A model generated the notes under the pieces. That model was not told the DNA's origin. It ran no database searches and was given only the letters and a program-made list of their open reading frames with translations. A DNA stretch of 64,000 nucleotides from Amylostereum areolatum (Eukaryota > Basidiomycota > Agaricomycetes > Russulales > Stereaceae), in contig SAXG01000017.1 of NCBI GenBank assembly GCA_012932865.1, forward strand, positions 806,001 to 870,000, read 5' to 3'. Below are positions 1 to 64,000 of this stretch, piece by piece (the stretch's first letter is position 1; each line of letters starts with the position of its first letter). The position numbers and the translations under genes are program-made.

Positions 1-1
1 G

Positions 2-2956
2 CGACGCCCATGGGACCACGCCATTGAGCTCACTCCTAACTTCAAACCGGTTGATTGCAAAGTTTACCCCCTCACATTGGACGAGCAGAAGCAACTGGAC
101 GCCTTTCTGGAAGAGAACCTGAGATCTGGCCGGATCCAACCGTCCAAATCACCCATGGCCTCCCCATTCTTCTTCATCAAGAAAAAAGACGGCTCGCTAC
201 GTCCTGTGCAGGACTATCGAAAGCTCAATGAGATGACAATAAAGAACCGTTACCCGCTCCCGCTCATCCAAGAGTTGGTTGACAAACTTAAAGGAGCACG
301 GCACTTTACCAAGCTCGATGTCCGATGGGGGTACAACAATGTTCGGATTAAAGAAGGGGACGAGTGGAAAGCTGCATTCCGCACGAACAAAGGTCTCTAC
401 GAGCCTACAGTCATGTTCTTTGGACTCACCAACTCCCCGTCTACGTTCCAAGCCATGATGAATGACCTGTTCAAAGACTTGATCCACCAAGGAGTCGTGG
501 TCGTCTATTTGGACGACATCCTCATCTTCACACATACGCTAGAAGAACATCGTCGAATAGTCAAGGAGGTCCTTCGGATCCTGCGAGAAAACAAACTCTA
601 TCTGAAGCCAGAAAAGTGCGAGTTTGAGAAGGCAGAAATCGAATACCTGGGCATGATTGTCGGCGGAGGAAGGGTTCGCATGGATCCAGCAAAGGTCGCG
701 GCAATCACCAATTGGCCAGCCCCCAAAACGAAGAAACAACTTCAATCATTTTTGGGCTTTTGCAACTTCTACCGTCGCTTTATCAAGGACTTCAGTGGCA
801 TTGCTCACCCAATGACTAAACTCACTGGGAAGACGGAATGGGTCTGGGACACCCCACAGCAGGAGGCTTTTGAGGAACTCAAGCGACGTATAACATCGCA
901 GCCAGTTCTAGCAATCCCTACAGACGATGGACAGTTCCGTGTCGAGGCGGACTCCTCTGACTATGCCACGGGCGCGGTACTTTCGCAACAACAGGACAAT
1001 GGCAAATGGCACCCGGTCGCCTTCCTCTCAAAGTCCCTCAGCGAAGCTGAGAGGAACTATGAGATTTATGACAAGGAATTACTGGCTATCATGACGGCGC
1101 TAGAGGAATGGAGACAATACCTCATGGGGGCACGACAGGAGTTTGAAATCTGGTCGGATCATCGCAATCTCACGTACTTCCGCAAGGCGCAGAAGCTAAA
1201 TCGGAGACAAGCACGATGGTTAACGGAGCTACAAGAGTATCATTGTACGCTACTCCACAAGCCTGGCAAAACAATGGGTAAACCCGATGCTATTTCCCGA
1301 CTAGCGGGCCTTGAGAAGGGGGAGAAAGACAATGAAAACATTGTCCTCCTGAAACCAGAACTCTTTCGCGCCCTCAACCATGCAGGAATTATAACCAATG
1401 GACCTGACAATGTCTTCATTGAGCGGATTCAGGAGGCTACCTTACTCCGAGACCATGCAGTAGAACGCGCCTTAGCACTCAAAGTGAAGGGATGGCTGGA
1501 ACACGCAGATGGAACGATCACCTGGCAACACAGACTCTATGTCCCAAGAGACAAAGGACTCCGTGCAGACATCATCCAAGCTCATCATGACGGCCCACTT
1601 GTCGGTCACCCAGGACGATACAAGACCCATGAGCTCATCACGCGCAACTACTGGTGGCCTGCCATTAGAGACGATGTCCGGAAATATGTTGAAGGATGTG
1701 AGACCTGCCAACGTACCAAGATTAGACATGATCGCATTGCCGCTCCACTCCACCCACATGACCCGCCACAAGCCCCTTGGGAGCATGTATCCATCGACTT
1801 TGTCATGCCGCTCCCAGTCTCGGATGGAAAAGACGCCATCTGCAATGTGAACTGCATGGGTACCAAGCAGGTTGTATTCTGGGCCACGACCAAAGACCTA
1901 ACGGAGGACGAACTCGCCTTCGAGTACCTACGCGAGGTGGTCCCCCATCATGGAATTCCTAGAAAGATCGTCAGCGACCGTGGCAGCGTGTTTGTCTCCA
2001 AATTCACCACAGCATTGTTCCAACTGTTAGGCATTGAAGGGAACCCGTCCACGGCGTATCACCCTCAGACGGACGGACAGACCGAACACTCCAACATGAC
2101 CATGGAAAACTACCTTCGCATCTTCGTCAATCAACGACAGGACAATTGGACACGTTACCTCCCACTTGCCATGACTGCACTCAACAACATGGTCCATAGT
2201 TCGATTGGGATGTCTCCCAACTTTGCCAACTATGGTCGGGAACTCTACCTGGGGACAAACCCTCGACGTGAGACAGACAACCCATCGGCGAACGAGTTTG
2301 CACAACGCATGCGAGACATCTATGAGGAAGCCCGCTCTGCGCTAAAGGCAGCACAGGACGATCAAAAGCGCTTTTACGATCGCAAGAAGGACGAACCAAT
2401 AGATTACAAAATTGGCGACTTCGTCTGGCTGGAAGCCAAGACCAGAGATGGCCAAACCGTAATCAAAACGGCACGTCCCATGCAAAAGCTAGATGACAAG
2501 CGCTTTGGTCCTTTCGAAATCCTGGAAAAAGTCGGAGCATCGGCTTACAAGCTTCGCCTCCCTACATCCTGGTCACGAAAACATCCGGTCTTCAACGAGT
2601 CCCTCCTATCTCCACACAACGGTCCCGCCTTTGACAATCAGAAAGCACCTACACCTCCACCGCCAGAGTTAGTCCAAGGAGAGGAAGTCTATGAGGTCGA
2701 AAAGATTATAGACTCCAAGAAGGTTGGTCGCGGCTTCAAGTACCTCGTCAAATGGAAAGGCTACCCAGACAATGACAATACTTGGGAGCCTCTCACCAAT
2801 CTCCAGAATGCCAAGAAACGCATTGACGACTTCCACCGTGAACATCCGGGTGCCCCGAAACCTGCACGCCTTAATCGTTGGAAACTCCTGTCGGAGGAAG
2901 AAACTGGATCTGATTACGACGAGGACGTCGAATCTAAGGAAGGGGTGATGTCATGA
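2..2956 (+). CDS. GyA1 Ty3/Gypsy chromovirus Pol, 5'-partial
   Basis: The frame is already open at base 2, so gag, protease and the start of reverse transcriptase lie left of the window. Domains in order, counting codons from base 2: reverse transcriptase with catalytic YLDD near residue 169; RNase H with a DKELLAI motif; integrase zinc finger (H-H-C-C) near 530-570; integrase core with a D-D-35-E arrangement near residues 598, 658 and 694; C-terminal chromodomain near 896-950 (WKGYPDNDNTWEP). I see no internal stop, so this part is intact. Chromodomain integrases are known to steer insertion toward heterochromatin. The stop codon overlaps the start of the LTR. A second copy of the family lies at 18400-20201. 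Confidence 0.93.
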   Translation, partial: RRPWDHAIELTPNFKPVDCKVYPLTLDEQKQLDAFLEENLRSGRIQPSKSPMASPFFFIKKKDGSLRPVQDYRKLNEMTIKNRYPLPLIQELVDKLKGARHFTKLDVRWGYNNVRIKEGDEWKAAFRTNKGLYEPTVMFFGLTNSPSTFQAMMNDLFKDLIHQGVVVVYLDDILIFTHTLEEHRRIVKEVLRILRENKLYLKPEKCEFEKAEIEYLGMIVGGGRVRMDPAKVAAITNWPAPKTKKQLQSFLGFCNFYRRFIKDFSGIAHPMTKLTGKTEWVWDTPQQEAFEELKRRITSQPVLAIPTDDGQFRVEADSSDYATGAVLSQQQDNGKWHPVAFLSKSLSEAERNYEIYDKELLAIMTALEEWRQYLMGARQEFEIWSDHRNLTYFRKAQKLNRRQARWLTELQEYHCTLLHKPGKTMGKPDAISRLAGLEKGEKDNENIVLLKPELFRALNHAGIITNGPDNVFIERIQEATLLRDHAVERALALKVKGWLEHADGTITWQHRLYVPRDKGLRADIIQAHHDGPLVGHPGRYKTHELITRNYWWPAIRDDVRKYVEGCETCQRTKIRHDRIAAPLHPHDPPQAPWEHVSIDFVMPLPVSDGKDAICNVNCMGTKQVVFWATTKDLTEDELAFEYLREVVPHHGIPRKIVSDRGSVFVSKFTTALFQLLGIEGNPSTAYHPQTDGQTEHSNMTMENYLRIFVNQRQDNWTRYLPLAMTALNNMVHSSIGMSPNFANYGRELYLGTNPRRETDNPSANEFAQRMRDIYEEARSALKAAQDDQKRFYDRKKDEPIDYKIGDFVWLEAKTRDGQTVIKTARPMQKLDDKRFGPFEILEKVGASAYKLRLPTSWSRKHPVFNESLLSPHNGPAFDNQKAPTPPPPELVQGEEVYEVEKIIDSKKVGRGFKYLVKWKGYPDNDNTWEPLTNLQNAKKRIDDFHREHPGAPKPARLNRWKLLSEEETGSDYDEDVESKEGVMS

Positions 2957-3405
2957 ACGGTCTATAATTTTCTTTTTACTTTACATCGGTTACACGCTTT
3001 AGGACTTATCGACTTATCACCGGTCCGGCTCCACCTTGGCCCGGACCCGGCTCATCTATATCCCGCCCGGACCCACGTGACTCATCTCGGTCCGGGTCTG
3101 ACTCCTTTCTCTTGACTCATGCTGTACGATACTGACTCATGCTGTGCTCTTTTACATACGACTGCTTACTTATACTTGGTCTGCTTACTGATCGCCGTGT
3201 ATTGGTTGCTTACCTAAGTCTCTCTCCTCTTGTGTATATAAGGCTCGCTCTCGCTGTACATATTCCTTATCTCGAGCTAGTCAATTCTACCGACTTTGCT
3301 TGCTTTCCCTTGTCTGTCGCCGTGTCTGATCGGCTCCCCTCTGTCGTCCTCTTCCTCTGTCAGCTTTGTCGTAACTTGGTGCTGTCGCACTAGTCGTTGC
3401 TGACA
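2949..3405 (+). repeat. GyA1 3' LTR (457 bp)
   Basis: The LTR starts TGTCATGAACGG just after a purine tract (AAGGAAGGGG) and ends GTTGCTGACA. The boundaries were set by comparison with the inverted copy at 18400-18856, which has the same length and ends. A TATA box (TATATAAGG) lies at 3235-3243. The partner LTR is outside the window, so no target duplication can be checked. Confidence 0.88.
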
Positions 3406-4053
3406 TGCACTCAGTCATCCACCACAGCTTTCATGTGAAAGTGTACAGTAAGAATCACATGCTCCGCACAACCTCGCACAGCTGATTCCATATTGTTCTG
3501 GTTCTTCCCAGAATCTTCCGTTCCTTTCCGTCACATATTACATAATGTAGTTGAAGCTAGAGATTGTCCGCATTACTATCTTCAACAAATGGTTTCCCGG
3601 TTTGGCCACGACACGGCAGAGCAAGCTGAGCCAAACACAAGTCCAGGGTGCGCGAGGTGCTGCCGCCCCAGCACCTTCCTCGTGCTTTCGTAGACTACAC
3701 AAAGTTCCATGTAGCTAATTATACTATAGTTACTCTTGATTACACGCTCGAAACATCGAAATTCCATGACTGAGGATCACCCTGACACGAGTGAATCCAC
3801 AGTCAATAATTGCCTAATTAGGAAGTTGACGCGAGACGTGTTTGCTCTGAGCACCTTCAGGACCTTTTTCCTTGTATCTTACAAACGGCTCCACCTACCA
3901 GAAAACGAACAGCATCAGCGTGATCAGCACAAGAATGTGATTCTGTATGTATCTAAAAACTTGTTTTTTACGACGTTCGGTGAAGGGTGCTTTGTATGCC
4001 CCACTTCACTTGCTCTTCGCATTTTTTCGGCCATAGCTTGAGATTCACAGGGC
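3406..4053. other. Spacer between GyA1 and GyB1, no gene seen
   Basis: AT-moderate sequence with only short reading frames and no recognisable protein or repeat. It is flanked by two LTRs and may be old host DNA between insertions. Confidence 0.5.
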
Positions 4054-4471
4054 TGTCAGAAACGCAGTTTATGAGACCAATGGAACTGCCTAAGTCGCGA
4101 CGATGGGAGGAGTAAGAGAGAACAGATGGATTCGAGAGTGTCAGGCCTAGGGTAGTGCAACGTGCGCTACAGTACCGTATGACGAGATGGACAGTCTAGG
4201 GAAAATGGAAGAGACACACTGTCCTTATATACAAGTGGGGACGATGGTGCGATGCGATAGTGGTGCGAGCGGGGGGAACAATAAGAAAAGAGTCATGGGG
4301 CGGAGGACAAAGGTCCGGAGCAATGATGTCATAGATAAGGATGTGGAACCCCGCTCGGAAGTCCGGGCAATGGCGTCGTTGAAGCATGTGATGCGAAGGA
4401 AAGTCATGTGCCGTGACGCGTCGCGTGTACGAGGTCTGCAAACGAAGAGAGAAATGGAGCGATCCATGACA
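4054..4471 (-). repeat. GyB1 3' LTR (418 bp)
   Basis: On the minus strand it begins TGTCATGGATCG after the purine tract and ends TTTCTGACA. It matches 11150-11572 and 55810-56225 along its length. A TATATAAGG box is present in each copy. Confidence 0.9.
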
Positions 4472-7400
4472 TTACCCCCCCTTTAAGACACGCTTTCGCC
4501 TGGAGCGCGATGTCATCTGCAAGGGTAGATGCGAGAAAATCGTCAAAGGAGATGCCGAGGGAATGCACAGGGCGGGGCGCGTTTGGATGGCGTTTGTGGA
4601 AGGTGTCGTTCATGTCGGTGACCTTTGAGAGCGAGGAGAAAGGGAGCCAGGTATTCTCGGAGTCAGGATAGCCTGCCCACTTGATGAGGTATTTTATGCC
4701 TTTCTTGTTGCAGGTCGGCTTCGAGTCGATGCTGTCTTCAATGTCATATTCTTCTTCGTCATCAACGAGGTCAGGCGGCGGTTGTTCATAGTTTGGACCA
4801 TGTGCCGTTGTCTCCTTGTACGCGGTGAGCAGCGAAGCATGGAAGACTGGGTGGATTCTCCACGTCTTTGGCAGCTTCAGGCGGTAGTTCACTGGGCTAA
4901 TGACGTCAACGATCTCGAAGGGTCCAAATCGTTTGGCAGCAAGCTTAGCTTTCGGCCTCGTCGTCTTCAGGTTTTTGCCTTCGAGCCAGACCTTGTCTCC
5001 GACAGCGAACAGTGTCGATTTGCTGATCGTGTCACTGTTGTAGTGCTTCATTAAGTCGGATGCGAGGGCAAGGCTGGCCTTGATCTCCTGTCGGACTTCT
5101 TCAAGTTGACGGAGGCGTTCTTCAACTGCAGGGACCTTTGAGGACGGGTTTACGGATGGGTACATCTTGGGGAGGAAGCTGTAGAGGACTTCAAAGGGAG
5201 CCTTTCCAGTAGCTGCATGGGTGCGGGAGTTGTGAGAAAACTCGAAGAAGGGCAACCACTTCACCCAGTCATCTTGACGGTAGTTGCAGAATACTCGCAG
5301 GAACTGCTCTAGGTTCTGGTTCTCGCGTTTGGTCTAGCCGTCTGTCTGGGTGATACACTTTGCTGAGGGCGGACTTGATCCCGAGCTTCTCGTTGAGTGT
5401 ACGCATCACCTGTCCAGCAAATTGGGGTCCACAATCCGAGATGATCTTGTCTGCTAAGCCGTAGTGTCGGTATACCTTATCGAAGAGAATGTCGGCCGTG
5501 CCATCGCTGGTGATCTTCGTTGTACATGGGGTGGTAACCACCATCTTAGTGAGGTGATCAACCACAACGTTCACGGTGTTATAGCCTTCGCAGTCAGGGA
5601 GCTCGACAATGAAGTCGGTAGAGATGACGCCAAATGGTCGATCGGGTACTTTGTTTGGGATCATGTCGACGTGGGGTCAGCTGCTCTGTGTCTTTGTCGA
5701 CTGGCAGGTTGCACATCCTGCTACAAAGTTGCGGACAAAGACAGACATGCCGGGCCACCAATATTCACGACTCACAAGTTCGTAAGTCTTGAAGCGGCCA
5801 GGGTGTCCAGCCAGGGGCAATTCATGGTACATTTTGACAATGTCACGTTGCAACTCGTCGTCTGCAGTGACATATACCTTTCCTCTGAACAGGACCAGGC
5901 CTTCTTCGTAGTTCCACTCTTGAAGGTTCTTGACGAGTGTACGTGGTCTGTTTCGTAAGATGGCATCCAGGGCTTGAACGACCTCGATGTCCTTGGTTCT
6001 GCAGTCGCGGATACGTCGTCGGAGTTCGACATCGCCGAGGGAGGTTACTGCTCCTGGCCTTGTTGCGCGTACCTGGAAGTACTTGGGGTCAAGCAAGACG
6101 CGCTCCTTGTTGTCGTTTTCAACACCATCCTTGTGATCGGGTCGTCGAGACATTGGATCCGGGCGATGGGATATTCCTGGTTTGTGAACGAGCGAGAAGT
6201 CAAATCAAGTGAGGAATAGAGCCCAATGTGCCTGTCGGCGGCTCAGCTTCTGTGCCGTCTTGAAGTGCTCCAGGTTCTTGTGATCTGTCCAGATTTCGAC
6301 GGTGTCGGGGGCGCCTTCGAGGTAGTGGTGCCAGGCTTCGAGCGCACGGATGATCGCAAGTAGCTCCTTGTCGTAGATGTCGTAGTTCCGTTCCAGTTCC
6401 GATAGGGCCTTGGACAGATACGCCACTGGATGCCAGTGACCGTCGTCGCCTTTCTGCGAGAGTATACCTCCAGTAGCAAAGTCCGAGGCGTCGACTTCAA
6501 CGAGGTAAGGCTTCTTTGGGTCAGGCATGACCAAGACGGGGGAGGAAGTAAACGCAGCTTTCAGTGCGTCAAACGCAGTTTGGCAGTCCATCGACCAGTC
6601 CCATGTGCAGTCCTTCTTTGTCAGGTCAAATAGGGGTCGTGCAACCTTGGAGAAGTCCTTGATGAAATGTCGGTAGAAGTTGCCAAAGCCAAGGAAGGAT
6701 TGCACATCTTTGACCGTTCATGGTGTCGGCCAGTCCTGAATACCTGCTACCTTGACGGGGTCCATAGCAATCTTGTCGTGCGAGATGATGAGTCCGAGGT
6801 ATTCAATGGAGTCTTGCTCAAAGACACATTTCTCCGGTTTGAGGAAGAGGTCGTTGTCTTGCAAACATTGCAGAACCTGCTGCACTATGGCACGGTGTTC
6901 GTCCATGGTGCGAGTGAACACCAAGATGTCATCCATGTAGATGATGACCTTGCCCGAGTCAATGAGATCCTTGAACAGTTTATTCATCATTGCCTGAAAC
7001 GTTGCAGGGGAGTTCATAAGTCCGAAAAACATCACCGTAGGTTCAAAGAGACCGTGATTCGTCTTGAACGCAGCCTTCCACTCGTCGCCTTCCTTGATGC
7101 GGACGTTGTTGTAGCCCCAGCGAACATCCATCTTTGAGAAGATCTTTGCATCTTTGAGACGGTCGACAATTTCAGAGATCAGTGGCAAGGGGTATTCATT
7201 CTTGACAGTGCCCTTGTTTAATTCTCGATAGTCCTGTACAGGACGCAGCTTTCCATCCTTTTTCTTCACAAAGAAGAACGGACTCGCCTGAGGTGACTTC
7301 GATGGGCGGATATAGCCCTTCTTCAGGTGGTCGTCGAGGAAGGTGTCGAGTTCGATCTGCTCAGAAGGTGAGAGGGGGTAGATTTTGCACGGTTTGGGTT

Positions 7401-8439
7401 CAAAGCCGTCTTTCATGTCGATAGCATGGTCCCATGGTTGTCGCTCAGGAAGTCGCTCAGAGGTTTTCTTGTCGAATACAGACGCGAAGTCGCGGTACGG
7501 AGGGGGGACTAAGTCTTCGAAGGTTTGCGGGCGTGCGTTCTCTCTGGAATGCTCTGCAAGCTCCTGCGCTTTTGTAAAGCCCGCGTGGATGGGTACTGCA
7601 TCTGGATTAGGACCATCAGTTTCAGGGAGGATTCCAGCGCGGCGTAGTCCATTGATCTCCCAGTCTCGGAATACCATGGGCCGCTCGTCGTCATCTTCAG
7701 TGAAGAGTCGTGCAGGTAGAGGGGAGTGATGGACCGTGCGAATGCGAACACCTTTAACTCTGCGTGCAGGAATGACATAAGTGGGGACTGGGGTCCAGGA
7801 CACATACGTCGGCTCTGGGAAGGGGTCGTCCAGAACGAGAGGTGTCCTTGGGGTTTTACCTGCTTCAACCTTACGCTGTGATTGGACCGATGATGGTTTC
7901 CGTGGCTTGGTTGCGAGGTTCGTCACAGGAGGTTTGGACAGAGTGCACGAGGGAGGGCAGCGGAGCATGTCAACACGGTCTCGTTGCCAGTCTATGGTGG
8001 GATTGTGCTCGTCGAGCCAGTCTGTTCCAAGGATCATGTCATGATCGCCGATGTCGGTGATGAAGAACTCAGCTTCTTCCTCATGGTACGCCTTTGAATC
8101 TTGCGAGTATATCCGGATCCGCTGGGTCGTTGTCTCACGTACCCAGCCCATGATGTTCTCAGTGCCGTCCACATTACGCACGGGGAACGGGTTTTCTAGT
8201 CTTCTTGTGGTAAGCTTCTTGCGTTCAACGAAGCTTCGGTTCAGGATAATTCCTTCTGCGCCACTATCAAGCAGCGCGTCTGCGTCGATTTCTCTTTTGG
8301 TAACTCGTCCGATCAGCTTGACCTTGAGCGTGATTGATGGTGTTTGCCTGTTCTTGGTGACGGTAGACAGATACAAACACGGGGGATACGATTGCTCACA
8401 GGTATGCATGGATGATAATACAGTGAAACTATTCGACAA
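4404..8439 (-). pseudogene. GyB1 Pol: protease, RT, RNase H, integrase, chromodomain (broken)
   Basis: The retropepsin motif DSGAEG lies near the start, followed by RT with YMDD (about 6935-6950), RNase H, integrase and a chromodomain near 4680-4760 (IKWAGYPDSENTW). Breaks on the minus strand: TGA near 6719 (family residue R), TGA near 6204 between RNase H and integrase, TGA near 5674 (family residue R), and a one-base loss with a TAG near 5335 in the integrase YHPQTDGQT motif. The last frame runs past the LTR border to a stop at 4404. The start at 8439 is only where an open frame is convenient: the pol frame stays open upstream and overlaps the end of gag in another frame, so expression probably needs a frameshift. 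It cannot make a full protein now. Confidence 0.9.
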
Positions 8440-9434
8440 TGATACAAAAGTCCTTTGCCTCCACCAGACGACGCGACTGGGGGGCGTTTCAAAAATCCTG
8501 CGATTCCAGGATGTCCTTCAACAGCGCTACTGCCTGCTCCTTGCCTTCCGCGTCCAGATCCTTCAGCTGGCGAGTGATTGCCGCGATGGTTTTGGACGGG
8601 TCGGGAGCGGCTCTCGCAGTGGGTGGAGCCGTGCTCGTCAGTGGGGGAGGGGCCTTAGATCCAGTCTCCACTGCGCCCACCCATCGCGCGCTTGAGTCGC
8701 GGTTGGGGCAGTCGCGGGAGACGTGACCGGCCTGTCGACACATGAAGCACCTGCCCTCACGCATCATCTTTGCGCGCTCGTCGTCCATCAGCTTTGCAGG
8801 GCGGGTCGAGGTGTTGGTGAAGGCGCCGACTTGGCGCGACGAGGCGTCATTGGTCAAACCATTCGAGGTGAGCGCGACAGCCCCCTTGGACTGACTGCTC
8901 TTCCTCTCCGGGTTCTCTTCGAGCCACTGGTGGTTGATGCGGCGGGCGCGCTCCTTTCATTCCGCGAGGTTGGTGGGGAATGGGTACGACCGGGCCACCT
9001 GCTTGCCGAGGTCACGCTGAAGCCCCTTCTTGAAAAAGTGGATTAGCGCCTCGTCGTTGTACCCTGACATGGTCGCCAGCATCTCAAACTCGGTGATGAA
9101 GTCAGTGACGTCCCGGGTGGTCATTGCGAGCTCGTTGATCTTACGCTGAGCCTCTATCTTCGGATCGACGGGCATGAAGTCTTTGCCGAACCTCTCGAAG
9201 AGCTCTTTGTAGGAGCTATAGTGGAGTGTCGGGGGCGTGAGGCTGAGGGTTTCGGCGTCTTCCTTCTTGTCTTCGTTGTCGAAGAGTTCCATGCGGCGAT
9301 GTGTGGCCCAGGCTTTTGCCGTGTCATCCTCTATCAAGCTGAGGAGGAGCATCATCTTGGCGTCGTCTGTGGCATAAACATCCTTGTTAACGCGTAGGAA
9401 CATACGGAGCTTGAAGGAGAACCGGAGGGTGTCG

Positions 9435-10254
9435 CGTCTATCGCCTTTGAATGGCTTTGGCTTGGGGCCGATCTCCCGCTTGGAGACGGCAGGTTTGGAT
9501 TCGGCGTCGGACATCTTGTCGGAGGGGAGGGGGACGGTGAGAGATTGGGCGAGTTCTTGATCAAGGCGGCGTAGGGTTTCTCGTTGGTGTTCTTCTGCTT
9601 CTTCAACTTCGTCCTCGACTTGTTTTGCGATAAGAAAGTCGGCGGCGGTGAGGAATTGCTGGTTATGATGCCACAACCAGTGATCTTGGACGGGACTGAA
9701 CGAAGTGGGCTGCCACTCAACTACTGATTGTCCTGGGGTTCCGTTCTTGTTCCGTCTATAGGCGTACCACTTCCTAGTTGTGTCGTTGTAGTTGATCCCT
9801 TCTGGGACCTCGACTACAACACGTCAACGGGGTGGAGGCGAGTTGGTAGGGGGAGGGTTCAGTCACGTCTATCGCCCTTGAAGGGCTTCGGCTTGGGGCC
9901 GAGCTCGCGCTTGGAGGCGGTCGAGGGTTTGGTTTCTTCGTCGGGCATTTTGTCAGCGGGGAGGGCAATGTTGAGGGATCGGGTGAAGGCTGCTTCTTGT
10001 TGGTGTCGGAGTTCCTTGCGATGTTCTTCAGCTTCGTCAAGCTCGATTTGGACTTCACACGCGACTTGGAATTCGAGGGGTGTGATGAGTTCCTGGTTGT
10101 GTCTCCAAAACCAGAGATCCTGAACAGGGTTTGCACTAGAGGGTTGCCACTCAACTACTGTGCGCCCTGGTGTCTCTTGCCGGTTTCGTCGATACGCATA
10201 CCACTTCCTGATGATGCTGTTGAACTTGAATCCCCTGGGGGGGAGGAGGACAGT
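9435..10254 (-). repeat. Tandem duplication of about 390 bp inside GyB1 gag
   Basis: Segments 9435-9823 and 9866-10254 are diverged direct repeats offset by 431 bp. Both encode RKWYAYRRNR, then VVEWQP, an EAEEH helix, and end in GPKPKPFKGDRRD. Only the copy nearest the zinc knuckle continues into the capsid domain. The other runs into a stop soon after GDRRD. Confidence 0.8.
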
Positions 10255-11136
10255 GGATCGGCGGGGCGGTGGGGAAGAGGATGCTGGTGGGTCGATGAAG
10301 GCGGCAAGGACGTCGGTTGCAAGATCAAAGTCTTTGTCTGTGAGATAGTTGCCTCCTTGAAAGTACCAGTCTTGTCTGCTTTCTTCGGGAGGGTTGTGGG
10401 CCCAATGTACTGGTCTCTTGGTGTCTAGGGAGGTGAGGACGGAGTACTCGTACGGACAATAGTCGCGGAAGATACCCGGAGGGAACGCGGGGGTGGGGGG
10501 ACGGGTGAAGGTTTGGGAAGCAATGATTCTAGAAGAAGTCGGCCGCGACGGGGCGACGACCGAGGAGTTTCTGGGTGAGGTAGCCGGCTTTTACAGCCTG
10601 GCGGATCTTGTGTTTGAGGTGACGGTGGCGGAGGGTCTTGCCCTTGATAGTGGGACGGAGGACTGGTGGCGGGGTGGATTCCGGTGTGGGGATTGCGAAA
10701 TTGTAGACAGTGGGGAAGTTGTGTCGGATGATTGATGGAGGTAGATGGGTGTTGCAACAGGTGTGCCAGGTAGGGGAGTGAATCGAGAACTCGAACCGGT
10801 TCCGATCTACGTCAAAGCACGCAACGACACGAGCGTAGAGGCAGAGGATTGTCTGCCTACCGTGATCGTGATTCCAGCGCCACTCGTATATGCAGCAATT
10901 GACTCCGTGGACCTTCCAGGTATGTTCCCTACAGAGGAGTTCGAGAGCTCGTATGTGATTGACAGTGGCCGTGTTTGCTCGGGGCCAGAGGAAGGGGGCA
11001 TTGCGATCGGGGTTGAATGCTTGGAGATTGAAGGTGAGAAAGATCGGTTCAGCGGTGGGTTCCAGGGTGGGGGTTTTTAATGTCGTAGAGACGGCGAGGG
11101 AGGTATAGGGGAGAGGGGTGCGAGGTAGGCGTAGGG

Positions 11137-11147
11137 TAGACTGTCCA
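11137..11147 (-). promoter_or_regulatory. GyB1 primer-binding site, self-priming type
   Basis: Two bases after the 5' LTR the minus strand reads TGGACAGTCTA. Its exact reverse complement, TAGACTGTCCA, occurs in the LTR (11294-11284), about 33 nt downstream of the start of the TATATAAGG box at 11327-11319, where transcription should begin. The RNA 5' end could therefore fold back and prime reverse transcription, as known for Tf1/sushi elements. No match to a tRNA 3' end was seen. Confidence 0.7.
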
Positions 11148-11149
11148 GG

Positions 11150-11572
11150 TGTCAGAAATGCAGTTTATGAGACTGATAGAACCGCCTAAGTTGCGACGAT
11201 GGGAGGAGCAAGAGAGAACAGATGGATTCGAGAGTGTCAGGCCTAGGGTAGTGCAACGTGCGCTACAGTACCGTATGACGAGATGGACAGTCTAGGGAAA
11301 AGGGAAGAGAAACACTGTCCTTATATACAAGTGGGAACGATGGTGCGATGCGATGCAATAGTGGTGCGAGTGGGGGGAACAATAAGAAAGGAGTCATGGG
11401 GCAGAGGACGAAGGTCCGGAGCAATGATGTCATAGATAAGAATGCGGAACCCCGCTCGGAAGTCCGGGCAATGACGTCGTTGAAGCATGTGATGCAAGGG
11501 AAAGTCATGTTCCGTGACACGTCGCGTGTACGAGGTCTGCAAATGAAGAGAGAAATGGAGCGATCCATGACA
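11150..11572 (-). repeat. GyB1 5' LTR (423 bp)
   Basis: Same ends as the 3' LTR, TG...CA on the minus strand. It holds a TATA box at 11319-11327 and the predicted transcript start near 11294. Roughly 25 differences separate it from 4054-4471. Confidence 0.9.
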
Positions 11573-12400
11573 ACATACATGCATGACTGATTACCATACG
11601 GGTCGTCTTTTACATCAACGTGTTAATCCTTGTCAACGCCTCGGCACTACCTAGTAAAAACTTGCACAGGCAGTATGTGTGTCATCACAGTGCCGCCAAT
11701 GTGCCATTTCTACATGACTCACTGTCTACTCACTCAACAGACTCTATCAGATGATGTGACAATCCCTGACTTGTGGTGTCCTCCATGGTGTGTAGTACAG
11801 GTTCTTGTGACAAGTTGTCATTGCTTACTTACGGTTGCTAGTTTTACCACTGAAATCTGTCTAGTTGGGATGTTTCCGCCTACACAAACCTTCGCTGTGA
11901 TCAGCATGCAAACCAACTATTGATACCTTACACGGAGTTTCATCCTATAAATGTGCAAACATCGATTGTTCTTTGCGCATACATTCACACTCACATTTCA
12001 TTGCATAGGCAACGTGTTCTCAACATCCGCAATAAATTACAAGGATATCAATCGCAATGTGAGGAGTACGCCAGTTTTTATATTTCTAACCTGATTTTTT
12101 TCCCTCGTTGTGACATTCTTTTCAGACAGTCAAATGTGCGATGTTAGTTAAAGGCGACCAAACTTCTCAGCTGGTCACTATCCTGGTGGACATCTACCCC
12201 TACGACAGTGGCATAGCGATGCCCCACGCACACAATGTCCTCGAGAATAGCTACCGCCGACCCATCATGTGCGACACTCAAAGTGCTTCGGATACCATCC
12301 AACACTTCCTGAGATCACCAAATGCAGGACTGACTAGCTTCTCTTCCTCGCTACCGCGATAGCACACAGTAGCCATGATTTGACTTATACCTTGTTAGAA
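11573..12400. other. Spacer, no firm gene
   Basis: Short frames only. A 73-codon + frame at 12141-12362 has balanced composition but no recognised motif and no clear splice partners. It may be a stray exon or chance. Confidence 0.4.
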
Positions 12401-14745
12401 CGATAGAAATGTGTATTAGAAGAGTCACTCACTCAATGTCATACTCGTTCTACATGTCCCACTCCAAGTTTTCAAACCTGTAAGCCGTCTCCTGGAAGGT
12501 ACCTGTACAATTGACGACCCTAACATATATAAGCCTTTAGGCACACGGGAAAACAAATGTGGTAAACTCACGTGGTATAGCTGAAAACATTGTTCCAACG
12601 ACCTTTTTTGAGATGACTCTGCATATCCTTGCTAGTATAGTAGCACCTGAATGTATGTGAGTTCATGATTCTAGAGTAACAATATGAAACATACTGTGGC
12701 TGCTCTTTCTCGTTGTCCTCCTCACTCGCTGAATCCTAGTCTAGCTTCTTGATGTTCTCCTCCTCATCACTTTCTGTTGCACTAGCCATCCCTTTGATAG
12801 CTGTGATCTTGTTTTGTTAAACTAAATACTTCATGCCTAGAATAACATTGCCATCAGCCCGGCCCTTGCCTTTGTCAGACTTAGCCTCCTTAGCTACCTG
12901 TGCTGTGCTGGTAGAAAATGTGTAAGTAGGAATCATAATTAGAAAGTTGATTTCAACATACAGCTTCTCATCATGCTTATCATCAGTAGCCGTCCTCTGG
13001 TGCAACTTCTTTGGCTGTACAGTCCTACAAGTCATTCCAATTAGTTATAATCTAATCCACAATAGCAGGAGTACGCACTCTAACTTGTCCTTGGAAATGA
13101 TGAAGCCCTTTAGGTTACCGTCAGAGTCAGCATCCAAATCAATATCCATGGGCTCGTCCATCGACTCTTCGGCTTCATCATTGACCAGAGATTTAACACA
13201 TTTGGTCTTAGTCTCCTTTACATCTACATCCATCTCATTGTCTTCAGAGGTATCGTCATCATTGCCAAAGTCGGCCTGGACAGGGTGGGGAGTGTCCTCC
13301 CGGCTAATAACACATATATTATGTTAGTCAAACCCCCATAAGATATATACTAAGTGAGACATACACTTTCTTATGCCTCTCAATAACAATCTCAGCTCTG
13401 TTAGTGATGATGTGGTTGATACCACGAGTGCTAAACTTGAAGTTAGCATAAGGGGAAGCACGCAAAAGATCAACAGACTTTATCTTTTTGTTTGCCTCAT
13501 TCTTGACCTTGACCTCCTCATCTTCATCTGAAGAATCGATGTTAATCACTTGGACTTTAGAGGGTTTGTTCTCCTCATTGTGATCTATACAAAGAACTAG
13601 AATCTATCGCCGACACTACCAGATAAAGATCTGTTTTCCGCTTTGAAGCACCTGTAGCCTTATTCTTTGCAGAGGACTGACTGGCCTTCTTGACTCCCTT
13701 TTGGGGCCCGGCACGAACTCTAATATGTGGTTTTAGACAAGAAGGTATATGGTGATGCATACCAAGTGCTCACCTTTTGCCACCTTTCTTTTGCACAGGC
13801 TGGGCCTTGCTATTAGATGGTCCAGCCTGAGGAGAGTCATGATCTGACAGAGTGTATGATGGCACAAACCAGCTAATAGCACCGCAATTAAATTAAGCAA
13901 TATAATGTAGTAAGAAGAACTCACGCATGCTCTGGAGTGCAAGGCTCACCTTCACTATTTTTGCCAGGATGTGTGGCATAGACCAACTGTTTCACCTTCA
14001 TGCACATGACCACCCCTGTCTTTGGGTTGACAACCTCTTTGATAGCCTTAAAAGGAGTGCTAGTGGTACATCAGTGTATGGACTAAAAAGACTAAGTGTA
14101 CAGGAGACTCACTTCTTATTGGGATTCTCCTTCAGGTACTTCTTTTCCGTCTTGTGGATAGAAGCATCAAAATTGATGAGAGCATTGTCTGATATATTAG
14201 GAGAGCTAAGTCATATATAAGTATCAATGTGTGTTAGAGACAGTGATCACATACATCTTCTTGTTGGCCCATTTAGCCCATTTATCCTAGAAGGGAGGAG
14301 CATTCCTATAATCCAGTAAGTTGTCATTAAGAGAAAAAAGAAGTGCAACATACTTTGTGTTTTTCCCTGTCTTCTTCTGAAAAGGAGTATCAGATATCTC
14401 ATTGTCCTCTCCAGATGGCCTAGAAAATGGGCGGTAGATGAGATAGTTAAGAAGTATTATTGACAGCAGAAAGCCAAAAATATACACGGATGGCTCACGG
14501 CTGTTCTTATTCTTGCCAGTTAGATTAAGAGGCTTGACTCTACATTGAACACAAATCAATAAGTATCTGGAAACTTGATTGAACACCATAACTCACTTCT
14601 TAGAAGGCTGTACACGAGAGCGAGCCTTTGCAACAGGACTGGTCTTCTTTATAACTGCCTCCTTGACCTTGACAGCAGTGCAGGGAGAAGCAGAGGTCTT
14701 ATGTTTAGCCTGAGTGCGTGAGCTGGTGTATCGAGACAGAGCCAT
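12400..14745 (-). pseudogene. Degraded multi-exon gene for a Lys/Asp/Glu-rich protein of unknown function
   Basis: From an ATG at 14745, about a dozen short exons can be chained in frame through introns of about 35-60 bp with GTGAGT/GTATGT donors and TAG/CAG acceptors (for example exon 1 ends at 14597 and exon 2 is 14539-14499). The protein would be basic and Ser-rich at its start (SRYTSSRTQAKHKT), then acidic (IDSSDEDEEVK, EEENIKKLD), suggesting a nuclear or chromatin-associated protein, although no domain is recognised. At least four in-frame stops are seen: a TAG near 14296, a TAA near 12816, a TAG near 12738 and a TAG near 12453. Most would be explained by CAG or CAA changing to TAG or TAA. 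The 3' end is not resolved. Confidence 0.6.
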
Positions 14746-15830
14746 TGGTGTAGATTGAAAGGGACGGTAGAGTAGAGAGAATTAAGAGATGTCTGGGAGT
14801 TGGGGGAGACTAGGACAAGTTGACCGTTCAAGTCCTACACCCTTTTATACACAGGTAGGGAGGAACTGTTTCAATATGAAGTCACAATTTCCTTGGGAAA
14901 TAGATTTGCTCATCAATATGCTGTGGACAGGCCATTTAGCCTACCTATACCAAGTCTTAGCCTTCTCTGTTGCGATATCATTGCAGTCTCCAACGAGCCT
15001 ATATTCTGACCTTGCCAAGGAGATTTGTGAACAACCTCAAGTCATTGGAGGGCGGTAGATGGATGTGCAAAGAAGCTGAAGCCCCTGTCAACACAGAGAC
15101 GGTGGAACCAGGCTAGACCATTTAAGCGGACTGGACCCTTCAACTATGAGAAGGCACATATTTAGATGTTAAGACAATCAACTTTCCAAACTTCACAACC
15201 GCTGCTGTAATCTAGTATGGTACTGCTCCAGCCAAACTAGGCTATTTACTCATCTCAATTCAGTTACCAGACAATAGCATCTCATGCTTAGAATGCAGAA
15301 AAAGGCAACATTTATCTGCTGAGTGGTTCTCGAATCTCCTCAAACTACTCCTTACAAAGGACATCGGCTAGACATGACAATAGAAGCAGGAGACAATTGC
15401 ACCTGAAATAAAACTATGTTGGCAAGGCAAGTCTAGGCCCTTGCTTGGACATAGACTCGGTCAATGGAGGAAGAGTTAGTCTTCATACTTTATCCTTAGG
15501 ATCAATGGGGTCTCCTCACTTTCCCGTCCCATCCCCTTTTTCCCCAGACTCCCTTTCTCACCTCCTCTATCTCCATCTTGCCAGTAATGGACTCTATCAT
15601 TGAATTCTTCTCCAAAGAGCAGTATGGTGTGTATATCAAGTGAATATTGTTTAACCTCTTTTGACAAGATCTATCCTAGTGGAGCGCTTGCATAATCTCA
15701 CATCTCAGTATATAGATGAGCGTAAGCCTTCAACTCTGCTTAGCATGCTTCCGACCGTGTGTTCATAGCCCATTTCACACAATAGCTTTATATACCTAAC
15801 TTATATCATGCAGCTTAACCTATCGACATG
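14746..15830. other. Spacer, no gene seen
   Basis: No convincing frame. It holds the promoter side of the minus-strand gene ending at 14745 and short TATA-like tracts only. Confidence 0.45.
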
Positions 15831-16860
15831 TGGCAGTATTATGGTGCAAAAGGATGTCAACAGTGCTGCATCAGCCTATACTCGAAGTGAAGGCGGCTTG
15901 GTGGAAGATGTATATATTATTCATAGCTTGATCGCTGCCCTTGATCTCCCTCCTATCACTCATAAGTCTCAGTGAGTTACATTCTGTTTAGGCAAAACCC
16001 CAATGACTGACAGTTATCCAGACTTATGCCAAAGCCTGCCTGGGCCAAACAGAGCATATCTATCATTGGCTTAGGCACACCTAGCTTTGACAAGGCGGTA
16101 GAGGGGCAGATACTTGTTCATGACCAGCTCAGTACTGCATATTGTCCAGGCTACTTTGAGGATTGGTCACCATGTCATTATGGCCCCTTCTTCACACTGG
16201 AGTTCTCTAACCGCTATATGATAGGGATCAGTTCTGTCCGAGGCTAGCCAGCTATTCTCTTCACATAGCAGATCGACCCAAATAGAGTCATGGTAGACAT
16301 TTTATCGTCAGCTGGCACCCATCTGGACAACAACAGGGTGCAATATTTCTGTCGCAATCCCACTTTGTATGTCCTATTCTCTATTATTGATCTCTTGTGA
16401 TGTCTCTGATTATATTCAATAGAGAGGACAGCTTTGTGGCTGAAGATCCAGCTCTCTTTCGTATTGGCCAAATCGTTGAACTTCAAGTCTCATTCACTTT
16501 GGTGCCTCTTTGGGAACGTAAAGGCACATTTTGTATGGCGACCAAGCTACGTGCTATAGCTATCCTGGATACCTACCTTCAACAGGTTAGTTCTATAGGT
16601 TATGACTCTTAAGATGTTGTTAACACCTTGCAGGAATACGAGCAGCATCTCAGGAAAGTATGACTTATAGAGTTGACAGTGGTTGCACCTTCTATCACAA
16701 TCAAGTGTAGAGTTGGTTATGGGAAGGATAGTGCATTTAAGAGGGTCAAAGTAGTGGGGGAAAATATAGCTGCACAGCAAGAAGGTGGTAAGGATCATAT
16801 GGATGAGGATTTATCATCTGTGGAGAGGGGTATTGGGGCAGTCGCTCTCAGAAAGTAGTA
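15830..16860 (+). pseudogene. Broken gene of an uncharacterised mushroom protein family
   Basis: Exons are visible on the + strand: one encoding KPAWAKQSISIIGLGTP and later DPNRVMVDILSSAGTHLDNN, one after an intron at about 16365-16430 encoding GQIVELQVSFTLVPLWERKG, and a third after an intron at about 16586-16633. A DPNR...NRVQYF block followed by RIGQIVELQVSF recalls a family I have seen often in Agaricomycete genomes with no known function. In-frame stops near 16245 and 16267 and a frame break after 16660 show it is not functional. Confidence 0.5.
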
Positions 16861-17035
16861 CTATGGACGTAAACAATAGATGGAATGTGGACCGAAAATT
16901 TTGATAAGACGTAGATGTGAAGAGTGATTGAGGTATATCAAAGGGTTTTGTAAGCTTCCAAGGAAGATATAGGTGCAGAAATACATCAATGGAGAAATAA
17001 AAAGCCCAGATTTCTGGTGTCAATGTTCTACACCA

Positions 17036-17884
17036 TCAAAAACTGCCAATGACATTGTAATGAGGAGAAATTGTAAGGATAGGAGTGAGGGAAATACCAT
17101 TGGAGACTATATCTTGTGAATCTATGAATGTGTGGCACTGTATGCCATCTAGTGCCCCAAACTGCCATATAACTCCTTCATCCTTGGCTCTGAAAAACAT
17201 TCTATCTCCTCTCATCAAAACCTGCAGACCACCCAAGTCATGAAAGGTCCAGTATGAACTCATGCAATGGGCTTCCCGACACCAAGGTATATGCTCGTAG
17301 GAGATAGGAGGAAGGACCGCTGGCCAAATGTAACCAAGGTATTTGAATGCCACAATAACTTGAGCAAATTCTGGAGGGGAGGATGGCTCTGCAGTGTAAA
17401 ATGCAATACCAGAGAGTGTGTATTTAGGATATGGGATGTAGAGAGTGTCAGCGATGACGAAGTTCATGAGAAGTGTGCATTCACAATGGAGGAAAGGTGG
17501 GCCAAAGGCAGTGACAGTGACATTGATGCGGGTGCTATCAGCACATCGGAGCTGGTAGATATATTCGACCCCCACCATAAGACCAGGGATTGTGGGTGGA
17601 ATCTTGCTTATAACTGTATATCCTTCACTCTCTGGCTGTAGGAGATGGGAGAGGATGGTGCTGGCACTGTCTTTGGGTGCAAAGATATCGAGAAGGTCTG
17701 TCTCCCACCTTCCCCAGTCTTCATTCTTAGATAGGAGAGATAGGAGAGTAGAGCCACCGATGATATCACCAGTAAGGCAAAGAATGAGATGGGAGTGTGG
17801 AACTTTGTGCGCCCAACATCCAAAGAAGGACGTCAAGTGGTCTTCCAGGTGATCTTGGACTAGGACTTGCAGTTGTTTTGACAC
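17036..17884 (-). CDS. Hypothetical protein, 282 codons, no intron
   Basis: A single open frame of normal composition, starting MSKQLQVLVQDHLEDHLTSF. It contains a Cys/His-containing central part (HCECTLLMNFVIADTLYIPY) and no signal peptide or clear membrane span. I do not recognise the family. A diverged second copy of its middle part lies just to the right at 18185-18399, so it is a member of a local tandem duplication. The start could be one exon further upstream, because an intron-like GTGCAGAG/CAG pattern precedes it. It may be a host gene or a pseudogene not yet broken. Confidence 0.55.
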   Translation of the reverse strand: MSKQLQVLVQDHLEDHLTSFFGCWAHKVPHSHLILCLTGDIIGGSTLLSLLSKNEDWGRWETDLLDIFAPKDSASTILSHLLQPESEGYTVISKIPPTIPGLMVGVEYIYQLRCADSTRINVTVTAFGPPFLHCECTLLMNFVIADTLYIPYPKYTLSGIAFYTAEPSSPPEFAQVIVAFKYLGYIWPAVLPPISYEHIPWCREAHCMSSYWTFHDLGGLQVLMRGDRMFFRAKDEGVIWQFGALDGIQCHTFIDSQDIVSNGISLTPILTISPHYNVIGSF

Positions 17885-18184
17885 TGTGCAGAGAGAGAGA
17901 AGATCTCAGATGAATAGACAGGTGAAGATGTATAGGTGGATTTTATCGCTGGGAATGTCATCTATTTGTGGTTCACTCTTGATGGCCAGAGATATAATAG
18001 TTAGGAGGATTTGGAGGTAGACTGGGCAAGCAGTATACGGGTTGGAAAACAAATGTTCTTTCTCACGCCTGAACGCCTCTTGGAGGAGTACTACTTGTAA
18101 TTCTTATGGAAATCTCAAGCAATTATAACTCCATCTTATCACACACATCAAGAGTCTAGTTTAAAACAGAACAAATACATGCTC

Positions 18185-18399
18185 CAAGCCCTATTCTATC
18201 CTACTGGCCCGGACATTGTATGCAACGTGGTGGTACATCAACAACCCTTCACCGCCTCCATATTCTTGAGAGATTTTGACAGCAATTCCCTTGAGGGTGA
18301 AGTTGGGGTATGCCACGTAAAGGGTATCGGCAGTAATGAAGTTCATGAGGAGAGTTGAACCGCTGTGGGGAAGAAGTGTGGCAGCAGGCCCTCTATACG
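18185..18399 (-). pseudogene. Paralogue fragment of the 17036-17884 gene, cut by GyA2 LTR
   Basis: The minus strand encodes STLLMNFITADTLYVAYPNF, which parallels CTLLMNFVIADTLYIPYPKY in the neighbouring gene. The reading stops exactly where the GyA2 LTR begins at 18400, so the retroelement inserted into this copy. Confidence 0.65.
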
Positions 18400-18856
18400 T
18401 GTCAGCAACGACTAGTGCGATGGCACCGAGTTACAACAAAGCTGAACAGAAGGCAAGGAGGACAGAGGGAGCCAATCAGACACGGCGACAGACTAGGGAA
18501 AGCAAGCAAAGTCGGTAGAATTGACTAGCTCAAGATAAGGAATATGTACAGCAAGAGCGAGTCTTATATACACAAGAGGAGGGAGACTTAGGTAAGCAAC
18601 TAATACACAGCGATCAGTAAGCAGACCTAGTATAAATAAGCAGTCATATGTAACAGAGCACAGCATGAGTCAGTATTGTACAGCATGAGTTAAGGGAACG
18701 GAGTCAGACCCGGGCCAATATGAGTTACATGGGTCCGGGCGGGATATAGATGAACCGGGTCCAGGCCAAAGGGGAGCTGGACCGGTGATAAGTCGATAAG
18801 TCCTAAAGTGTGTAACCGATGTAAAGTAAAAAGAAAATTATAGACCGTTCATGACA
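18400..18856 (-). repeat. GyA2 3' LTR (457 bp)
   Basis: Reverse-oriented copy of the LTR at 2949-3405 with the same TG...CA ends and length. The purine tract follows at 18857-18870 on the minus strand. Confidence 0.88.
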
Positions 18857-20201
18857 TCACCCCTTTCTTAGATTCAATGTCCTTGTCATAATCAGATCCA
18901 GCTTCTTCCTCTGACAGGAGTTCCCAATGATTAAGGTGTGCAGGTTTCGGGCACCTGGATGTTCACGGTGGAAGTCATCGATACGTTTCTTGGCATTCTG
19001 GAGATTAGCGAGAGGCTCCCAAGTATTGTCATTGTCTGGATAGCCTTTCTATTTGACGAGGTACTTGAAGTCGTGACCCACCTTCTTGGAGTCTATAATC
19101 TTTTCGACCTCATAGACTTCCTCTCCTTGGACCAGCTCTAGGGGTGGAGGCGCGGGTGCTTTCTGATTGTCAAAGGTGGGGCCATTGTGTGGAGATAGGA
19201 GGGACTCATTGAAGACCGGGTGTTTCCGTGACCAGGATGCAGGGAGGCAAAGCTTGTAAGCCGATGCTCCAACTTTTTCCAGGATTTCGAAAGGACCAAA
19301 GCACTTGTCGTCCAGCTTTTGCATAGGACGTGCCGTTTTGATTACGGTTTGTCCATCTCTTGTTTTGACTTCCAGCCAGACAAACTCGTCGATTTTGTAA
19401 TCTATTGGCTCGTCCTTCTTACGATTATAAAAGTGCTTTTGATTGTCCTGTGCTGCCTTTAGCGCAGAGCGTGCTTCTTCATAGATGTCTCGCACGTTGT
19501 GCAAACTTGTTCGCTGATGGGTCATCTGTCTCACATCGCGGATTCATCCCTAGGTAAAGTTCTCGATCGTAGTTGGCAAAGTTGGGAGACATCCCAATCA
19601 AACTGTGGACCATGTTGTTGAGCGCGGTCATGGCAAGTAGAAGATAACGTGTCCAATCATCCTGTCGTTGATTGACAAAGATGCAAAGGTAGTATTCCAT
19701 GGTCATGTTGGAGCGCTCAGTCTGTCCGTACATCTGAGGGTGGTACGCCGTGGACAGGTTCCCTTTGATGCCCAACAGTTGGAATAATGCCGTGGTGAAC
19801 TTTGATACAAATACGCTGCCACGGTTGCTGACGATCTTTCTTGGGATTCCATGATAGGGAATCACTTTGCGTAGGTACTCGAAGGCGAGTTCATCCTCCG
19901 TTAGGTCTTTGGTCATGGCCCAGAACACCACCTGCTTGGTACCTATGCAGTTCACATTGCAGATGGTGTTTTTCCCATCCAAGACCGGGAGTGGCATGAC
20001 AAAGTCAATGGATACATGCTCCCAAGGTGCTTGTGGTGGATCATGGGGATGGAGCGGAGCGGCAATACGATCATGTCTAATTTTGGTATGTTGGCAGGTT
20101 TCACATCATTCGACATATTTCCGGACATCGTCTCTGATGGCAGGCCACTAGTAGTTGCGCGTGATGAGCTCATGGGTCTTGTATCGTCCTGGATGACCAA
20201 C
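18857..20201 (-). pseudogene. GyA2 Pol fragment: integrase and chromodomain
   Basis: Two minus-strand frames (19997-19479 and 19534-19049) match the C-terminal half of GyA1 Pol. They cover the integrase core (GMSPNFAN, QTERSNMTMEYYL) and the start of the chromodomain (YEVEKIIDSKKVG), offset by a frameshift near 19500. A stop interrupts the chromodomain near 19048. At 20201, inside the integrase zinc-finger region, the element is replaced by repeat R1, so the 5' half is missing. Confidence 0.88.
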
Positions 20202-20520
20202 TTGGTGGGGAGTGGGCCATTGCGAGCATGGCAGTACGGTTCCCCACATTTTTAGAAGATCAGATTTTTTAAACCCTAATGTTCACATTTTTATAGGCAG
20301 AGTTCAGTGCTCATGCTATTTTGTGCTAGAGTGCGGGAGCACGCAAGTGCTCACGGTATGTTGTATTGGGTGTGGGAGCACGCAAGCATTTTGTGTGGGG
20401 AGGGGGGGTGAGAGCGCGCAAGCGCTCACGCTATTTTGTGTTGGGTGTGGGAGCGCGCAAGCACTCACACAACTTTGTGTTGGGGTGCAGGAGCACTTAT
20501 ATGGACTTGCAAGGTAAGAG
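20202..20520 (+). repeat. Repeat R1, copy 1, with about 40-bp tandem units
   Basis: Starts CTTGGTGGGGAGTGGGCC and contains a short inverted pair, TGGGGA...TCCCCA. Units of about 40 bp follow, built around CACTATTTTGTG and GGGAGCACGCAAGC. The same opening and tandem units recur at 33172-33530. Both copies begin directly against a truncated gypsy. I do not recognise the family. Confidence 0.7.
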
Positions 20521-20552
20521 TGGTATAAATACATGAATATTGCTCTCTGCCT

Positions 20553-20625
20553 AAGTAGTTGTAGTCTATTGGTATCACAAGATTTGTGTGCAGGTGTATT
20601 GGTTGCTGGTTCCAATCCCTGTTGT
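20553..20625 (+). repeat. tRNA-like Pol III promoter, possible SINE head
   Basis: TAGTCTATTGG (20562-20572) resembles an A box and GGTTCCAATCC (20608-20618) a B box, about 46 bp apart as in tRNA genes. The stem regions do not form a good cloverleaf, and AT-rich sequence follows. It could be a tRNA-derived SINE or an eroded tRNA gene. Confidence 0.4.
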
Positions 20626-20667
20626 GCTTATTTTATTTTATCCAACTATACGACATGTTTGTCGACA

Positions 20668-20767
20668 GTCATCACGTGACCCAAAGTGGAAATGACGTAC
20701 TTGGTGTGCAGTTTGGGCAGAACTGCACATCAGGTACATCATTTCCGCCTTTAGGTCACGTCATCAC
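20668..20767. repeat. Imperfect 47-bp inverted repeat (hairpin)
   Basis: Arms beginning GTCATCACGTGACC and ending GGTCACGTCATCAC pair over about 46 positions with several mismatches around a short GGGCAG-containing loop. It has a foldback or MITE-like shape. Confidence 0.7.
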
Positions 20768-20929
20768 ACTATACATTTGTTCCAATCTCAACCTACTAAC
20801 AGTTTTGAAGCCCACCTACAGTCCACATTTTCTTAGATTCTTTAAAGCATAGAATTTACTTATTTCATTTCATTCTACTCTATTTCATGATCATTTTATT
20901 CTATTTTATATTTCTGCTATTTACAAGAG

Positions 20930-21125
20930 GCGTGTGGGTGCGACGAGCACGAGTACTCGTAAGAGTTGAAGGCACACAGGCATCTAGGGCATGTGCATGT
21001 GGGCGCCGAGGGCACAGGCGTGATCGTTGCAGGCACAGGTGTCAAGGGCACATGGGTGCACAGGCATGGGCGTCAATAGCATGTGCATGCATGTCGAGGG
21101 CGCAGGTGTGGCACCAGACCCTGTA
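20930..21125 (+). repeat. G-rich degenerate minisatellite array
   Basis: Loose repeats around GGCACAGGYGTCGAGGG and GGGCATGTGCATG, strongly richer in G than C on the + strand. Long open frames here are by-products of the composition. Similar arrays occur at 33890-34177 and 49197-50087. Confidence 0.65.
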
Positions 21126-21209
21126 ACTATATTATAATATCTATGGGAAAGTGTCGTGGAGTCAATGCAATACCTCCCACACTCTGTCGCACGGCAAGCT
21201 GTCGGGAGC

Positions 21210-21247
21210 CATTGCAATGCCCTTGCAGTTGCAAGGGCATTGCAATG
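21210..21247. repeat. Perfect 18-bp palindrome arms
   Basis: CATTGCAATGCCCTTGCA is followed after 2 bp by its exact reverse complement. G-rich DNA lies to the left and C-rich DNA to the right. Confidence 0.9.
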
Positions 21248-21259
21248 TGCGTTGCGGGC

Positions 21260-21640
21260 CGTACAGGCTCCGCCGCCGCCACTTACCAAGCCGCCGCCAC
21301 CACCGTTATGGACTGCAGACGTCCACGACCGCGTCGCCACCACCGCTCCCACCGCTAGATGCTGCGTGCATGCACATTGTCGACTGCGCGCCCACCAGCT
21401 CACGTGGTGTGCTTGTTCCGCACACACCCGGGCCCGTTCCGCTGGCACCCGCGCTCACCCCGTGCCCGTGCACTGCATGTTTGCGCTCACCCTGCACCCG
21501 CACTCCACCCGCCCGCGCACCTGCCAGCACCTGCTGGCACTCGCGCCCGCACCTGCCCGTGCTTGCCCTGCACCCGCGCACCACCTGCTCGTGCCTGCCC
21601 CTACACACCGCTTGCGCCCACCCCAGAAGTGTGAGATATG
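21260..21640 (+). repeat. C-rich degenerate array
   Basis: Repeats around GCCCGCACCTGC and GCGCTCACCC, strongly C over G on the + strand, the mirror composition of 20930-21125. Frames of 100-170 codons in this stretch are low-complexity and not taken as genes. Confidence 0.65.
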
Positions 21641-22535
21641 AGTGCGTGTGTTGCTAAAGTGGATACCAAGCACAGTCTGAGCAACTTCCGCAGGCCTTCC
21701 AAGCTGGATACCTGTATCTCACACTTCCCTTGCTCCTCTCACTTTGTTCAGCCCACAAAAATACATATTCATGTATTCCTGATATTTTGGGTCAAATACA
21801 CTGAAAACCACCACTCTTTGGGTCATATCTCTTTCCACAGGGAATCAATCATGCTGGTGATTTAGACACATGATCTATGCACATATATAACTCATTCCGC
21901 ACCATCACTTTCACCGTCGGTGTGCATTGATGAGTCAGGAAAATCAAAGACATTCTGCACCCAGGACACCCAATTGGTGATGACCCTAACTCGCCTATGA
22001 AGGGGGAAAACCACAACAAAGAGGGAGTGAGGAAGAAGGAAGGGTGCGAGGGCGTCGAGCATGCTGGGGCGGTCGGGAAGTGAGGGAGAAGCCAGAAATG
22101 AGCCGACTTTTGGAGGACTTGGGAGGGAACCTAATACAAGAGCCAAGGGTCGAGAGTGAGAAATGAGAACCTAGAGCCGAGGGTGATGATGGGGCAAAAC
22201 CGATGATATTCCGAGGGTGAAGACGAGGGTGAGGACCTAGGTGGTGGTAGTACGCTCTGGAGTAAGTACGACTTGTACGCGGAATGGACCCGAGTGCTGA
22301 CTAAGTAAAACTCGGCTCAAAAGTCTAAAACATACTGGGGACGGGCCGGAACAAGGTTGAGAACTAAGTGAAGTATGTAGAAAGTACAGTATAGGGTCGG
22401 TGAGGAAGCCTGCATCAAAACCTAAGGGGTCTTTTGAGTAATGAAGCCGGGAGAGAGAACCCGGGGGTAGGTAGGTAGGAGCCGAGGTCACGTGACCCAT
22501 GGAGCCGAAGCCGAAGCCGAAACTGAAGGAGCCAG
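21640..22535. other. Spacer, no gene seen
   Basis: No supported frame. The right part (22000-22535) is purine-rich and includes short GCCGAA repeats near 22503-22525. Confidence 0.45.
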
Positions 22536-22627
22536 GACAGGAGCCGAAGCACCCAAAGAAACCAAAGTGTCCAAAGGAGCCGAACTTGATCTCGGTACGG
22601 GCTCAGCGCGTGCGGGGCCCTATCATC
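22536..22627 (-). repeat. Left arm of a 91-bp inverted repeat
   Basis: The reverse complement of this segment matches 24505-24595 with essentially no differences by eye. The two arms enclose about 1.9 kb of hairpin and array DNA. Confidence 0.85.
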
Positions 22628-22959
22628 GGCACTGACCTTACTATCTTCTCTCCAATTGGACATTTGAAATAGTTCTAACGACACGAGAGGCCCTATTTCT
22701 GCTATAGTAAGCTGTACAGTAACTTAGATTACCTGCCCGATGCTCACAATGTCATTGAAATGCATGTGGTGGGTGTTTTGGGGTGTTTTTTGGCTGTAGA
22801 ATACATATTTTGATTATTACATTGCACCTAATGGATATATTGACTATATATTCTAGATTGGGACTTGTATATATGTATACTGCCTTATCTAATATACAGA
22901 ACAGTTATCGGAAGTGGTGGGAAAGCGGTGCACGCCATTGCGCACGACGAGCTCAACTT

Positions 22960-23360
22960 TCGGCACTTGCCGAGCCGCGGGAACTGCCGAGACGCGACCC
23001 CCAATCGGGAAGTCATGTCGTTCCTGCCAGCTCATACTCCTCTTCCTTCACCACCACCTCGTCCCCTCGTCCCCTCGCTCTCCTCCGCCTCTTGCCACCC
23101 CCCGCCGCGGTCAAATGGCGACGCCAACGCGTCCGCCCCGCCGCTCACCTCTCCCACACCGCCACGTCGTGTCCAACGACGCGCTCAATGCGCCAGTGTG
23201 ACGCCCCCCCAAACGACGCCCTCTCTGCCCCTTCCTCGCCCATCCGCTCTCCCCCGCTCTCCCAGGCCACACGCCTTGCCGCCGCTGTCCGCGTGTTGCG
23301 CGGGCACGGAGGCTGGGCGTGTATGCGCCGTGTGGTGTGCGCGCAGCGGGTCCGGACCTG
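22960..23360 (+). repeat. Hairpin-like head plus C-rich array
   Basis: A degenerate inverted repeat (CAACTTTCGG ... GGAAGTCATG) at about 22960-23020 is followed by C-rich tracts such as CCTCGTCCCCTCGCTC. The head resembles the hairpin at 24329-24398, and both are followed by similar pyrimidine-rich DNA. No gene is supported. Confidence 0.5.
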
Positions 23361-23465
23361 CCACGTGGCACGCGGACAAGCCAGAGGTGCGCCACTTGGC
23401 ACCCGTGCTGTAGCGGCGTGACGGGTGCGAGCGCGGGCGCGGGCGGGCAGTGCGCAGGCGGATGC

Positions 23466-24020
23466 TGTGACGACGGAGTCAATCACGTGCCGACAACAAC
23501 AACAACACACAACAAAATAAGAAAGAAACTCGGAGTCAACCTCCTCGAGTGCGACTACACAGGTCAGCGCGCGAAGCCGCAGGGGTACTACTTAGGCACT
23601 GCAAACGACTAGTCCAAAGACCAAGTTTAGCATTAGTCGCAGTTCTAAGATACAGTAGAAACACTGCTTACCTAGTCCAAAGACCAAGAGGTCGAGATGA
23701 GGACTAGGCTCGCTACATGCACTCCTTTTATACTACTAGGGTGACCCACTTCAGAGCCCCTTGACCCACATAATATCCTAAGTACAGTAATCGTATTCTA
23801 CCAATCCTGTGCGCTGATTCTATGCTGTGCGTGTAAGCGGAGTTCCAAAGTCCGAAATCAGGTGATACGTCATGTGAAGAGAAACACGTGCTTAGTCACG
23901 TGACCAACCCAGCCATAATCCCTAGTCCAAAACAATGTCCTTCCCCTGTCGTAACAAAAATGAAAAGGGCGTAAGTCCCTTTGAGGAAAAAGATAGGGGC
24001 TATTGACGCGTGTCGTCACA
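23466..24020 (-). repeat. GyE solo LTR (555 bp) with target duplication GATGC
   Basis: TGTGACGACGG ... GTCGTCACA is bounded by the direct repeats GATGC at 23461-23465 and 24021-24025. It matches the GyE LTR at 62615-63166. No internal sequence remains, so it arose by LTR-LTR recombination. It splits a G-rich array. Confidence 0.9.
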
Positions 24021-24255
24021 GATGCGTGCGCTGGTGCGAGCGCAAGTGCGGGCAGGTGCAAGCTGGTGCGCGGGCGTTGGGCGAGCGCGGGAGCGGGGAG
24101 AGCACGGGCGGGCGGTGCACGGGCAGGCGCGGGCGTGGGGCGAGCGCAGGCAGTGCGTGGGCAGGTGCGGGCGCGGGTTGGGTCGTGCGCGAGCACGGGC
24201 GGTGCGTGAGCAGGTGGTCTGGGGGTGCGCTGTTGCGGGTGCGGGCGCAGCGGAT
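24021..24255 (+). repeat. G-rich array, continuing 23410-23460
   Basis: Units like GGTGCGGGCGCGGG and GCGAGCGCGGG. Removing the solo LTR makes it continuous with the G-rich stretch at 23410-23460. Confidence 0.6.
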
Positions 24256-24258
24256 GTA

Positions 24259-24316
24259 GATCATGACGTATTTTAGGGCCGCGTTTTGAAACACGGCCCG
24301 AAAATATGTCATGATC
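24259..24316. repeat. 58-bp hairpin
   Basis: GATCATGACGTATTTT pairs with AAAATATGTCATGATC and GGGCCG with CGGCCC around a GTTTTGAAAC centre. Only a few mismatches are seen. Confidence 0.85.
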
Positions 24317-24328
24317 TCTGGCGAGAAC

Positions 24329-24398
24329 GACGCAACTTCCTCTTTGGGGGCGCATCTCGGGATTTGCCGAGACGCGCTCCCAATGAGGAAGTCGCGTC
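24329..24398. repeat. 70-bp hairpin
   Basis: GACGCAACTTCCTC pairs with GAGGAAGTCGCGTC and TCTCGG with CCGAGA. C-rich DNA follows to the right. Confidence 0.8.
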
Positions 24399-24504
24399 TT
24401 CCTCATCACCAACCTTGTCCTCGTCCCTCTCTCCCTCTCCTTTCCTCCGCCCCCGTCCCTCCTCAATGCGTCCAACAACGCTCCAAAATTCCAGCACCGC
24501 CGCT

Positions 24505-24595
24505 GATAGGGCCCCGCACGCGCTGAGCCCGTACCGAGATCAAGTTCGGCTCCTTTGGACACTTTGGTTTCTTTGGGTGCTTCGGCTCCTGTCCC
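24505..24595 (+). repeat. Right arm of the 91-bp inverted repeat
   Basis: Reverse complement of 22536-22627. GyD coding sequence begins within about 10-100 bp to its right. Confidence 0.85.
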
Positions 24596-24599
24596 GGTC

Positions 24600-25813
24600 C
24601 CAATTCTTCTCTTTCTCTTCCCCATTTCAACCTAAGACAAAACACACATGGCTTTCTACCTTCGGCTTATACCCAGGCTCCCATTTCACCGGTTCCTATC
24701 TTTGCAGCCAAGAAGAAGTACAAGACCGTTGCACAAAAGGTCTGCCCCGTGCTGGCACCACTCCCGGAACATTTCCGCATTGTTCGGCACATCCACGGAG
24801 ACCCCCTTGCTGGCATGCCTGTTCTCACTCCCCACCCCCCACCCTTTGAACCCACAGGCCGATACACAGCCGAGCGCAAAGCCTTTATGGATGAGGCGCA
24901 CCCAGAAGGTTTCCTTTGGCCCGAGGAACGGCTCCTCCTACATGATCTCCTCTCAAAACAGAACCTCGCCTTTGCATGGGAAGATTCCGAGTGTGGTCAC
25001 TTTCGTGAAGACTTCTTTCCCCCAGTTATCATCCCAGTTATCCCACACACTCCCTGGGTCCAGCGGAACATCCCTATACCCCCGGGAATTTTCAACGAGG
25101 TCTGCAAAATTATTGAGTCTAAGGAGAAAGCCAGAGTTTACGAGCCGTCCAACTCCTCATACCGGTCCCGGTGGTTTACTGTTGTCAAGAAGGATGGCAA
25201 GAGCCTGCGCATTGTGCACTCCCTTGAACCACTCAACAAAGTCACCATTGCACACTCAGGAGTCCCACCGTTTACCGACCAACTAGCCGAGCAATTTGCA
25301 GGTCATGCATGTGGAGGTATCATGGACCTTTTTATCGGGTACGACGAGCGTCGCATTGCTGAAGCCTCTCGGGACCTCACAACCTTCCAAACCCCCTTTG
25401 GCTCCCGTCGGCTTGTCACCCTGCCCATGGGTTGGACTAACTCGGTACCCATCTTTCATGACGACGTCACCCATATCCTTCAGGCCGAGATTCCGGCTGT
25501 TACTCAGCCGTATATTGATGATGTCCCTATCCGAGGCCCACCCACCCGTTATGAACTACCAGATGGAGGCTATGCACCCGGAAAACCCTGGAATCCGGAG
25601 GTTTGTCTGGGAACACATGCAGAACGTCAACCGGGTTGTACAATGGATGAAGTATTGCGGCGGCACCTTTTCCGGCTTCAAATCGATTGTATGTGCATCT
25701 GAGTTTACAGTTGTCGGGCACCATTGCACCTATGAAGGACGGGTTCCCGAGCCTTCCAATTATGCGAAGATCATCAACTGGGGCCCATGCAAGGATCTCT
25801 CGGATGTTCGTGG
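24600..25813 (+). pseudogene. GyD: gypsy reverse transcriptase of a separate lineage
   Basis: The frame passes KKKYKTVAQKV and reaches a strongly conserved RT region: NIPIPPGIFNEVCK, YEPSNSSYRSRW, KSLRIVHSLEPLN, FQTPFGSRRLVTLPMGWTNS, and the catalytic YIDDV near 25508-25522. A one-base frame change near 25573 moves the reading to PENPGIRRFVWEHMQN. At 25813 the sequence changes abruptly to the antisense of a helicase gene. YIDD and the surrounding motifs distinguish it from GyA-C (YLDD or YMDD). No LTR was found. Confidence 0.85.
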
Positions 25814-26021
25814 GCCACCAGTGATAGAACAAAGGAAATAGAAAAGCGAAGGTCTTCCCAGCCCCTGTAGGAACATCGAGGATGACACTTTGACCTTGAA
25901 GAACATGCCGCCCGGCTTGCTGTTGGAAGCGGCGAAGTCCAGGTATGTTGAATGCTTCGCAAAGTCGCCGCTCGGCCTCTGCGAGTCGAGCTTCGTCCAA
26001 GGGAACGACTTCTCGAGGCAT
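25814..26021 (-). pseudogene. RecQ-like DEAD/DEAH helicase, N-terminal fragment
   Basis: From MPREVVPLDEARLAEAERRL through a region with FRRFQQQAGR-like spacing to a Walker A motif, DVPTGAGKT, then FLFPLFYHW. This is the start of the RecQ-type helicase core seen in many mushroom genomes. Everything after about 68 codons is missing because the sequence switches to GyD at 25813/25814. The shared terminal block lies about 290 bp upstream of the ATG. Confidence 0.75.
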
Positions 26022-26310
26022 GATAAGCAGAGAAAGCGGGAGAGAGTCGGATACTCCCTCCTTTTGCTAGCACGGAAACCCCTAGACATGGCGGAGCCGA
26101 CACTGAGACAGGGAGGGGGCCGGGGTAAAAGTATCTCTGCCGGGGTCTCTGAAAGCTGTCAGTGATGGGGAAACAGGGAGGAGGGTCACCATGGGTTCAT
26201 ATATATTAAATAATGTCGAGCGGTACAGAAGGCAAGTACAGATGGCGAGGGAATGAACCAGAAGGACGCGAGAGGAGGATGCAGCTACAAGTGGCCGTGC
26301 GCGCACGAAG

Positions 26311-26446
26311 TGAATTTCGCTAAGTCTCGACCTATCGTGGGAAGAAACTTCCACTCTACTCACTCACGTGTCAAGGACTCCAGTCCCTGCATCGACGTGC
26401 TGTTACCGCCGGCTCGATTCAGGTACTGGTTCGAGTCTAACGGGGA
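26311..26446 (-). repeat. Terminal block A, shared with block B at 32704-32836
   Basis: Both blocks share GAATTTCGCTAAGTC, ATCGTGGGAA, CTTCCACTCTACTCACTC and GTCAAGGACTCCAGTCCC over about 78 bp, then the outermost ACTGGTTCGAGTCTA. Each lies upstream of a minus-strand gene and each ends at a broken gypsy RT. Confidence 0.8.
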
Positions 26447-27342
26447 TGTAGCTTTCCATCCTTCTTTTTGACGAAGAAGAACAGACTTGCCTGAGATGAT
26501 TTCGATGGGCGAATATAGCCCTTCTTCAGATAGTCGTCAAGGAAGGTGTCAAGTTCGACTTGTTTGCAGGGAGAGAGAGGGTAGATTTTGCACGGTTTGG
26601 GTTCAAAGCCCTCTTTCATGTTGATGGCGTGATCTCATAGTCATTGGTCGGGCAGTCGCTCAGAGGTTTTCTTATCAAATACCGGTGCAACGTCGCAATA
26701 TGGAGTAGGAACAAGGTCCTCGAAGGTTTGTGTGTGTTCTCCTTCGAGTGCTCTGTGATTTCTTGCGCTTTGGTGAAGCTTGCACGGATTGGCACCGCCT
26801 CTGGATTAGGGTCGTCAGTTTCAGGGAGCATCCCAGCGCGGCATAGGCCATTGATCTCCCAGTCTCGGAAGACTACGGGTTGTTCATTGTCGTCCTCCAT
26901 GAAAAGCCGGGCGGGGAGGGGTGAGTGATGGAATGTGCGGATGCGAACACCTTGCACTCTGCGCGCGGGAATAACATACGTAGGGATCGGAGCCCAGGAG
27001 ACATAGGTTGGTTCTGGAAAAGGGTTGTCTGGGGCTGGAGGCGCCTTAGGGGCTTCATCGATTTGAACCTTTCATTGCGGTTGGGTCGATGATAGCTTGT
27101 GCAGCTTTGTTGCAAGGTTCATCATGGTTGGTTCAGAGGGGGTGCAGGAGGGAGGGCAGCGGAGCATGTCAATGCAATCTTGCTGCCAAGTCTATGGTGA
27201 GGTTGTGCTCATCGAGCCAGTCTGTTCCAAGGATCATGTCATGGTCACCGATGTTGGTGATGATGAACTCAGCTTCTTCCTCATGATAGGCTTTCGAGTC
27301 TTGTAAGTATATCCGGACTCGCTGGGTCGTCGTATCACGTAC
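26447..27342 (-). pseudogene. GyB2 fragment: protease to start of RT
   Basis: The minus strand matches GyB1 from the retropepsin region (GDHDMILGTDWLDEHN) to KKKDGKLHP in RT, with several stops and frameshifts. It ends at 26447, just before the VQDYR codons, and at 27342 against a Copia LTR. Confidence 0.85.
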
Positions 27343-27794
27343 TGTTGAAGTCGCAGTTGAAGGGGCTAGCCAACTAGCTAGGGACGCTCAGACCTGACAC
27401 AAACAGTGGATTGCTGCAGCACAGAATGAGCGACTGAGAAACAAGACAGAAACGAGCAAAGGGCATACCTGCAGCACAGAATGAGCGACTGAGGAGGAGC
27501 AGACGCGTGTGGCTGCAGGTAGAGGCCACGGAGCGTAGGAGGAAACTCGGAATAAGCCGAGAATCAACCTAAAGCGGTAACTAACTCGAAACTGAACCTA
27601 GGGAAGCTAACTCGGGCTGAACTACAGTAGGTACAGTACAATAGCAAACAGTGGGTGAAGTGGAGAGGGCCTGTGGAGGGTATAGACGCGGAATGAGGCG
27701 ATAATAGGGTGAATGGAGCGGAATAGAAGCGAATAAAAGGGAGATAGAACGGAAGAAAGGCGTAGAAATCAGACATAAATGAATATCTTCAGCA
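27343..27794 (-). repeat. Copia (Co1 family) LTR, minus orientation
   Basis: TGTTGAAGTCGCAG ... GAATATCTTCAGCA is the reverse complement of the LTR at 42970-43417, with some divergence. The flanking 5-mers do not match (CGTAC and GGAAT), so one flank is rearranged. Confidence 0.85.
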
Positions 27795-28854
27795 GGAATT
27801 TCTTCCGCTGGCGAAGCCTGGAAGAGCCCCTTCATGGCCGCCTGTCGGGTACCAGCCAGCAGGCCTAGACGAGCCCGTACGGCCTGGAGGGGAATGGAAA
27901 GATCCAGAAGGTATCCATCGATCATGGATGATATCTCGAAATCCAGTAGTAAGGGTCCATCAACTAGCTGCTGAGATCCGATGGGATAATCTCCAAAGGG
28001 CATGCGAGATTCCCGGGATGCTTGCACAGGATGAACCATACAATAAACGGTCTCCATTGCGAGTAGATGGTCATTGGCCGCCTCGCTTTCCAACCAAAAT
28101 GTTTCCGAGCCTTTGTACTTGGGTGAATGTCAATGTTGATAAATAAACCACTAAATGATTATTAGACTCGGAGGGGGAAAAGGCAAGAAATAACCGACCT
28201 CATATCCATAAGTGACAAAAAAGAATATAAGCTCAAGGCTCACTGGAAACTTGGCACAGCAGAAATCGCAGGCAGTGAAGAATGTGGTCGTGGTTTCTGA
28301 AAAGTTCCCTGCACACGTGTTGGAATGCGGGCGAGGCGGAGGCTTACCGAGAGCCTCCTTCCTGTCTAGGTTCGAAAATCATACAGTGTAACTCTGTGGC
28401 TTCCGAAAGCTCTGAGATGATAATCTTGAAGTGGCCCATGATAGTTTTGTCTGTTCATTCAACAGCTGTGCTGAAGCCAGCGCTGTACTGAAGCAGATCC
28501 TTGACCATTTGGTCCACTACGGCGTTCAGGGCATCTGCCCTTCAGTCTTGGCCAGGCAGATACCAATCCGAGAAATAGCCTAATTTTTATCAATTTAAAG
28601 CTAAGAAGATTGAAAGGACGGTAGGCTTATGGTATGGATTCATAAGCTCAGGAGGATTGTTGGGCCTTTTGCTGCTGGCTACAGGAATTAAGTTGTTATC
28701 ACCCAGGAAGCCAACACTTTGTCGACAAAGTCGACCAACTGCCAGCTTTGGGGCTCCATGTATGCACTTGGGTAGTCAACTGTGATCAGACAGACGAGGT
28801 GGGCATGAGATGGGGTTTCTGTTCAAATCAACTAAACAGGAAAAATAAACGTTC
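27795..28854 (-). pseudogene. Exon remnants of an unidentified gene between inverted Copia LTRs
   Basis: A minus-strand stretch near 28093-27795 reads as an ordinary exon (FGDYPIGSQQLVDGPLLLDF). Short exon-like pieces at about 28440-28360 (MGHFKIIISELSEATELH) and 28310-28250 are followed by GTAAGC and GTGAGC donors. I do not recognise the protein. It is probably host DNA trapped between mobile elements. Confidence 0.4.
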
Positions 28855-29286
28855 TGCCGAAGATATTCATTTATGTCTGATTTCTACACCTTTGTTCCAT
28901 TCCATCTCCCTTCTATTCGCGTCTATTTCGCTCCATTCACCCTATTATCGTCTCATTCCGCGTCTATACCCTCCACATGCCCTCTCCACTTCACCTACTG
29001 TACCCATTTGTACTGTACTTACTGTAGGTCAGCCTGAGTTAGCTTCCCTAGCTTCAGTTTCGAGTTAGTTGCCGCTTTAGGGTGATTCTCGGCTTATTCC
29101 GAGTTTCCTCCCACGCTCCGTGGCCTCTACCTGCAGCCACACGCGGCTGCTCCTCCTTAGTCGCTCATTCTGTGCTGCAGGTGTGCCCCTTGCTCGTTTC
29201 TGTCTTGTTGCTCAGTCGCTCGCAGCAATCCACTGTTTGTGTCAGTTCTGAGCGTCCCTAGCTAGTTGGCTAGCCCCTTCAACTGC
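28855..29286 (+). repeat. Copia LTR fragment, plus orientation
   Basis: Matches 42970-43417 from GAAGATATTC to GGCTAGCCCCTTCAACTGC. The last 9 bases are missing, replaced by an inverted Copia internal fragment. Confidence 0.85.
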
Positions 29287-31008
29287 ATCGCTGTAGATGC
29301 AGCGGAATCCCATCTTGTCCGACAGCACAGGACCTCCATCAGCTTGATCTTCCACAGGCGAGCGGCCTTCTTGAGGCCGTAGATCGACTTCTGCAGCTTG
29401 CAGACCGCGCCAGGAGGACCCTCCTCGAAGCCCTCAGGTTGCTTCATGTAGACCTCTGCATCGAGGTCGCCATTGATGAAGGCATGGGAGATGTCGATGG
29501 AGCGCAGGTGGAGATCCTCGACGGCGGCGAGGGCAAGGACAGTGCGAATGGCCTGGAACTTGGCAGTGGGAGCGAAGGTCTCGAAGTAGTCGAAGCCAGG
29601 ACGCTGGGCAAAGCCCTTGGCGACGACGCGCGCCTTGTAGCGCTCGATGGAGCCGTCCTCCTTGCGCTTGACCTTGAATACCCAGCGCGATGCGACAGCG
29701 TGCGCGCCAGGAGGGAGAGAGGCGATAGCCCAGGTGCCATTGGCTGCATGCGCGTCGAGCTCCTCTCTGCACGCTGCAAGCCACATTTCCGCGTCCGGAC
29801 GCTGCATAGCCTGCCTGTAGGAGAGCGGCTCGCCGTCTGCGGATAGCAGGGCGGTCTCGAGGGCGGTATGGATGGCAAAGGCGGCCTCAGGTGTCTCCTG
29901 CGCAAAGTAGACGTCGTCATTCGCCCACGGCTCAGGAGAGTCGCTATGAGCGTCCTCCTCGTCGGATTCGACTGCAGGAAGCGGCTCGCGCACCTTCGCC
30001 TTGGAGGGCACTGGCTGAGGCTGCCAGCTGTTCGATCGCGCCTTGACCACGGCGTCGCGCGTGCTACGGCGCAGAGGACCGGTGGGCGAGGCGGCGCGCT
30101 TCCTCCCTCGAGGAGCAGGCCGCGAAGGACCCGCATGTGGAGAGGGAGGTGCAGGATCGGCTGCAGGCGGCGCAGGAGCGGGATCGGCCGCATCCTGATC
30201 GACATCATGCTCGTGCTCATCAGCAGGCGGAGCTGGAGGCAGATCAGGCTCGTCTTGCTCAGCAGAGGACGAGTCGTCGTCTCCCCCGGCATCCAGCACC
30301 GGCTGAGAGGGAGCAGGCTCCGATGGAGGCGGAGGAGGGAAGAGGGGAGCGGAAGGCGAGGGCAGGAGCGGCTTGTTGAGCCTGGAGCGAGGGAAATCGC
30401 GCTCGTCAAAGTCTGCGCGCTCGCAAATGATGACCTTCTTCGCTATAGGATCCCAGAACTTCCAGCCTTTGTACCCCTCCGGGTACCCGATGAAGGCGGC
30501 CTTCACCATGTGCGGCTGCAGGCCCTTGCGCTTGTCGCGCTGGATGTGGACGTACGCGGTGCATCCCCACACGCGCAGACGACTCACATCCGGTTTGGTG
30601 CCGTGCCAGAGCTCGAAGGGCGTGGTGTGCGCCGTGATAGCGGCGGTGGGAAGGCGGTTGCGGACGTGGATGTAGGCACTGAGCGCTTCTCCCCAGAAAG
30701 ACGCAGGCAGGCCGGACTCCGCAAGCATCGCAGTGGTGCGATTTGCGCGCTCCGCTACACCGTTCTGCTGCGGGCGATTGCGCGTCGTATGACGGCGCTC
30801 GATCCCGTGCAGCGAACAGAACTCGTCCATGTTGCGCCCCATGTACTCGCCCCCCTTGTCGTCCTGCAGCGCGAGCAGCTTCTCGCCTGTCTGCTTCTCG
30901 GCCCACGCTTTGAAGTCCTTGAACGCTTCGTACTGGTCCGACATCTTGCGAAGCAGGTAGACGGCGTAGAAACGCGAGGCTGCGTCGATGTAGAGGACCC
31001 AGTAGCGA
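29287..31008 (-). pseudogene. Copia internal fragment: integrase and RT
   Basis: Nearly identical to Co1 codons from the integrase core (RYWVLYIDAASRF) to RT (YGLKKAARLWKIKLMEVLC). Differences include loss of the IEEGV codons in integrase and a frameshift near 29330. Both ends are truncated without LTRs in the right orientation. Confidence 0.9.
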
Positions 31009-32610
31009 CGTCGGCACGAAACCGTTCGAGCTCCGGGATGCTGTCCATTGCGAGCTGTTTGAGTTGCCAGAGACAGCTCGCTGCGAGCTGAGTAGTTTGT
31101 TGGGGAAGCGGGAGAACATGTTCAACAGGGAAGTCAGTGATGGATTGACGAGATGTACGCGGTGGCTTCAACTCGAAGGGAAGTGTTCCGTGAGGAACTC
31201 GTTCGTTCGGGATATGTGGATCATAAAGCGGGATCACAGTCGCCGTGGTCCCGTTGTCGAAGTGGTTATTGTTGGTGAAACACTGTTCGCCGACCCGAAA
31301 GGGGATGTTCACATTGTCCCACACAATCCCGACCATACCGTCCTGCACAACCTGAACCAACGCTGCCTTCCCCTCTTTTGAAAGCACCTTGACGTGTCGG
31401 AGGACCTGCGAGTACGATACCGAGAGACCGGCGTGCGTGAGAACCTCTATCTCCCGTTTCGCGGCCCCAGACGCGAGCAAAAACAGCCCGAGTGTCACCT
31501 GGAAGTTGGCCGCTCTCTTCGAGAGGAGGACAGCTAGCATTGCGGCTATCGTTGTAAATATCTAGCATACAGTCAGATATTTGCACAAGAGAGAACAAGG
31601 CAAGTACATACCAAGTCGGGATCCCGTCCGGGTTCGCCTTGTCCACTTGGTGGAACCGCCGTCACCTCGAGGAGTGTCCGAAGGACCGGTGCAGTCTCCT
31701 TGATAGCTTCTGCGAGTTTTTGCATGGAAAAGTCGGCCAACAGTTTTGCAATCGAGGTGTGCCACTCCCTGGTGAAGAGTTCTTGAAGTGCGTTGCCCTC
31801 GTTCCGAAGGATTGGGATGAGGAGGTCCATTGTCGCGTCGCGTACAACTTGAGGGTGTGCACGTTGTGCAACCAAATTGATGAGCTCACGGCCGTGGTCG
31901 TTCGCGTAGCGTCCCATGGTTGCCGAGATCTGCTGGTCCTTTGTGGTGAAGATTGTGTTGACGAAGTGATGCAGGGACGTGAACCCATATCCACCATCTG
32001 GCACCTTCTTCGTCATTGCCGTCCACAGCTGTCTAGCTTGGGCCGCCTCGGCCACCGCCTTCTCTTCCCTCTCCTTGGCTCTCCTCTCTTCAGCATGAAC
32101 CCTCTTCTCCTGCTCTCTCCTGCTTCTCCCACTAACACCCATCTCGTCCGTGTCATCCATCAGCGGCTGTTCTCCGACGTACTCATGTTCGACCTCGCCC
32201 ATCTCCTGCAACCCACCCTCGATCTCCCCAAGGTCATTGATCTCCTCGTCCACTTGCACCTGGTCCGTGTTGTCGTCGGGAACAAAATTTGGAGCGGGGA
32301 GAGCCTGGCGCGATTGGCGCTTCTGTTTCTTGAGTGTGTTCCACTTGAGAGACGGCCCCGGACGGCCTCGCTGACGTTTTTCTGGTGTGGTTTCGACAAT
32401 GCTATAGGGGGAAGAGAGGGTAGCATTTTCAGCTGGAAGGCGGTCGTCGTTTGTTGGAGTCGCAGAACAAGCAGAACGAGTGAGAGGGGGGGTCTGTTGG
32501 GTGCTTGAGGATGTGTTAAAGGACAAGTTTCCCGTGTTGATTTGACATGTATTGATGGCCAGGTTGTCTTCCAATGAGTCTAGCGAGATGTGGCGACATT
32601 TTGGGGGCAT
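31009..32610 (-). pseudogene. DUF6589-type protein gene, 3'-truncated
   Basis: Exon 1 runs from ATG 32610 to 31612. A 50-bp intron (31611-31562; GTATGT donor, CTGAC branch, TAG acceptor) joins it to exon 2 from 31561, giving GRDPDL then IFTTIAAMLAVLLSKRAANF. The N-terminal third is low-complexity and charged, including a coiled-coil-like RREQEKRVHAEERRAKEREE. Exon 2 has FLLASGAAKREIEVL and GIVWDNVNIPFRVGEQ, which I recognise as the start of the fungal DUF6589 domain. Function is not established, although the family is multicopy in mushrooms. The frame runs into Copia sequence at about 31008, so most of the domain is missing. Confidence 0.75.
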
Positions 32611-32703
32611 GATGTATTGATTTTGATGAGGAAATGAGGTGTATGTACATGAGAGAGATACAGAGATGCGGAGACGTGACAGGCAAGACGCGACGCGACA
32701 CGC

Positions 32704-32836
32704 GAATTTCGCTAAGTCCCAACTTATCGTGGGAACAAACTTCCACTCTACTCACTCGCGCGTCAAGGACTCCAGTCCCTACGGCTGGGTGATTGACGGG
32801 ACTCATCACACACGTTGGGACTGGTTCGAGTCTACA
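32704..32836 (-). repeat. Terminal block B, shared with block A at 26311-26446
   Basis: About 78 bp are close to block A, then a diverged 35 bp, then ACTGGTTCGAGTCTA directly against a gypsy RT fragment. It lies about 95 bp upstream of the DUF6589 ATG. Confidence 0.8.
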
Positions 32837-33171
32837 CCCCCGTACAGGACTGTTGAGAGCTGAACAAAGGCACCATCAAGAACAAGTATCCCCTGCCACT
32901 GATCTCGGAAATCGTTGATTGCCTCAAGGGTGTGAAGATCTTCTCAAAGATGGATGTTCGCTGAGGCTACAATAATGTCCCATCAAAGAAGGCGACAAGT
33001 GGAAGGCTGCGTTCAAAAACAAACTATAGTCTCTTCGAACCTACAGTGATGTTCTTTGGCCTTATGAATTTCCCCGCAACACTTCAGGCAATGATGAACA
33101 AACTTTTCAAGGACCTTATCGACTGCAAGGTCATCATCTATATGGACAACATCCTAGTGTTCACTGGAAGC
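32837..33171 (+). pseudogene. GyB3 fragment: RT core
   Basis: Starts at the VQDYR-equivalent codons and runs through KMDVR and VMFFGLMNFPATLQAMMNKL to a mutated YMDD (YMDN). It has stops and small indels. Its first codon is the one after the last codon of GyB2 at 26447. It ends at repeat R1. Confidence 0.88.
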
Positions 33172-33890
33172 ACTTGGTGGGGAGTGGGCCATTGCGAGCA
33201 TGGCAGTACGGTTCCCCACAATTTTAGATCCCAAGGTCAATTTTTCTGAACTCTGGTGTTCAAGTCTTTTGTAGGCAGAGTTCAAATTCTTTGAACTCAG
33301 GTGTTCACATTTTTGTAGGCAAACTTCAATGCTCATGCCTACCAGTACTCACACCATTTTGTGCTGGGATGGGGAAGCGTGTAAGCACTCACACTATTTT
33401 ATGCTAGGATGTGGGAGCACGCAAACACTCCCACTATTTTGTGTTGGGAGTGGGAGTGCGCTCACACCATTTTGTGCTGGGGTGGACAAGAGCCATAGGA
33501 GCACTCACATGAAATTGTGAGGTAGGGATGGTATAGATGCATTACATATCACACTCCGAGTCCTTGCAAACACTACACTATACTTTACACTTCTTGTCAC
33601 GTTCAACATGACACCTCTCTCACTCTTTCGCAAGCCAACTCTATCCTGGATCCATAGCCAACATGGCTTCTTGATGCCAAAAATTCCTCCTGCATGAGCA
33701 AGGTTGAAGGCTTCCAGGGGCAGTGCTTTTCGACTTCCAATGGCTATTGTGTTAACCTACAAATGGTTTTGAAGTCAACATACAGTTCCTCTTTTCTTAT
33801 CCATGGCATTGATGTGTCTCATTTCATCTGACTTCATTTCATGCTTATTTTATTTCATGTTTATCTTATTTACGTTGAATTTACCCCCAA
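33172..33890 (+). repeat. Repeat R1, copy 2
   Basis: Same start as 20202 (CTTGGTGGGGAGTGGGCC) and the same 40-bp tandem units at about 33340-33510. A unique-looking AT-rich tail follows, with no gene seen. Confidence 0.7.
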
Positions 33891-34177
33891 GCATGCAAAA
33901 GCACAGGAAGGTAGTAGGGTGGGGATGCGGGAGGGCACGCGAGCACGACAAGGGCAGGGCCACAGGCGTGTAGAGGGAGGATGAGAGCTAGGTATTGAGG
34001 GCGTGTGGGCACAGGTGTCGAGGGCAGTGCCATGCGGATGCCGAGGGCATGTGTACGTGGGAGTCGAGGGCGGAGCTGTGTGGGAGTTGAGCGTGCGAGG
34101 ATGGATGTCGAGGGTGGGTGTCGAGGGTTGGTGGGCACAGGCGTTGGTGGTGCAGGTGCGGGCACAGATGTGGAGGG
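33890..34177 (+). repeat. G-rich array, left part, interrupted by GyC
   Basis: Units around GTCGAGGGYRGGTGTCGAGG. The array resumes at 49197 after the GyC insertion, with GAGGG duplicated on both sides. Confidence 0.7.
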
Positions 34178-34648
34178 TGTTAAGGACGGTCCTTATCACG
34201 TGACAAGCAACTCAGGCTACAGTACTCTTTACGCGTGAGAAGTGGGATCAGGTGATCCAGACGTCTCGGTTGTACGAAGGCTAAGGTCGATAAGCGAAGC
34301 AGTAAGTCTTCACGGAAGACTTAGGCGAGCTTTCGACTTTATTTGCTTTAAGTTCTCTCTAGTATTCTTTAAGAGGAGGTTCTTATTTAGAACAGTCCTG
34401 TATCTACAAAGAGAACGAGCTGGGGAATAGCTCGTTCGTTGAGCCTCCTTTTATAAGAAAGGAGATCGAGTAAATATATGTACATTTAGTAACGGTCGCA
34501 GCAGGTATCCGCGGGGACGCGACTGGGGCACAGTCGTGGCTGCGTCGTCGAGATGGTTACGAGCTGGGGCACAGTCGTAATCCGTTGTTTAGCGATGTCC
34601 TTCCTAATAAGGCAATAGGAAATGGAATACCTTGATCGAGTTGTAACA
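34178..34648 (-). repeat. GyC 3' LTR (471 bp)
   Basis: TG...CA ends on both strands. A purine tract containing GAGAGGGGG abuts it at 34649 on the minus strand. TATAAAAGG lies at 34455-34447 (minus), and AGCTCGTTCT, the predicted transcript start, at 34421-34412. An inverted pair, AACGAGCT and AGCTCGTT, surrounds the start. Confidence 0.92.
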
Positions 34649-35345
34649 CTAGCCCCCTCTCTAGAATCGACATCCCGTTGATTCGCGAACCGGATTACTT
34701 CCATGGGGATTTCTTGAACAAGTTCTTGATCGTTCATTCGACGCCATCGTTGGAGGAAAATAGATGACGTGAGAAAGGTAAGGACTGTAAGTCCTATGAT
34801 CACGCTTAGGACAATGATGAGCGAACGTGGGGTGGTTGTAGTGAACATCGTGAGATCAGGCGATTGGGTGGGTTGCATCGTGCTTCTAATTCTCTTTGTT
34901 TTGATGTTCACCCCTGTTATCCTTATCCGAAACCAGGCGATAGAATTCGTCATACTATTCTACCGCTTCAACAATGCCTCTACCACCTTTAGATCCTCCT
35001 CGTCTATCGTGGGAGATCCTAACCGGTGTCCTATCCTAGCCGTCGTCGCGTGGTCCGGGCTTCTGAACCGGGGCCCGTGTTTCCGGAAGAGCCCTTTGAT
35101 GCCGCTTCTTCCCTTTGACTCCTGCATGGCTTCTTCGTCGAGGCTTCTCGGCCTCTTCATGGCGCAAGCGACGTCTGGACGGCTTAGGAGTTCCGTAACT
35201 CTCTTGAGATGACGAAGGAGTTCTTCGTCGTGTGGGTCGGGCGTGGGAGTGCGTGAGAGGACGGGCGAGGGAGGAGGGGTGGCAGGGGGAGTGCAGTCGA
35301 TGGTGGAGAGGTTGCGCGAGGAGGAGGCGAGAGTAGAAGACATGT
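34486..35345 (-). pseudogene. GyC membrane-protein frame (env-like position)
   Basis: An ATG near 35343 starts a frame with a Pro-rich N-terminus (TPPATPPPSPVLSRTPTPDP) and a basic middle (SGIKGLFRKHGPRFRSPDH). A TAG at about 34957 follows LLKR, but the same frame continues at once. It then has one strongly hydrophobic span near 34835-34760 (LIIVLSVIIGLTVLTFL), followed by a basic RWRRMN stop-transfer sequence and a tail of about 35 residues that enters the LTR. With the stop read through it would be about 285 residues, single-pass. No sequence similarity to any envelope protein is claimed; only position and topology are env-like. Confidence 0.6.
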
Positions 35346-35740
35346 TGGTTGGTTTGGGTGGTGTGAGTTGGTTTTTTAGACGATGTCTGAGGATGTTGTT
35401 GTCTTTGTGGCTTTCCCTTTTATCCTTGCGATGCGGAGGGGCAGTGATGTAAAACTAGGGGCTGTCCGGTGTGCTTTCTGGGTACGCTGTTTCCAACAAC
35501 GGGAGGCTGGACGGGGTTAGTCTGGGTGAGTCCGGGGATGGGTAGGGACCCTGGCAGTGTAGGAGCGGTGACGGGTCACGGAGGGGCGTTAGGAAGAGAC
35601 GGGGGTCTGGCGAGGGTGGATGTGATGGGATCGGGTCGAATAGTATAGCCCGGGGAGATGTGATATCCATGGAAGATGAGGTCGATGTCGGGGCCGTCAC
35701 GTGGCGACATATGGGGGACTCCGGTAGTTTCCATTCGCCT

Positions 35741-36367
35741 TCACAGGATTTCTCCTTCGTAGGCGGCACGAAAGGTGTGTCTTTCCCAATTGAGCCAGTT
35801 GACCCTGTGTCCGACTTCAGTGAGGAATTTTTGGAGTTCTGCGACGTTGAGTATAGCCGCTACGCTAGCTTCCGGAATTGTCGAAGAAGTCTGACCTCCC
35901 GTTCCTCCATCTCGGTCGAGAGCGTTAGGTACCTCGAGTCTAGCTGAAGGAGTTCTTCGTTGAGCATCTTGATGTGATTCTCCAAGATATTCTGGACGTC
36001 GGCCGACTCCCTCCTGAGGTCGTCGATCTGTTCCCTGGCCTGCTCGAGCGCTACTCCGGCTATCATGTGGGCTATCTGACTTCCTAGTATCGGAGAATCG
36101 GGCGGTGGGACTTCCGTCGCTCCGGGCGACGGGGATCGCATTAGCACCTGTGAGGAATCCGGGTGCTTCAGTTAGGGTTCTTCTGTGTGCTTCTAAGCGG
36201 CTTACCCCTTGTCCTTCCGTCTGGTCCTGACCTAGACGGAGAAGGTACTGACTTAATTGCGAGGATTGCTGCCGATCGAGCGATGAAGCAGTCTCCGCAG
36301 AGGGCTCGTTCCTGTTGAGTGTGGTGTACCTTGTTGCAGACGAGGCGGAGGCGGTCGATTGTTCCAT
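35741..36367 (-). pseudogene. GyC spliced coiled-coil frame downstream of pol
   Basis: Exon 1 (36367-36206) begins MEQSTASASSATRY. A 58-bp intron (36205-36148; GTAAGC donor, CTAAC branch, CACAG acceptor) joins it in phase to exon 2, which encodes PPPDSPILGSQIAHMIAGVA and a heptad-like coiled coil (QAREQIDDLRRESADVQNIL, EELLQLDSRYLTLSTEMEER). Near 35875 the coiled-coil frame meets a TAG, but a neighbouring frame continues with LNVAELQKFLTEVGHRVNWL to a stop near 35741, suggesting one indel. Exon 1 overlaps the 3' end of the pol frame. Confidence 0.55.
36148..36205 (-). other. Candidate intron in GyC downstream frame
   Basis: 58 bp with GTAAGC donor, CTAAC branch site and CACAG acceptor. Splicing is the only way to join the two exon frames in phase. 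Confidence 0.55.
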
Positions 36368-38583
36368 TGCTGGGTGTGATGATTGGATTGGTAGTGGAAT
36401 TGTTGGCTGTGTTTGGGGTGGTGGACATTGGTGATCTGTCTCGTTGAACCCATAGGGTTTTTATCCCCTCTTCGTTGGCAGTGCATTCGCCTGAATGGTG
36501 TTGAGTCTGACCAGTGTTTTGCTTTCGTCTTACGTTTCTTTCGTCGTGCTGGCCTTTGCTTTTGCTGTGCTACGGTGATCTCGTCGACATCAGTAGATTC
36601 TGTGTCGGTATCTTTGATTGGCTGTGGTAGTGACCTCGGTGCTTTAGGGTTATTCCGGTGGAACTCTGCAATCACAGTTTTTGATCCTTCGAGATTTGAT
36701 GCGGGTTCCCATGTGTTACCGGAGTCTGGGTAGCCTTTCCATTTTACGAAGTAGTGTAATGGTTTGGAATACCATTTGTCTAGTTTTGAGGCTATTATTG
36801 TTTCTACTTCATAGAGTTCTTCATCGTTTACTGGTTCCGGAGGCGGTTTTTTGTAAGCTTCGCCATATTGTTCTGTCTCTTTGAACGGAATTAATAGTGC
36901 CACGTGAAAGACTGGGTGTATTTTCCATTTTGTTGGTAGTTCCAGGCGATAGGTTACTGGTCCTATAACTTTTTCAATTTTGAACGGGCCAAACCGTTTT
37001 GGTGCTAGCTTGGTTTTCGGGTATACCGTGTTAAGATTTTTTCCGTCTAACCACACTTGGTCGCCCTGTTTGAGTTGATCTCGTAGTGTGAACATTTGAT
37101 CATGCTGCATTTTCATCAATTTGGCAGCTATTTCCAGACTTGCTTCTGTGTTGTCCCATGCGTTCTTAAAGTTCTTTATTCTTTCTTCGGCTGTCGGTAT
37201 TCGCGGATCGGTTGGTATTGTTGGGTTGAAAACCGGTTGGTATCCATGTAGGAGTTCAAATGGGGACGTTTTTGTAACTGAATGTTGTCGTATGTTGTGT
37301 GCGAATTCCGCTTTTGGTAAAAGTTTTGCCCAATTTGTTTGATCTCCGTTGCAAAATGCTCGAAGATATTGTTCTAATTCTTGATTCACCCTTTCTGTCT
37401 CGCCGTCTGTTTGGGGATGGTACGCCGTCCTGAGTGATGAGATAATTCCAAGGCTTTCGCAAATGGATTGGAATACTTTGGATGTGAATTGAGGACCTCT
37501 GTCTGATATCATTCTTTTCCACAGTCCGAATCGTCTGTAGACGTTGTCGATCAGAAGATCAGCTGTTTCTTCTGCGTTGATTGCCTTTAGGCACGGTGTG
37601 AATACTGCGGTTTTGGTGAACCTGTCGACGACTACGTTGATCACATCAAATCCATTGGAGATCGGAAGATCTGTGATGAAATCTGATGTGATCGTTTCCC
37701 ATGGTCGTTTTGGTATTTCTGTAGGTTGTAATGGATGTTTTGCCGGATGTGTGACATTTTTTGTTGACTGGCATACGGGGCATCCTTGAACGTAGCCTTT
37801 TACGAAGGAAATCATCTTTGGCCACCAAAAGTTTCTTTGTACCAGTTCTAGAGTTTTCATTTCGCCTGGATGTCCAATTGTCTGGAGATCATGATGCGAT
37901 TTTAGGATCATGCGTTGAAGTTCAAGATTCTGTGGTACGTAGATCTTTCCTTTTCTGATGACCAAATCGTTCTCAAAGTTCCAATCTTGAATTCCTTTTG
38001 CCAGGGTACGTGGTCCCAATCTTTTGATCGTATCTAGCGCTGTCCAGACTTCATCATCTAGATGTGAGAAGTTCCTTAGTTCCTTGAGAAGTTCTTTATC
38101 TCCGACTGCTTCGACTGTTCCCCTTCCGGTGGCTCTAGCCTTGAATATCGAAGGATGGAGTAGGATTTGTTCGTCGTTGTCTGGAATGTCTTCTTTATGA
38201 TCTGATCTTCTAGAAAGTCCGTCTGCTTTATTTGTACTTCCTGGTTTGTGCACCAGGGTGTAGTCGAAGCGGGACAGATACAAGCTCCATCGTGCTTGCC
38301 GTCGATTAAGTTTCTAAGCTGTTGTAAAATATTCTAGATTTTTATGATCTGTCCAGATTTCGATCTTGTAGTTTGCTCCTTCTAGATAGTGTCGCCAGTG
38401 CTCTAGGGCTTTTACTACTCCTAGAAGTTCTTTGTCGTATATCTCGTAATTCTGTTCCGCAGGTGACAGTGATTTGGACAGGTACGCGACCGAGTGCCAT
38501 CTTTCGGTCTCGTCTGGTTGTGATAGAATAGCTCTGTACGCGAAATTGGAGGCATCACTTTCTATACGGAATGGTTTGTTTTC

Positions 38584-38792
38584 TGTTGAAAACACAGAGG
38601 GACCTTCAGTCATAAAGTGAAACACAAAGTAGACTGGCCGGGGATTGAACCCAGGACCTCCCATATTCTAGAAGGGTGCTCTAACCAACTGAGCTACCTG
38701 TCCGATAGTGGGAACAGGTTGGTAGTTGAGATAGAGGATATCACCGAGCTCTGATTGTGTGCAACAGGCCAGGGCTTAGCCTTATTTCAACA
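38584..38792 (-). mobile_element. tRNA-bearing mini-LTR element, copy 1 (209 bp)
   Basis: Bounded by TTTTC at 38579-38583 and 38793-38797. Removing the element and one TTTTC restores the gypsy codons PDE-NKPFRIE, which fixes the boundaries exactly. In tRNA sense it starts TGTTGAAATAAGG and ends GTTTTCAACA. It contains a tRNA-like gene at 38630-38703. No open frame. Confidence 0.92.
38630..38703 (-). tRNA. tRNA-like gene inside mini-element copy 1
   Basis: 74 nt fold as a class I cloverleaf: 7-bp acceptor with one A-A mismatch and a terminal G-U, D arm AGCTCAGTTGGTTAGAGC, anticodon stem with one U-U, and T arm CTGGG-TTCAATC-CCCGG. Loop position gives anticodon AGA, but there is no long variable arm as expected for serine, so identity is uncertain. 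A box and B box are both good. Confidence 0.7.
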
Positions 38793-39868
38793 TTTTCGTC
38801 AGGCATGATCAAGACTGGGGACAACGTGAATTCGTGTTTCAGTCTTTCAAAGGTCTGTTCACATTTGGCCGTCCAGTTCCAGTCATGGTCCTTCTTAGTG
38901 AGCTGGAATAGTGGTCTTGCGATCTTAGAATAGTCTTTGATGAAGTGTCGATAGAAATTTCCAAATCCGAGAAATGATTGAACTTCTTTTACTTTTCTCG
39001 GTGTGGGCCATTCGGATAGTCCTTGAACTCTGATCGGGTCCATCTGTACCTTGTTATGTGTGATTATCACGCCTAGGTATTCGATTGATGGTTGTTCGAA
39101 GAAGCACTTTTCTGGTTTCAGGAACAGATCGTTTCGTTCCAGGAGTTGAAGGGTTTCGTTCATTAGTTTTCTATGTTCGTCAAGTGTTTCTGTGAATATT
39201 AATATGTCATCCATGTATACCACTACCTTTCCTGTGTCTATTAATTCTTTGAACAGTGCGTTCATCATTGCTTGGAATGTTGCGGGCGAGTTGGTCAGTC
39301 CGAAGAACATTACCATTGGTTCCAACAGGCCCCTGTTTGTTTTGAACGCCGCTTTCCATTGATCCCCTTCCTTGATCCGAACATTGTTGTATCCCCATCA
39401 AAGATCGAGCTGTGAGAAGATCTTAGTGCCTTTTAATTTGTCGATGAGATCTGAGATGAGAGGGATCGGGTATTCATTTTTTACTGTGATGGAGTTGAGA
39501 TAGCGATAGCCCTGTACTGGTCGAAGAGATCCATCTTTCTTTTTGATAAAAAAGAAGGGCAATGATATCTCTGACTTTGATTCTCGGATGTACCCTTTTC
39601 GTAGATGTTCGTCTACAAATGTGTCCAGTTCCTTCCGTTCTGGTACTGTCATTGGATATAGTTTACAGTTTCGAGGTTTCCATCCTTCGATCAGGTCTAT
39701 CGCATGATCCCAGGGTCTACTGATTGGAAAGTGTTCCGACACTTTCTTTTTGAATACCTTCTGATACTGTTTGTAATTGGGCGGAATCATCTCATCGAGT
39801 GTCTTCTTCTTCTCTCCCATGGCCGCTTTTTCTGCGAGTTCTTGTGCTTTAGTTGCTCTTGCTATTAT

Positions 39869-40546
39869 CTAGGTATTGGGTTCGTTCATTTCTTCTGTAA
39901 CCGGTATCGTTTCTATGTTAGTCTTTCCATGGAACGTTCTGACTATCTTGATCTCGACGAGATCGGAATCAAATTCGGGGTCTTCTTGTTCTTCTATCGT
40001 TACATGATAGTTTACCTTTTGTTCTTTAAATGCTTGTAGGAAGGGTTCGTCTTTTCCTTGGACAATCATCATTTTACTTGTAGTGGAGCACATACCTGGA
40101 CATTTTTGTAGTGTAATCTGTCTCTTTCTCCAATCAATGTTAGGATTGTGTTTTCTGAGCCAAGGGGTTCCTAAGATTACTTCGTCTCCTCCTAGAGCTG
40201 TGACGAATAATCCTGAGTTTTCGCGGTGAACTTCTCCGTGGGTCCCTCTCATTGTCATCGGAAGGTACACTTTCTGTTTGATTTCTCCCAAAGTGTTTCG
40301 AGACCCATCAATGTTGTATATCAGTATCGGCTTCTTAAGCTGGATTGGATTCATCTTGTGTTTTTGTACGAGATCTGGATGGATCAGGGTACTGCTTGCT
40401 CCGCTATCTAGTAGCGCTTTTGCTGCGGCTTTACGGAACTTTCCATGAAACATAACAGGTATATGAATTGATGGAGTGTGTGTTGCTCCGTCTTGGTATG
40501 ACCTTATATACACTGTTCTATTTACGTCATCTTCTGTTTCCTGCAC
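39869..40546 (-). CDS. GyC protease region
   Basis: Open frame with the retropepsin active site LLDSGASSTLIH, then a conserved EVILGTPWLRKHNPNIDW block as in other chromoviruses. It leads into RT but is cut from it by a TAG at about 39871. The upstream boundary with gag is a frame change near 40550-40730, so protease and pol are probably made by frameshifting or as one polyprotein in the ancestor. Confidence 0.8.
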   Translation of the reverse strand: MQETEDDVNRTVYIRSYQDGATHTPSIHIPVMFHGKFRKAAAKALLDSGASSTLIHPDLVQKHKMNPIQLKKPILIYNIDGSRNTLGEIKQKVYLPMTMRGTHGEVHRENSGLFVTALGGDEVILGTPWLRKHNPNIDWRKRQITLQKCPGMCSTTSKMMIVQGKDEPFLQAFKEQKVNYHVTIEEQEDPEFDSDLVEIKIVRTFHGKTNIETIPVTEEMNEPNT

Positions 40547-40728
40547 AGGAGATTGACTTGAAAAGTTTATTGTCTGTGTCCTTTCAACAGCCGCGTTTGA
40601 AGGACAATTTAAAAACCCTGATTGTCCTTGAAAATGTTGGCAGTGCGTGCAAACGTTTTGCTGTCCATCTTACTCACAAGCTCGGTGATCTGATCAATCG
40701 GGGATTCTTCTGATGTTAGATTCGCTGT

Positions 40729-42660
40729 TCATGCATTGATCGTTGTTTGGGTGCGCTTCTCTGGGCAGTTCCTAGAGATGTGTCCTGGCTTTCGGCAGTA
40801 GAAGCACGATCCTGATTTCTGGAGTTCTGTGCGTTCTTGGGGGGTAAGGTGTCTGAAATTTCGGCCGTTACTTCCTGTTTGGGCGACTCTGGCGGCTGCA
40901 ACGTTCCCTCTATTTCTGTTCCCTCTTTTGAATAGAACGTACGTCTGTGGTTTCTTGTACAGGAGTGTGAGATCGCTCGTCGGGTTCATTGGTCTTGTGT
41001 AATGCCGTTGGAATGCTTGAGCCTCTCGCCAGTACCGTTCGTCAATGTCGTTCGAGATGTGATCTCTTTTGAGGATCTTGACTACGATATCGTTATGTAG
41101 TCCTCTCTTGAATTGGTCGATCAATGCTTTATGATCGTAACCGGCTTCCATTGCATAGTCTCTGAAGATCGTGATATAATCTTTGGTTTCTATGGTACCT
41201 TGTTCCAGTCGTTGTATGTTGAATCTAGCGTCTCTTCCTGGGTCTATTTCTCCAAAGGTTTCTAGGAAGTAGTCACGGAACGCTGTCCATGTAAGGTATC
41301 CTTCCGGATTTAGACCGTGGTCTCGTATTTTGTCGATCTTACTTATTAAAAGGGACGCCCAGTGGAGGGCAGGTCCATCGGTAAGATGCGAGAGTACGAA
41401 GGTTATCTTACGCATATTGGCAGCATATGCGTTTGGGAACGCTATGAAGCGAAGTACACATTGTTCTATGAATTTTGCTGCTTTTGCCCGATCCCTTCCG
41501 TCGTATACTCCTAATGCATTCAGTTTAAATTCTTTATCCTTATCTTCGGGTTTTGATTCAGTTGTTCCTGTTCCTCTCGGCGGGGAATCTCTTGGTGGGT
41601 GTCTCGATCCTTTCGGAAGATCCGCGGTTGCTCCTCTTCCGAAGACGTAGTTTCGGACTCTTTTCCTTTCTTGTCATCCGGTGCTCTGGGCGATAGATCG
41701 GAATGCGGTGATCGTGATCGTGATGGTGACCTTTCCCGCCTTCTTGGTTCTCCGGTCATGCCAAATCCTCGTAATGGTGACATTTTCCACCTTCTTGATT
41801 CGGCCATGCCAAATCCTAGGGGGAATCAAGTCTCATGTCCCAGTCTTGCAGGATCGGCTGGTGTTGGAGTTGCAGGCGTCTGGCGCGGTACATTAGTCTC
41901 TCCAGGTGGGACATTGTCAAGTGCGGTGGCGGGGTTGGGTATTGAGGTGATAATATCTCCCATTGATGTGATGTTCTTGGGGTCTCCGAATAGATTTCCT
42001 CTTCTTCCTTGTCTGGTCCTGAAGATGTCGTCGTTTGATGCAAGTGATGGAGATCTTGTCGGGTTCTTTGTATGTTCTTTCGTTTCTGCTATGCTCGATG
42101 GCTGCGCTTTCGACTTCTTCCGGAATCGGACTTAGTTTGGTTGCTCGATATAGCTCTCTCAGGTTCTGGTGCGGTTTCCTCTGGAGGCGGTGCAGCTGTT
42201 GCGGTTTCTTGAGGATGCTGGAGTTCGGTTCGAGGGCTCTGTGGTTTGGTTGTCGTATCGGCTGTGTCGGTATCTGGATCAAATTCCCAGTAGTCCTTAA
42301 TGTTCCCGGTGTAAGGTTTCTCTTCGACTTTCTGTGCGTCTGGGTGTTTCCAGAGTTCTTCTGATGAGAGGGGCCCGATATGAGGTCTTGAATAATCTGG
42401 GCGTTTCCAGTGTGAGTTGTCGTAGTTTCCGTCTTCTTTTTCCCTTTTTGATCTGTCTTTGTAGTATTCTGCTGCCGGGGGAAGGTTGTATCTGTATATG
42501 GGTGGGTTCCACTGATATTCGTATGTCCCCTTGCTTTCTTTCGCAATGAGGACTCCGTCGTAGTAGAGAAGGAGATAATAGGGATCAAATGTCTAGTGAT
42601 GATCTTCTTTTCCGTTGGGAAAATCTCGTTTACAGTTTGATTGGAGATGAGGGATCTCAA
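40729..42660 (-). pseudogene. GyC Gag
   Basis: The C-terminal part (41540-40729) has a capsid-like region (VLSHLTDGPALHWASLL, YLTWTAFRDYFLETFG) and a zinc knuckle CFYCRKPGHISRNC near 40812-40770. N-terminal sequence lies in two other frames: an Arg/Ser and acidic part near 41807-41520 (RSPSRSRSPHSD) and an upstream part near 42500-41816 ending at a stop. At least two frame changes therefore break it. A short direct repeat encodes PLRGFGM twice near 41815-41755. Confidence 0.72.
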
Positions 42661-42715
42661 AGTCTGATGGTCTTTTTTCAGCGGGTTGTTCCGCTGGCTC
42701 CGTGGTGGTTATTTT

Positions 42716-42736
42716 GTTTGGCGCTCTGCGCCAAAC
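42716..42736. repeat. Perfect 9-bp-arm hairpin in GyC leader
   Basis: GTTTGGCGC-TCT-GCGCCAAAC, about 38 bp inside the 5' LTR on the leader side. It could be an RNA packaging or priming structure. Confidence 0.75.
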
Positions 42737-42761
42737 TGTAGGGTGAGCTAGTGTAGAGGAG

Positions 42762-42771
42762 AGCTCGTTCT
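42762..42771 (-). promoter_or_regulatory. GyC primer-binding site, self-priming type
   Basis: Two bases after the 5' LTR the minus strand reads AGAACGAGCT. Its reverse complement, AGCTCGTTCT, lies in the LTR about 34 nt after the start of TATAAAAGG, the same spacing as in GyB1. This fits a primer formed by the RNA 5' end. Confidence 0.68.
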
Positions 42772-42773
42772 AG

Positions 42774-42969
42774 TGTTAAGGACGGTCCTTATCACGTGAC
42801 AAGCAACTCAGGCTACAGTACTCTTTACGCGTGAGAAGTGGGATCAGGTGATCCAGACGTCTCGGTTGTACGAAGGCTAAGGTCGATAAGAGAAGCAGTA
42901 AGTCTTCACGGAAGACTTAGGCGAGCTTTCGACTTTATTTGCTTTAAGTTCTCTCTAGTATTCTTTAAG
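42774..42969 (-). repeat. GyC 5' LTR, inner part
   Basis: 196 bp, continued after the Copia at 48917-49191 (275 bp). Together they make 471 bp, the length of the 3' LTR. Confidence 0.92.
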
Positions 42970-43417
42970 TGTTGAAGATATTCCTTTATGTCTGATTTCT
43001 ACGCCTTTATTCTGTTCTATCTCCGTTCTATTCGCTTCTATTCCGCTCCATTCACCCTATTATCGCGTCATTCCGCATCTATACCCTCACATGCCCTCTC
43101 CACTTCACCCACTGTTCGCTATTGTACTGTACTTACTGTAGTTCAGCCCGAGCCTTCCCTAGCTTCAGTTTCGAGTTAGTTACCGCTTTAGGTCGATTCT
43201 CGGCTTATTCCGAGTTTCCTCCCACGCTCCATGGCCTCTACCTGCAGCCACACGCGTCTGCTCCTCCTCAGTCGCTCATTCTGTGCTGCAGGTATGCCCT
43301 TTGCTTGTTTCTGTCTTGTTTCTCAGTCGCTCATTCTGTGCTGCAGCAATCCACTGTTTGTGTCAGTTCTGAGCGTCCCTAGCTAGTTGGCTAGCCCCTT
43401 CAACTGCGACTTCAACA
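42970..43417 (+). repeat. Co1 5' LTR (448 bp)
   Basis: TGTTGAAGATATTCC ... GCGACTTCAACA. Close to the 3' LTR, with two substitutions seen near 43013 and 43026. Confidence 0.95.
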
Positions 43418-43431
43418 GGTTATGGGCCCTG
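43418..43431 (+). promoter_or_regulatory. Co1 primer-binding site
   Basis: GGTTATGGGCCC directly follows the LTR. It is the type known from Drosophila copia, complementary to an internal part (anticodon arm) of initiator tRNA-Met, implying a cleaved half-tRNA primer. Confidence 0.7.
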
Positions 43432-44124
43432 CGCTCTAGCCAACACCCATCACTTTTATCTCGCCTCACAGCACCCCCCTCGCCTCGTCCTTCTACACAC
43501 CTCTCCTACCATCCCTAGAGGCCCCAGCCCTCGAGTTTCGAGTCGAACGACCCATCCGTTGCCTCCCAACACCATCCCCATCCTCCAGGGCGCGCATTTC
43601 GCAACATCAAGCGCGCACGCAACGACCCTTCATCCGTTCGCCTCGCCCTTGCATATTCCGCACCTACTACTCCCTATCTAGCTTCGTGCCAAGCCCCAAG
43701 TCCGTCGCTTTCGTTGTTGTGCCTCCACAGCCTGCGACGCTTCCTCCTCCTCCTCCCACCAACATCAAAGGCGTCCTCAGCGCCCCTTCGACCGTTTGCT
43801 CCCTCGCTTCGCGTCAGCCCTCCCTACCACCCTACCTACCCCCTCGCCAAACGCGGTAGCCCTCGCTGAAGCCGTTCGCCCTCAGGAGCTCGTTGTCTGC
43901 AGGAGGCTGTTTCGAGAAATTTTCACCTTGGGATCGGACGAGTGTAGCTCCCCATCGCGTTGTGCTATCGGTACGCGCTCTTCAGGCCTCCATCTAGACC
44001 ATCCACCCTCCCCATCGCCGTCGTAACCGCCCCCATCGCCCTATCCCTTCGCCCTCGGCGCCCCCTCGAACCTCTGCTCGTCCAAATCGTCGCTTTTTGC
44101 GCATATCCTCTCCAATTCCTCATT
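43432..44124 (+). other. Co1 leader
   Basis: C-rich 5' leader of about 690 bp. The gag-pol frame is open back to 43960, but the first ATG with Gag-like sequence is at 44125. No other gene. Confidence 0.6.
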
Positions 44125-47100
44125 ATGTCCGACTCTATCCCCAAAATCGACGCTCTCACCGGCCACAACTACAAGGACTGGTCCAACGAGGTGCTGGCCT
44201 GGCTCCAGACCAAGGGCTGGGACGCTGTAGTGCTGGGGGAGACGTCCAAGCCGGCGGATACTGCTGCTGCCGCCCTCAAGGAGTACACCTCGATCTGCTC
44301 CAAGGCTGGGGGTGCGATTTACCTCCTCATCTCCAAGGACCAGCGAGGTCCTGTGGACGACCTTAGGCGCGACGCCCCTGCTATGTGGACGAAGCTCGAG
44401 GCGTTGCACGTCAAGAAGGCGCCTGGCGCGCGCTTCAACGCGTATGACGACCTCTTCAATGTCCGCAAGAAGGAGGACGAGTCCCTGCTCGCTATGGCGA
44501 CGCGAGTGGACGATGCTATGCGTCGCATTCGCTCGCTTCGCCCTGCGTCTCTCACCCTCGAGGAGCTCGACAAGGAGCTCACCACCATGGCGTACATCCG
44601 CGCCCTGCCCTCGGAGTACTCCTCCTTCGTCTCCTCCCTCCTCCTGCTCGAGAAGCTCGACCCCGACAGCGTCAAGGACGCGTTTGTGCGCGAGGAGACC
44701 AACAGGGAGCGCAACCCCGAGTTCTTCAAGCCGGACGCCTCGTCTGCGCTCAGTGCGTCGTCCTCTGGCGCGTCTGGCAAGGCCAAGGGGCAGTCCTCGC
44801 GTCCACGTCTCACTTGCGTGTTCTGCAAGAAGAGCGGGCACGAGGAGAAGACCTGCTACCAGAAGCAGATCAAGGACCTGCGTTCTCGCCTTGGGGACAA
44901 GGCCAACGCCGCGTCGTCGTCGTCTGACGGCTTCAACCCTGCTGGCGAACACGCTGGCAGCGCTGCATCCGCAAGTGTCGCTCCTTCCGACCCCCTCTCG
45001 CCGCTGCAGCTCGATGCTGACGTCGATTGGAATGCAGACACCGGCGCCACGTCTCATATGACCCCGCATCGCCACTTCTTCGCCTCCTACCGTCCCCTTC
45101 GCACGCCCATTTGCCTCGCAGACGGAAAGACGGTGTACAGTGCAGGAGTCGGCTCAGTGGTGTTCAATCCGGTTGTAGCAGGAAAGGCGCAGGGCGCCGT
45201 CGAGTTTACTAGAGTCCTCCATGTTCCCCATCTTCGCAATAATCTCCTCTCTGTCCTCTACCTTGCGAAGCATAAGGCGTTCGTCGTCACCATCAAGGGG
45301 AGCCGCGTCTCTTTCGCTAAGGACGGCGCAGTGTGGTTCACTGCAACGATCAACGACGCGAACACCGCCTATCTCGATGGTTCCACCTCTACAGCGTCGC
45401 ACTACGCCCTATCCACCGCGCTCGCCGCCTCTACGCCTCTCGACGCGTCCCTATGGCACCGCCGCCTTGCGCACTTCAACCACACCGGTCTCCAGCGCAT
45501 AGTGCGGGAGAACCCCGTCACTGGTCTCGTCTTCAACTCGTTAGAGAAGCCCGACCCTATCTGCGAGCCCTGCCTCGCTGGCAAGATGCATGCCGACCCG
45601 TTCCCCTCCTCTGCCACCGTCTACACAAAGCGCCTCGCCCTCGTCCACTCCGACCTGCATGGCCCGCTTCCAGTCCGCACCGCCTCTGGCTATCGCTACT
45701 GGGTCCTCTACATCGACGCCGCCTCGCGTTTCTACGCCGTCTACCTGCTTCGCAAGAAGTCGGAGCAGTACGAAGCGTTCAAGGACTTCAAAGCGTGGGC
45801 CGAGAAGCAGACAGGCGAGAAGCTGCTCGCGCTGCAGGACGACAAGGGGGGCGAATACATGGGTCGCAACATGGACGAGTTCTGTTCGCTGCACGGGATC
45901 GAGCGCCGTCATACGACGCGCAATTGCCCTCAGCAGAACGGCGTAGCGGAGCGTGCAAATCGCACCATTGAGGAGGGCGTCACCGCGATGCTTGCGGAGT
46001 CCGGCCTGCCTGCGTCTTTCTGGGGAGAAGCGCTCAGTGCCTACATCCACGTCCGCAATCGCCTTCCCACCGCCGCTATCAAGGCGCACACCACGCCCTT
46101 CGAGCTCTGGCACGGGTCCAAGCCGGATGTGAGTCGTCTGCGCGTGTGGGGATGCACCGCGTACGTCCACATCCAGCACGACAAGCGCAAGGGCCTGCAG
46201 CCGCACATGGTGAAGGCCGCCTTCATCGGGTACCCGGAGGGGTACAAAGGCTGGAAGTTCTGGGACCCTATAGCGAAGAAGGTCATCATTTGCGAGCGCG
46301 CCGACTTTGACGAGCGCGATTTCCCTCGCTCCAGGCTCAACAAGCCGCTCCTGCCCTCGCCTTCCGCTCCCCTCTTCCCTCCTCCGCCTCCATCGGAGCC
46401 TGCTCCCTCTCAGCCGGTGCTGGATGCCGGGGGAGACGACAACTCGTCCTCTGCTGAGCAAGACGAGCCTGATCTGCCTCCAGCTCCGCCTGCTGATGAG
46501 CACGAGCATGATGTCGATCAGGATGCGGCCGATCCCGCTCCTGCGCCGCCTGCAGCCGATCCTGCACCTCCCTCTCCACATGCGGGTCCTTCGCGGCCTG
46601 CTCCTCGAGGGAGGAAGCGCGCCGCCTCGCCCACCGGTCCTCTGCACCGTAGCACGCGCGACGCCGTGGTCAAGGCGCGATCGAACAGCTGGCAGCCTCA
46701 GCCAGTGCCCTCCAAGGCGAAGGTGCGCGAGCCGCTTCCTGCAGTCGAATCCGACGAGGAGGACGCTCATAGCGACTCTCCTGAGCCGTGGGCGAATGAC
46801 GACGTCTACTTTGCGCAGGAGACACCTGAGGCCGCCTTTGCCATCCATACCGCCCTCGAGACCGCCCTGCTATCCGCAGACGGCGAGCCGCTCTCCTACA
46901 GGCAGGCTATGCAGCGTCCGGACGCGGAAATGTGGCTTGCAGCGTGCAGAGAGGAGCTCGACGCGCATGCAGCCAATGGCACCTGGGCTATCGCCTCTCT
47001 CCCTCCTGGCGCGCACGCTGTCGCATCGCGCTGGGTATTCAAGGTCAAGCGCAAGGAGGACGGCTCCATCGAGCGCTACAAGGCGCGCGTCGTCGCCAAG

Positions 47101-48444
47101 GGCTTTGCCCAGCGTCCTGGCTTCGACTACTTCGAGACCTTCGCTCCCACTGCCAAGTTCCAGGCCATTCGCACTGTCCTTGCCCTCGCCGCCGTCGAGG
47201 ATCTCCACCTGCGCTCCATCGACATCTCCCATGCCTTCATCAATGGCGACCTCGATGCGGAGGTCTACATGAAGCAGCCTGAGGGCTTCGAGGAGGGTCC
47301 TCCTGGCGCGGTCTGCAAGCTGCAGAAGTCGATCTACGGCCTCAAGCAGGCCGCTCGCCTGTGGAAGATCAAGCTGATGGAGGTCCTGTGCGACAAGATG
47401 GGATTCCGCTGCATCTACAGCGACGCGTCAATCTACGTGCTCCAGCGCGACGCTGTGCGCGTTCTCCTCCCTGTCTTCGTTGACGATGGGACCTTAGCGT
47501 CGAATTCGGAGCCTGTTCTCGACGAGATCATCGCCACTCTTCGCACGCACTTCAAGCTGCGAGATCTCGGCCCCACCTCCTTCCTCCTCGGCATCCACAT
47601 CACTCGAGACCGCTCTCTGCGCACCCTCTTCCTCTCCCAGCGCCAGTACATCGTCGACACGCTTGCACGCTACAACCATGCCGACTGCCACCCTGTCACC
47701 ACGCCCATGCTTCCTGGCTCGCGTCTGACGAAGGCTATGTCGCCCCAGAACGCGTCGGAGCACGCATTCATGCAGAAGGTGCCCTATGGCAGCGCCGTCG
47801 GCTCCCTGCTCTACATCGCGACTGCTACCCGTCCAGACATCGCCTACACCGTCTCCAACCTGTGCCGCTTCATCTCGGACCCAGGTCCTCAGCATTGGCG
47901 CGCCGTCCAGCATCTGTTCAAGTACCTCCAGGGTACGAAGGACTTGAAGCTCGTGTACAGGCCGAGCGACGACTCCGAGCTGTTCACCACCTTCACGGAC
48001 TCGGACCACGGCGGAAACGTCGACAATGGCCGCTCCACAGGCGGGTATCTCGTCCGCATTGGTTCTGGCGCTGTCAGCTGGAGCTCTCGCCTCCAATCGC
48101 TCGTCGCACAGTCGACGACCGAGGCGGAGTACATTGCTGCCGTCGAGGCTGGCAAGGAGATCGTCTGGATGCGCAACCTGCTCTCTGAGTTTGGATACAC
48201 AGTCGAGGGCGCGTCGCTCCTGTACTCGGACAATCAGTCGTCTATCAACGTCTCGAAGAATCCCGAGCATCATGGACGCATGAAGCACCTCGACCTGCGC
48301 TTCTACTGGCTGCGAGACGAAGTGGAAGCCGGCCGGATTGTTCTCAAGTTTGTGGGGACAAACGAGATGCCGGCCGACATCCTGACGAAGGCGCTGCCTC
48401 GGGAGCGCGTTGTGCGCTGCAGGGAGATGATGGGACTCGAGTAG
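44125..48444 (+). CDS. Co1 Gag-Pol polyprotein, 1439 residues, intact
   Basis: The start is the ATG of MSDSIPKIDALTGHNYKDWS, chosen because homologous Gag begins here. Domains: UBN2-type Gag (about 20-190); zinc knuckle CVFCKKSGHEEKTC (about 231); protease DTGATSHM (about 304); GAG-pre-integrase with HRRLAHFNH (about 450) and CEPCLAGK; integrase core with HSDLHG (about 507), DDKGGEY (about 571) and NGVAERANR (about 610); Pro-rich linker; RT with FVDDG (about 1118) in place of the common YVDD; RNase H with TFTDSDHGG (about 1288) and STTEAEYIA. Copia order (integrase before RT) is clear. No stop or frameshift is seen. Confidence 0.96.
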   Translation: MSDSIPKIDALTGHNYKDWSNEVLAWLQTKGWDAVVLGETSKPADTAAAALKEYTSICSKAGGAIYLLISKDQRGPVDDLRRDAPAMWTKLEALHVKKAPGARFNAYDDLFNVRKKEDESLLAMATRVDDAMRRIRSLRPASLTLEELDKELTTMAYIRALPSEYSSFVSSLLLLEKLDPDSVKDAFVREETNRERNPEFFKPDASSALSASSSGASGKAKGQSSRPRLTCVFCKKSGHEEKTCYQKQIKDLRSRLGDKANAASSSSDGFNPAGEHAGSAASASVAPSDPLSPLQLDADVDWNADTGATSHMTPHRHFFASYRPLRTPICLADGKTVYSAGVGSVVFNPVVAGKAQGAVEFTRVLHVPHLRNNLLSVLYLAKHKAFVVTIKGSRVSFAKDGAVWFTATINDANTAYLDGSTSTASHYALSTALAASTPLDASLWHRRLAHFNHTGLQRIVRENPVTGLVFNSLEKPDPICEPCLAGKMHADPFPSSATVYTKRLALVHSDLHGPLPVRTASGYRYWVLYIDAASRFYAVYLLRKKSEQYEAFKDFKAWAEKQTGEKLLALQDDKGGEYMGRNMDEFCSLHGIERRHTTRNCPQQNGVAERANRTIEEGVTAMLAESGLPASFWGEALSAYIHVRNRLPTAAIKAHTTPFELWHGSKPDVSRLRVWGCTAYVHIQHDKRKGLQPHMVKAAFIGYPEGYKGWKFWDPIAKKVIICERADFDERDFPRSRLNKPLLPSPSAPLFPPPPPSEPAPSQPVLDAGGDDNSSSAEQDEPDLPPAPPADEHEHDVDQDAADPAPAPPAADPAPPSPHAGPSRPAPRGRKRAASPTGPLHRSTRDAVVKARSNSWQPQPVPSKAKVREPLPAVESDEEDAHSDSPEPWANDDVYFAQETPEAAFAIHTALETALLSADGEPLSYRQAMQRPDAEMWLAACREELDAHAANGTWAIASLPPGAHAVASRWVFKVKRKEDGSIERYKARVVAKGFAQRPGFDYFETFAPTAKFQAIRTVLALAAVEDLHLRSIDISHAFINGDLDAEVYMKQPEGFEEGPPGAVCKLQKSIYGLKQAARLWKIKLMEVLCDKMGFRCIYSDASIYVLQRDAVRVLLPVFVDDGTLASNSEPVLDEIIATLRTHFKLRDLGPTSFLLGIHITRDRSLRTLFLSQRQYIVDTLARYNHADCHPVTTPMLPGSRLTKAMSPQNASEHAFMQKVPYGSAVGSLLYIATATRPDIAYTVSNLCRFISDPGPQHWRAVQHLFKYLQGTKDLKLVYRPSDDSELFTTFTDSDHGGNVDNGRSTGGYLVRIGSGAVSWSSRLQSLVAQSTTEAEYIAAVEAGKEIVWMRNLLSEFGYTVEGASLLYSDNQSSINVSKNPEHHGRMKHLDLRFYWLRDEVEAGRIVLKFVGTNEMPADILTKALPRERVVRCREMMGLE

Positions 48445-48463
48445 GCGTCTCATCACGGGGGAG

Positions 48464-48911
48464 TGTTGAAGATATTCCTTTATGTCTGATTTCTACGCCT
48501 TTATTCCGTTCTATCTCCATTCTATTCGCTTCTATTCCGCTCCATTCACCCTATTATCGCGTCATTCCGCATCTATACCCTCACATGCCCTCTCCACTTC
48601 ACCCACTGTTCGCTATTGTACTGTACTTACTGTAGTTCAGCCCGAGCCTTCCCTAGCTTCAGTTTCGAGTTAGTTACCGCTTTAGGTCGATTCTCGGCTT
48701 ATTCCGAGTTTCCTCCCACGCTCCATGGCCTCTACCTGCAGCCACACGCGTCTGCTCCTCCTCAGTCGCTCATTCTGTGCTGCAGGTATGCCCTTTGCTT
48801 GTTTCTGTCTTGTTTCTCAGTCGCTCATTCTGTGCTGCAGCAATCCACTGTTTGTGTCAGTTCTGAGCGTCCCTAGCTAGTTGGCTAGCCCCTTCAACTG
48901 CGACTTCAACA
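48464..48911 (+). repeat. Co1 3' LTR (448 bp)
   Basis: Preceded by the purine tract CGGGGGAG. Matches the 5' LTR. Confidence 0.95.
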
Positions 48912-48916
48912 TTAAG

Positions 48917-49191
48917 AGGAGGTTCTTATTTAGAACAGTCCTGTATCTACAAAGAGAACGAGCTGGGGAATAGCTCGTTCGTTGAGCCTCCTTTTATAAG
49001 AAAGGAGATCGAGTAAATATATGTACATTTAGTAACGGTCGCAGCAGGTATCCGTGGGGACGCGACTGGGGCACAGTCGTGGCTGCGTCGTCGAGATGGT
49101 TATGAGCTGGGGCACAGTCGTAATCCGTTGTTTAGCGACGTCCTTCCTTATAAGGCAATAGGAAATGGAATACCTTGATCGAGTTGTAACA
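48917..49191 (-). repeat. GyC 5' LTR, outer part
   Basis: Carries the TATA box and the transcript-start motif (AGAACGAGCT on + at 48955-48964). Ends TTGTAACA, followed by GAGGG. Confidence 0.92.
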
Positions 49192-49196
49192 GAGGG

Positions 49197-50087
49197 TGTG
49201 CGTGCATGGAGGCACACGTGGATGGCGCGTGGGGAATGCACAGGGGAGGGAGCACATTGAGGGTGGGGGGTGGGGGTGTTGAGGGCGAGTACAAGTGCTG
49301 AGGACCCGGGCATGGATGTGGTGTCGAGAGTGGGGTGTGCCCATTGCGATGGGCACGCGTGCGTTGCAGACACTGGCACACAGGTATTGAGCACATGAGT
49401 GTGTGGGCGAGGGCATTGAAGGTGTGCAGGCACACGGGCACGTGGACACGTATGTGTAGAGGGTGCGTGGGTGGTAACATATCGTAGATACTACACACGC
49501 GATCACTATGTATGTAGGGGCTTCGGAAGGGTGTGCCTGGCGCATGATCGTGCGACGGCTGGGCGGTGGCAGCAGTAGCAGCAGAGGTGGCGGTGGCAGA
49601 GGTGGCAAATTGGTGTGATAGAAGGGGGATGGGGAAAGAAGGGGGGTGCATGGGCGCACAGCTTGAGGGTGTGGGTGCAGGCGCAAGCATCAAGGGTAAG
49701 GGCGCAGGCGTGCGCAGAGGTTAGTGGCGAGGATACGCGAGGTGCGGGTGGCTTGAGGGCCTGGGCCTGGGTGGCTTGAGGGCCTGGGTGGCTTGAGGGT
49801 GCGCAGCCGTGGTCATTGAGGGCATGGGCGTGGAGGGCTCGAGGGCGTGGAAGGCTTGAGGGTGTGGAGAGCTTGAGGGTTTGAGCGTGGGGGGCTCAAG
49901 GGCACGGGTGTGAAGGGCTGCAGGGCGTAGGTGCAGACGGCTTGAGGACGCGCAGGCACAGTCATTGAGGGGGGAGAAAGGTGGGCGTGGAGGGAGGGCG
50001 GGCGGTGCGTGGGTGAGCGGGCGCGTAGGCCAGCGGAGGTGGTAGAGGCGGTGGAGGGTGTGCAAGGAGAGTGTGCAAAGGGGAGAG
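49197..50087 (+). repeat. G-rich array, right part
   Basis: Degenerate units such as GGCTTGAGGGCCTGGG and GTGGAGGGCTTGAGGG, continuing 33890-34177. Strong G over C. Antisense frames here are low-complexity. Confidence 0.7.
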
Positions 50088-50296
50088 TGTTGAAATAAGG
50101 CTAAGCCCTGGCCTGTTGCACACAATCAGAGCTCAGTGATATCCTCTATATCAACTACCAACCTGTTCCCGCTATCGGACAGGTAGCTCAGTTGGTTAGG
50201 GCACCCTTCTAGAATATGGGAGGTCCTAGGGTCAATCCCCAGCCAGTCCACTTTGTGTTTCACTTTATGACTGAAGGTCCCTCTGTGTTTTCAACA
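50088..50296 (+). mobile_element. tRNA-bearing mini-LTR element, copy 2 (209 bp)
   Basis: Target duplication GAGAG at 50083-50087 and 50297-50301. Same ends and length as the copies at 38584 and 53128, in opposite orientation. Confidence 0.92.
50177..50250 (+). tRNA. tRNA-like gene inside mini-element copy 2
   Basis: 74 nt in the same fold as copy 1, but the D arm has GGGC for GAGC and the T arm reads CTAGG-GTCAATC, which weakens the B box. A TTTT run near the element end (50289-50292) could end Pol III transcription. Confidence 0.62.
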
Positions 50297-50301
50297 GAGA
50301 G

Positions 50302-50500
50302 ATGGGTGGGCACGGAGGTGTATTGGGTGTGTGGGCATGGGCAAGAGTGAGGGCAGGAGTGGCGATGGTGTCGTCACTATGAGTGATGACACCGCCGCTG
50401 AAGCGAGGAAGGCGGGCGAGGAAGGTGGTGGAGGCGGTAGAGGCGGTGGTGGCAACGGCAGCGGACGATGAGGATGAGGATGAGGATGAAAAAAAAGGTG
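50302..50500 (+). repeat. G-rich array with hairpin 50367-50393
   Basis: The hairpin GGTGTCGTCACT-ATG-AGTGATGACACC lies in G-rich sequence that ends in GAGGATGAGGATGAGG repeats. Confidence 0.6.
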
Positions 50501-50755
50501 ACAAGTCACCAGAACCCAGATATCCCACAGGTCTGATGACACAGCAACCAATCAGAGTACCTGGACCGGCACACCGGCTGGCCACGGGTATTCAACGGGT
50601 ACCTTTACAGGTTACCTGTTGTCTGAAATGGCCTACTCGTACTCTCACGGGTATTTCGGCAATGGATACTCGTATCCACGGATGCCGATACCTGTAGATG
50701 TGCCTGACGAGTACTTGAATGGGTACTCACGAGTTTTTATACTCATGAAGAGCTC
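50500..50755 (+). repeat. Short degenerate repeats around ACGGGTATTC
   Basis: GGGTAYTC and TACTCGTA motifs recur several times between 50580 and 50740 in both orientations. No gene seen. Confidence 0.4.
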
Positions 50756-51000
50756 TGGTTGAAGGTGCGAGGGTGGGTGAAGGTGTTGGTGTGCGCAGAG
50801 AGGGCACGGATGCGGGCGCGCATTGACGGAGACAAGTGCACCTAGGTGTCAAGGGCACAGACGCGCGGATGTTGATGGTGTTGATGGCACGGGTGCTTCG
50901 ACGGACAGGTGACAAGAGGACAAGAAGGGAAAGGTGGAGGAAGACGAGTTGATGATGTGTCACATCTCAGCACTTGCTGAGGTGCCAGTCGCTCATATAC
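50755..51000 (+). repeat. G-rich array
   Basis: GTGCGAGGGTGGGTG-like units left of the hairpin at 51016. Confidence 0.5.
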
Positions 51001-51015
51001 GTGGCTTGGTGAGAT

Positions 51016-51067
51016 CATGACATATTTTCTGCTTGCATTCTGAAATGCGAGCAGAAAATACATCATG
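51016..51067. repeat. 52-bp hairpin
   Basis: CATGACATATTTTCTGCT pairs with AGCAGAAAATACATCATG with few mismatches. Sequence to the right (51070-51400) is C-rich. Confidence 0.82.
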
Positions 51068-51406
51068 TTCTTGGCAGCCTCTCCCTCACCCTTTCCCCCT
51101 TCTTCTCCCTCACCGTATCCCCCTCCTTCCCCCCTCTCGCCTACTCACCCGCCCGCTTGCTCACCTGCACACTTGCTCACTCAAATGCTAGAAGTGCACG
51201 CACATGCCTGAACTCGTGCTCAGCCGCTCCCATGCACTGAACGACCTTCTGTAGGCAGGCCGGTGACTCCGCTCTCTCCTTCACTCACATCTCCCACCCT
51301 CGCCCTTGCCTTCGGTGTCGCTGTTGCCTACTGCCCTCACTCACCACCCTCGCCCACCACCATCACTCACTACCCACCCTCCGCTCCCCGACGTCGAGCA
51401 CGCTCA

Positions 51407-51522
51407 GGCAAGAATGCCATCAACTGCTGCACATGATTGATGGCATTCTCGCCTCCACATGCTATAATGTTTTCTGGAGCCCGCTTTCATTAAGCGGGCT
51501 CTGGAAAACATCATAGCATGTG
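51407..51522. repeat. Two adjacent hairpins
   Basis: At 51407-51453, GAATGCCATCA pairs with TGATGGCATTC. At 51456-51522, CACATGCTAT, ATGTTTTC and GAGCCCGCTT pair with AAGCGGGCTC, GAAAACAT and ATAGCATGTG. Confidence 0.82.
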
Positions 51523-51839
51523 CATGTATGTGTCCACTGCCCCCGTATGCACACACGCCTGTCCACAATGCACCCGCCCATGCTCAACGTGCCCGCCCGT
51601 AACGCCCACACCCGCTCACAACCCGCAGGCCCACAATGCCTGCACGCAACCTGCACACTCGTTGTGCAACTCTGCACCTGCTTGACGTGCACTCACCGCC
51701 ACGTGCCACACCCTCACTGCCACGTGCCCACCACCTGTCTTCTGCCCTCTATCCTCACGTCAAATGGCACACCCGCACGCGCACTCCCACGCTCAATGCA
51801 CCCATCCACGCTCAACGCACTTGCATGCAACCCGCACGC
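51523..51839 (+). repeat. C-rich array, left part
   Basis: Units like CACGCTCAACGCACC and CCGCCCGTAACGCC. Continues at 52146 after the solo LTR. Confidence 0.55.
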
Positions 51840-52145
51840 TGTCAAGAATAACTGACTAAGGAATGCATCCAATAGCCTTCTAAGTCGTGACACAGGCAGT
51901 GGCTCAGAGGAAGGGGAAATCGGGGAACAAGGGAGAAACAGTACATTACACTCTAAGCTAGTAAAGACTAGGAGGAAAGACTAAGGAACTAGATACATGC
52001 AGGCCAGCTATATATACCAGAGAGGGGATGTGCACAGACCAAGGGGCACATCAGTGATGCCATCAAAGGAGATTGATCTACAGGTGTGAGATCAGATAGC
52101 ACGAGAAAGTAGTGAAAAAGCGGAGCAAAAGGGCGAGCTGTGACA
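51840..52145 (-). repeat. LTR-F solo LTR, copy 1 (306 bp)
   Basis: TGTCAAGAAT ... GAGCTGTGACA with target duplication CACGC at 51835-51839 and 52146-52150. Matches 58554-58859 in the other orientation. A TATATATA box is present. No full element of this family is in the window. Confidence 0.9.
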
Positions 52146-52620
52146 CACGCCCGCATGCCTGCCACACGCTCAGAACACGAGTGAGTCCCCTTCACCTGCA
52201 CCTGTACATTGCACTCTCGCCCGCGCCACCTCGCTCCCTCACCTTGCGCCTGCGGAGCATGCTCTCACCCTCACCCTCGCCTGCGCTCATGCCTTCACCC
52301 ACGCTCCTCCATGCCCTCGCCCGTACCTCTTTCCCTCGCCCGCACCTCTTGCCCTCGCCCGCACCTCTCACCCTCGCCCTTTCCAGCATACCCTGCCCTC
52401 TTCCTCGCCATCTCCCGCCCTCACCCGCACCTACGGTCCATGTCCGTGCCACCTCTTGCCCACCCATGCCCTCCTCCGTCTTGTGGAGTCGGGCGGGGAT
52501 GTCATCACTCACGCAAGTGGTGTCATCCTCGCCTGCTTGCATCCGCTACTTTGCCCCCGCCTTCGCGTCGTGCCCATGACTTCACGCCCGGCCACCATTG
52601 CCCGCGCATTGCGCGGGCAC
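52146..52620 (+). repeat. C-rich array, right part
   Basis: Repeats of CTCGCCCGCACCTCT and CCCTCACC. A short inverted repeat at about 52498-52527 (GATGTCATCACT ... AAGTGGTGTCATC) resembles the hairpin at 50367. Confidence 0.6.
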
Positions 52621-53122
52621 ATTAGTTGGGAGTGTATGTGTCATTCAAGCATTGTCAACATGGGTGAAGGGACCAGGATGCAGGAAGAGCGGGGGCGGGG
52701 GCGGCCTGTATGAGAAGACTAGGTGGGGACAAGGGTGAAGGAAGGATGAGGGGGTGCGTGCGTGTCGAACAAAACTCGGTGGTTGCCAGGTGGTTGTCTG
52801 AGGAGAGCATCAACAGGAGTGAGATTTATATAGTTCGAAAAAATTTGACCGAGACTGTAGCCAAGAAGAATAGAAGAATAGAGATATTCCTGTGTAATCA
52901 AATGTCTGTGTTAAGACTGTATGAGATGGAGAGGAAAGAACCTATGTAGGGTGGAATGGTTGTGGGACCCGCCTTATTGACAGTTGTAAGAAAATTTGTA
53001 GGAAACCTTCACAAAAAATGTAGTAGGGGTTGTATATAAGTGTACAAGTTGATATAAATCGGATTGTATCGGATTAACCCTAACCTTAACCGTCTGAGTG
53101 TCACAAATCGTCGTGCCTCTCC
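52621..53122. other. Spacer, no gene; telomere-like 53074-53092
   Basis: No supported frame. AACCCTAACCTTAACC near 53076-53091 resembles degenerate telomere repeats but is too short to mean much. Confidence 0.4.
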
Positions 53123-53127
53123 CAAAA

Positions 53128-53336
53128 TGTTGAAAACACAGAGGGACCTTCAGTCATAAAGTGAAACACAAAGTGGACTGGCCGGGGATTGAACCCAGGA
53201 CCTCCCATATTCTAGAAGGGTGCTCTAACCAACTGAGCTACCTGTCCGATAGTGGGAACAGGTTGGTAGTTGATATAGAGAATATCACCGAGCTCTGATT
53301 GTGTGCAACAGGCCAGGGCTTAGCCTTATTTCAACA
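53128..53336 (-). mobile_element. tRNA-bearing mini-LTR element, copy 3 (209 bp)
   Basis: Target duplication CAAAA at 53123-53127 and 53337-53341. Nearly identical to copy 1. Confidence 0.92.
53174..53247 (-). tRNA. tRNA-like gene inside mini-element copy 3
   Basis: 74 nt. Acceptor GGACAGG/CCAGTCC with one A-A mismatch, intact D and T arms, intact A and B boxes, anticodon position AGA. The best preserved of the three. Confidence 0.72.
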
Positions 53337-53384
53337 CAAAATTGATGATATAATAAATGTTCCCAGAGAAACTGTAATAGACGA

Positions 53385-55809
53385 GCACTGCACCATAGTC
53401 CGACAGGTCCTCTAACGCCTGCAAGATAACAACCTGTTCCTTAAGCCAGAGAAATGTGTCTTTAAACAAGATTTCATCGAATACCTAGGGCTCATCATCT
53501 CACACAACAAAATCACCATGGACCCGGTTAAAGTAGCTGGAATACAGGACTGGCCAATGCCTCAAATGGTTAAAGATGTGCAGGCCTTCCTCGGCTTTGG
53601 CAATTTCTACCGATGTTTCATCAAAGACTTCTCCAAAGTTGCACGACCTCTGTTTGACCTGACAAAGAAGGACTGTGTGTAGAACTGGTCTACGGATTGC
53701 CAAGTTATGTTTGACGCGCTCAAAGCTGTGTTTACTTCCTCCCCCGTTCTGGTCATGCCTGACCCGAAGAAACCCTATCTTGTAGAAGTCGATGCCTCGG
53801 ACTTCGCTACTGGAGGCATCCTCTCGCATAAAGGCATTGACAACCACTGGCACCCGGTGGCGTATCTCTCCAAGGCTCTATCGGAGCCCGAACGCAACTA
53901 CGGCATCTACGACAAAGAGTTGCTCGTGATTATCCACGCACTCGAAGCTTGGCATCACTACATGGAAGGAGCCCCTGACATCGTTGAGATCTGGACGGAC
54001 CACAAGAACCTAGAATACTTTAAGATGGCGCAGAAACTGAGCTACAGACAGGCACGTTGGGCTCTCTTCCTCACCCAATTTGACTTCTCGCTCATTCACA
54101 AGCTAGGAGTGTCCCATCGTCCTGATCCAATGTCTCAACGACCCAATCACAAGCACGGCATTGAGAATGACAACAAAGAACATGTCCTACTCGACCCCAA
54201 ATTCTTCTAGATATGTGCAATGAGGCCGGGAGCAGTAACCTCCTGCGGCAAGGTCGAACTCCGATAACGAATCCGTGACTGCAAGACCAAGGACATTGAG
54301 GTCATTCAAGCCTTGGATGTCATCCTACGGAACAGACCACGTACACTCGTCAAGAACCTCTAAGAGTGGAACTATGAAGAAGGCCTAGTCCTGTTCAGAG
54401 GAAAGGTATATGTCCCTGCAGATGATGAACTACGATGTGACATTGTCAGAATGTACTACGAATCACCTCTGGCTGGACACCCTAGTCGCTTCAAAACCTA
54501 CGAACTCGTGAGTCGTGAATACTGGTGGCCTGGCATGTTGGTCTTTGTCTGCAACTTTGTAGCAGAATGCGCAACCTGCCAGTCAACAGAGATGCAGAAC
54601 AGCCGACCCCATGTCGACATGATCCCAAATGAAGTACCTGATCGACCATTTGGTATCATCTCTACCAACTTCATTGTCAAACTCCCTGACTGCAAAGGCT
54701 ATAACACCGTCAATGTTGTAGTCGATTGCCTCACAAAGATGGTAGTTACCACCTCATGTACGACGAAGATCACCAGTGACAGCATGGCCAACATTCTCTT
54801 CGACAAGGTATACCAACACTACGGCTTAGCGGGCAAGATCATCTCGGACCGAGGACCTCAGTTCGCTGGACAGGTGATGTGTACGCTCAATGAGAAACTT
54901 GGGATCAAGTCCACCCTCAGCACGGCGTATCACCCACAGACGAACGTCCAGACTGAACACGAGAACTAGAACCTTGAACAGTTTTTGCGAGTGTTCTGCA
55001 ACTACGGTCAAGATGACTAGGTGAAGTGGTTGCCCTTCTTCGAGTTTTCTCACAACTCCCGCACCCATGCAGCCACTGGAAAGGCCCCTTTTGAAGTCCT
55101 CTACAGTTTCCTCCCTAAGATGTACCCATCCATAAACCTGTCCTCAAAGGTCCCTGCAGTCGAAGAACACCTCTGTCAACTTGAAAAAGTCCAATAGGAG
55201 ATCAAGGCCAGCCTCACTCTCGCATCAGACTTGATGAAGCACTACAACAGTGACATGGTCAACAAGTCAACACAATTCACCATCGGAGATAAGGTCTGGC
55301 TCGAAGGCAAGAACCTGAAGACGACGAGGCCAATAAGCTTGCTGCTAAATGATTCGGACCCTTCGAGATCATTGATGTTGTTAGCCCAGTAAACTACTGC
55401 CTGAAGCTGTTGAAGATGTGGAGAATCCACCCAGTCTTCCATGCTTCACTGCTCACCATGTATAAGGAGACAACGGCACATGGTCCAAACTATGAACAAC
55501 CGCCGCCTGACCTCATTGATGACAAAGAAGAATACAATGTGGAAGACATCATCGACTCAAAGCCGACCTGCAATAAGAAAGGCATTTAGTACCTCGTCAA
55601 GTGGGCAGGCTATCCTGACTCCGAGAATACCTGGCTCCCTCGCTCCTTGCTCTCAAAGGTCACTAATATGATTGATGCCTTCCATAAGCGCCATCCAAAC
55701 GTGCCCTGCCCTGTGCGTTCCCTTGGCATTTATTTCGATGACTTTATCGCATCTACCCGTGCAGATGACATCGTGCTCCAGGCGAAAGTGCATCTTAAAG
55801 GGGGGGTAA
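53385..55809 (+). pseudogene. GyB4 Pol fragment, 5'-truncated
   Basis: Starts inside RT after the YMDD region (DEHCTIVRQVL), then RNase H (53707-54210 open frame), integrase (GHPSRFKTYELVSREYWWPG, ISDRGPQFAGQV) and a decayed chromodomain near 55590-55640. Many nonsense codons: TAA 53413, TAG 53680 (Trp), TAG 54208, and more near 54362, 54967, 55018, 55196 and 55588. Most are CAA/CAG to TAA/TAG or TGG to TAG. Confidence 0.9.
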
Positions 55810-56225
55810 TGTCACAGATCGCTCTATTTCTCTCTTTGTTTGCAGACCTTGTACACGCGACATGTCATGGCACATGACTTCCTCTCGCATCACATGCTCC
55901 GACGACATCATTGCCCAGACTTCCAAGTGGGGCTCCACCTCCTTATCTATGACATCATTGCTCCGGACTTCCATTCTCTGCCCTATGACTCCTCCCTTAT
56001 TGTTCCCTCCTGCTCGCACCACCATCACACCGTATTGTTCTCACCTATATATAAGGACAGTGTTTCCTTTCCCTTTTCCCTAGACTGTCCCTCTCATCAT
56101 ATGGTACTGTAGCTTGTGTTGCACTACCCTAGACCTGGCACTCTCAAATCTAGTTGTTTTCCCTCGCTCCTTCCATCGTCGTGACTTAGGTGGTTCCTTT
56201 GGTCTCATAAACTGCGTTTCTGACA
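55810..56225 (+). repeat. GyB4 3' LTR (416 bp)
   Basis: Follows the same G7 purine tract. TGTCACAGATCG ... TTTCTGACA. TATATATAAGG is present. Confidence 0.9.
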
Positions 56226-57400
56226 CGTGTTGCAAAATTAGAGGATCACTTTTTGGCCCTGCGACGCAAGGCGGTACACTTCTCCATTCATATTCTGTCG
56301 CGCTTTCACCAAGTCGATGGCAGAGACTCGCCTCAGTATCAACAGAAGATTGTGATTCCGACGAGAATGTCTGGGATGGCAAATATTCGAGGAAACTGTA
56401 AGCACCTGTACATCAATACTCTTAAGAGATTTGACAGTGATGTCTGTAGTGTACACTGTTCATCTATCTCATTATATCATAAGATTTCCCAATCCTATCT
56501 ACAAATACACGCATGATGAGGCTTGGCTTACGCTGAACTGGCCTTCCGTGTCGCTGGACATACGATGCACTCGAGGGACAAAGGTGTTGAGTACAAATGA
56601 AGCATGATAACTGGTTGATAGCAGGACATCTGAAAGTGCGCACCCACCATAACACGGGGCCATGTTTTGAAGATGTCGCCTGCCGCGGTGCATCAAGTTC
56701 AAACAATCAATGAGGGATAAAGCAAAATATATAGCATGAAAGATATAGTCTATGACCCGTTGCCACCACACTGTAACACCGCACCAATTTGAGCCTCATA
56801 CATGCGCACACACGTTCCAACTTCTGAAGCATGGGGCGGACTCTGCTGGTGACCTTGGCCTGAAAAATGAAGGTGTTGTTAGTTCATTCTTCATAAATTA
56901 TGAGGCAATGAAAAGACGTACACCTCGCCAATCATAGATGATGATGTGCCGCATAGCGGCCTCAGCGATGGGGAACCGACAAACATGCAATCACTAGAGC
57001 GTGGCAAGCATGCAGCGCTCCTCCTCTACCGCCTTGGCCGTGATCTCATGCTGTGTAGTAAACCTTATGGCCGGCTGGTGGCGTGATGCAAGGTTCTTAA
57101 GCACACAGGTATACTGTAGATGTGTCAGCGATAGGGCACAGATGAGACAGGGAAGAAGGCACTTAGAACAGCACACATGTATATAAAAACATACTCAACT
57201 GCAGTGTTCATGTCCCTGAGCTATCTTTGTAAGAGTGTCTTGCAGCCGGTACAGTACCTCTTGCTCCAAAGCCACAGCCATGCAGTGTTGGCAGGGAAAG
57301 CACCGCACCACAGGACACTGTTCACATAGCCCGGCTGTGCTGTCGCCTGCAAGTAACAGCGTCAGTTGACGAGTGTTGTAGGAAGACAATATGAGAACTT
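56226..57400. other. Possible degraded minus-strand gene, unresolved
   Basis: Exon-like pieces are seen on the minus strand (for example about 57115-57000: NLASRHQPAIRFTTQHEITA) with stops between them. They could not be chained into a convincing gene or family. Confidence 0.3.
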
Positions 57401-57447
57401 ACGTTGAGATGAAGCTGCACGTTAGAGTTTAGGACCTCATCGAGCGA

Positions 57448-57858
57448 GTGCTCATTCTCCCGATGATCAAGGATGGTCTGGCTCGAATCCTCATTGCGAA
57501 ACTCAATCTACCTGCCGAACCCCTCGCTGGTCTCAATTACGCTCTGAAGGTGGTGTGTGGTCTGGTATCCACCGATCCTAGCGTAAACCAAGAATGGTTT
57601 CTTCATGGCGCACATGCTACTCTGGATGAGAAGTACTGTTTCGCATTCCTCTCTTTCACCCGCATGCCATTGCATGAAGTCCCTTTGAGAGCCGGCACCA
57701 CCACACCCACTATGAACCATAGGAGGTTCATTCCGGCTATCATGCGATTCACCCTTGAGGAAAACGGTCAGGCCACATCTGTCCACCGATCCCTAACCGA
57801 CCTCTCCTTCGACATCCAGTGGGATATTTCTCGCGAGTGTCTAGCAGGGATATTTTGA
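57448..57858 (+). CDS. Hypothetical frame, 136 codons
   Basis: Open frame of ordinary composition (LPAEPLAGLNYALKVVCGLV, HATLDEKYCFAFLSFTRMPL). The track start is a non-ATG codon and upstream splicing is unclear. No family recognised. The antisense frame at 57508-57786 is judged less protein-like. Confidence 0.35.
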   Translation: MLILPMIKDGLARILIAKLNLPAEPLAGLNYALKVVCGLVSTDPSVNQEWFLHGAHATLDEKYCFAFLSFTRMPLHEVPLRAGTTTPTMNHRRFIPAIMRFTLEENGQATSVHRSLTDLSFDIQWDISRECLAGIF

Positions 57859-57859
57859 G

Positions 57860-58553
57860 ATATAAGCCCCTCTGATGTTGTTTCAACTCATTGGTGAGTG
57901 GATTGCACTCTCGAGGTCGTCCATCACAGATTGACCCACCTCCAGTTTAATCAACCACCATATCATTACAGACAAGGAGGATGTTCTTTGCCTGTGTGTA
58001 AGTCCGTCATCATACTTATCTCACTGTATATTAACATTTCCCAACAGAACTGCTACTGAGATGTTGGGTGTTCCCAATTATCTGCATGCTGACTGAGATG
58101 AGCATCTTTTCGTGCTTGTAATATTTTTCTCGGCTTACTCGCACACTCAGATGGCCCTTGTCTGGGATAACATTGTTCAGACACGTTAATAACTTACCTA
58201 CACATGCATATACCACATCGCCTTTCAACATCTCAGATTGAGACTTCTGATGTCCTAAGTTTCGAAGCAGATGATGTCAAATCATCCAAATGAAGATGTA
58301 GAAAGTGTGAACATCATTAATCCACAACTTGCACTACTACTTGGTTAAACATTTTATGTGACCAAGTTTTAACCCTCTCTTTCAGACTGTGGGAACATCA
58401 GGATCAGGTCCTTTGAAGTTTCAATGGGCACGGCCATGGTACGCATCCTTCTCTCTTTATTTCTATGCCATTCCCTCTCTCAAGATGAGTGTTTGCTCCC
58501 GATTCTTCCGCTCAAGTACACCCGCCCCGCACTGATTCACTTTTGAACGCTTT
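57860..58553. other. Spacer, no gene seen
   Basis: AT-rich with short frames only. Confidence 0.45.
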
Positions 58554-58859
58554 TGTCATGGTTCGCCCTTTTGCTCCGCTTTTTCCTTGCTTTCTCGCGC
58601 TATCTGATCTCACACCTGTGGATCAATCCCCTTTGATGGCATCGCTGATGTGCCCCTTGGTCTGTGCACATCCCCTCCCTAGTATATATAGCTGGCCTGC
58701 ATGTATCTAGTTCCTTAGTCTTTCCTCCTAGTCTTTACCGGCTTAGAGTGCAATGTACTGTTCTCCCTTTGTTCCCTGATTCCCCCTTCCTCTGAGCCAC
58801 TGCCTGTGTCGCGACTTAGAAGGCTATTGGATGCATTCCTTAGTCGGTCGTTCTTGACA
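58554..58859 (+). repeat. LTR-F solo LTR, copy 2 (306 bp)
   Basis: TGTCATGGTTCG ... GTTCTTGACA with target duplication GCTTT at 58549-58553 and 58860-58864. TATATATAG lies at about 58682-58690. Confidence 0.9.
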
Positions 58860-59025
58860 GCTTTGAAGACATCGGTCAAGTGTTGTTAGTGAGTGGTGTG
58901 TAGTCTGGGTGAAGCTGATTGCTGAACAATATCTTGTTAGCCTTCTGAGAGCAATAACACTGCCACAATGATGAAAAGGCCAGTTCACTTAGTGAGTAAG
59001 CATGTCGTAAAGGCCAGAAATACTG

Positions 59026-59778
59026 TTGACAAGCCAGCAGAGGTTCAAACTAGTTATTTTCCTTATTATTGGCATCATGGCCACCATCGCTGCCGCCAAC
59101 TATCCTCTGATCAAGGAGAAAGTTGTGACTCATCTCCTTGGCTCTCTCGACGACTGTTGTGTTATCAAATGTTATGACTATGTGCAAGCTGCGACAGGTG
59201 GCAGGATCGTCCCACAGCTCACATCCAACTTCAAGCCAGACCTCCGGGCACATATTCGGTCTAGGCTACCCTATGCGATCAGCGGGGGGTCCAGCCCTGA
59301 CACCGTCATTTGGGAAGACGATCAGTTTGGAGACTGTTGGGAGTTTGCCAGGGACAAGGTGCACATTGGCATTGTTTTGTCACTCGACTCCATCATCATC
59401 ACGAACATTTCCGTTGAGCACAAGTGCTATTCCCCCCTGGACACGGTGCCTCGAGATATGTTGCTTTGAGTAGTTCTGGAGACTGTGATGGAGGGACAGC
59501 AGGAATGACTGCATGGAGAGTTACCTTCTAGCTTAGCAGTGTTCAATGCTTTACTCCTCCATGCTAACGTGTCTCTCGGGGATTGCACACTTATACCTAT
59601 CGCCTACTTTCAGTACAACAAGACTTCCGCCGACGTTCTTCAACACTTTGAAGTGTGGGGAGGGCTTAGTAATGGAGATGTTAGGCTGGGAGCAATAATG
59701 GTAGACATTTTAAGCAACTGGGGTGGGGCATCTACTTGTCTGTATCACGTCCAGATTCATGGTCGACGGAGTGTGTAG
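59026..59778 (+). pseudogene. SUN-domain (Sad1/UNC-84) protein remnant
   Basis: A hydrophobic span (LVIFLIIGIMATIAAA) is followed by a SUN-type core: DYVQAATGGRIVPQLTS, SSPDTVIWEDDQFGDCWEFA, IGIVLSLDSIIITNISVEH, and finally MVDILSNWGGASTCLYHVQIHG. SUN proteins sit in the inner nuclear membrane and bind KASH partners. Breaks: TGA at 59467 (probably from Trp) and another near 59506, in the same frame. An unseen intron is possible between them. No full N-terminus was found. Confidence 0.7.
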
Positions 59779-59879
59779 GGTTACAGTTACATGCTCATGT
59801 GAGGGAATTATATAGTGGCAGGTCTGAAGTATGTATCCCACCGACCAATGTTGATCGCCGCTTGACCCTCTTCCTTGGA

Positions 59880-60519
59880 CTATTGCGCAAGGGTCTTCAA
59901 GACAAAGCATGTGGCGGGGTGTGTCGAAGGGATACAGCACATCGGGCACGTGTAGATCGGGTGCTTAGCTCCCTTGGCAAGTATACTCGAGAACCAGGCT
60001 GCAATGCAGTCTCCGCAAAAGATGTGCCTACAAGTCAACCTGTTTACGTGGTATGTTTTCAGTGAACAAGTAAGCCAGCAATGGAGCGTACACAATGGGC
60101 AACTTCCTCTTTGACTTGCAGAGCGGGCAAGTCACAGCGCCTTCCAGTGACTATTTTGAGGCTCCAAGAGCATGTGCCTCAGAGTAATTCATGACGAAGA
60201 TATTTTCCACTTACTATCTTCTAGTTCTGGATTGTTGCTCTGGCTTCCGCGAGAGCCATTTCGACTGCCCAACACCTCTTGAGCTCCGACGAGAGCTCCG
60301 CTACTGACCTGATGCTCTGTGTGTGCCACTCACCTTGCTCCTGATGTTGTTATGATACAGACAAAACTCAAAATATGTCCTTGAGGTCATATGATAGCCA
60401 CATACCTTCTCTTCTGCTTTAAGCTTTGCTTCTAGGTCTCTAGCATCAACTTTGCTCAGCCGAGACATTCTCAGCTTCTTTTTTGCAATCGGCTCCTCAT
60501 TATCATCAGAAGAAGACAA
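59880..60519 (-). pseudogene. RING-finger protein remnant
   Basis: Minus-strand pieces: an acidic/basic N-terminal region (SSSDDNEEPIAKKKLRMSRL, then DARDLEAKLKAEEK with a GTATGT donor), CPLCKSKRKL (first Cys pair), and CRHIFCGDCIAAWF with YTCPMC, completing a C3HC4 RING. Frame changes and stops between the pieces show decay. RING proteins usually act as ubiquitin ligases. The layout recalls a multicopy basidiomycete RING family. Confidence 0.6.
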
Positions 60520-61118
60520 GATGATAATTGCCTCCCTTTTTGATGATCCTCTGGTATTAGAGGAAGAGCTCTTGGAATGGGAGGGTGCAGATGGTGGACG
60601 TATAGTGGAATAAAGAGAACTGCATGAGGCCGCACACGGCGCAGATAACTGGACGTGATCGTGTCACATGACCCTATCTGTGGGCTCGCAACTTGAAGTT
60701 GAGCTTGACATTACTCGTCTCCCAACGTTTTGCCTTACTGTCATCATACACACACCTCCCATTTCACCTTACGGTGCACTCCAGCCGGTTTTCTCTCACA
60801 AAGTTGTGCGAAACTTTTGTGAACGCTACTCAAAGCCTCGTGTATTGCCACTCATTGCAACCTTTAAAAGTCTTTTGAGATGCCACTCAATCCAATTTGC
60901 CTTCTCATCCTTCTCCCAAACTGCCCACTCTTCCTCCTTCAAGAAAGCAAATCATGTCGCTTTCACTGTCCTCACAAGCAGTGATACGAGCTAATTTTTT
61001 CAAACCTGAGGCTCGGAAGGGCTCGTCAAATCTCACAGTGCTGGCTTGATCAGGTTAGACTCTCAGAACCTACCACAGTACCTTCTGCTTACTGACCTTT
61101 TCAGCCCGTCCAGAGCAC

Positions 61119-62613
61119 ATGGCCCATCCAGAGCACATAAGTGCCCCCGCTTCTTGCGTAATCGATGTCACCCTTGCCACTGATGTATGTGGCAATGACA
61201 AAGATCTTCAAGGCGCACGTTCTGCTGAGTCAGCAGGGGCGGCTGGTTTGTGCACTTTTCTCCCCCAGTTTTTTTTTTCCTATCAAAAACCGTTCTCAGA
61301 TCTAAGCTCCCTTATAGCCCAATGAGCTCGTTCTGAAGGCCGAGGGTGAGTATCTCACTGGCCATCTGGAGAACTACACTGATATTTGCTCTCGCAGTCT
61401 CTACCTTCTTATTCATGTGTCCTCTAGCTTATCTGGCCAGAATTGCTCACTCTGTCGCTTCCGCTGCTTCATCACTCGCGACGCTCCTTCTCCCGATCTA
61501 CATGTTATGGATCCCAGTCTATCAAGAGACTGCTCGCTGGACAACTGCCTTCTCGCTCAAATGGTGCCTCTTCTTAGCACTCCCCGTTGTCGTTCAAATG
61601 ACTGTCCAAGTGGCACGTGATATCAATGGCATTTGCTCCTATCTCATCATCCCATCTTTCCCCTTTGTATCCTTTATCTGCCCCACAGAAATTGGTTTCC
61701 AAGCCAGTTCAGCCAAGCGGGCAGATTTTCCGGGTCTTATGGCACTGCAAGGGCAGAGCATCGTAATTTTAATGGATGACATGTTACCTGACCAGGGCCT
61801 GGCCTTAGAGCTCAAGAAGGCTCAACCAGCAATTGACAATGCCATTGTGCTAGTAGGCACAAATGATCTGCTCTGTAAAGACATTCTGGGCTCCAAGCTC
61901 AAGACATTCACTATGCAGGCATGCACGGTCGGCAGGGTGTTGCAGAAATTTGATTCATCTGTAGGAGGTTCTGTGGATTTGTGAGTTATTTGTTGGTTTC
62001 ATGGCTGATTTCCAACTAATCATCACAATTATGCCGCAGTATCATTGCCGTAAACGACTATGCCCTCTGACAAATCGAACACGCCCAACTTGCTAAACTG
62101 GGCCTTCTTGAAAGCACCCCGTGGCCCACACTCAGGCCGTATCTGAAGGATCTAGACATGTTCGTGGAGGAAGCTTTCACTCTGGCTGCAGGGGTGTGCA
62201 CAACAGAACTGCACCATCTCATCATTGACGCAGAGAAGTTGATGATGAGCTTGGATGACCTCGAAGCCCAATTAGATGTCATTTACGAAATCATTCTGTG
62301 GGAGGATGGTGACTGGGAGAGGTACCAGTGCCAGGTCGAGGATCAGCTGTGGACTAGGCTAGGGTGGAACAGTGATTTGCTGAATACCACATGTACTCAT
62401 TGTGGCCTTCTGTATGGTCTTTCAGCCTTTCGCAAGCAGGCACTTTTCCACGCTGCCAGCGCCTTAGTCATGCTACAAGAGATGGAGGCAAATTTGGAGA
62501 ACCTTCGAATGTGCACTGCTGCACCCGAGCTTACGAATGACGCTATCCCTGTTGAGCTCCATGTCAAAAGCATACAGAACAGTCTCGCCAGGCTTCAGGT
62601 GGCTCGGAGCTGA
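61119..62613 (+). pseudogene. Predicted membrane protein of a fungal family, nearly intact
   Basis: Exon 1 begins about 61119 (AHPEHISAPASCVIDVTLAT). Introns 61346-61397 and 61981-62039 have GTGAGT donors and CAG acceptors. Exon 2 has hydrophobic spans (FLFMCPLAYLARIAHSV, LATLLLPIYMLWIPVY, WCLFLALPVVVQM) and a GSKLKTFTMQ...GSVD end. Exon 3 opens IIAVNDYAL and is helical. A TGA at 62068 (probably from CGA) and one at about 61323 break it. The family is known to me only as uncharacterised Agaricomycete proteins. Confidence 0.6.
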
Positions 62614-62614
62614 C

Positions 62615-63166
62615 TGTGACGACGGAGTCGATTACGTGCCGACAACGACAACAACACACAACAAAATAAGAAAGAAACTCGAAGTCAACCTCCTCGAGCG
62701 CGACTACACAGGTCAGCGCGCGAAGCCGCAAGGGCACTACTTAGGCACTGCAAATGACTAGTCCAAAGACCAAGTTTAGCATTAGTCACAGTTCTAAGAT
62801 ACAGTAGAAACACTGCTTACCTAGTCCAAAGACCAAGAGGTCGAGATGAGGACTAGGCTCGCTACATGCACTCCTTTTATACTACTAGGGCGACCCACTT
62901 CAGAGCCCCTTGACCCACATAATATCCTAAGTACAGTAATCATATTCTACCAATCCTGTGCACTGATTCTATGCTGTGCGTGTAAGCGGAGTTCCAAAGT
63001 CCGAAATCAGGTACGTCATATGAAGGAAAACACGTGCTTAGTCACGTGACCAACCCAGTCATAATCCCAAGTCCAAAACAATGTCCTTCCACCGTCATAA
63101 TAAAATGAAAAAGGGTGTAAGTCCCTTTGAGGAAAAAGATAGGGGCTATTGACACGTGTCGTCATA
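62615..63166 (-). repeat. GyE 3' LTR (552 bp)
   Basis: A purine tract (TAGGAGGGGGGTAA) abuts its minus-strand start, which reads TATGACG rather than TGTGACG, a likely point mutation. The other end is CGTCACA-like on the minus strand. Confidence 0.88.
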
Positions 63167-63177
63167 TTACCCCCCTC

Positions 63178-63835
63178 CTAAGGCCTGGCAACCCGACAGG
63201 CTAAGCTCGTATGGCGACTCATCTCCCATTCGCAATCAGTATCGTTGCCATCAGTAAAGTTTTCCCTTAACCCCCAAGGCAGCGACATAAAGAGCACGGT
63301 GTTTAGTTTTCGTGGGGCCGAGGGATTCTGTGCGTAGAAATCCCGGACGGCATCTTCCGTGTTGACGTTTTTTGCCGGTTCCCAGCTATTATTGCCCGGG
63401 CCGTATTCCTTCCACCACACCAGGTATTGGAGTTGACGCCGGAAGATCCAGCTGTCAGTTATCTCCTCTACCTTGTATTCCTCTTCTCCATCAACTTCGA
63501 CCAGAGGTGGCGGTGGCGGCAGTTGCCCATTAACTTTGTTGCCTTTCCACGGCGAGAGCTTGTCCACATGGAAGATGTTGTGGACTTTGAGCTGTGGGGG
63601 AAGCTTGAGTCGATAATCGAGATCACCAACCCGCTCAATTACTTCGTAAGGACCGAGTTGGCACGGGTCTAGCTTACGGCTCACTTGGTGGATCGAGATG
63701 TTCTTCGATGAAAGCATTACCTTATCCCCTACTTTGAATTCGTGAGGGCGAGTCCGTCCCGGAGCTCGGGAGTTTTTCATGTTCTCCTTATAGAGTCGCA
63801 TGGCAGCTTCGGCATCTTCGCGCGCTTTGCGCAGC
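63178..63835 (-). pseudogene. GyE Pol C-terminus with chromodomain
   Basis: The frame contains KLRKAREDAEAAMRLYKENM, then VGDKVMLSSKN and DPCQLGPYEVIERVGDLDYR, an HVDKLSPW motif, and a chromodomain (YKVEEITDS, YLVWWKEYGPGNNSWEP). The integrase core expected upstream is missing past about 63838, where unrelated sequence begins. Confidence 0.88.
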
Positions 63836-63838
63836 TTT

Positions 63839-64000
63839 TTTTCTTTCTAATTAAAGTCTATTTGAGATTTTACCTATGTCTAGACTGTGTCGCCTGCGAG
63901 TTGTTGTGACGTGCGTACTCCTCTGTATCTATCCTAATGCAGCAATCCCAGCCATATCGTGGTATGTTTGGAATGAGTTGGCCTCGTAGAGGTCATTGCG
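63839..64000. other. Window edge, no feature
   Basis: No similarity to the expected integrase. No frame supported. Confidence 0.4.

What the first reader, a model, noticed from the sequence alone, without database searches (positions are those of the whole stretch)
50088..50296. A 209-bp LTR-like element family that carries a whole tRNA-like gene
Three copies (38584-38792, 50088-50296, 53128-53336) have the same length, TGTTGAA...TTCAACA ends, and perfect 5-bp target duplications TTTTC, GAGAG and CAAAA. Each holds a 74-nt class I tRNA-like gene with A and B boxes. The ends resemble those of the Copia LTR here (TGTTGAAG...CTTCAACA). TG...CA ends with 5-bp duplications are the mark of an LTR integrase, not of a SINE. 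The nearest known idea is Cassandra, a plant TRIM with 5S RNA in its LTR; here the Pol III gene is a tRNA. They may be solo LTRs of a tiny element, mobilised by Co1-type integrase.
Basis: partly seen in the sequence, partly recalled or inferred. Interest (0 to 1): 0.9.

Follow-up and report, generated by a model that had tools for sequence, protein, structure and literature searches.

The report
tRNA-bearing miniature LTR retrotransposon (Helenus)
The repeated 209-base unit is the end repeat of a tiny, protein-less jumping element that carries a tRNA-like promoter; this kind of element (Helenus) has already been reported from this same fungus, and one fused insertion here points to the Copia family that probably moves it.

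Summary
The three 209-bp copies are solo LTRs with perfect 5-bp duplications. The genome also holds the parent element: 503 bp = LTR 209 + internal 85 + LTR 209. Its PBS pairs 13 nt with the 3' end of the genome's tRNA-iMet, and a G-rich PPT precedes the 3' LTR. An LTR motif has 168 sites, the PBS 13-mer 56. LTR pairs of equal length are identical in 20 of 20 cases. One insertion has an empty-site counterpart; 8 of 40 distinct units interrupt Copia copies.
The kind is known: Helenus (Kojima 2024), reported from Amylostereum areolatum. This assembly is very probably A. areolatum: one contig has exactly the published longest-scaffold length. Whether the published family is this sequence could not be checked.
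Two details may be new. The window's Copia (Co1) shares the TRIM's ends and nearly its PPT, but primes on another part of the same tRNA. One locus holds a TRIM LTR fused end-to-end to a Co1-type LTR inside one duplication, as if both cDNAs had integrated together. The tRNA-like gene is probably a Pol III promoter (untested).

The parts
38584..38792 (-). solo LTR of the TRIM, duplication TTTTC on both sides; 3 differences from the common LTR
38629..38703 (-). tRNA-like gene in that LTR (anticodon AGA, short variable loop)
   Evidence: ARAGORN; Rfam RF00005 53.7 bits
50088..50296 (+). solo LTR of the TRIM, duplication GAGAG on both sides; most diverged of the three, 7 differences from the common LTR
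50177..50251 (+). tRNA-like gene in that LTR, with damaged B box; not over Rfam's cut-off
   Evidence: ARAGORN; absent
53128..53336 (-). solo LTR of the TRIM, duplication CAAAA on both sides; identical to the common LTR of the full-length elements
53173..53247 (-). tRNA-like gene in that LTR
   Evidence: ARAGORN; Rfam RF00005 56.1 bits
42970..48911 (+). Co1 Copia retrotransposon, the type that most likely mobilises the TRIM; LTRs 42970-43417 and 48464-48911, duplication TTAAG
   Evidence: boundaries read; Pfam domains
43418..43434 (+). Co1 PBS: 17 nt complementary to the anticodon arm of this genome's commoner tRNA-iMet type (12 nt for the other type)
48455..48463 (+). Co1 PPT ACGGGGGAG; the TRIM has ACGGGGGTG before its 3' LTR

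Best explanation
The 209-bp units are solo LTRs of a 503-bp non-coding LTR retrotransposon, a TRIM of the Helenus group, in the fungus Amylostereum areolatum. [quoted passage not shown] The RNA reads through the single short T4 at LTR position 201-204 and ends at the same T4 in the 3' LTR, which gives a repeated R region. Initiator tRNA-Met primes at the PBS with its 3' end, the G-rich PPT primes the second strand, and an integrase from a Copia element of the Co1 type inserts the cDNA with a 5-bp duplication. LTR-LTR recombination then leaves solo LTRs. Shown here: LTR pairs, PBS pairing with the genome's own iMet genes, PPT, duplications, an empty site, solo LTRs, identical LTR pairs. Inferred: Pol III transcription, read-through, and the identity of the helper. 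The confidence below is for the element and its class; for the Co1-type helper I would give about 0.65.
For:: 25 paired units among 45 in the window plus 26 fetched regions; spacing 85 bp in 24 of 25 and 86 in one; 21 of 25 with identical 5-bp duplications; 20 of 20 pairs of equal LTR length identical (17 of 17 after dropping 3 duplicated loci). PBS TGGTAGCAGCACC is complementary over 13 nt to the 3' end (CCA added) of tRNA-iMet at 4 of 6 loci and over 12 nt at the other 2; the 13-mer has 56 sites; of 8 sampled for checking, 7 are the TRIM and one (L092) is not; filled site with ATTGG twice (L094) against an empty site with ATTGG once (L095); 8 of 40 distinct units have Co1 sequence on both sides, with a 5-bp overlap in 7 and 4 bp in one; tRNA-like gene, 56.1 bits in copies of the common type. 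TRIM LTR fused to a Co1-type LTR inside one AATTC duplication.
Against: No RNA data. No similarity between TRIM and Co1 beyond the ends: the internal region scores no better than shuffles (53 of 100 reach it) and neither does the LTR (13 of 100). Co1 primes on another part of iMet. No multi-copy autonomous element with the TRIM's PBS next to a CAACA end was seen (66 sites, 14 beyond the 52, against 18 for the reversed control; the 14 were not inspected). The fused junction was seen once. Four of 25 paired units and 10 of 20 single LTRs lack identical duplications. Changes in older copies also fall in the B box, so selection on the boxes is not shown.
Confidence: 0.9

Rival explanations
1. [quoted passage not shown]
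For: The TRIM PBS is the iMet 3' end while Co1's is the iMet anticodon arm. Kojima reports a rust Copia that uses the 3' end of iMet and several fungal Helenus that use a tRNA 3' end.
Against: No abundant element of that form next to a CAACA end was seen in this assembly, though LTR elements with other ends or a weaker PBS were not excluded. Co1 shares the 7-bp ends and 15 of 16 nt across the PPT/LTR junction. Fused TRIM/Co1-type LTR insertion.
Confidence: 0.3
2. It is a SINE (tRNA-headed, moved by a LINE), not an LTR element.
For: tRNA-like Pol III boxes.
Against: Paired LTRs with PBS and PPT, TG...CA ends, 5-bp duplications.
Confidence: 0.01
3. The tRNA-like gene is a working tRNA that expands the host's tRNA set.
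For: Complete cloverleaf call, 56.1 bits, inside the range of the 63 tRNA matches scored in this assembly (34.8-67 bits; that list includes TRIM copies and mitochondrial-type tRNAs).
Against: Anticodon reads Ser(AGA), but the 75-nt form with a short variable loop is unlike the 82-83-nt Ser(AGA) genes found here; apart from TRIM copies the closest of the held tRNAs is Ile(AAT), 54-56 of 73 positions; mismatches in acceptor and anticodon stems. The held tRNA set was incomplete.
Confidence: 0.06
4. The fused TRIM-LTR/Copia-LTR locus is a nested insertion followed by loss of 5 bp, and says nothing about the helper.
For: Nested insertions are common, and a 5-bp tandem repeat could collapse.
Against: It needs insertion exactly at the LTR boundary plus a precise 5-bp loss; the locus shows one AATTC duplication around the pair and none between.
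Confidence: 0.25

Closest known systems
Helenus (TRIM with tRNA-derived sequence in the LTR; Kojima 2024, PMC10886601)
   Same: Size (503 bp; published range 311-1263), tRNA-like sequence with A and B boxes in both LTRs, PBS and PPT, 5-bp duplications in fungi, priming by tRNA-iMet, solo LTRs, and the same host species, A. areolatum.
   Different: The majority of fungal Helenus prime on the tRNA anticodon loop; this one uses the 3' end, as several do. The published sequence for A. areolatum could not be compared (supplement not readable here).
Cassandra (plant TRIM with 5S rRNA in the LTR)
   Same: Same design: a Pol III gene inside the LTR of a non-coding TRIM.
   Different: 5S rRNA there, tRNA here; land plants there (known here only through).
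SMART / ordinary TRIMs
   Same: Very small non-coding LTR elements that depend on a helper.
   Different: Not described as carrying a small-RNA gene in the LTR.

Membership tests
Helenus | TRIM shorter than 1000 bp with two LTRs | tested here: met
   503 bp, LTR 209 + 85 + 209
Helenus | tRNA-derived sequence in the LTRs, A and B boxes kept | tested here: met
   B box damaged in the 50088 copy
Helenus | PBS complementary to a host tRNA just inside the 5' LTR | tested here: met
   13 nt (4 loci) or 12 nt (2 loci) with the tRNA-iMet 3' end
Helenus | PPT just before the 3' LTR | tested here: met
   ...TTACGGGGGTG before TGTTGAAA
Helenus | 5-bp duplications (fungal Helenus) | tested here: met
   21 of 25 paired, 10 of 20 single LTRs; the others partly explained by nesting, recombination or a cut stretch
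Helenus | no mobilisation protein encoded | tested here: met
   only two ORFs of at least 50 aa (72 and 50 aa) touch the 503 bp of L011
Helenus | mobilised by Copia (fungal Helenus) | tested here: inconclusive
   shared ends and near-identical PPT, one fused junction, but different PBS and no other similarity
Helenus | same sequence as the family reported for A. areolatum | not testable with these tools
Helenus | Pol III transcription | not testable with these tools
   no RNA data
Cassandra | 5S rRNA sequence in the LTR | tested here: not met
   in the window, L011 and L023 only tRNA reaches Rfam's cut-off, no 5S
SINE | no LTRs, LINE-type target-primed insertion | tested here: not met
   LTR pairs, PBS, PPT, 5-bp duplications

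The most novel reading that the evidence does not exclude
A Pol III-driven TRIM is carried by a Copia element that shares only its terminal 7 bp and nearly its PPT, while the two prime on different parts of the same packaged tRNA (TRIM on the 3' end of iMet, Copia on its anticodon arm). The fused TRIM-LTR/Copia-LTR insertion would be a trace of both cDNAs in one particle, showing that neither LTR homology nor a shared priming site is needed for trans-mobilisation.
Probability: 0.45. Interest if true: 0.5.

Novelty: already known. Interest (0 to 1): 0.32.

Why it matters
How TRIMs with a Pol III gene are mobilised is open. Kojima infers Copia for fungal Helenus from PBS similarity, duplication length and one case of shared internal sequence, and states that nothing points to a partner for Cassandra. 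Here a young, nearly uniform family sits beside a plausible helper in one small genome, with one physical trace of co-integration, so the question could be tested directly. Practically, these LTRs are called as tRNA genes and probably inflate tRNA counts: 457 were published for this genome, and an LTR motif of this family alone has 168 sites; the overlap of the two sets was not tested.

Tried and rejected
Host by 18S (Rfam RF01960) did not complete, and an ITS-primer pattern gave no site. The host was instead inferred from protein relatives (Amylostereum chailletii, 47 of 48 residues; 95% over 70% of the query) and from an exact scaffold length. The Copia protein search did not name the host; its named relatives were plants (39-41% identity in the top rows) and Agaricomycetes such as Sparassis, Taiwanofungus and Trametes (57-60%). 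The first iMet patterns assumed another D-loop: one search found nothing, one chance site (L043). The pattern was written wrongly (LTR start instead of LTR end); its zero is meaningless, and it was replaced. double-counted loci that had been turned round; its table is used only for LTR identity and T-run positions, not for counts. In one search the Co1 LTR slice is one base off at its end, which does not matter for the scores. The tRNA-like sequence as the TRIM's own primer was rejected: longest complementarity with the PBS is 4 nt. Selection on the A/B boxes among older copies could not be shown. L096 was fetched to look for the end of a full Copia in L023 and was not needed, because only a solo Copia LTR is there. 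A paper search for LTR-LTR junctions listed 10 of 130 papers; none was opened.

Full report
Observation. The three 209-bp copies are present as described, with TGTTGAA...TTCAACA ends and duplications TTTTC, GAGAG and CAAAA. All three carry a tRNA-like gene by ARAGORN, two of three by Rfam's cut-off. The copy at 50088 differs most from the common LTR (7 positions; the others 3 and 0) and has a damaged B box. A motif of the LTR has 168 sites in the assembly at up to 3 mismatches, against 0 for the reversed control (100 of the 168 places were listed). The assembly seems to contain haplotigs, so sites may be counted twice.

Parent element. One search showed LTRs spaced 294 bp start to start. In the window and 26 fetched regions (45 units), 25 are pairs on one strand (gap 85 bp in 24, 86 in one) and 20 are single LTRs; two of these 20, in L015 and L016, are really parts of longer structures because the PPT precedes them. 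Of the 25 pairs, 21 have identical 5-bp duplications. Of the other four, L033:1427 has another TRIM nested in its end, L016 is an inverted double element with its own outer duplication GATGA, and L025:4070 carries the left flank of one other copy (L026) and the right flank of another (L024), as expected from recombination between copies; L030 is unexplained. Twenty of the 25 pairs have LTRs of equal length, and all 20 are identical. Ten of the 20 single LTRs have identical duplications, including the window's three. Five of the 45 units are duplicates of others; without them 18 of 22 pairs have identical duplications. Only two ORFs of at least 50 aa (72 and 50 aa) touch the 503-bp element of L011.

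Priming and termini. The internal region begins TGGTAGCAGCACC. Six loci with iMet genes were found in this genome. The PBS is complementary to the CCA-ended 3' end over 13 nt at four of them and over 12 nt at the other two. The exact 13-mer has 56 sites, 52 of them directly after TCAACA. Of eight sites fetched for checking, seven are the TRIM and one (L092) is not. The 3' LTR is preceded by ACGGGGGTG. The only T4 of the LTR, at 201-204, lies 5 bp before its end, and the internal region has none; a Pol III transcript would therefore have to read through it once (inference).

Insertion as a unit. C158 carries the element between two ATTGG copies (L094). C72 has one ATTGG and no element; the flanks align at 95% and 87%. 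C72 is apparently the other haplotype, since two neighbouring insertions (duplications GTTTG and GGAGC) have the same flanks on both contigs over the 45 bp compared (both flanks for the first, one flank for the second). After removing 5 duplicate loci, 8 of 40 distinct units lie inside Co1-type Copia sequence on both flanks (overlap 5 bp in seven, 4 bp in one), and 5 of 40 on one flank only. The sampled loci are the best matches, not a random sample.

Helper. The window's Co1 Copia (42970-48911, duplication TTAAG; read, domains) has LTR ends TGTTGAAG...CTTCAACA and PPT ACGGGGGAG: 15 of 16 nt agree with the TRIM across the PPT/LTR junction. Its PBS, however, matches 17 nt of the anticodon arm of the commoner iMet type (12 nt of the other), a half-tRNA primer of the kind Kojima describes for most fungal Helenus and several rust Copia. 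There is no further similarity. A search for CAACA + 0-3 nt + TGGTAGC found 66 sites, 14 beyond the 52, against 18 in the reversed control, so no abundant element of that form shows besides the TRIM; the 14 were not inspected. In L023 a TRIM LTR (875-1083) is followed without any spacer by a Co1-type LTR from end to end (1084-1535, 92% identical to the window's), with AATTC before the first and after the second and none between. I read this as end-joined TRIM and Copia cDNAs inserted together and later reduced to solo LTRs; a nested insertion with loss of 5 bp is the alternative. It was the only such junction in the loci held; the whole genome was not searched for it.

tRNA-like gene. It folds as a cloverleaf of 75 nt with a short variable loop, anticodon AGA and mismatches in two stems. 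Ser(AGA) genes of this genome are 82-83 nt. Apart from TRIM copies the closest held tRNA is Ile(AAT), 54-56 of 73 positions, from an incomplete set (63 of 1434 candidates were scored). A promoter role is more likely than a tRNA role; neither was tested.

Literature. Kojima 2024 (PMC10886601; I read parts 1-4 of 6 of the text, the figure and table section and a term search) defines Helenus as TRIMs with tRNA-derived sequence in the LTR and names Amylostereum areolatum in the text, though not in Table 1. Fu et al. 2020 (PMC7227769; passages only) give a longest scaffold of 3,099,494 bp, 457 tRNA genes, 248 scaffolds and 57,567,124 bp in their table (53,481,184 bp in their text). Contig C1 here is 3,099,494 bp; the held assembly has 57,130,172 bp in 182 contigs, so it is not the complete published set, but the exact length and the protein relatives make the species nearly certain. 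So the kind and its presence in this species are published. The supplement with the sequences could not be opened. Searches of open PubMed Central papers for Helenus, for tRNA-like LTR elements in fungi and for the species with 'retrotransposon' listed no other report that I recognised as about this element; from these listings only Kojima and passages of Fu were opened.

Noticed in passing
L023 870-1540 (G000:C56): TRIM LTR fused end-to-end to a Co1-type Copia LTR inside one AATTC duplication; possible co-integration of two cDNAs.
   Followed up: partly
L016 833-1488 (G000:C96): Inverted double TRIM: LTR and internal region on one strand, part of an LTR, then internal region and LTR on the other strand, all inside one GATGA duplication; looks like a self-integration product that was then inserted.
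   Followed up: partly
L017 841-2483 (G000:C96): Two solo LTRs in inverted orientation with swapped duplications (GTTTG/TGACA and the reverse), as expected if the 1.2 kb between them inverted by LTR-LTR recombination.
   Followed up: no
L018 and L019 (G000:C1 about 1.63 and 1.64 Mb): A segment with the same four TRIM units appears twice about 11.3 kb apart; a tandem duplication or an assembly effect.
   Followed up: no
G000:C85, C150, C151, C87, C77: Clusters of tRNA genes that look mitochondrial near the ends of long contigs as well as on small ones; possible misjoined or inserted mitochondrial DNA.
   Followed up: no
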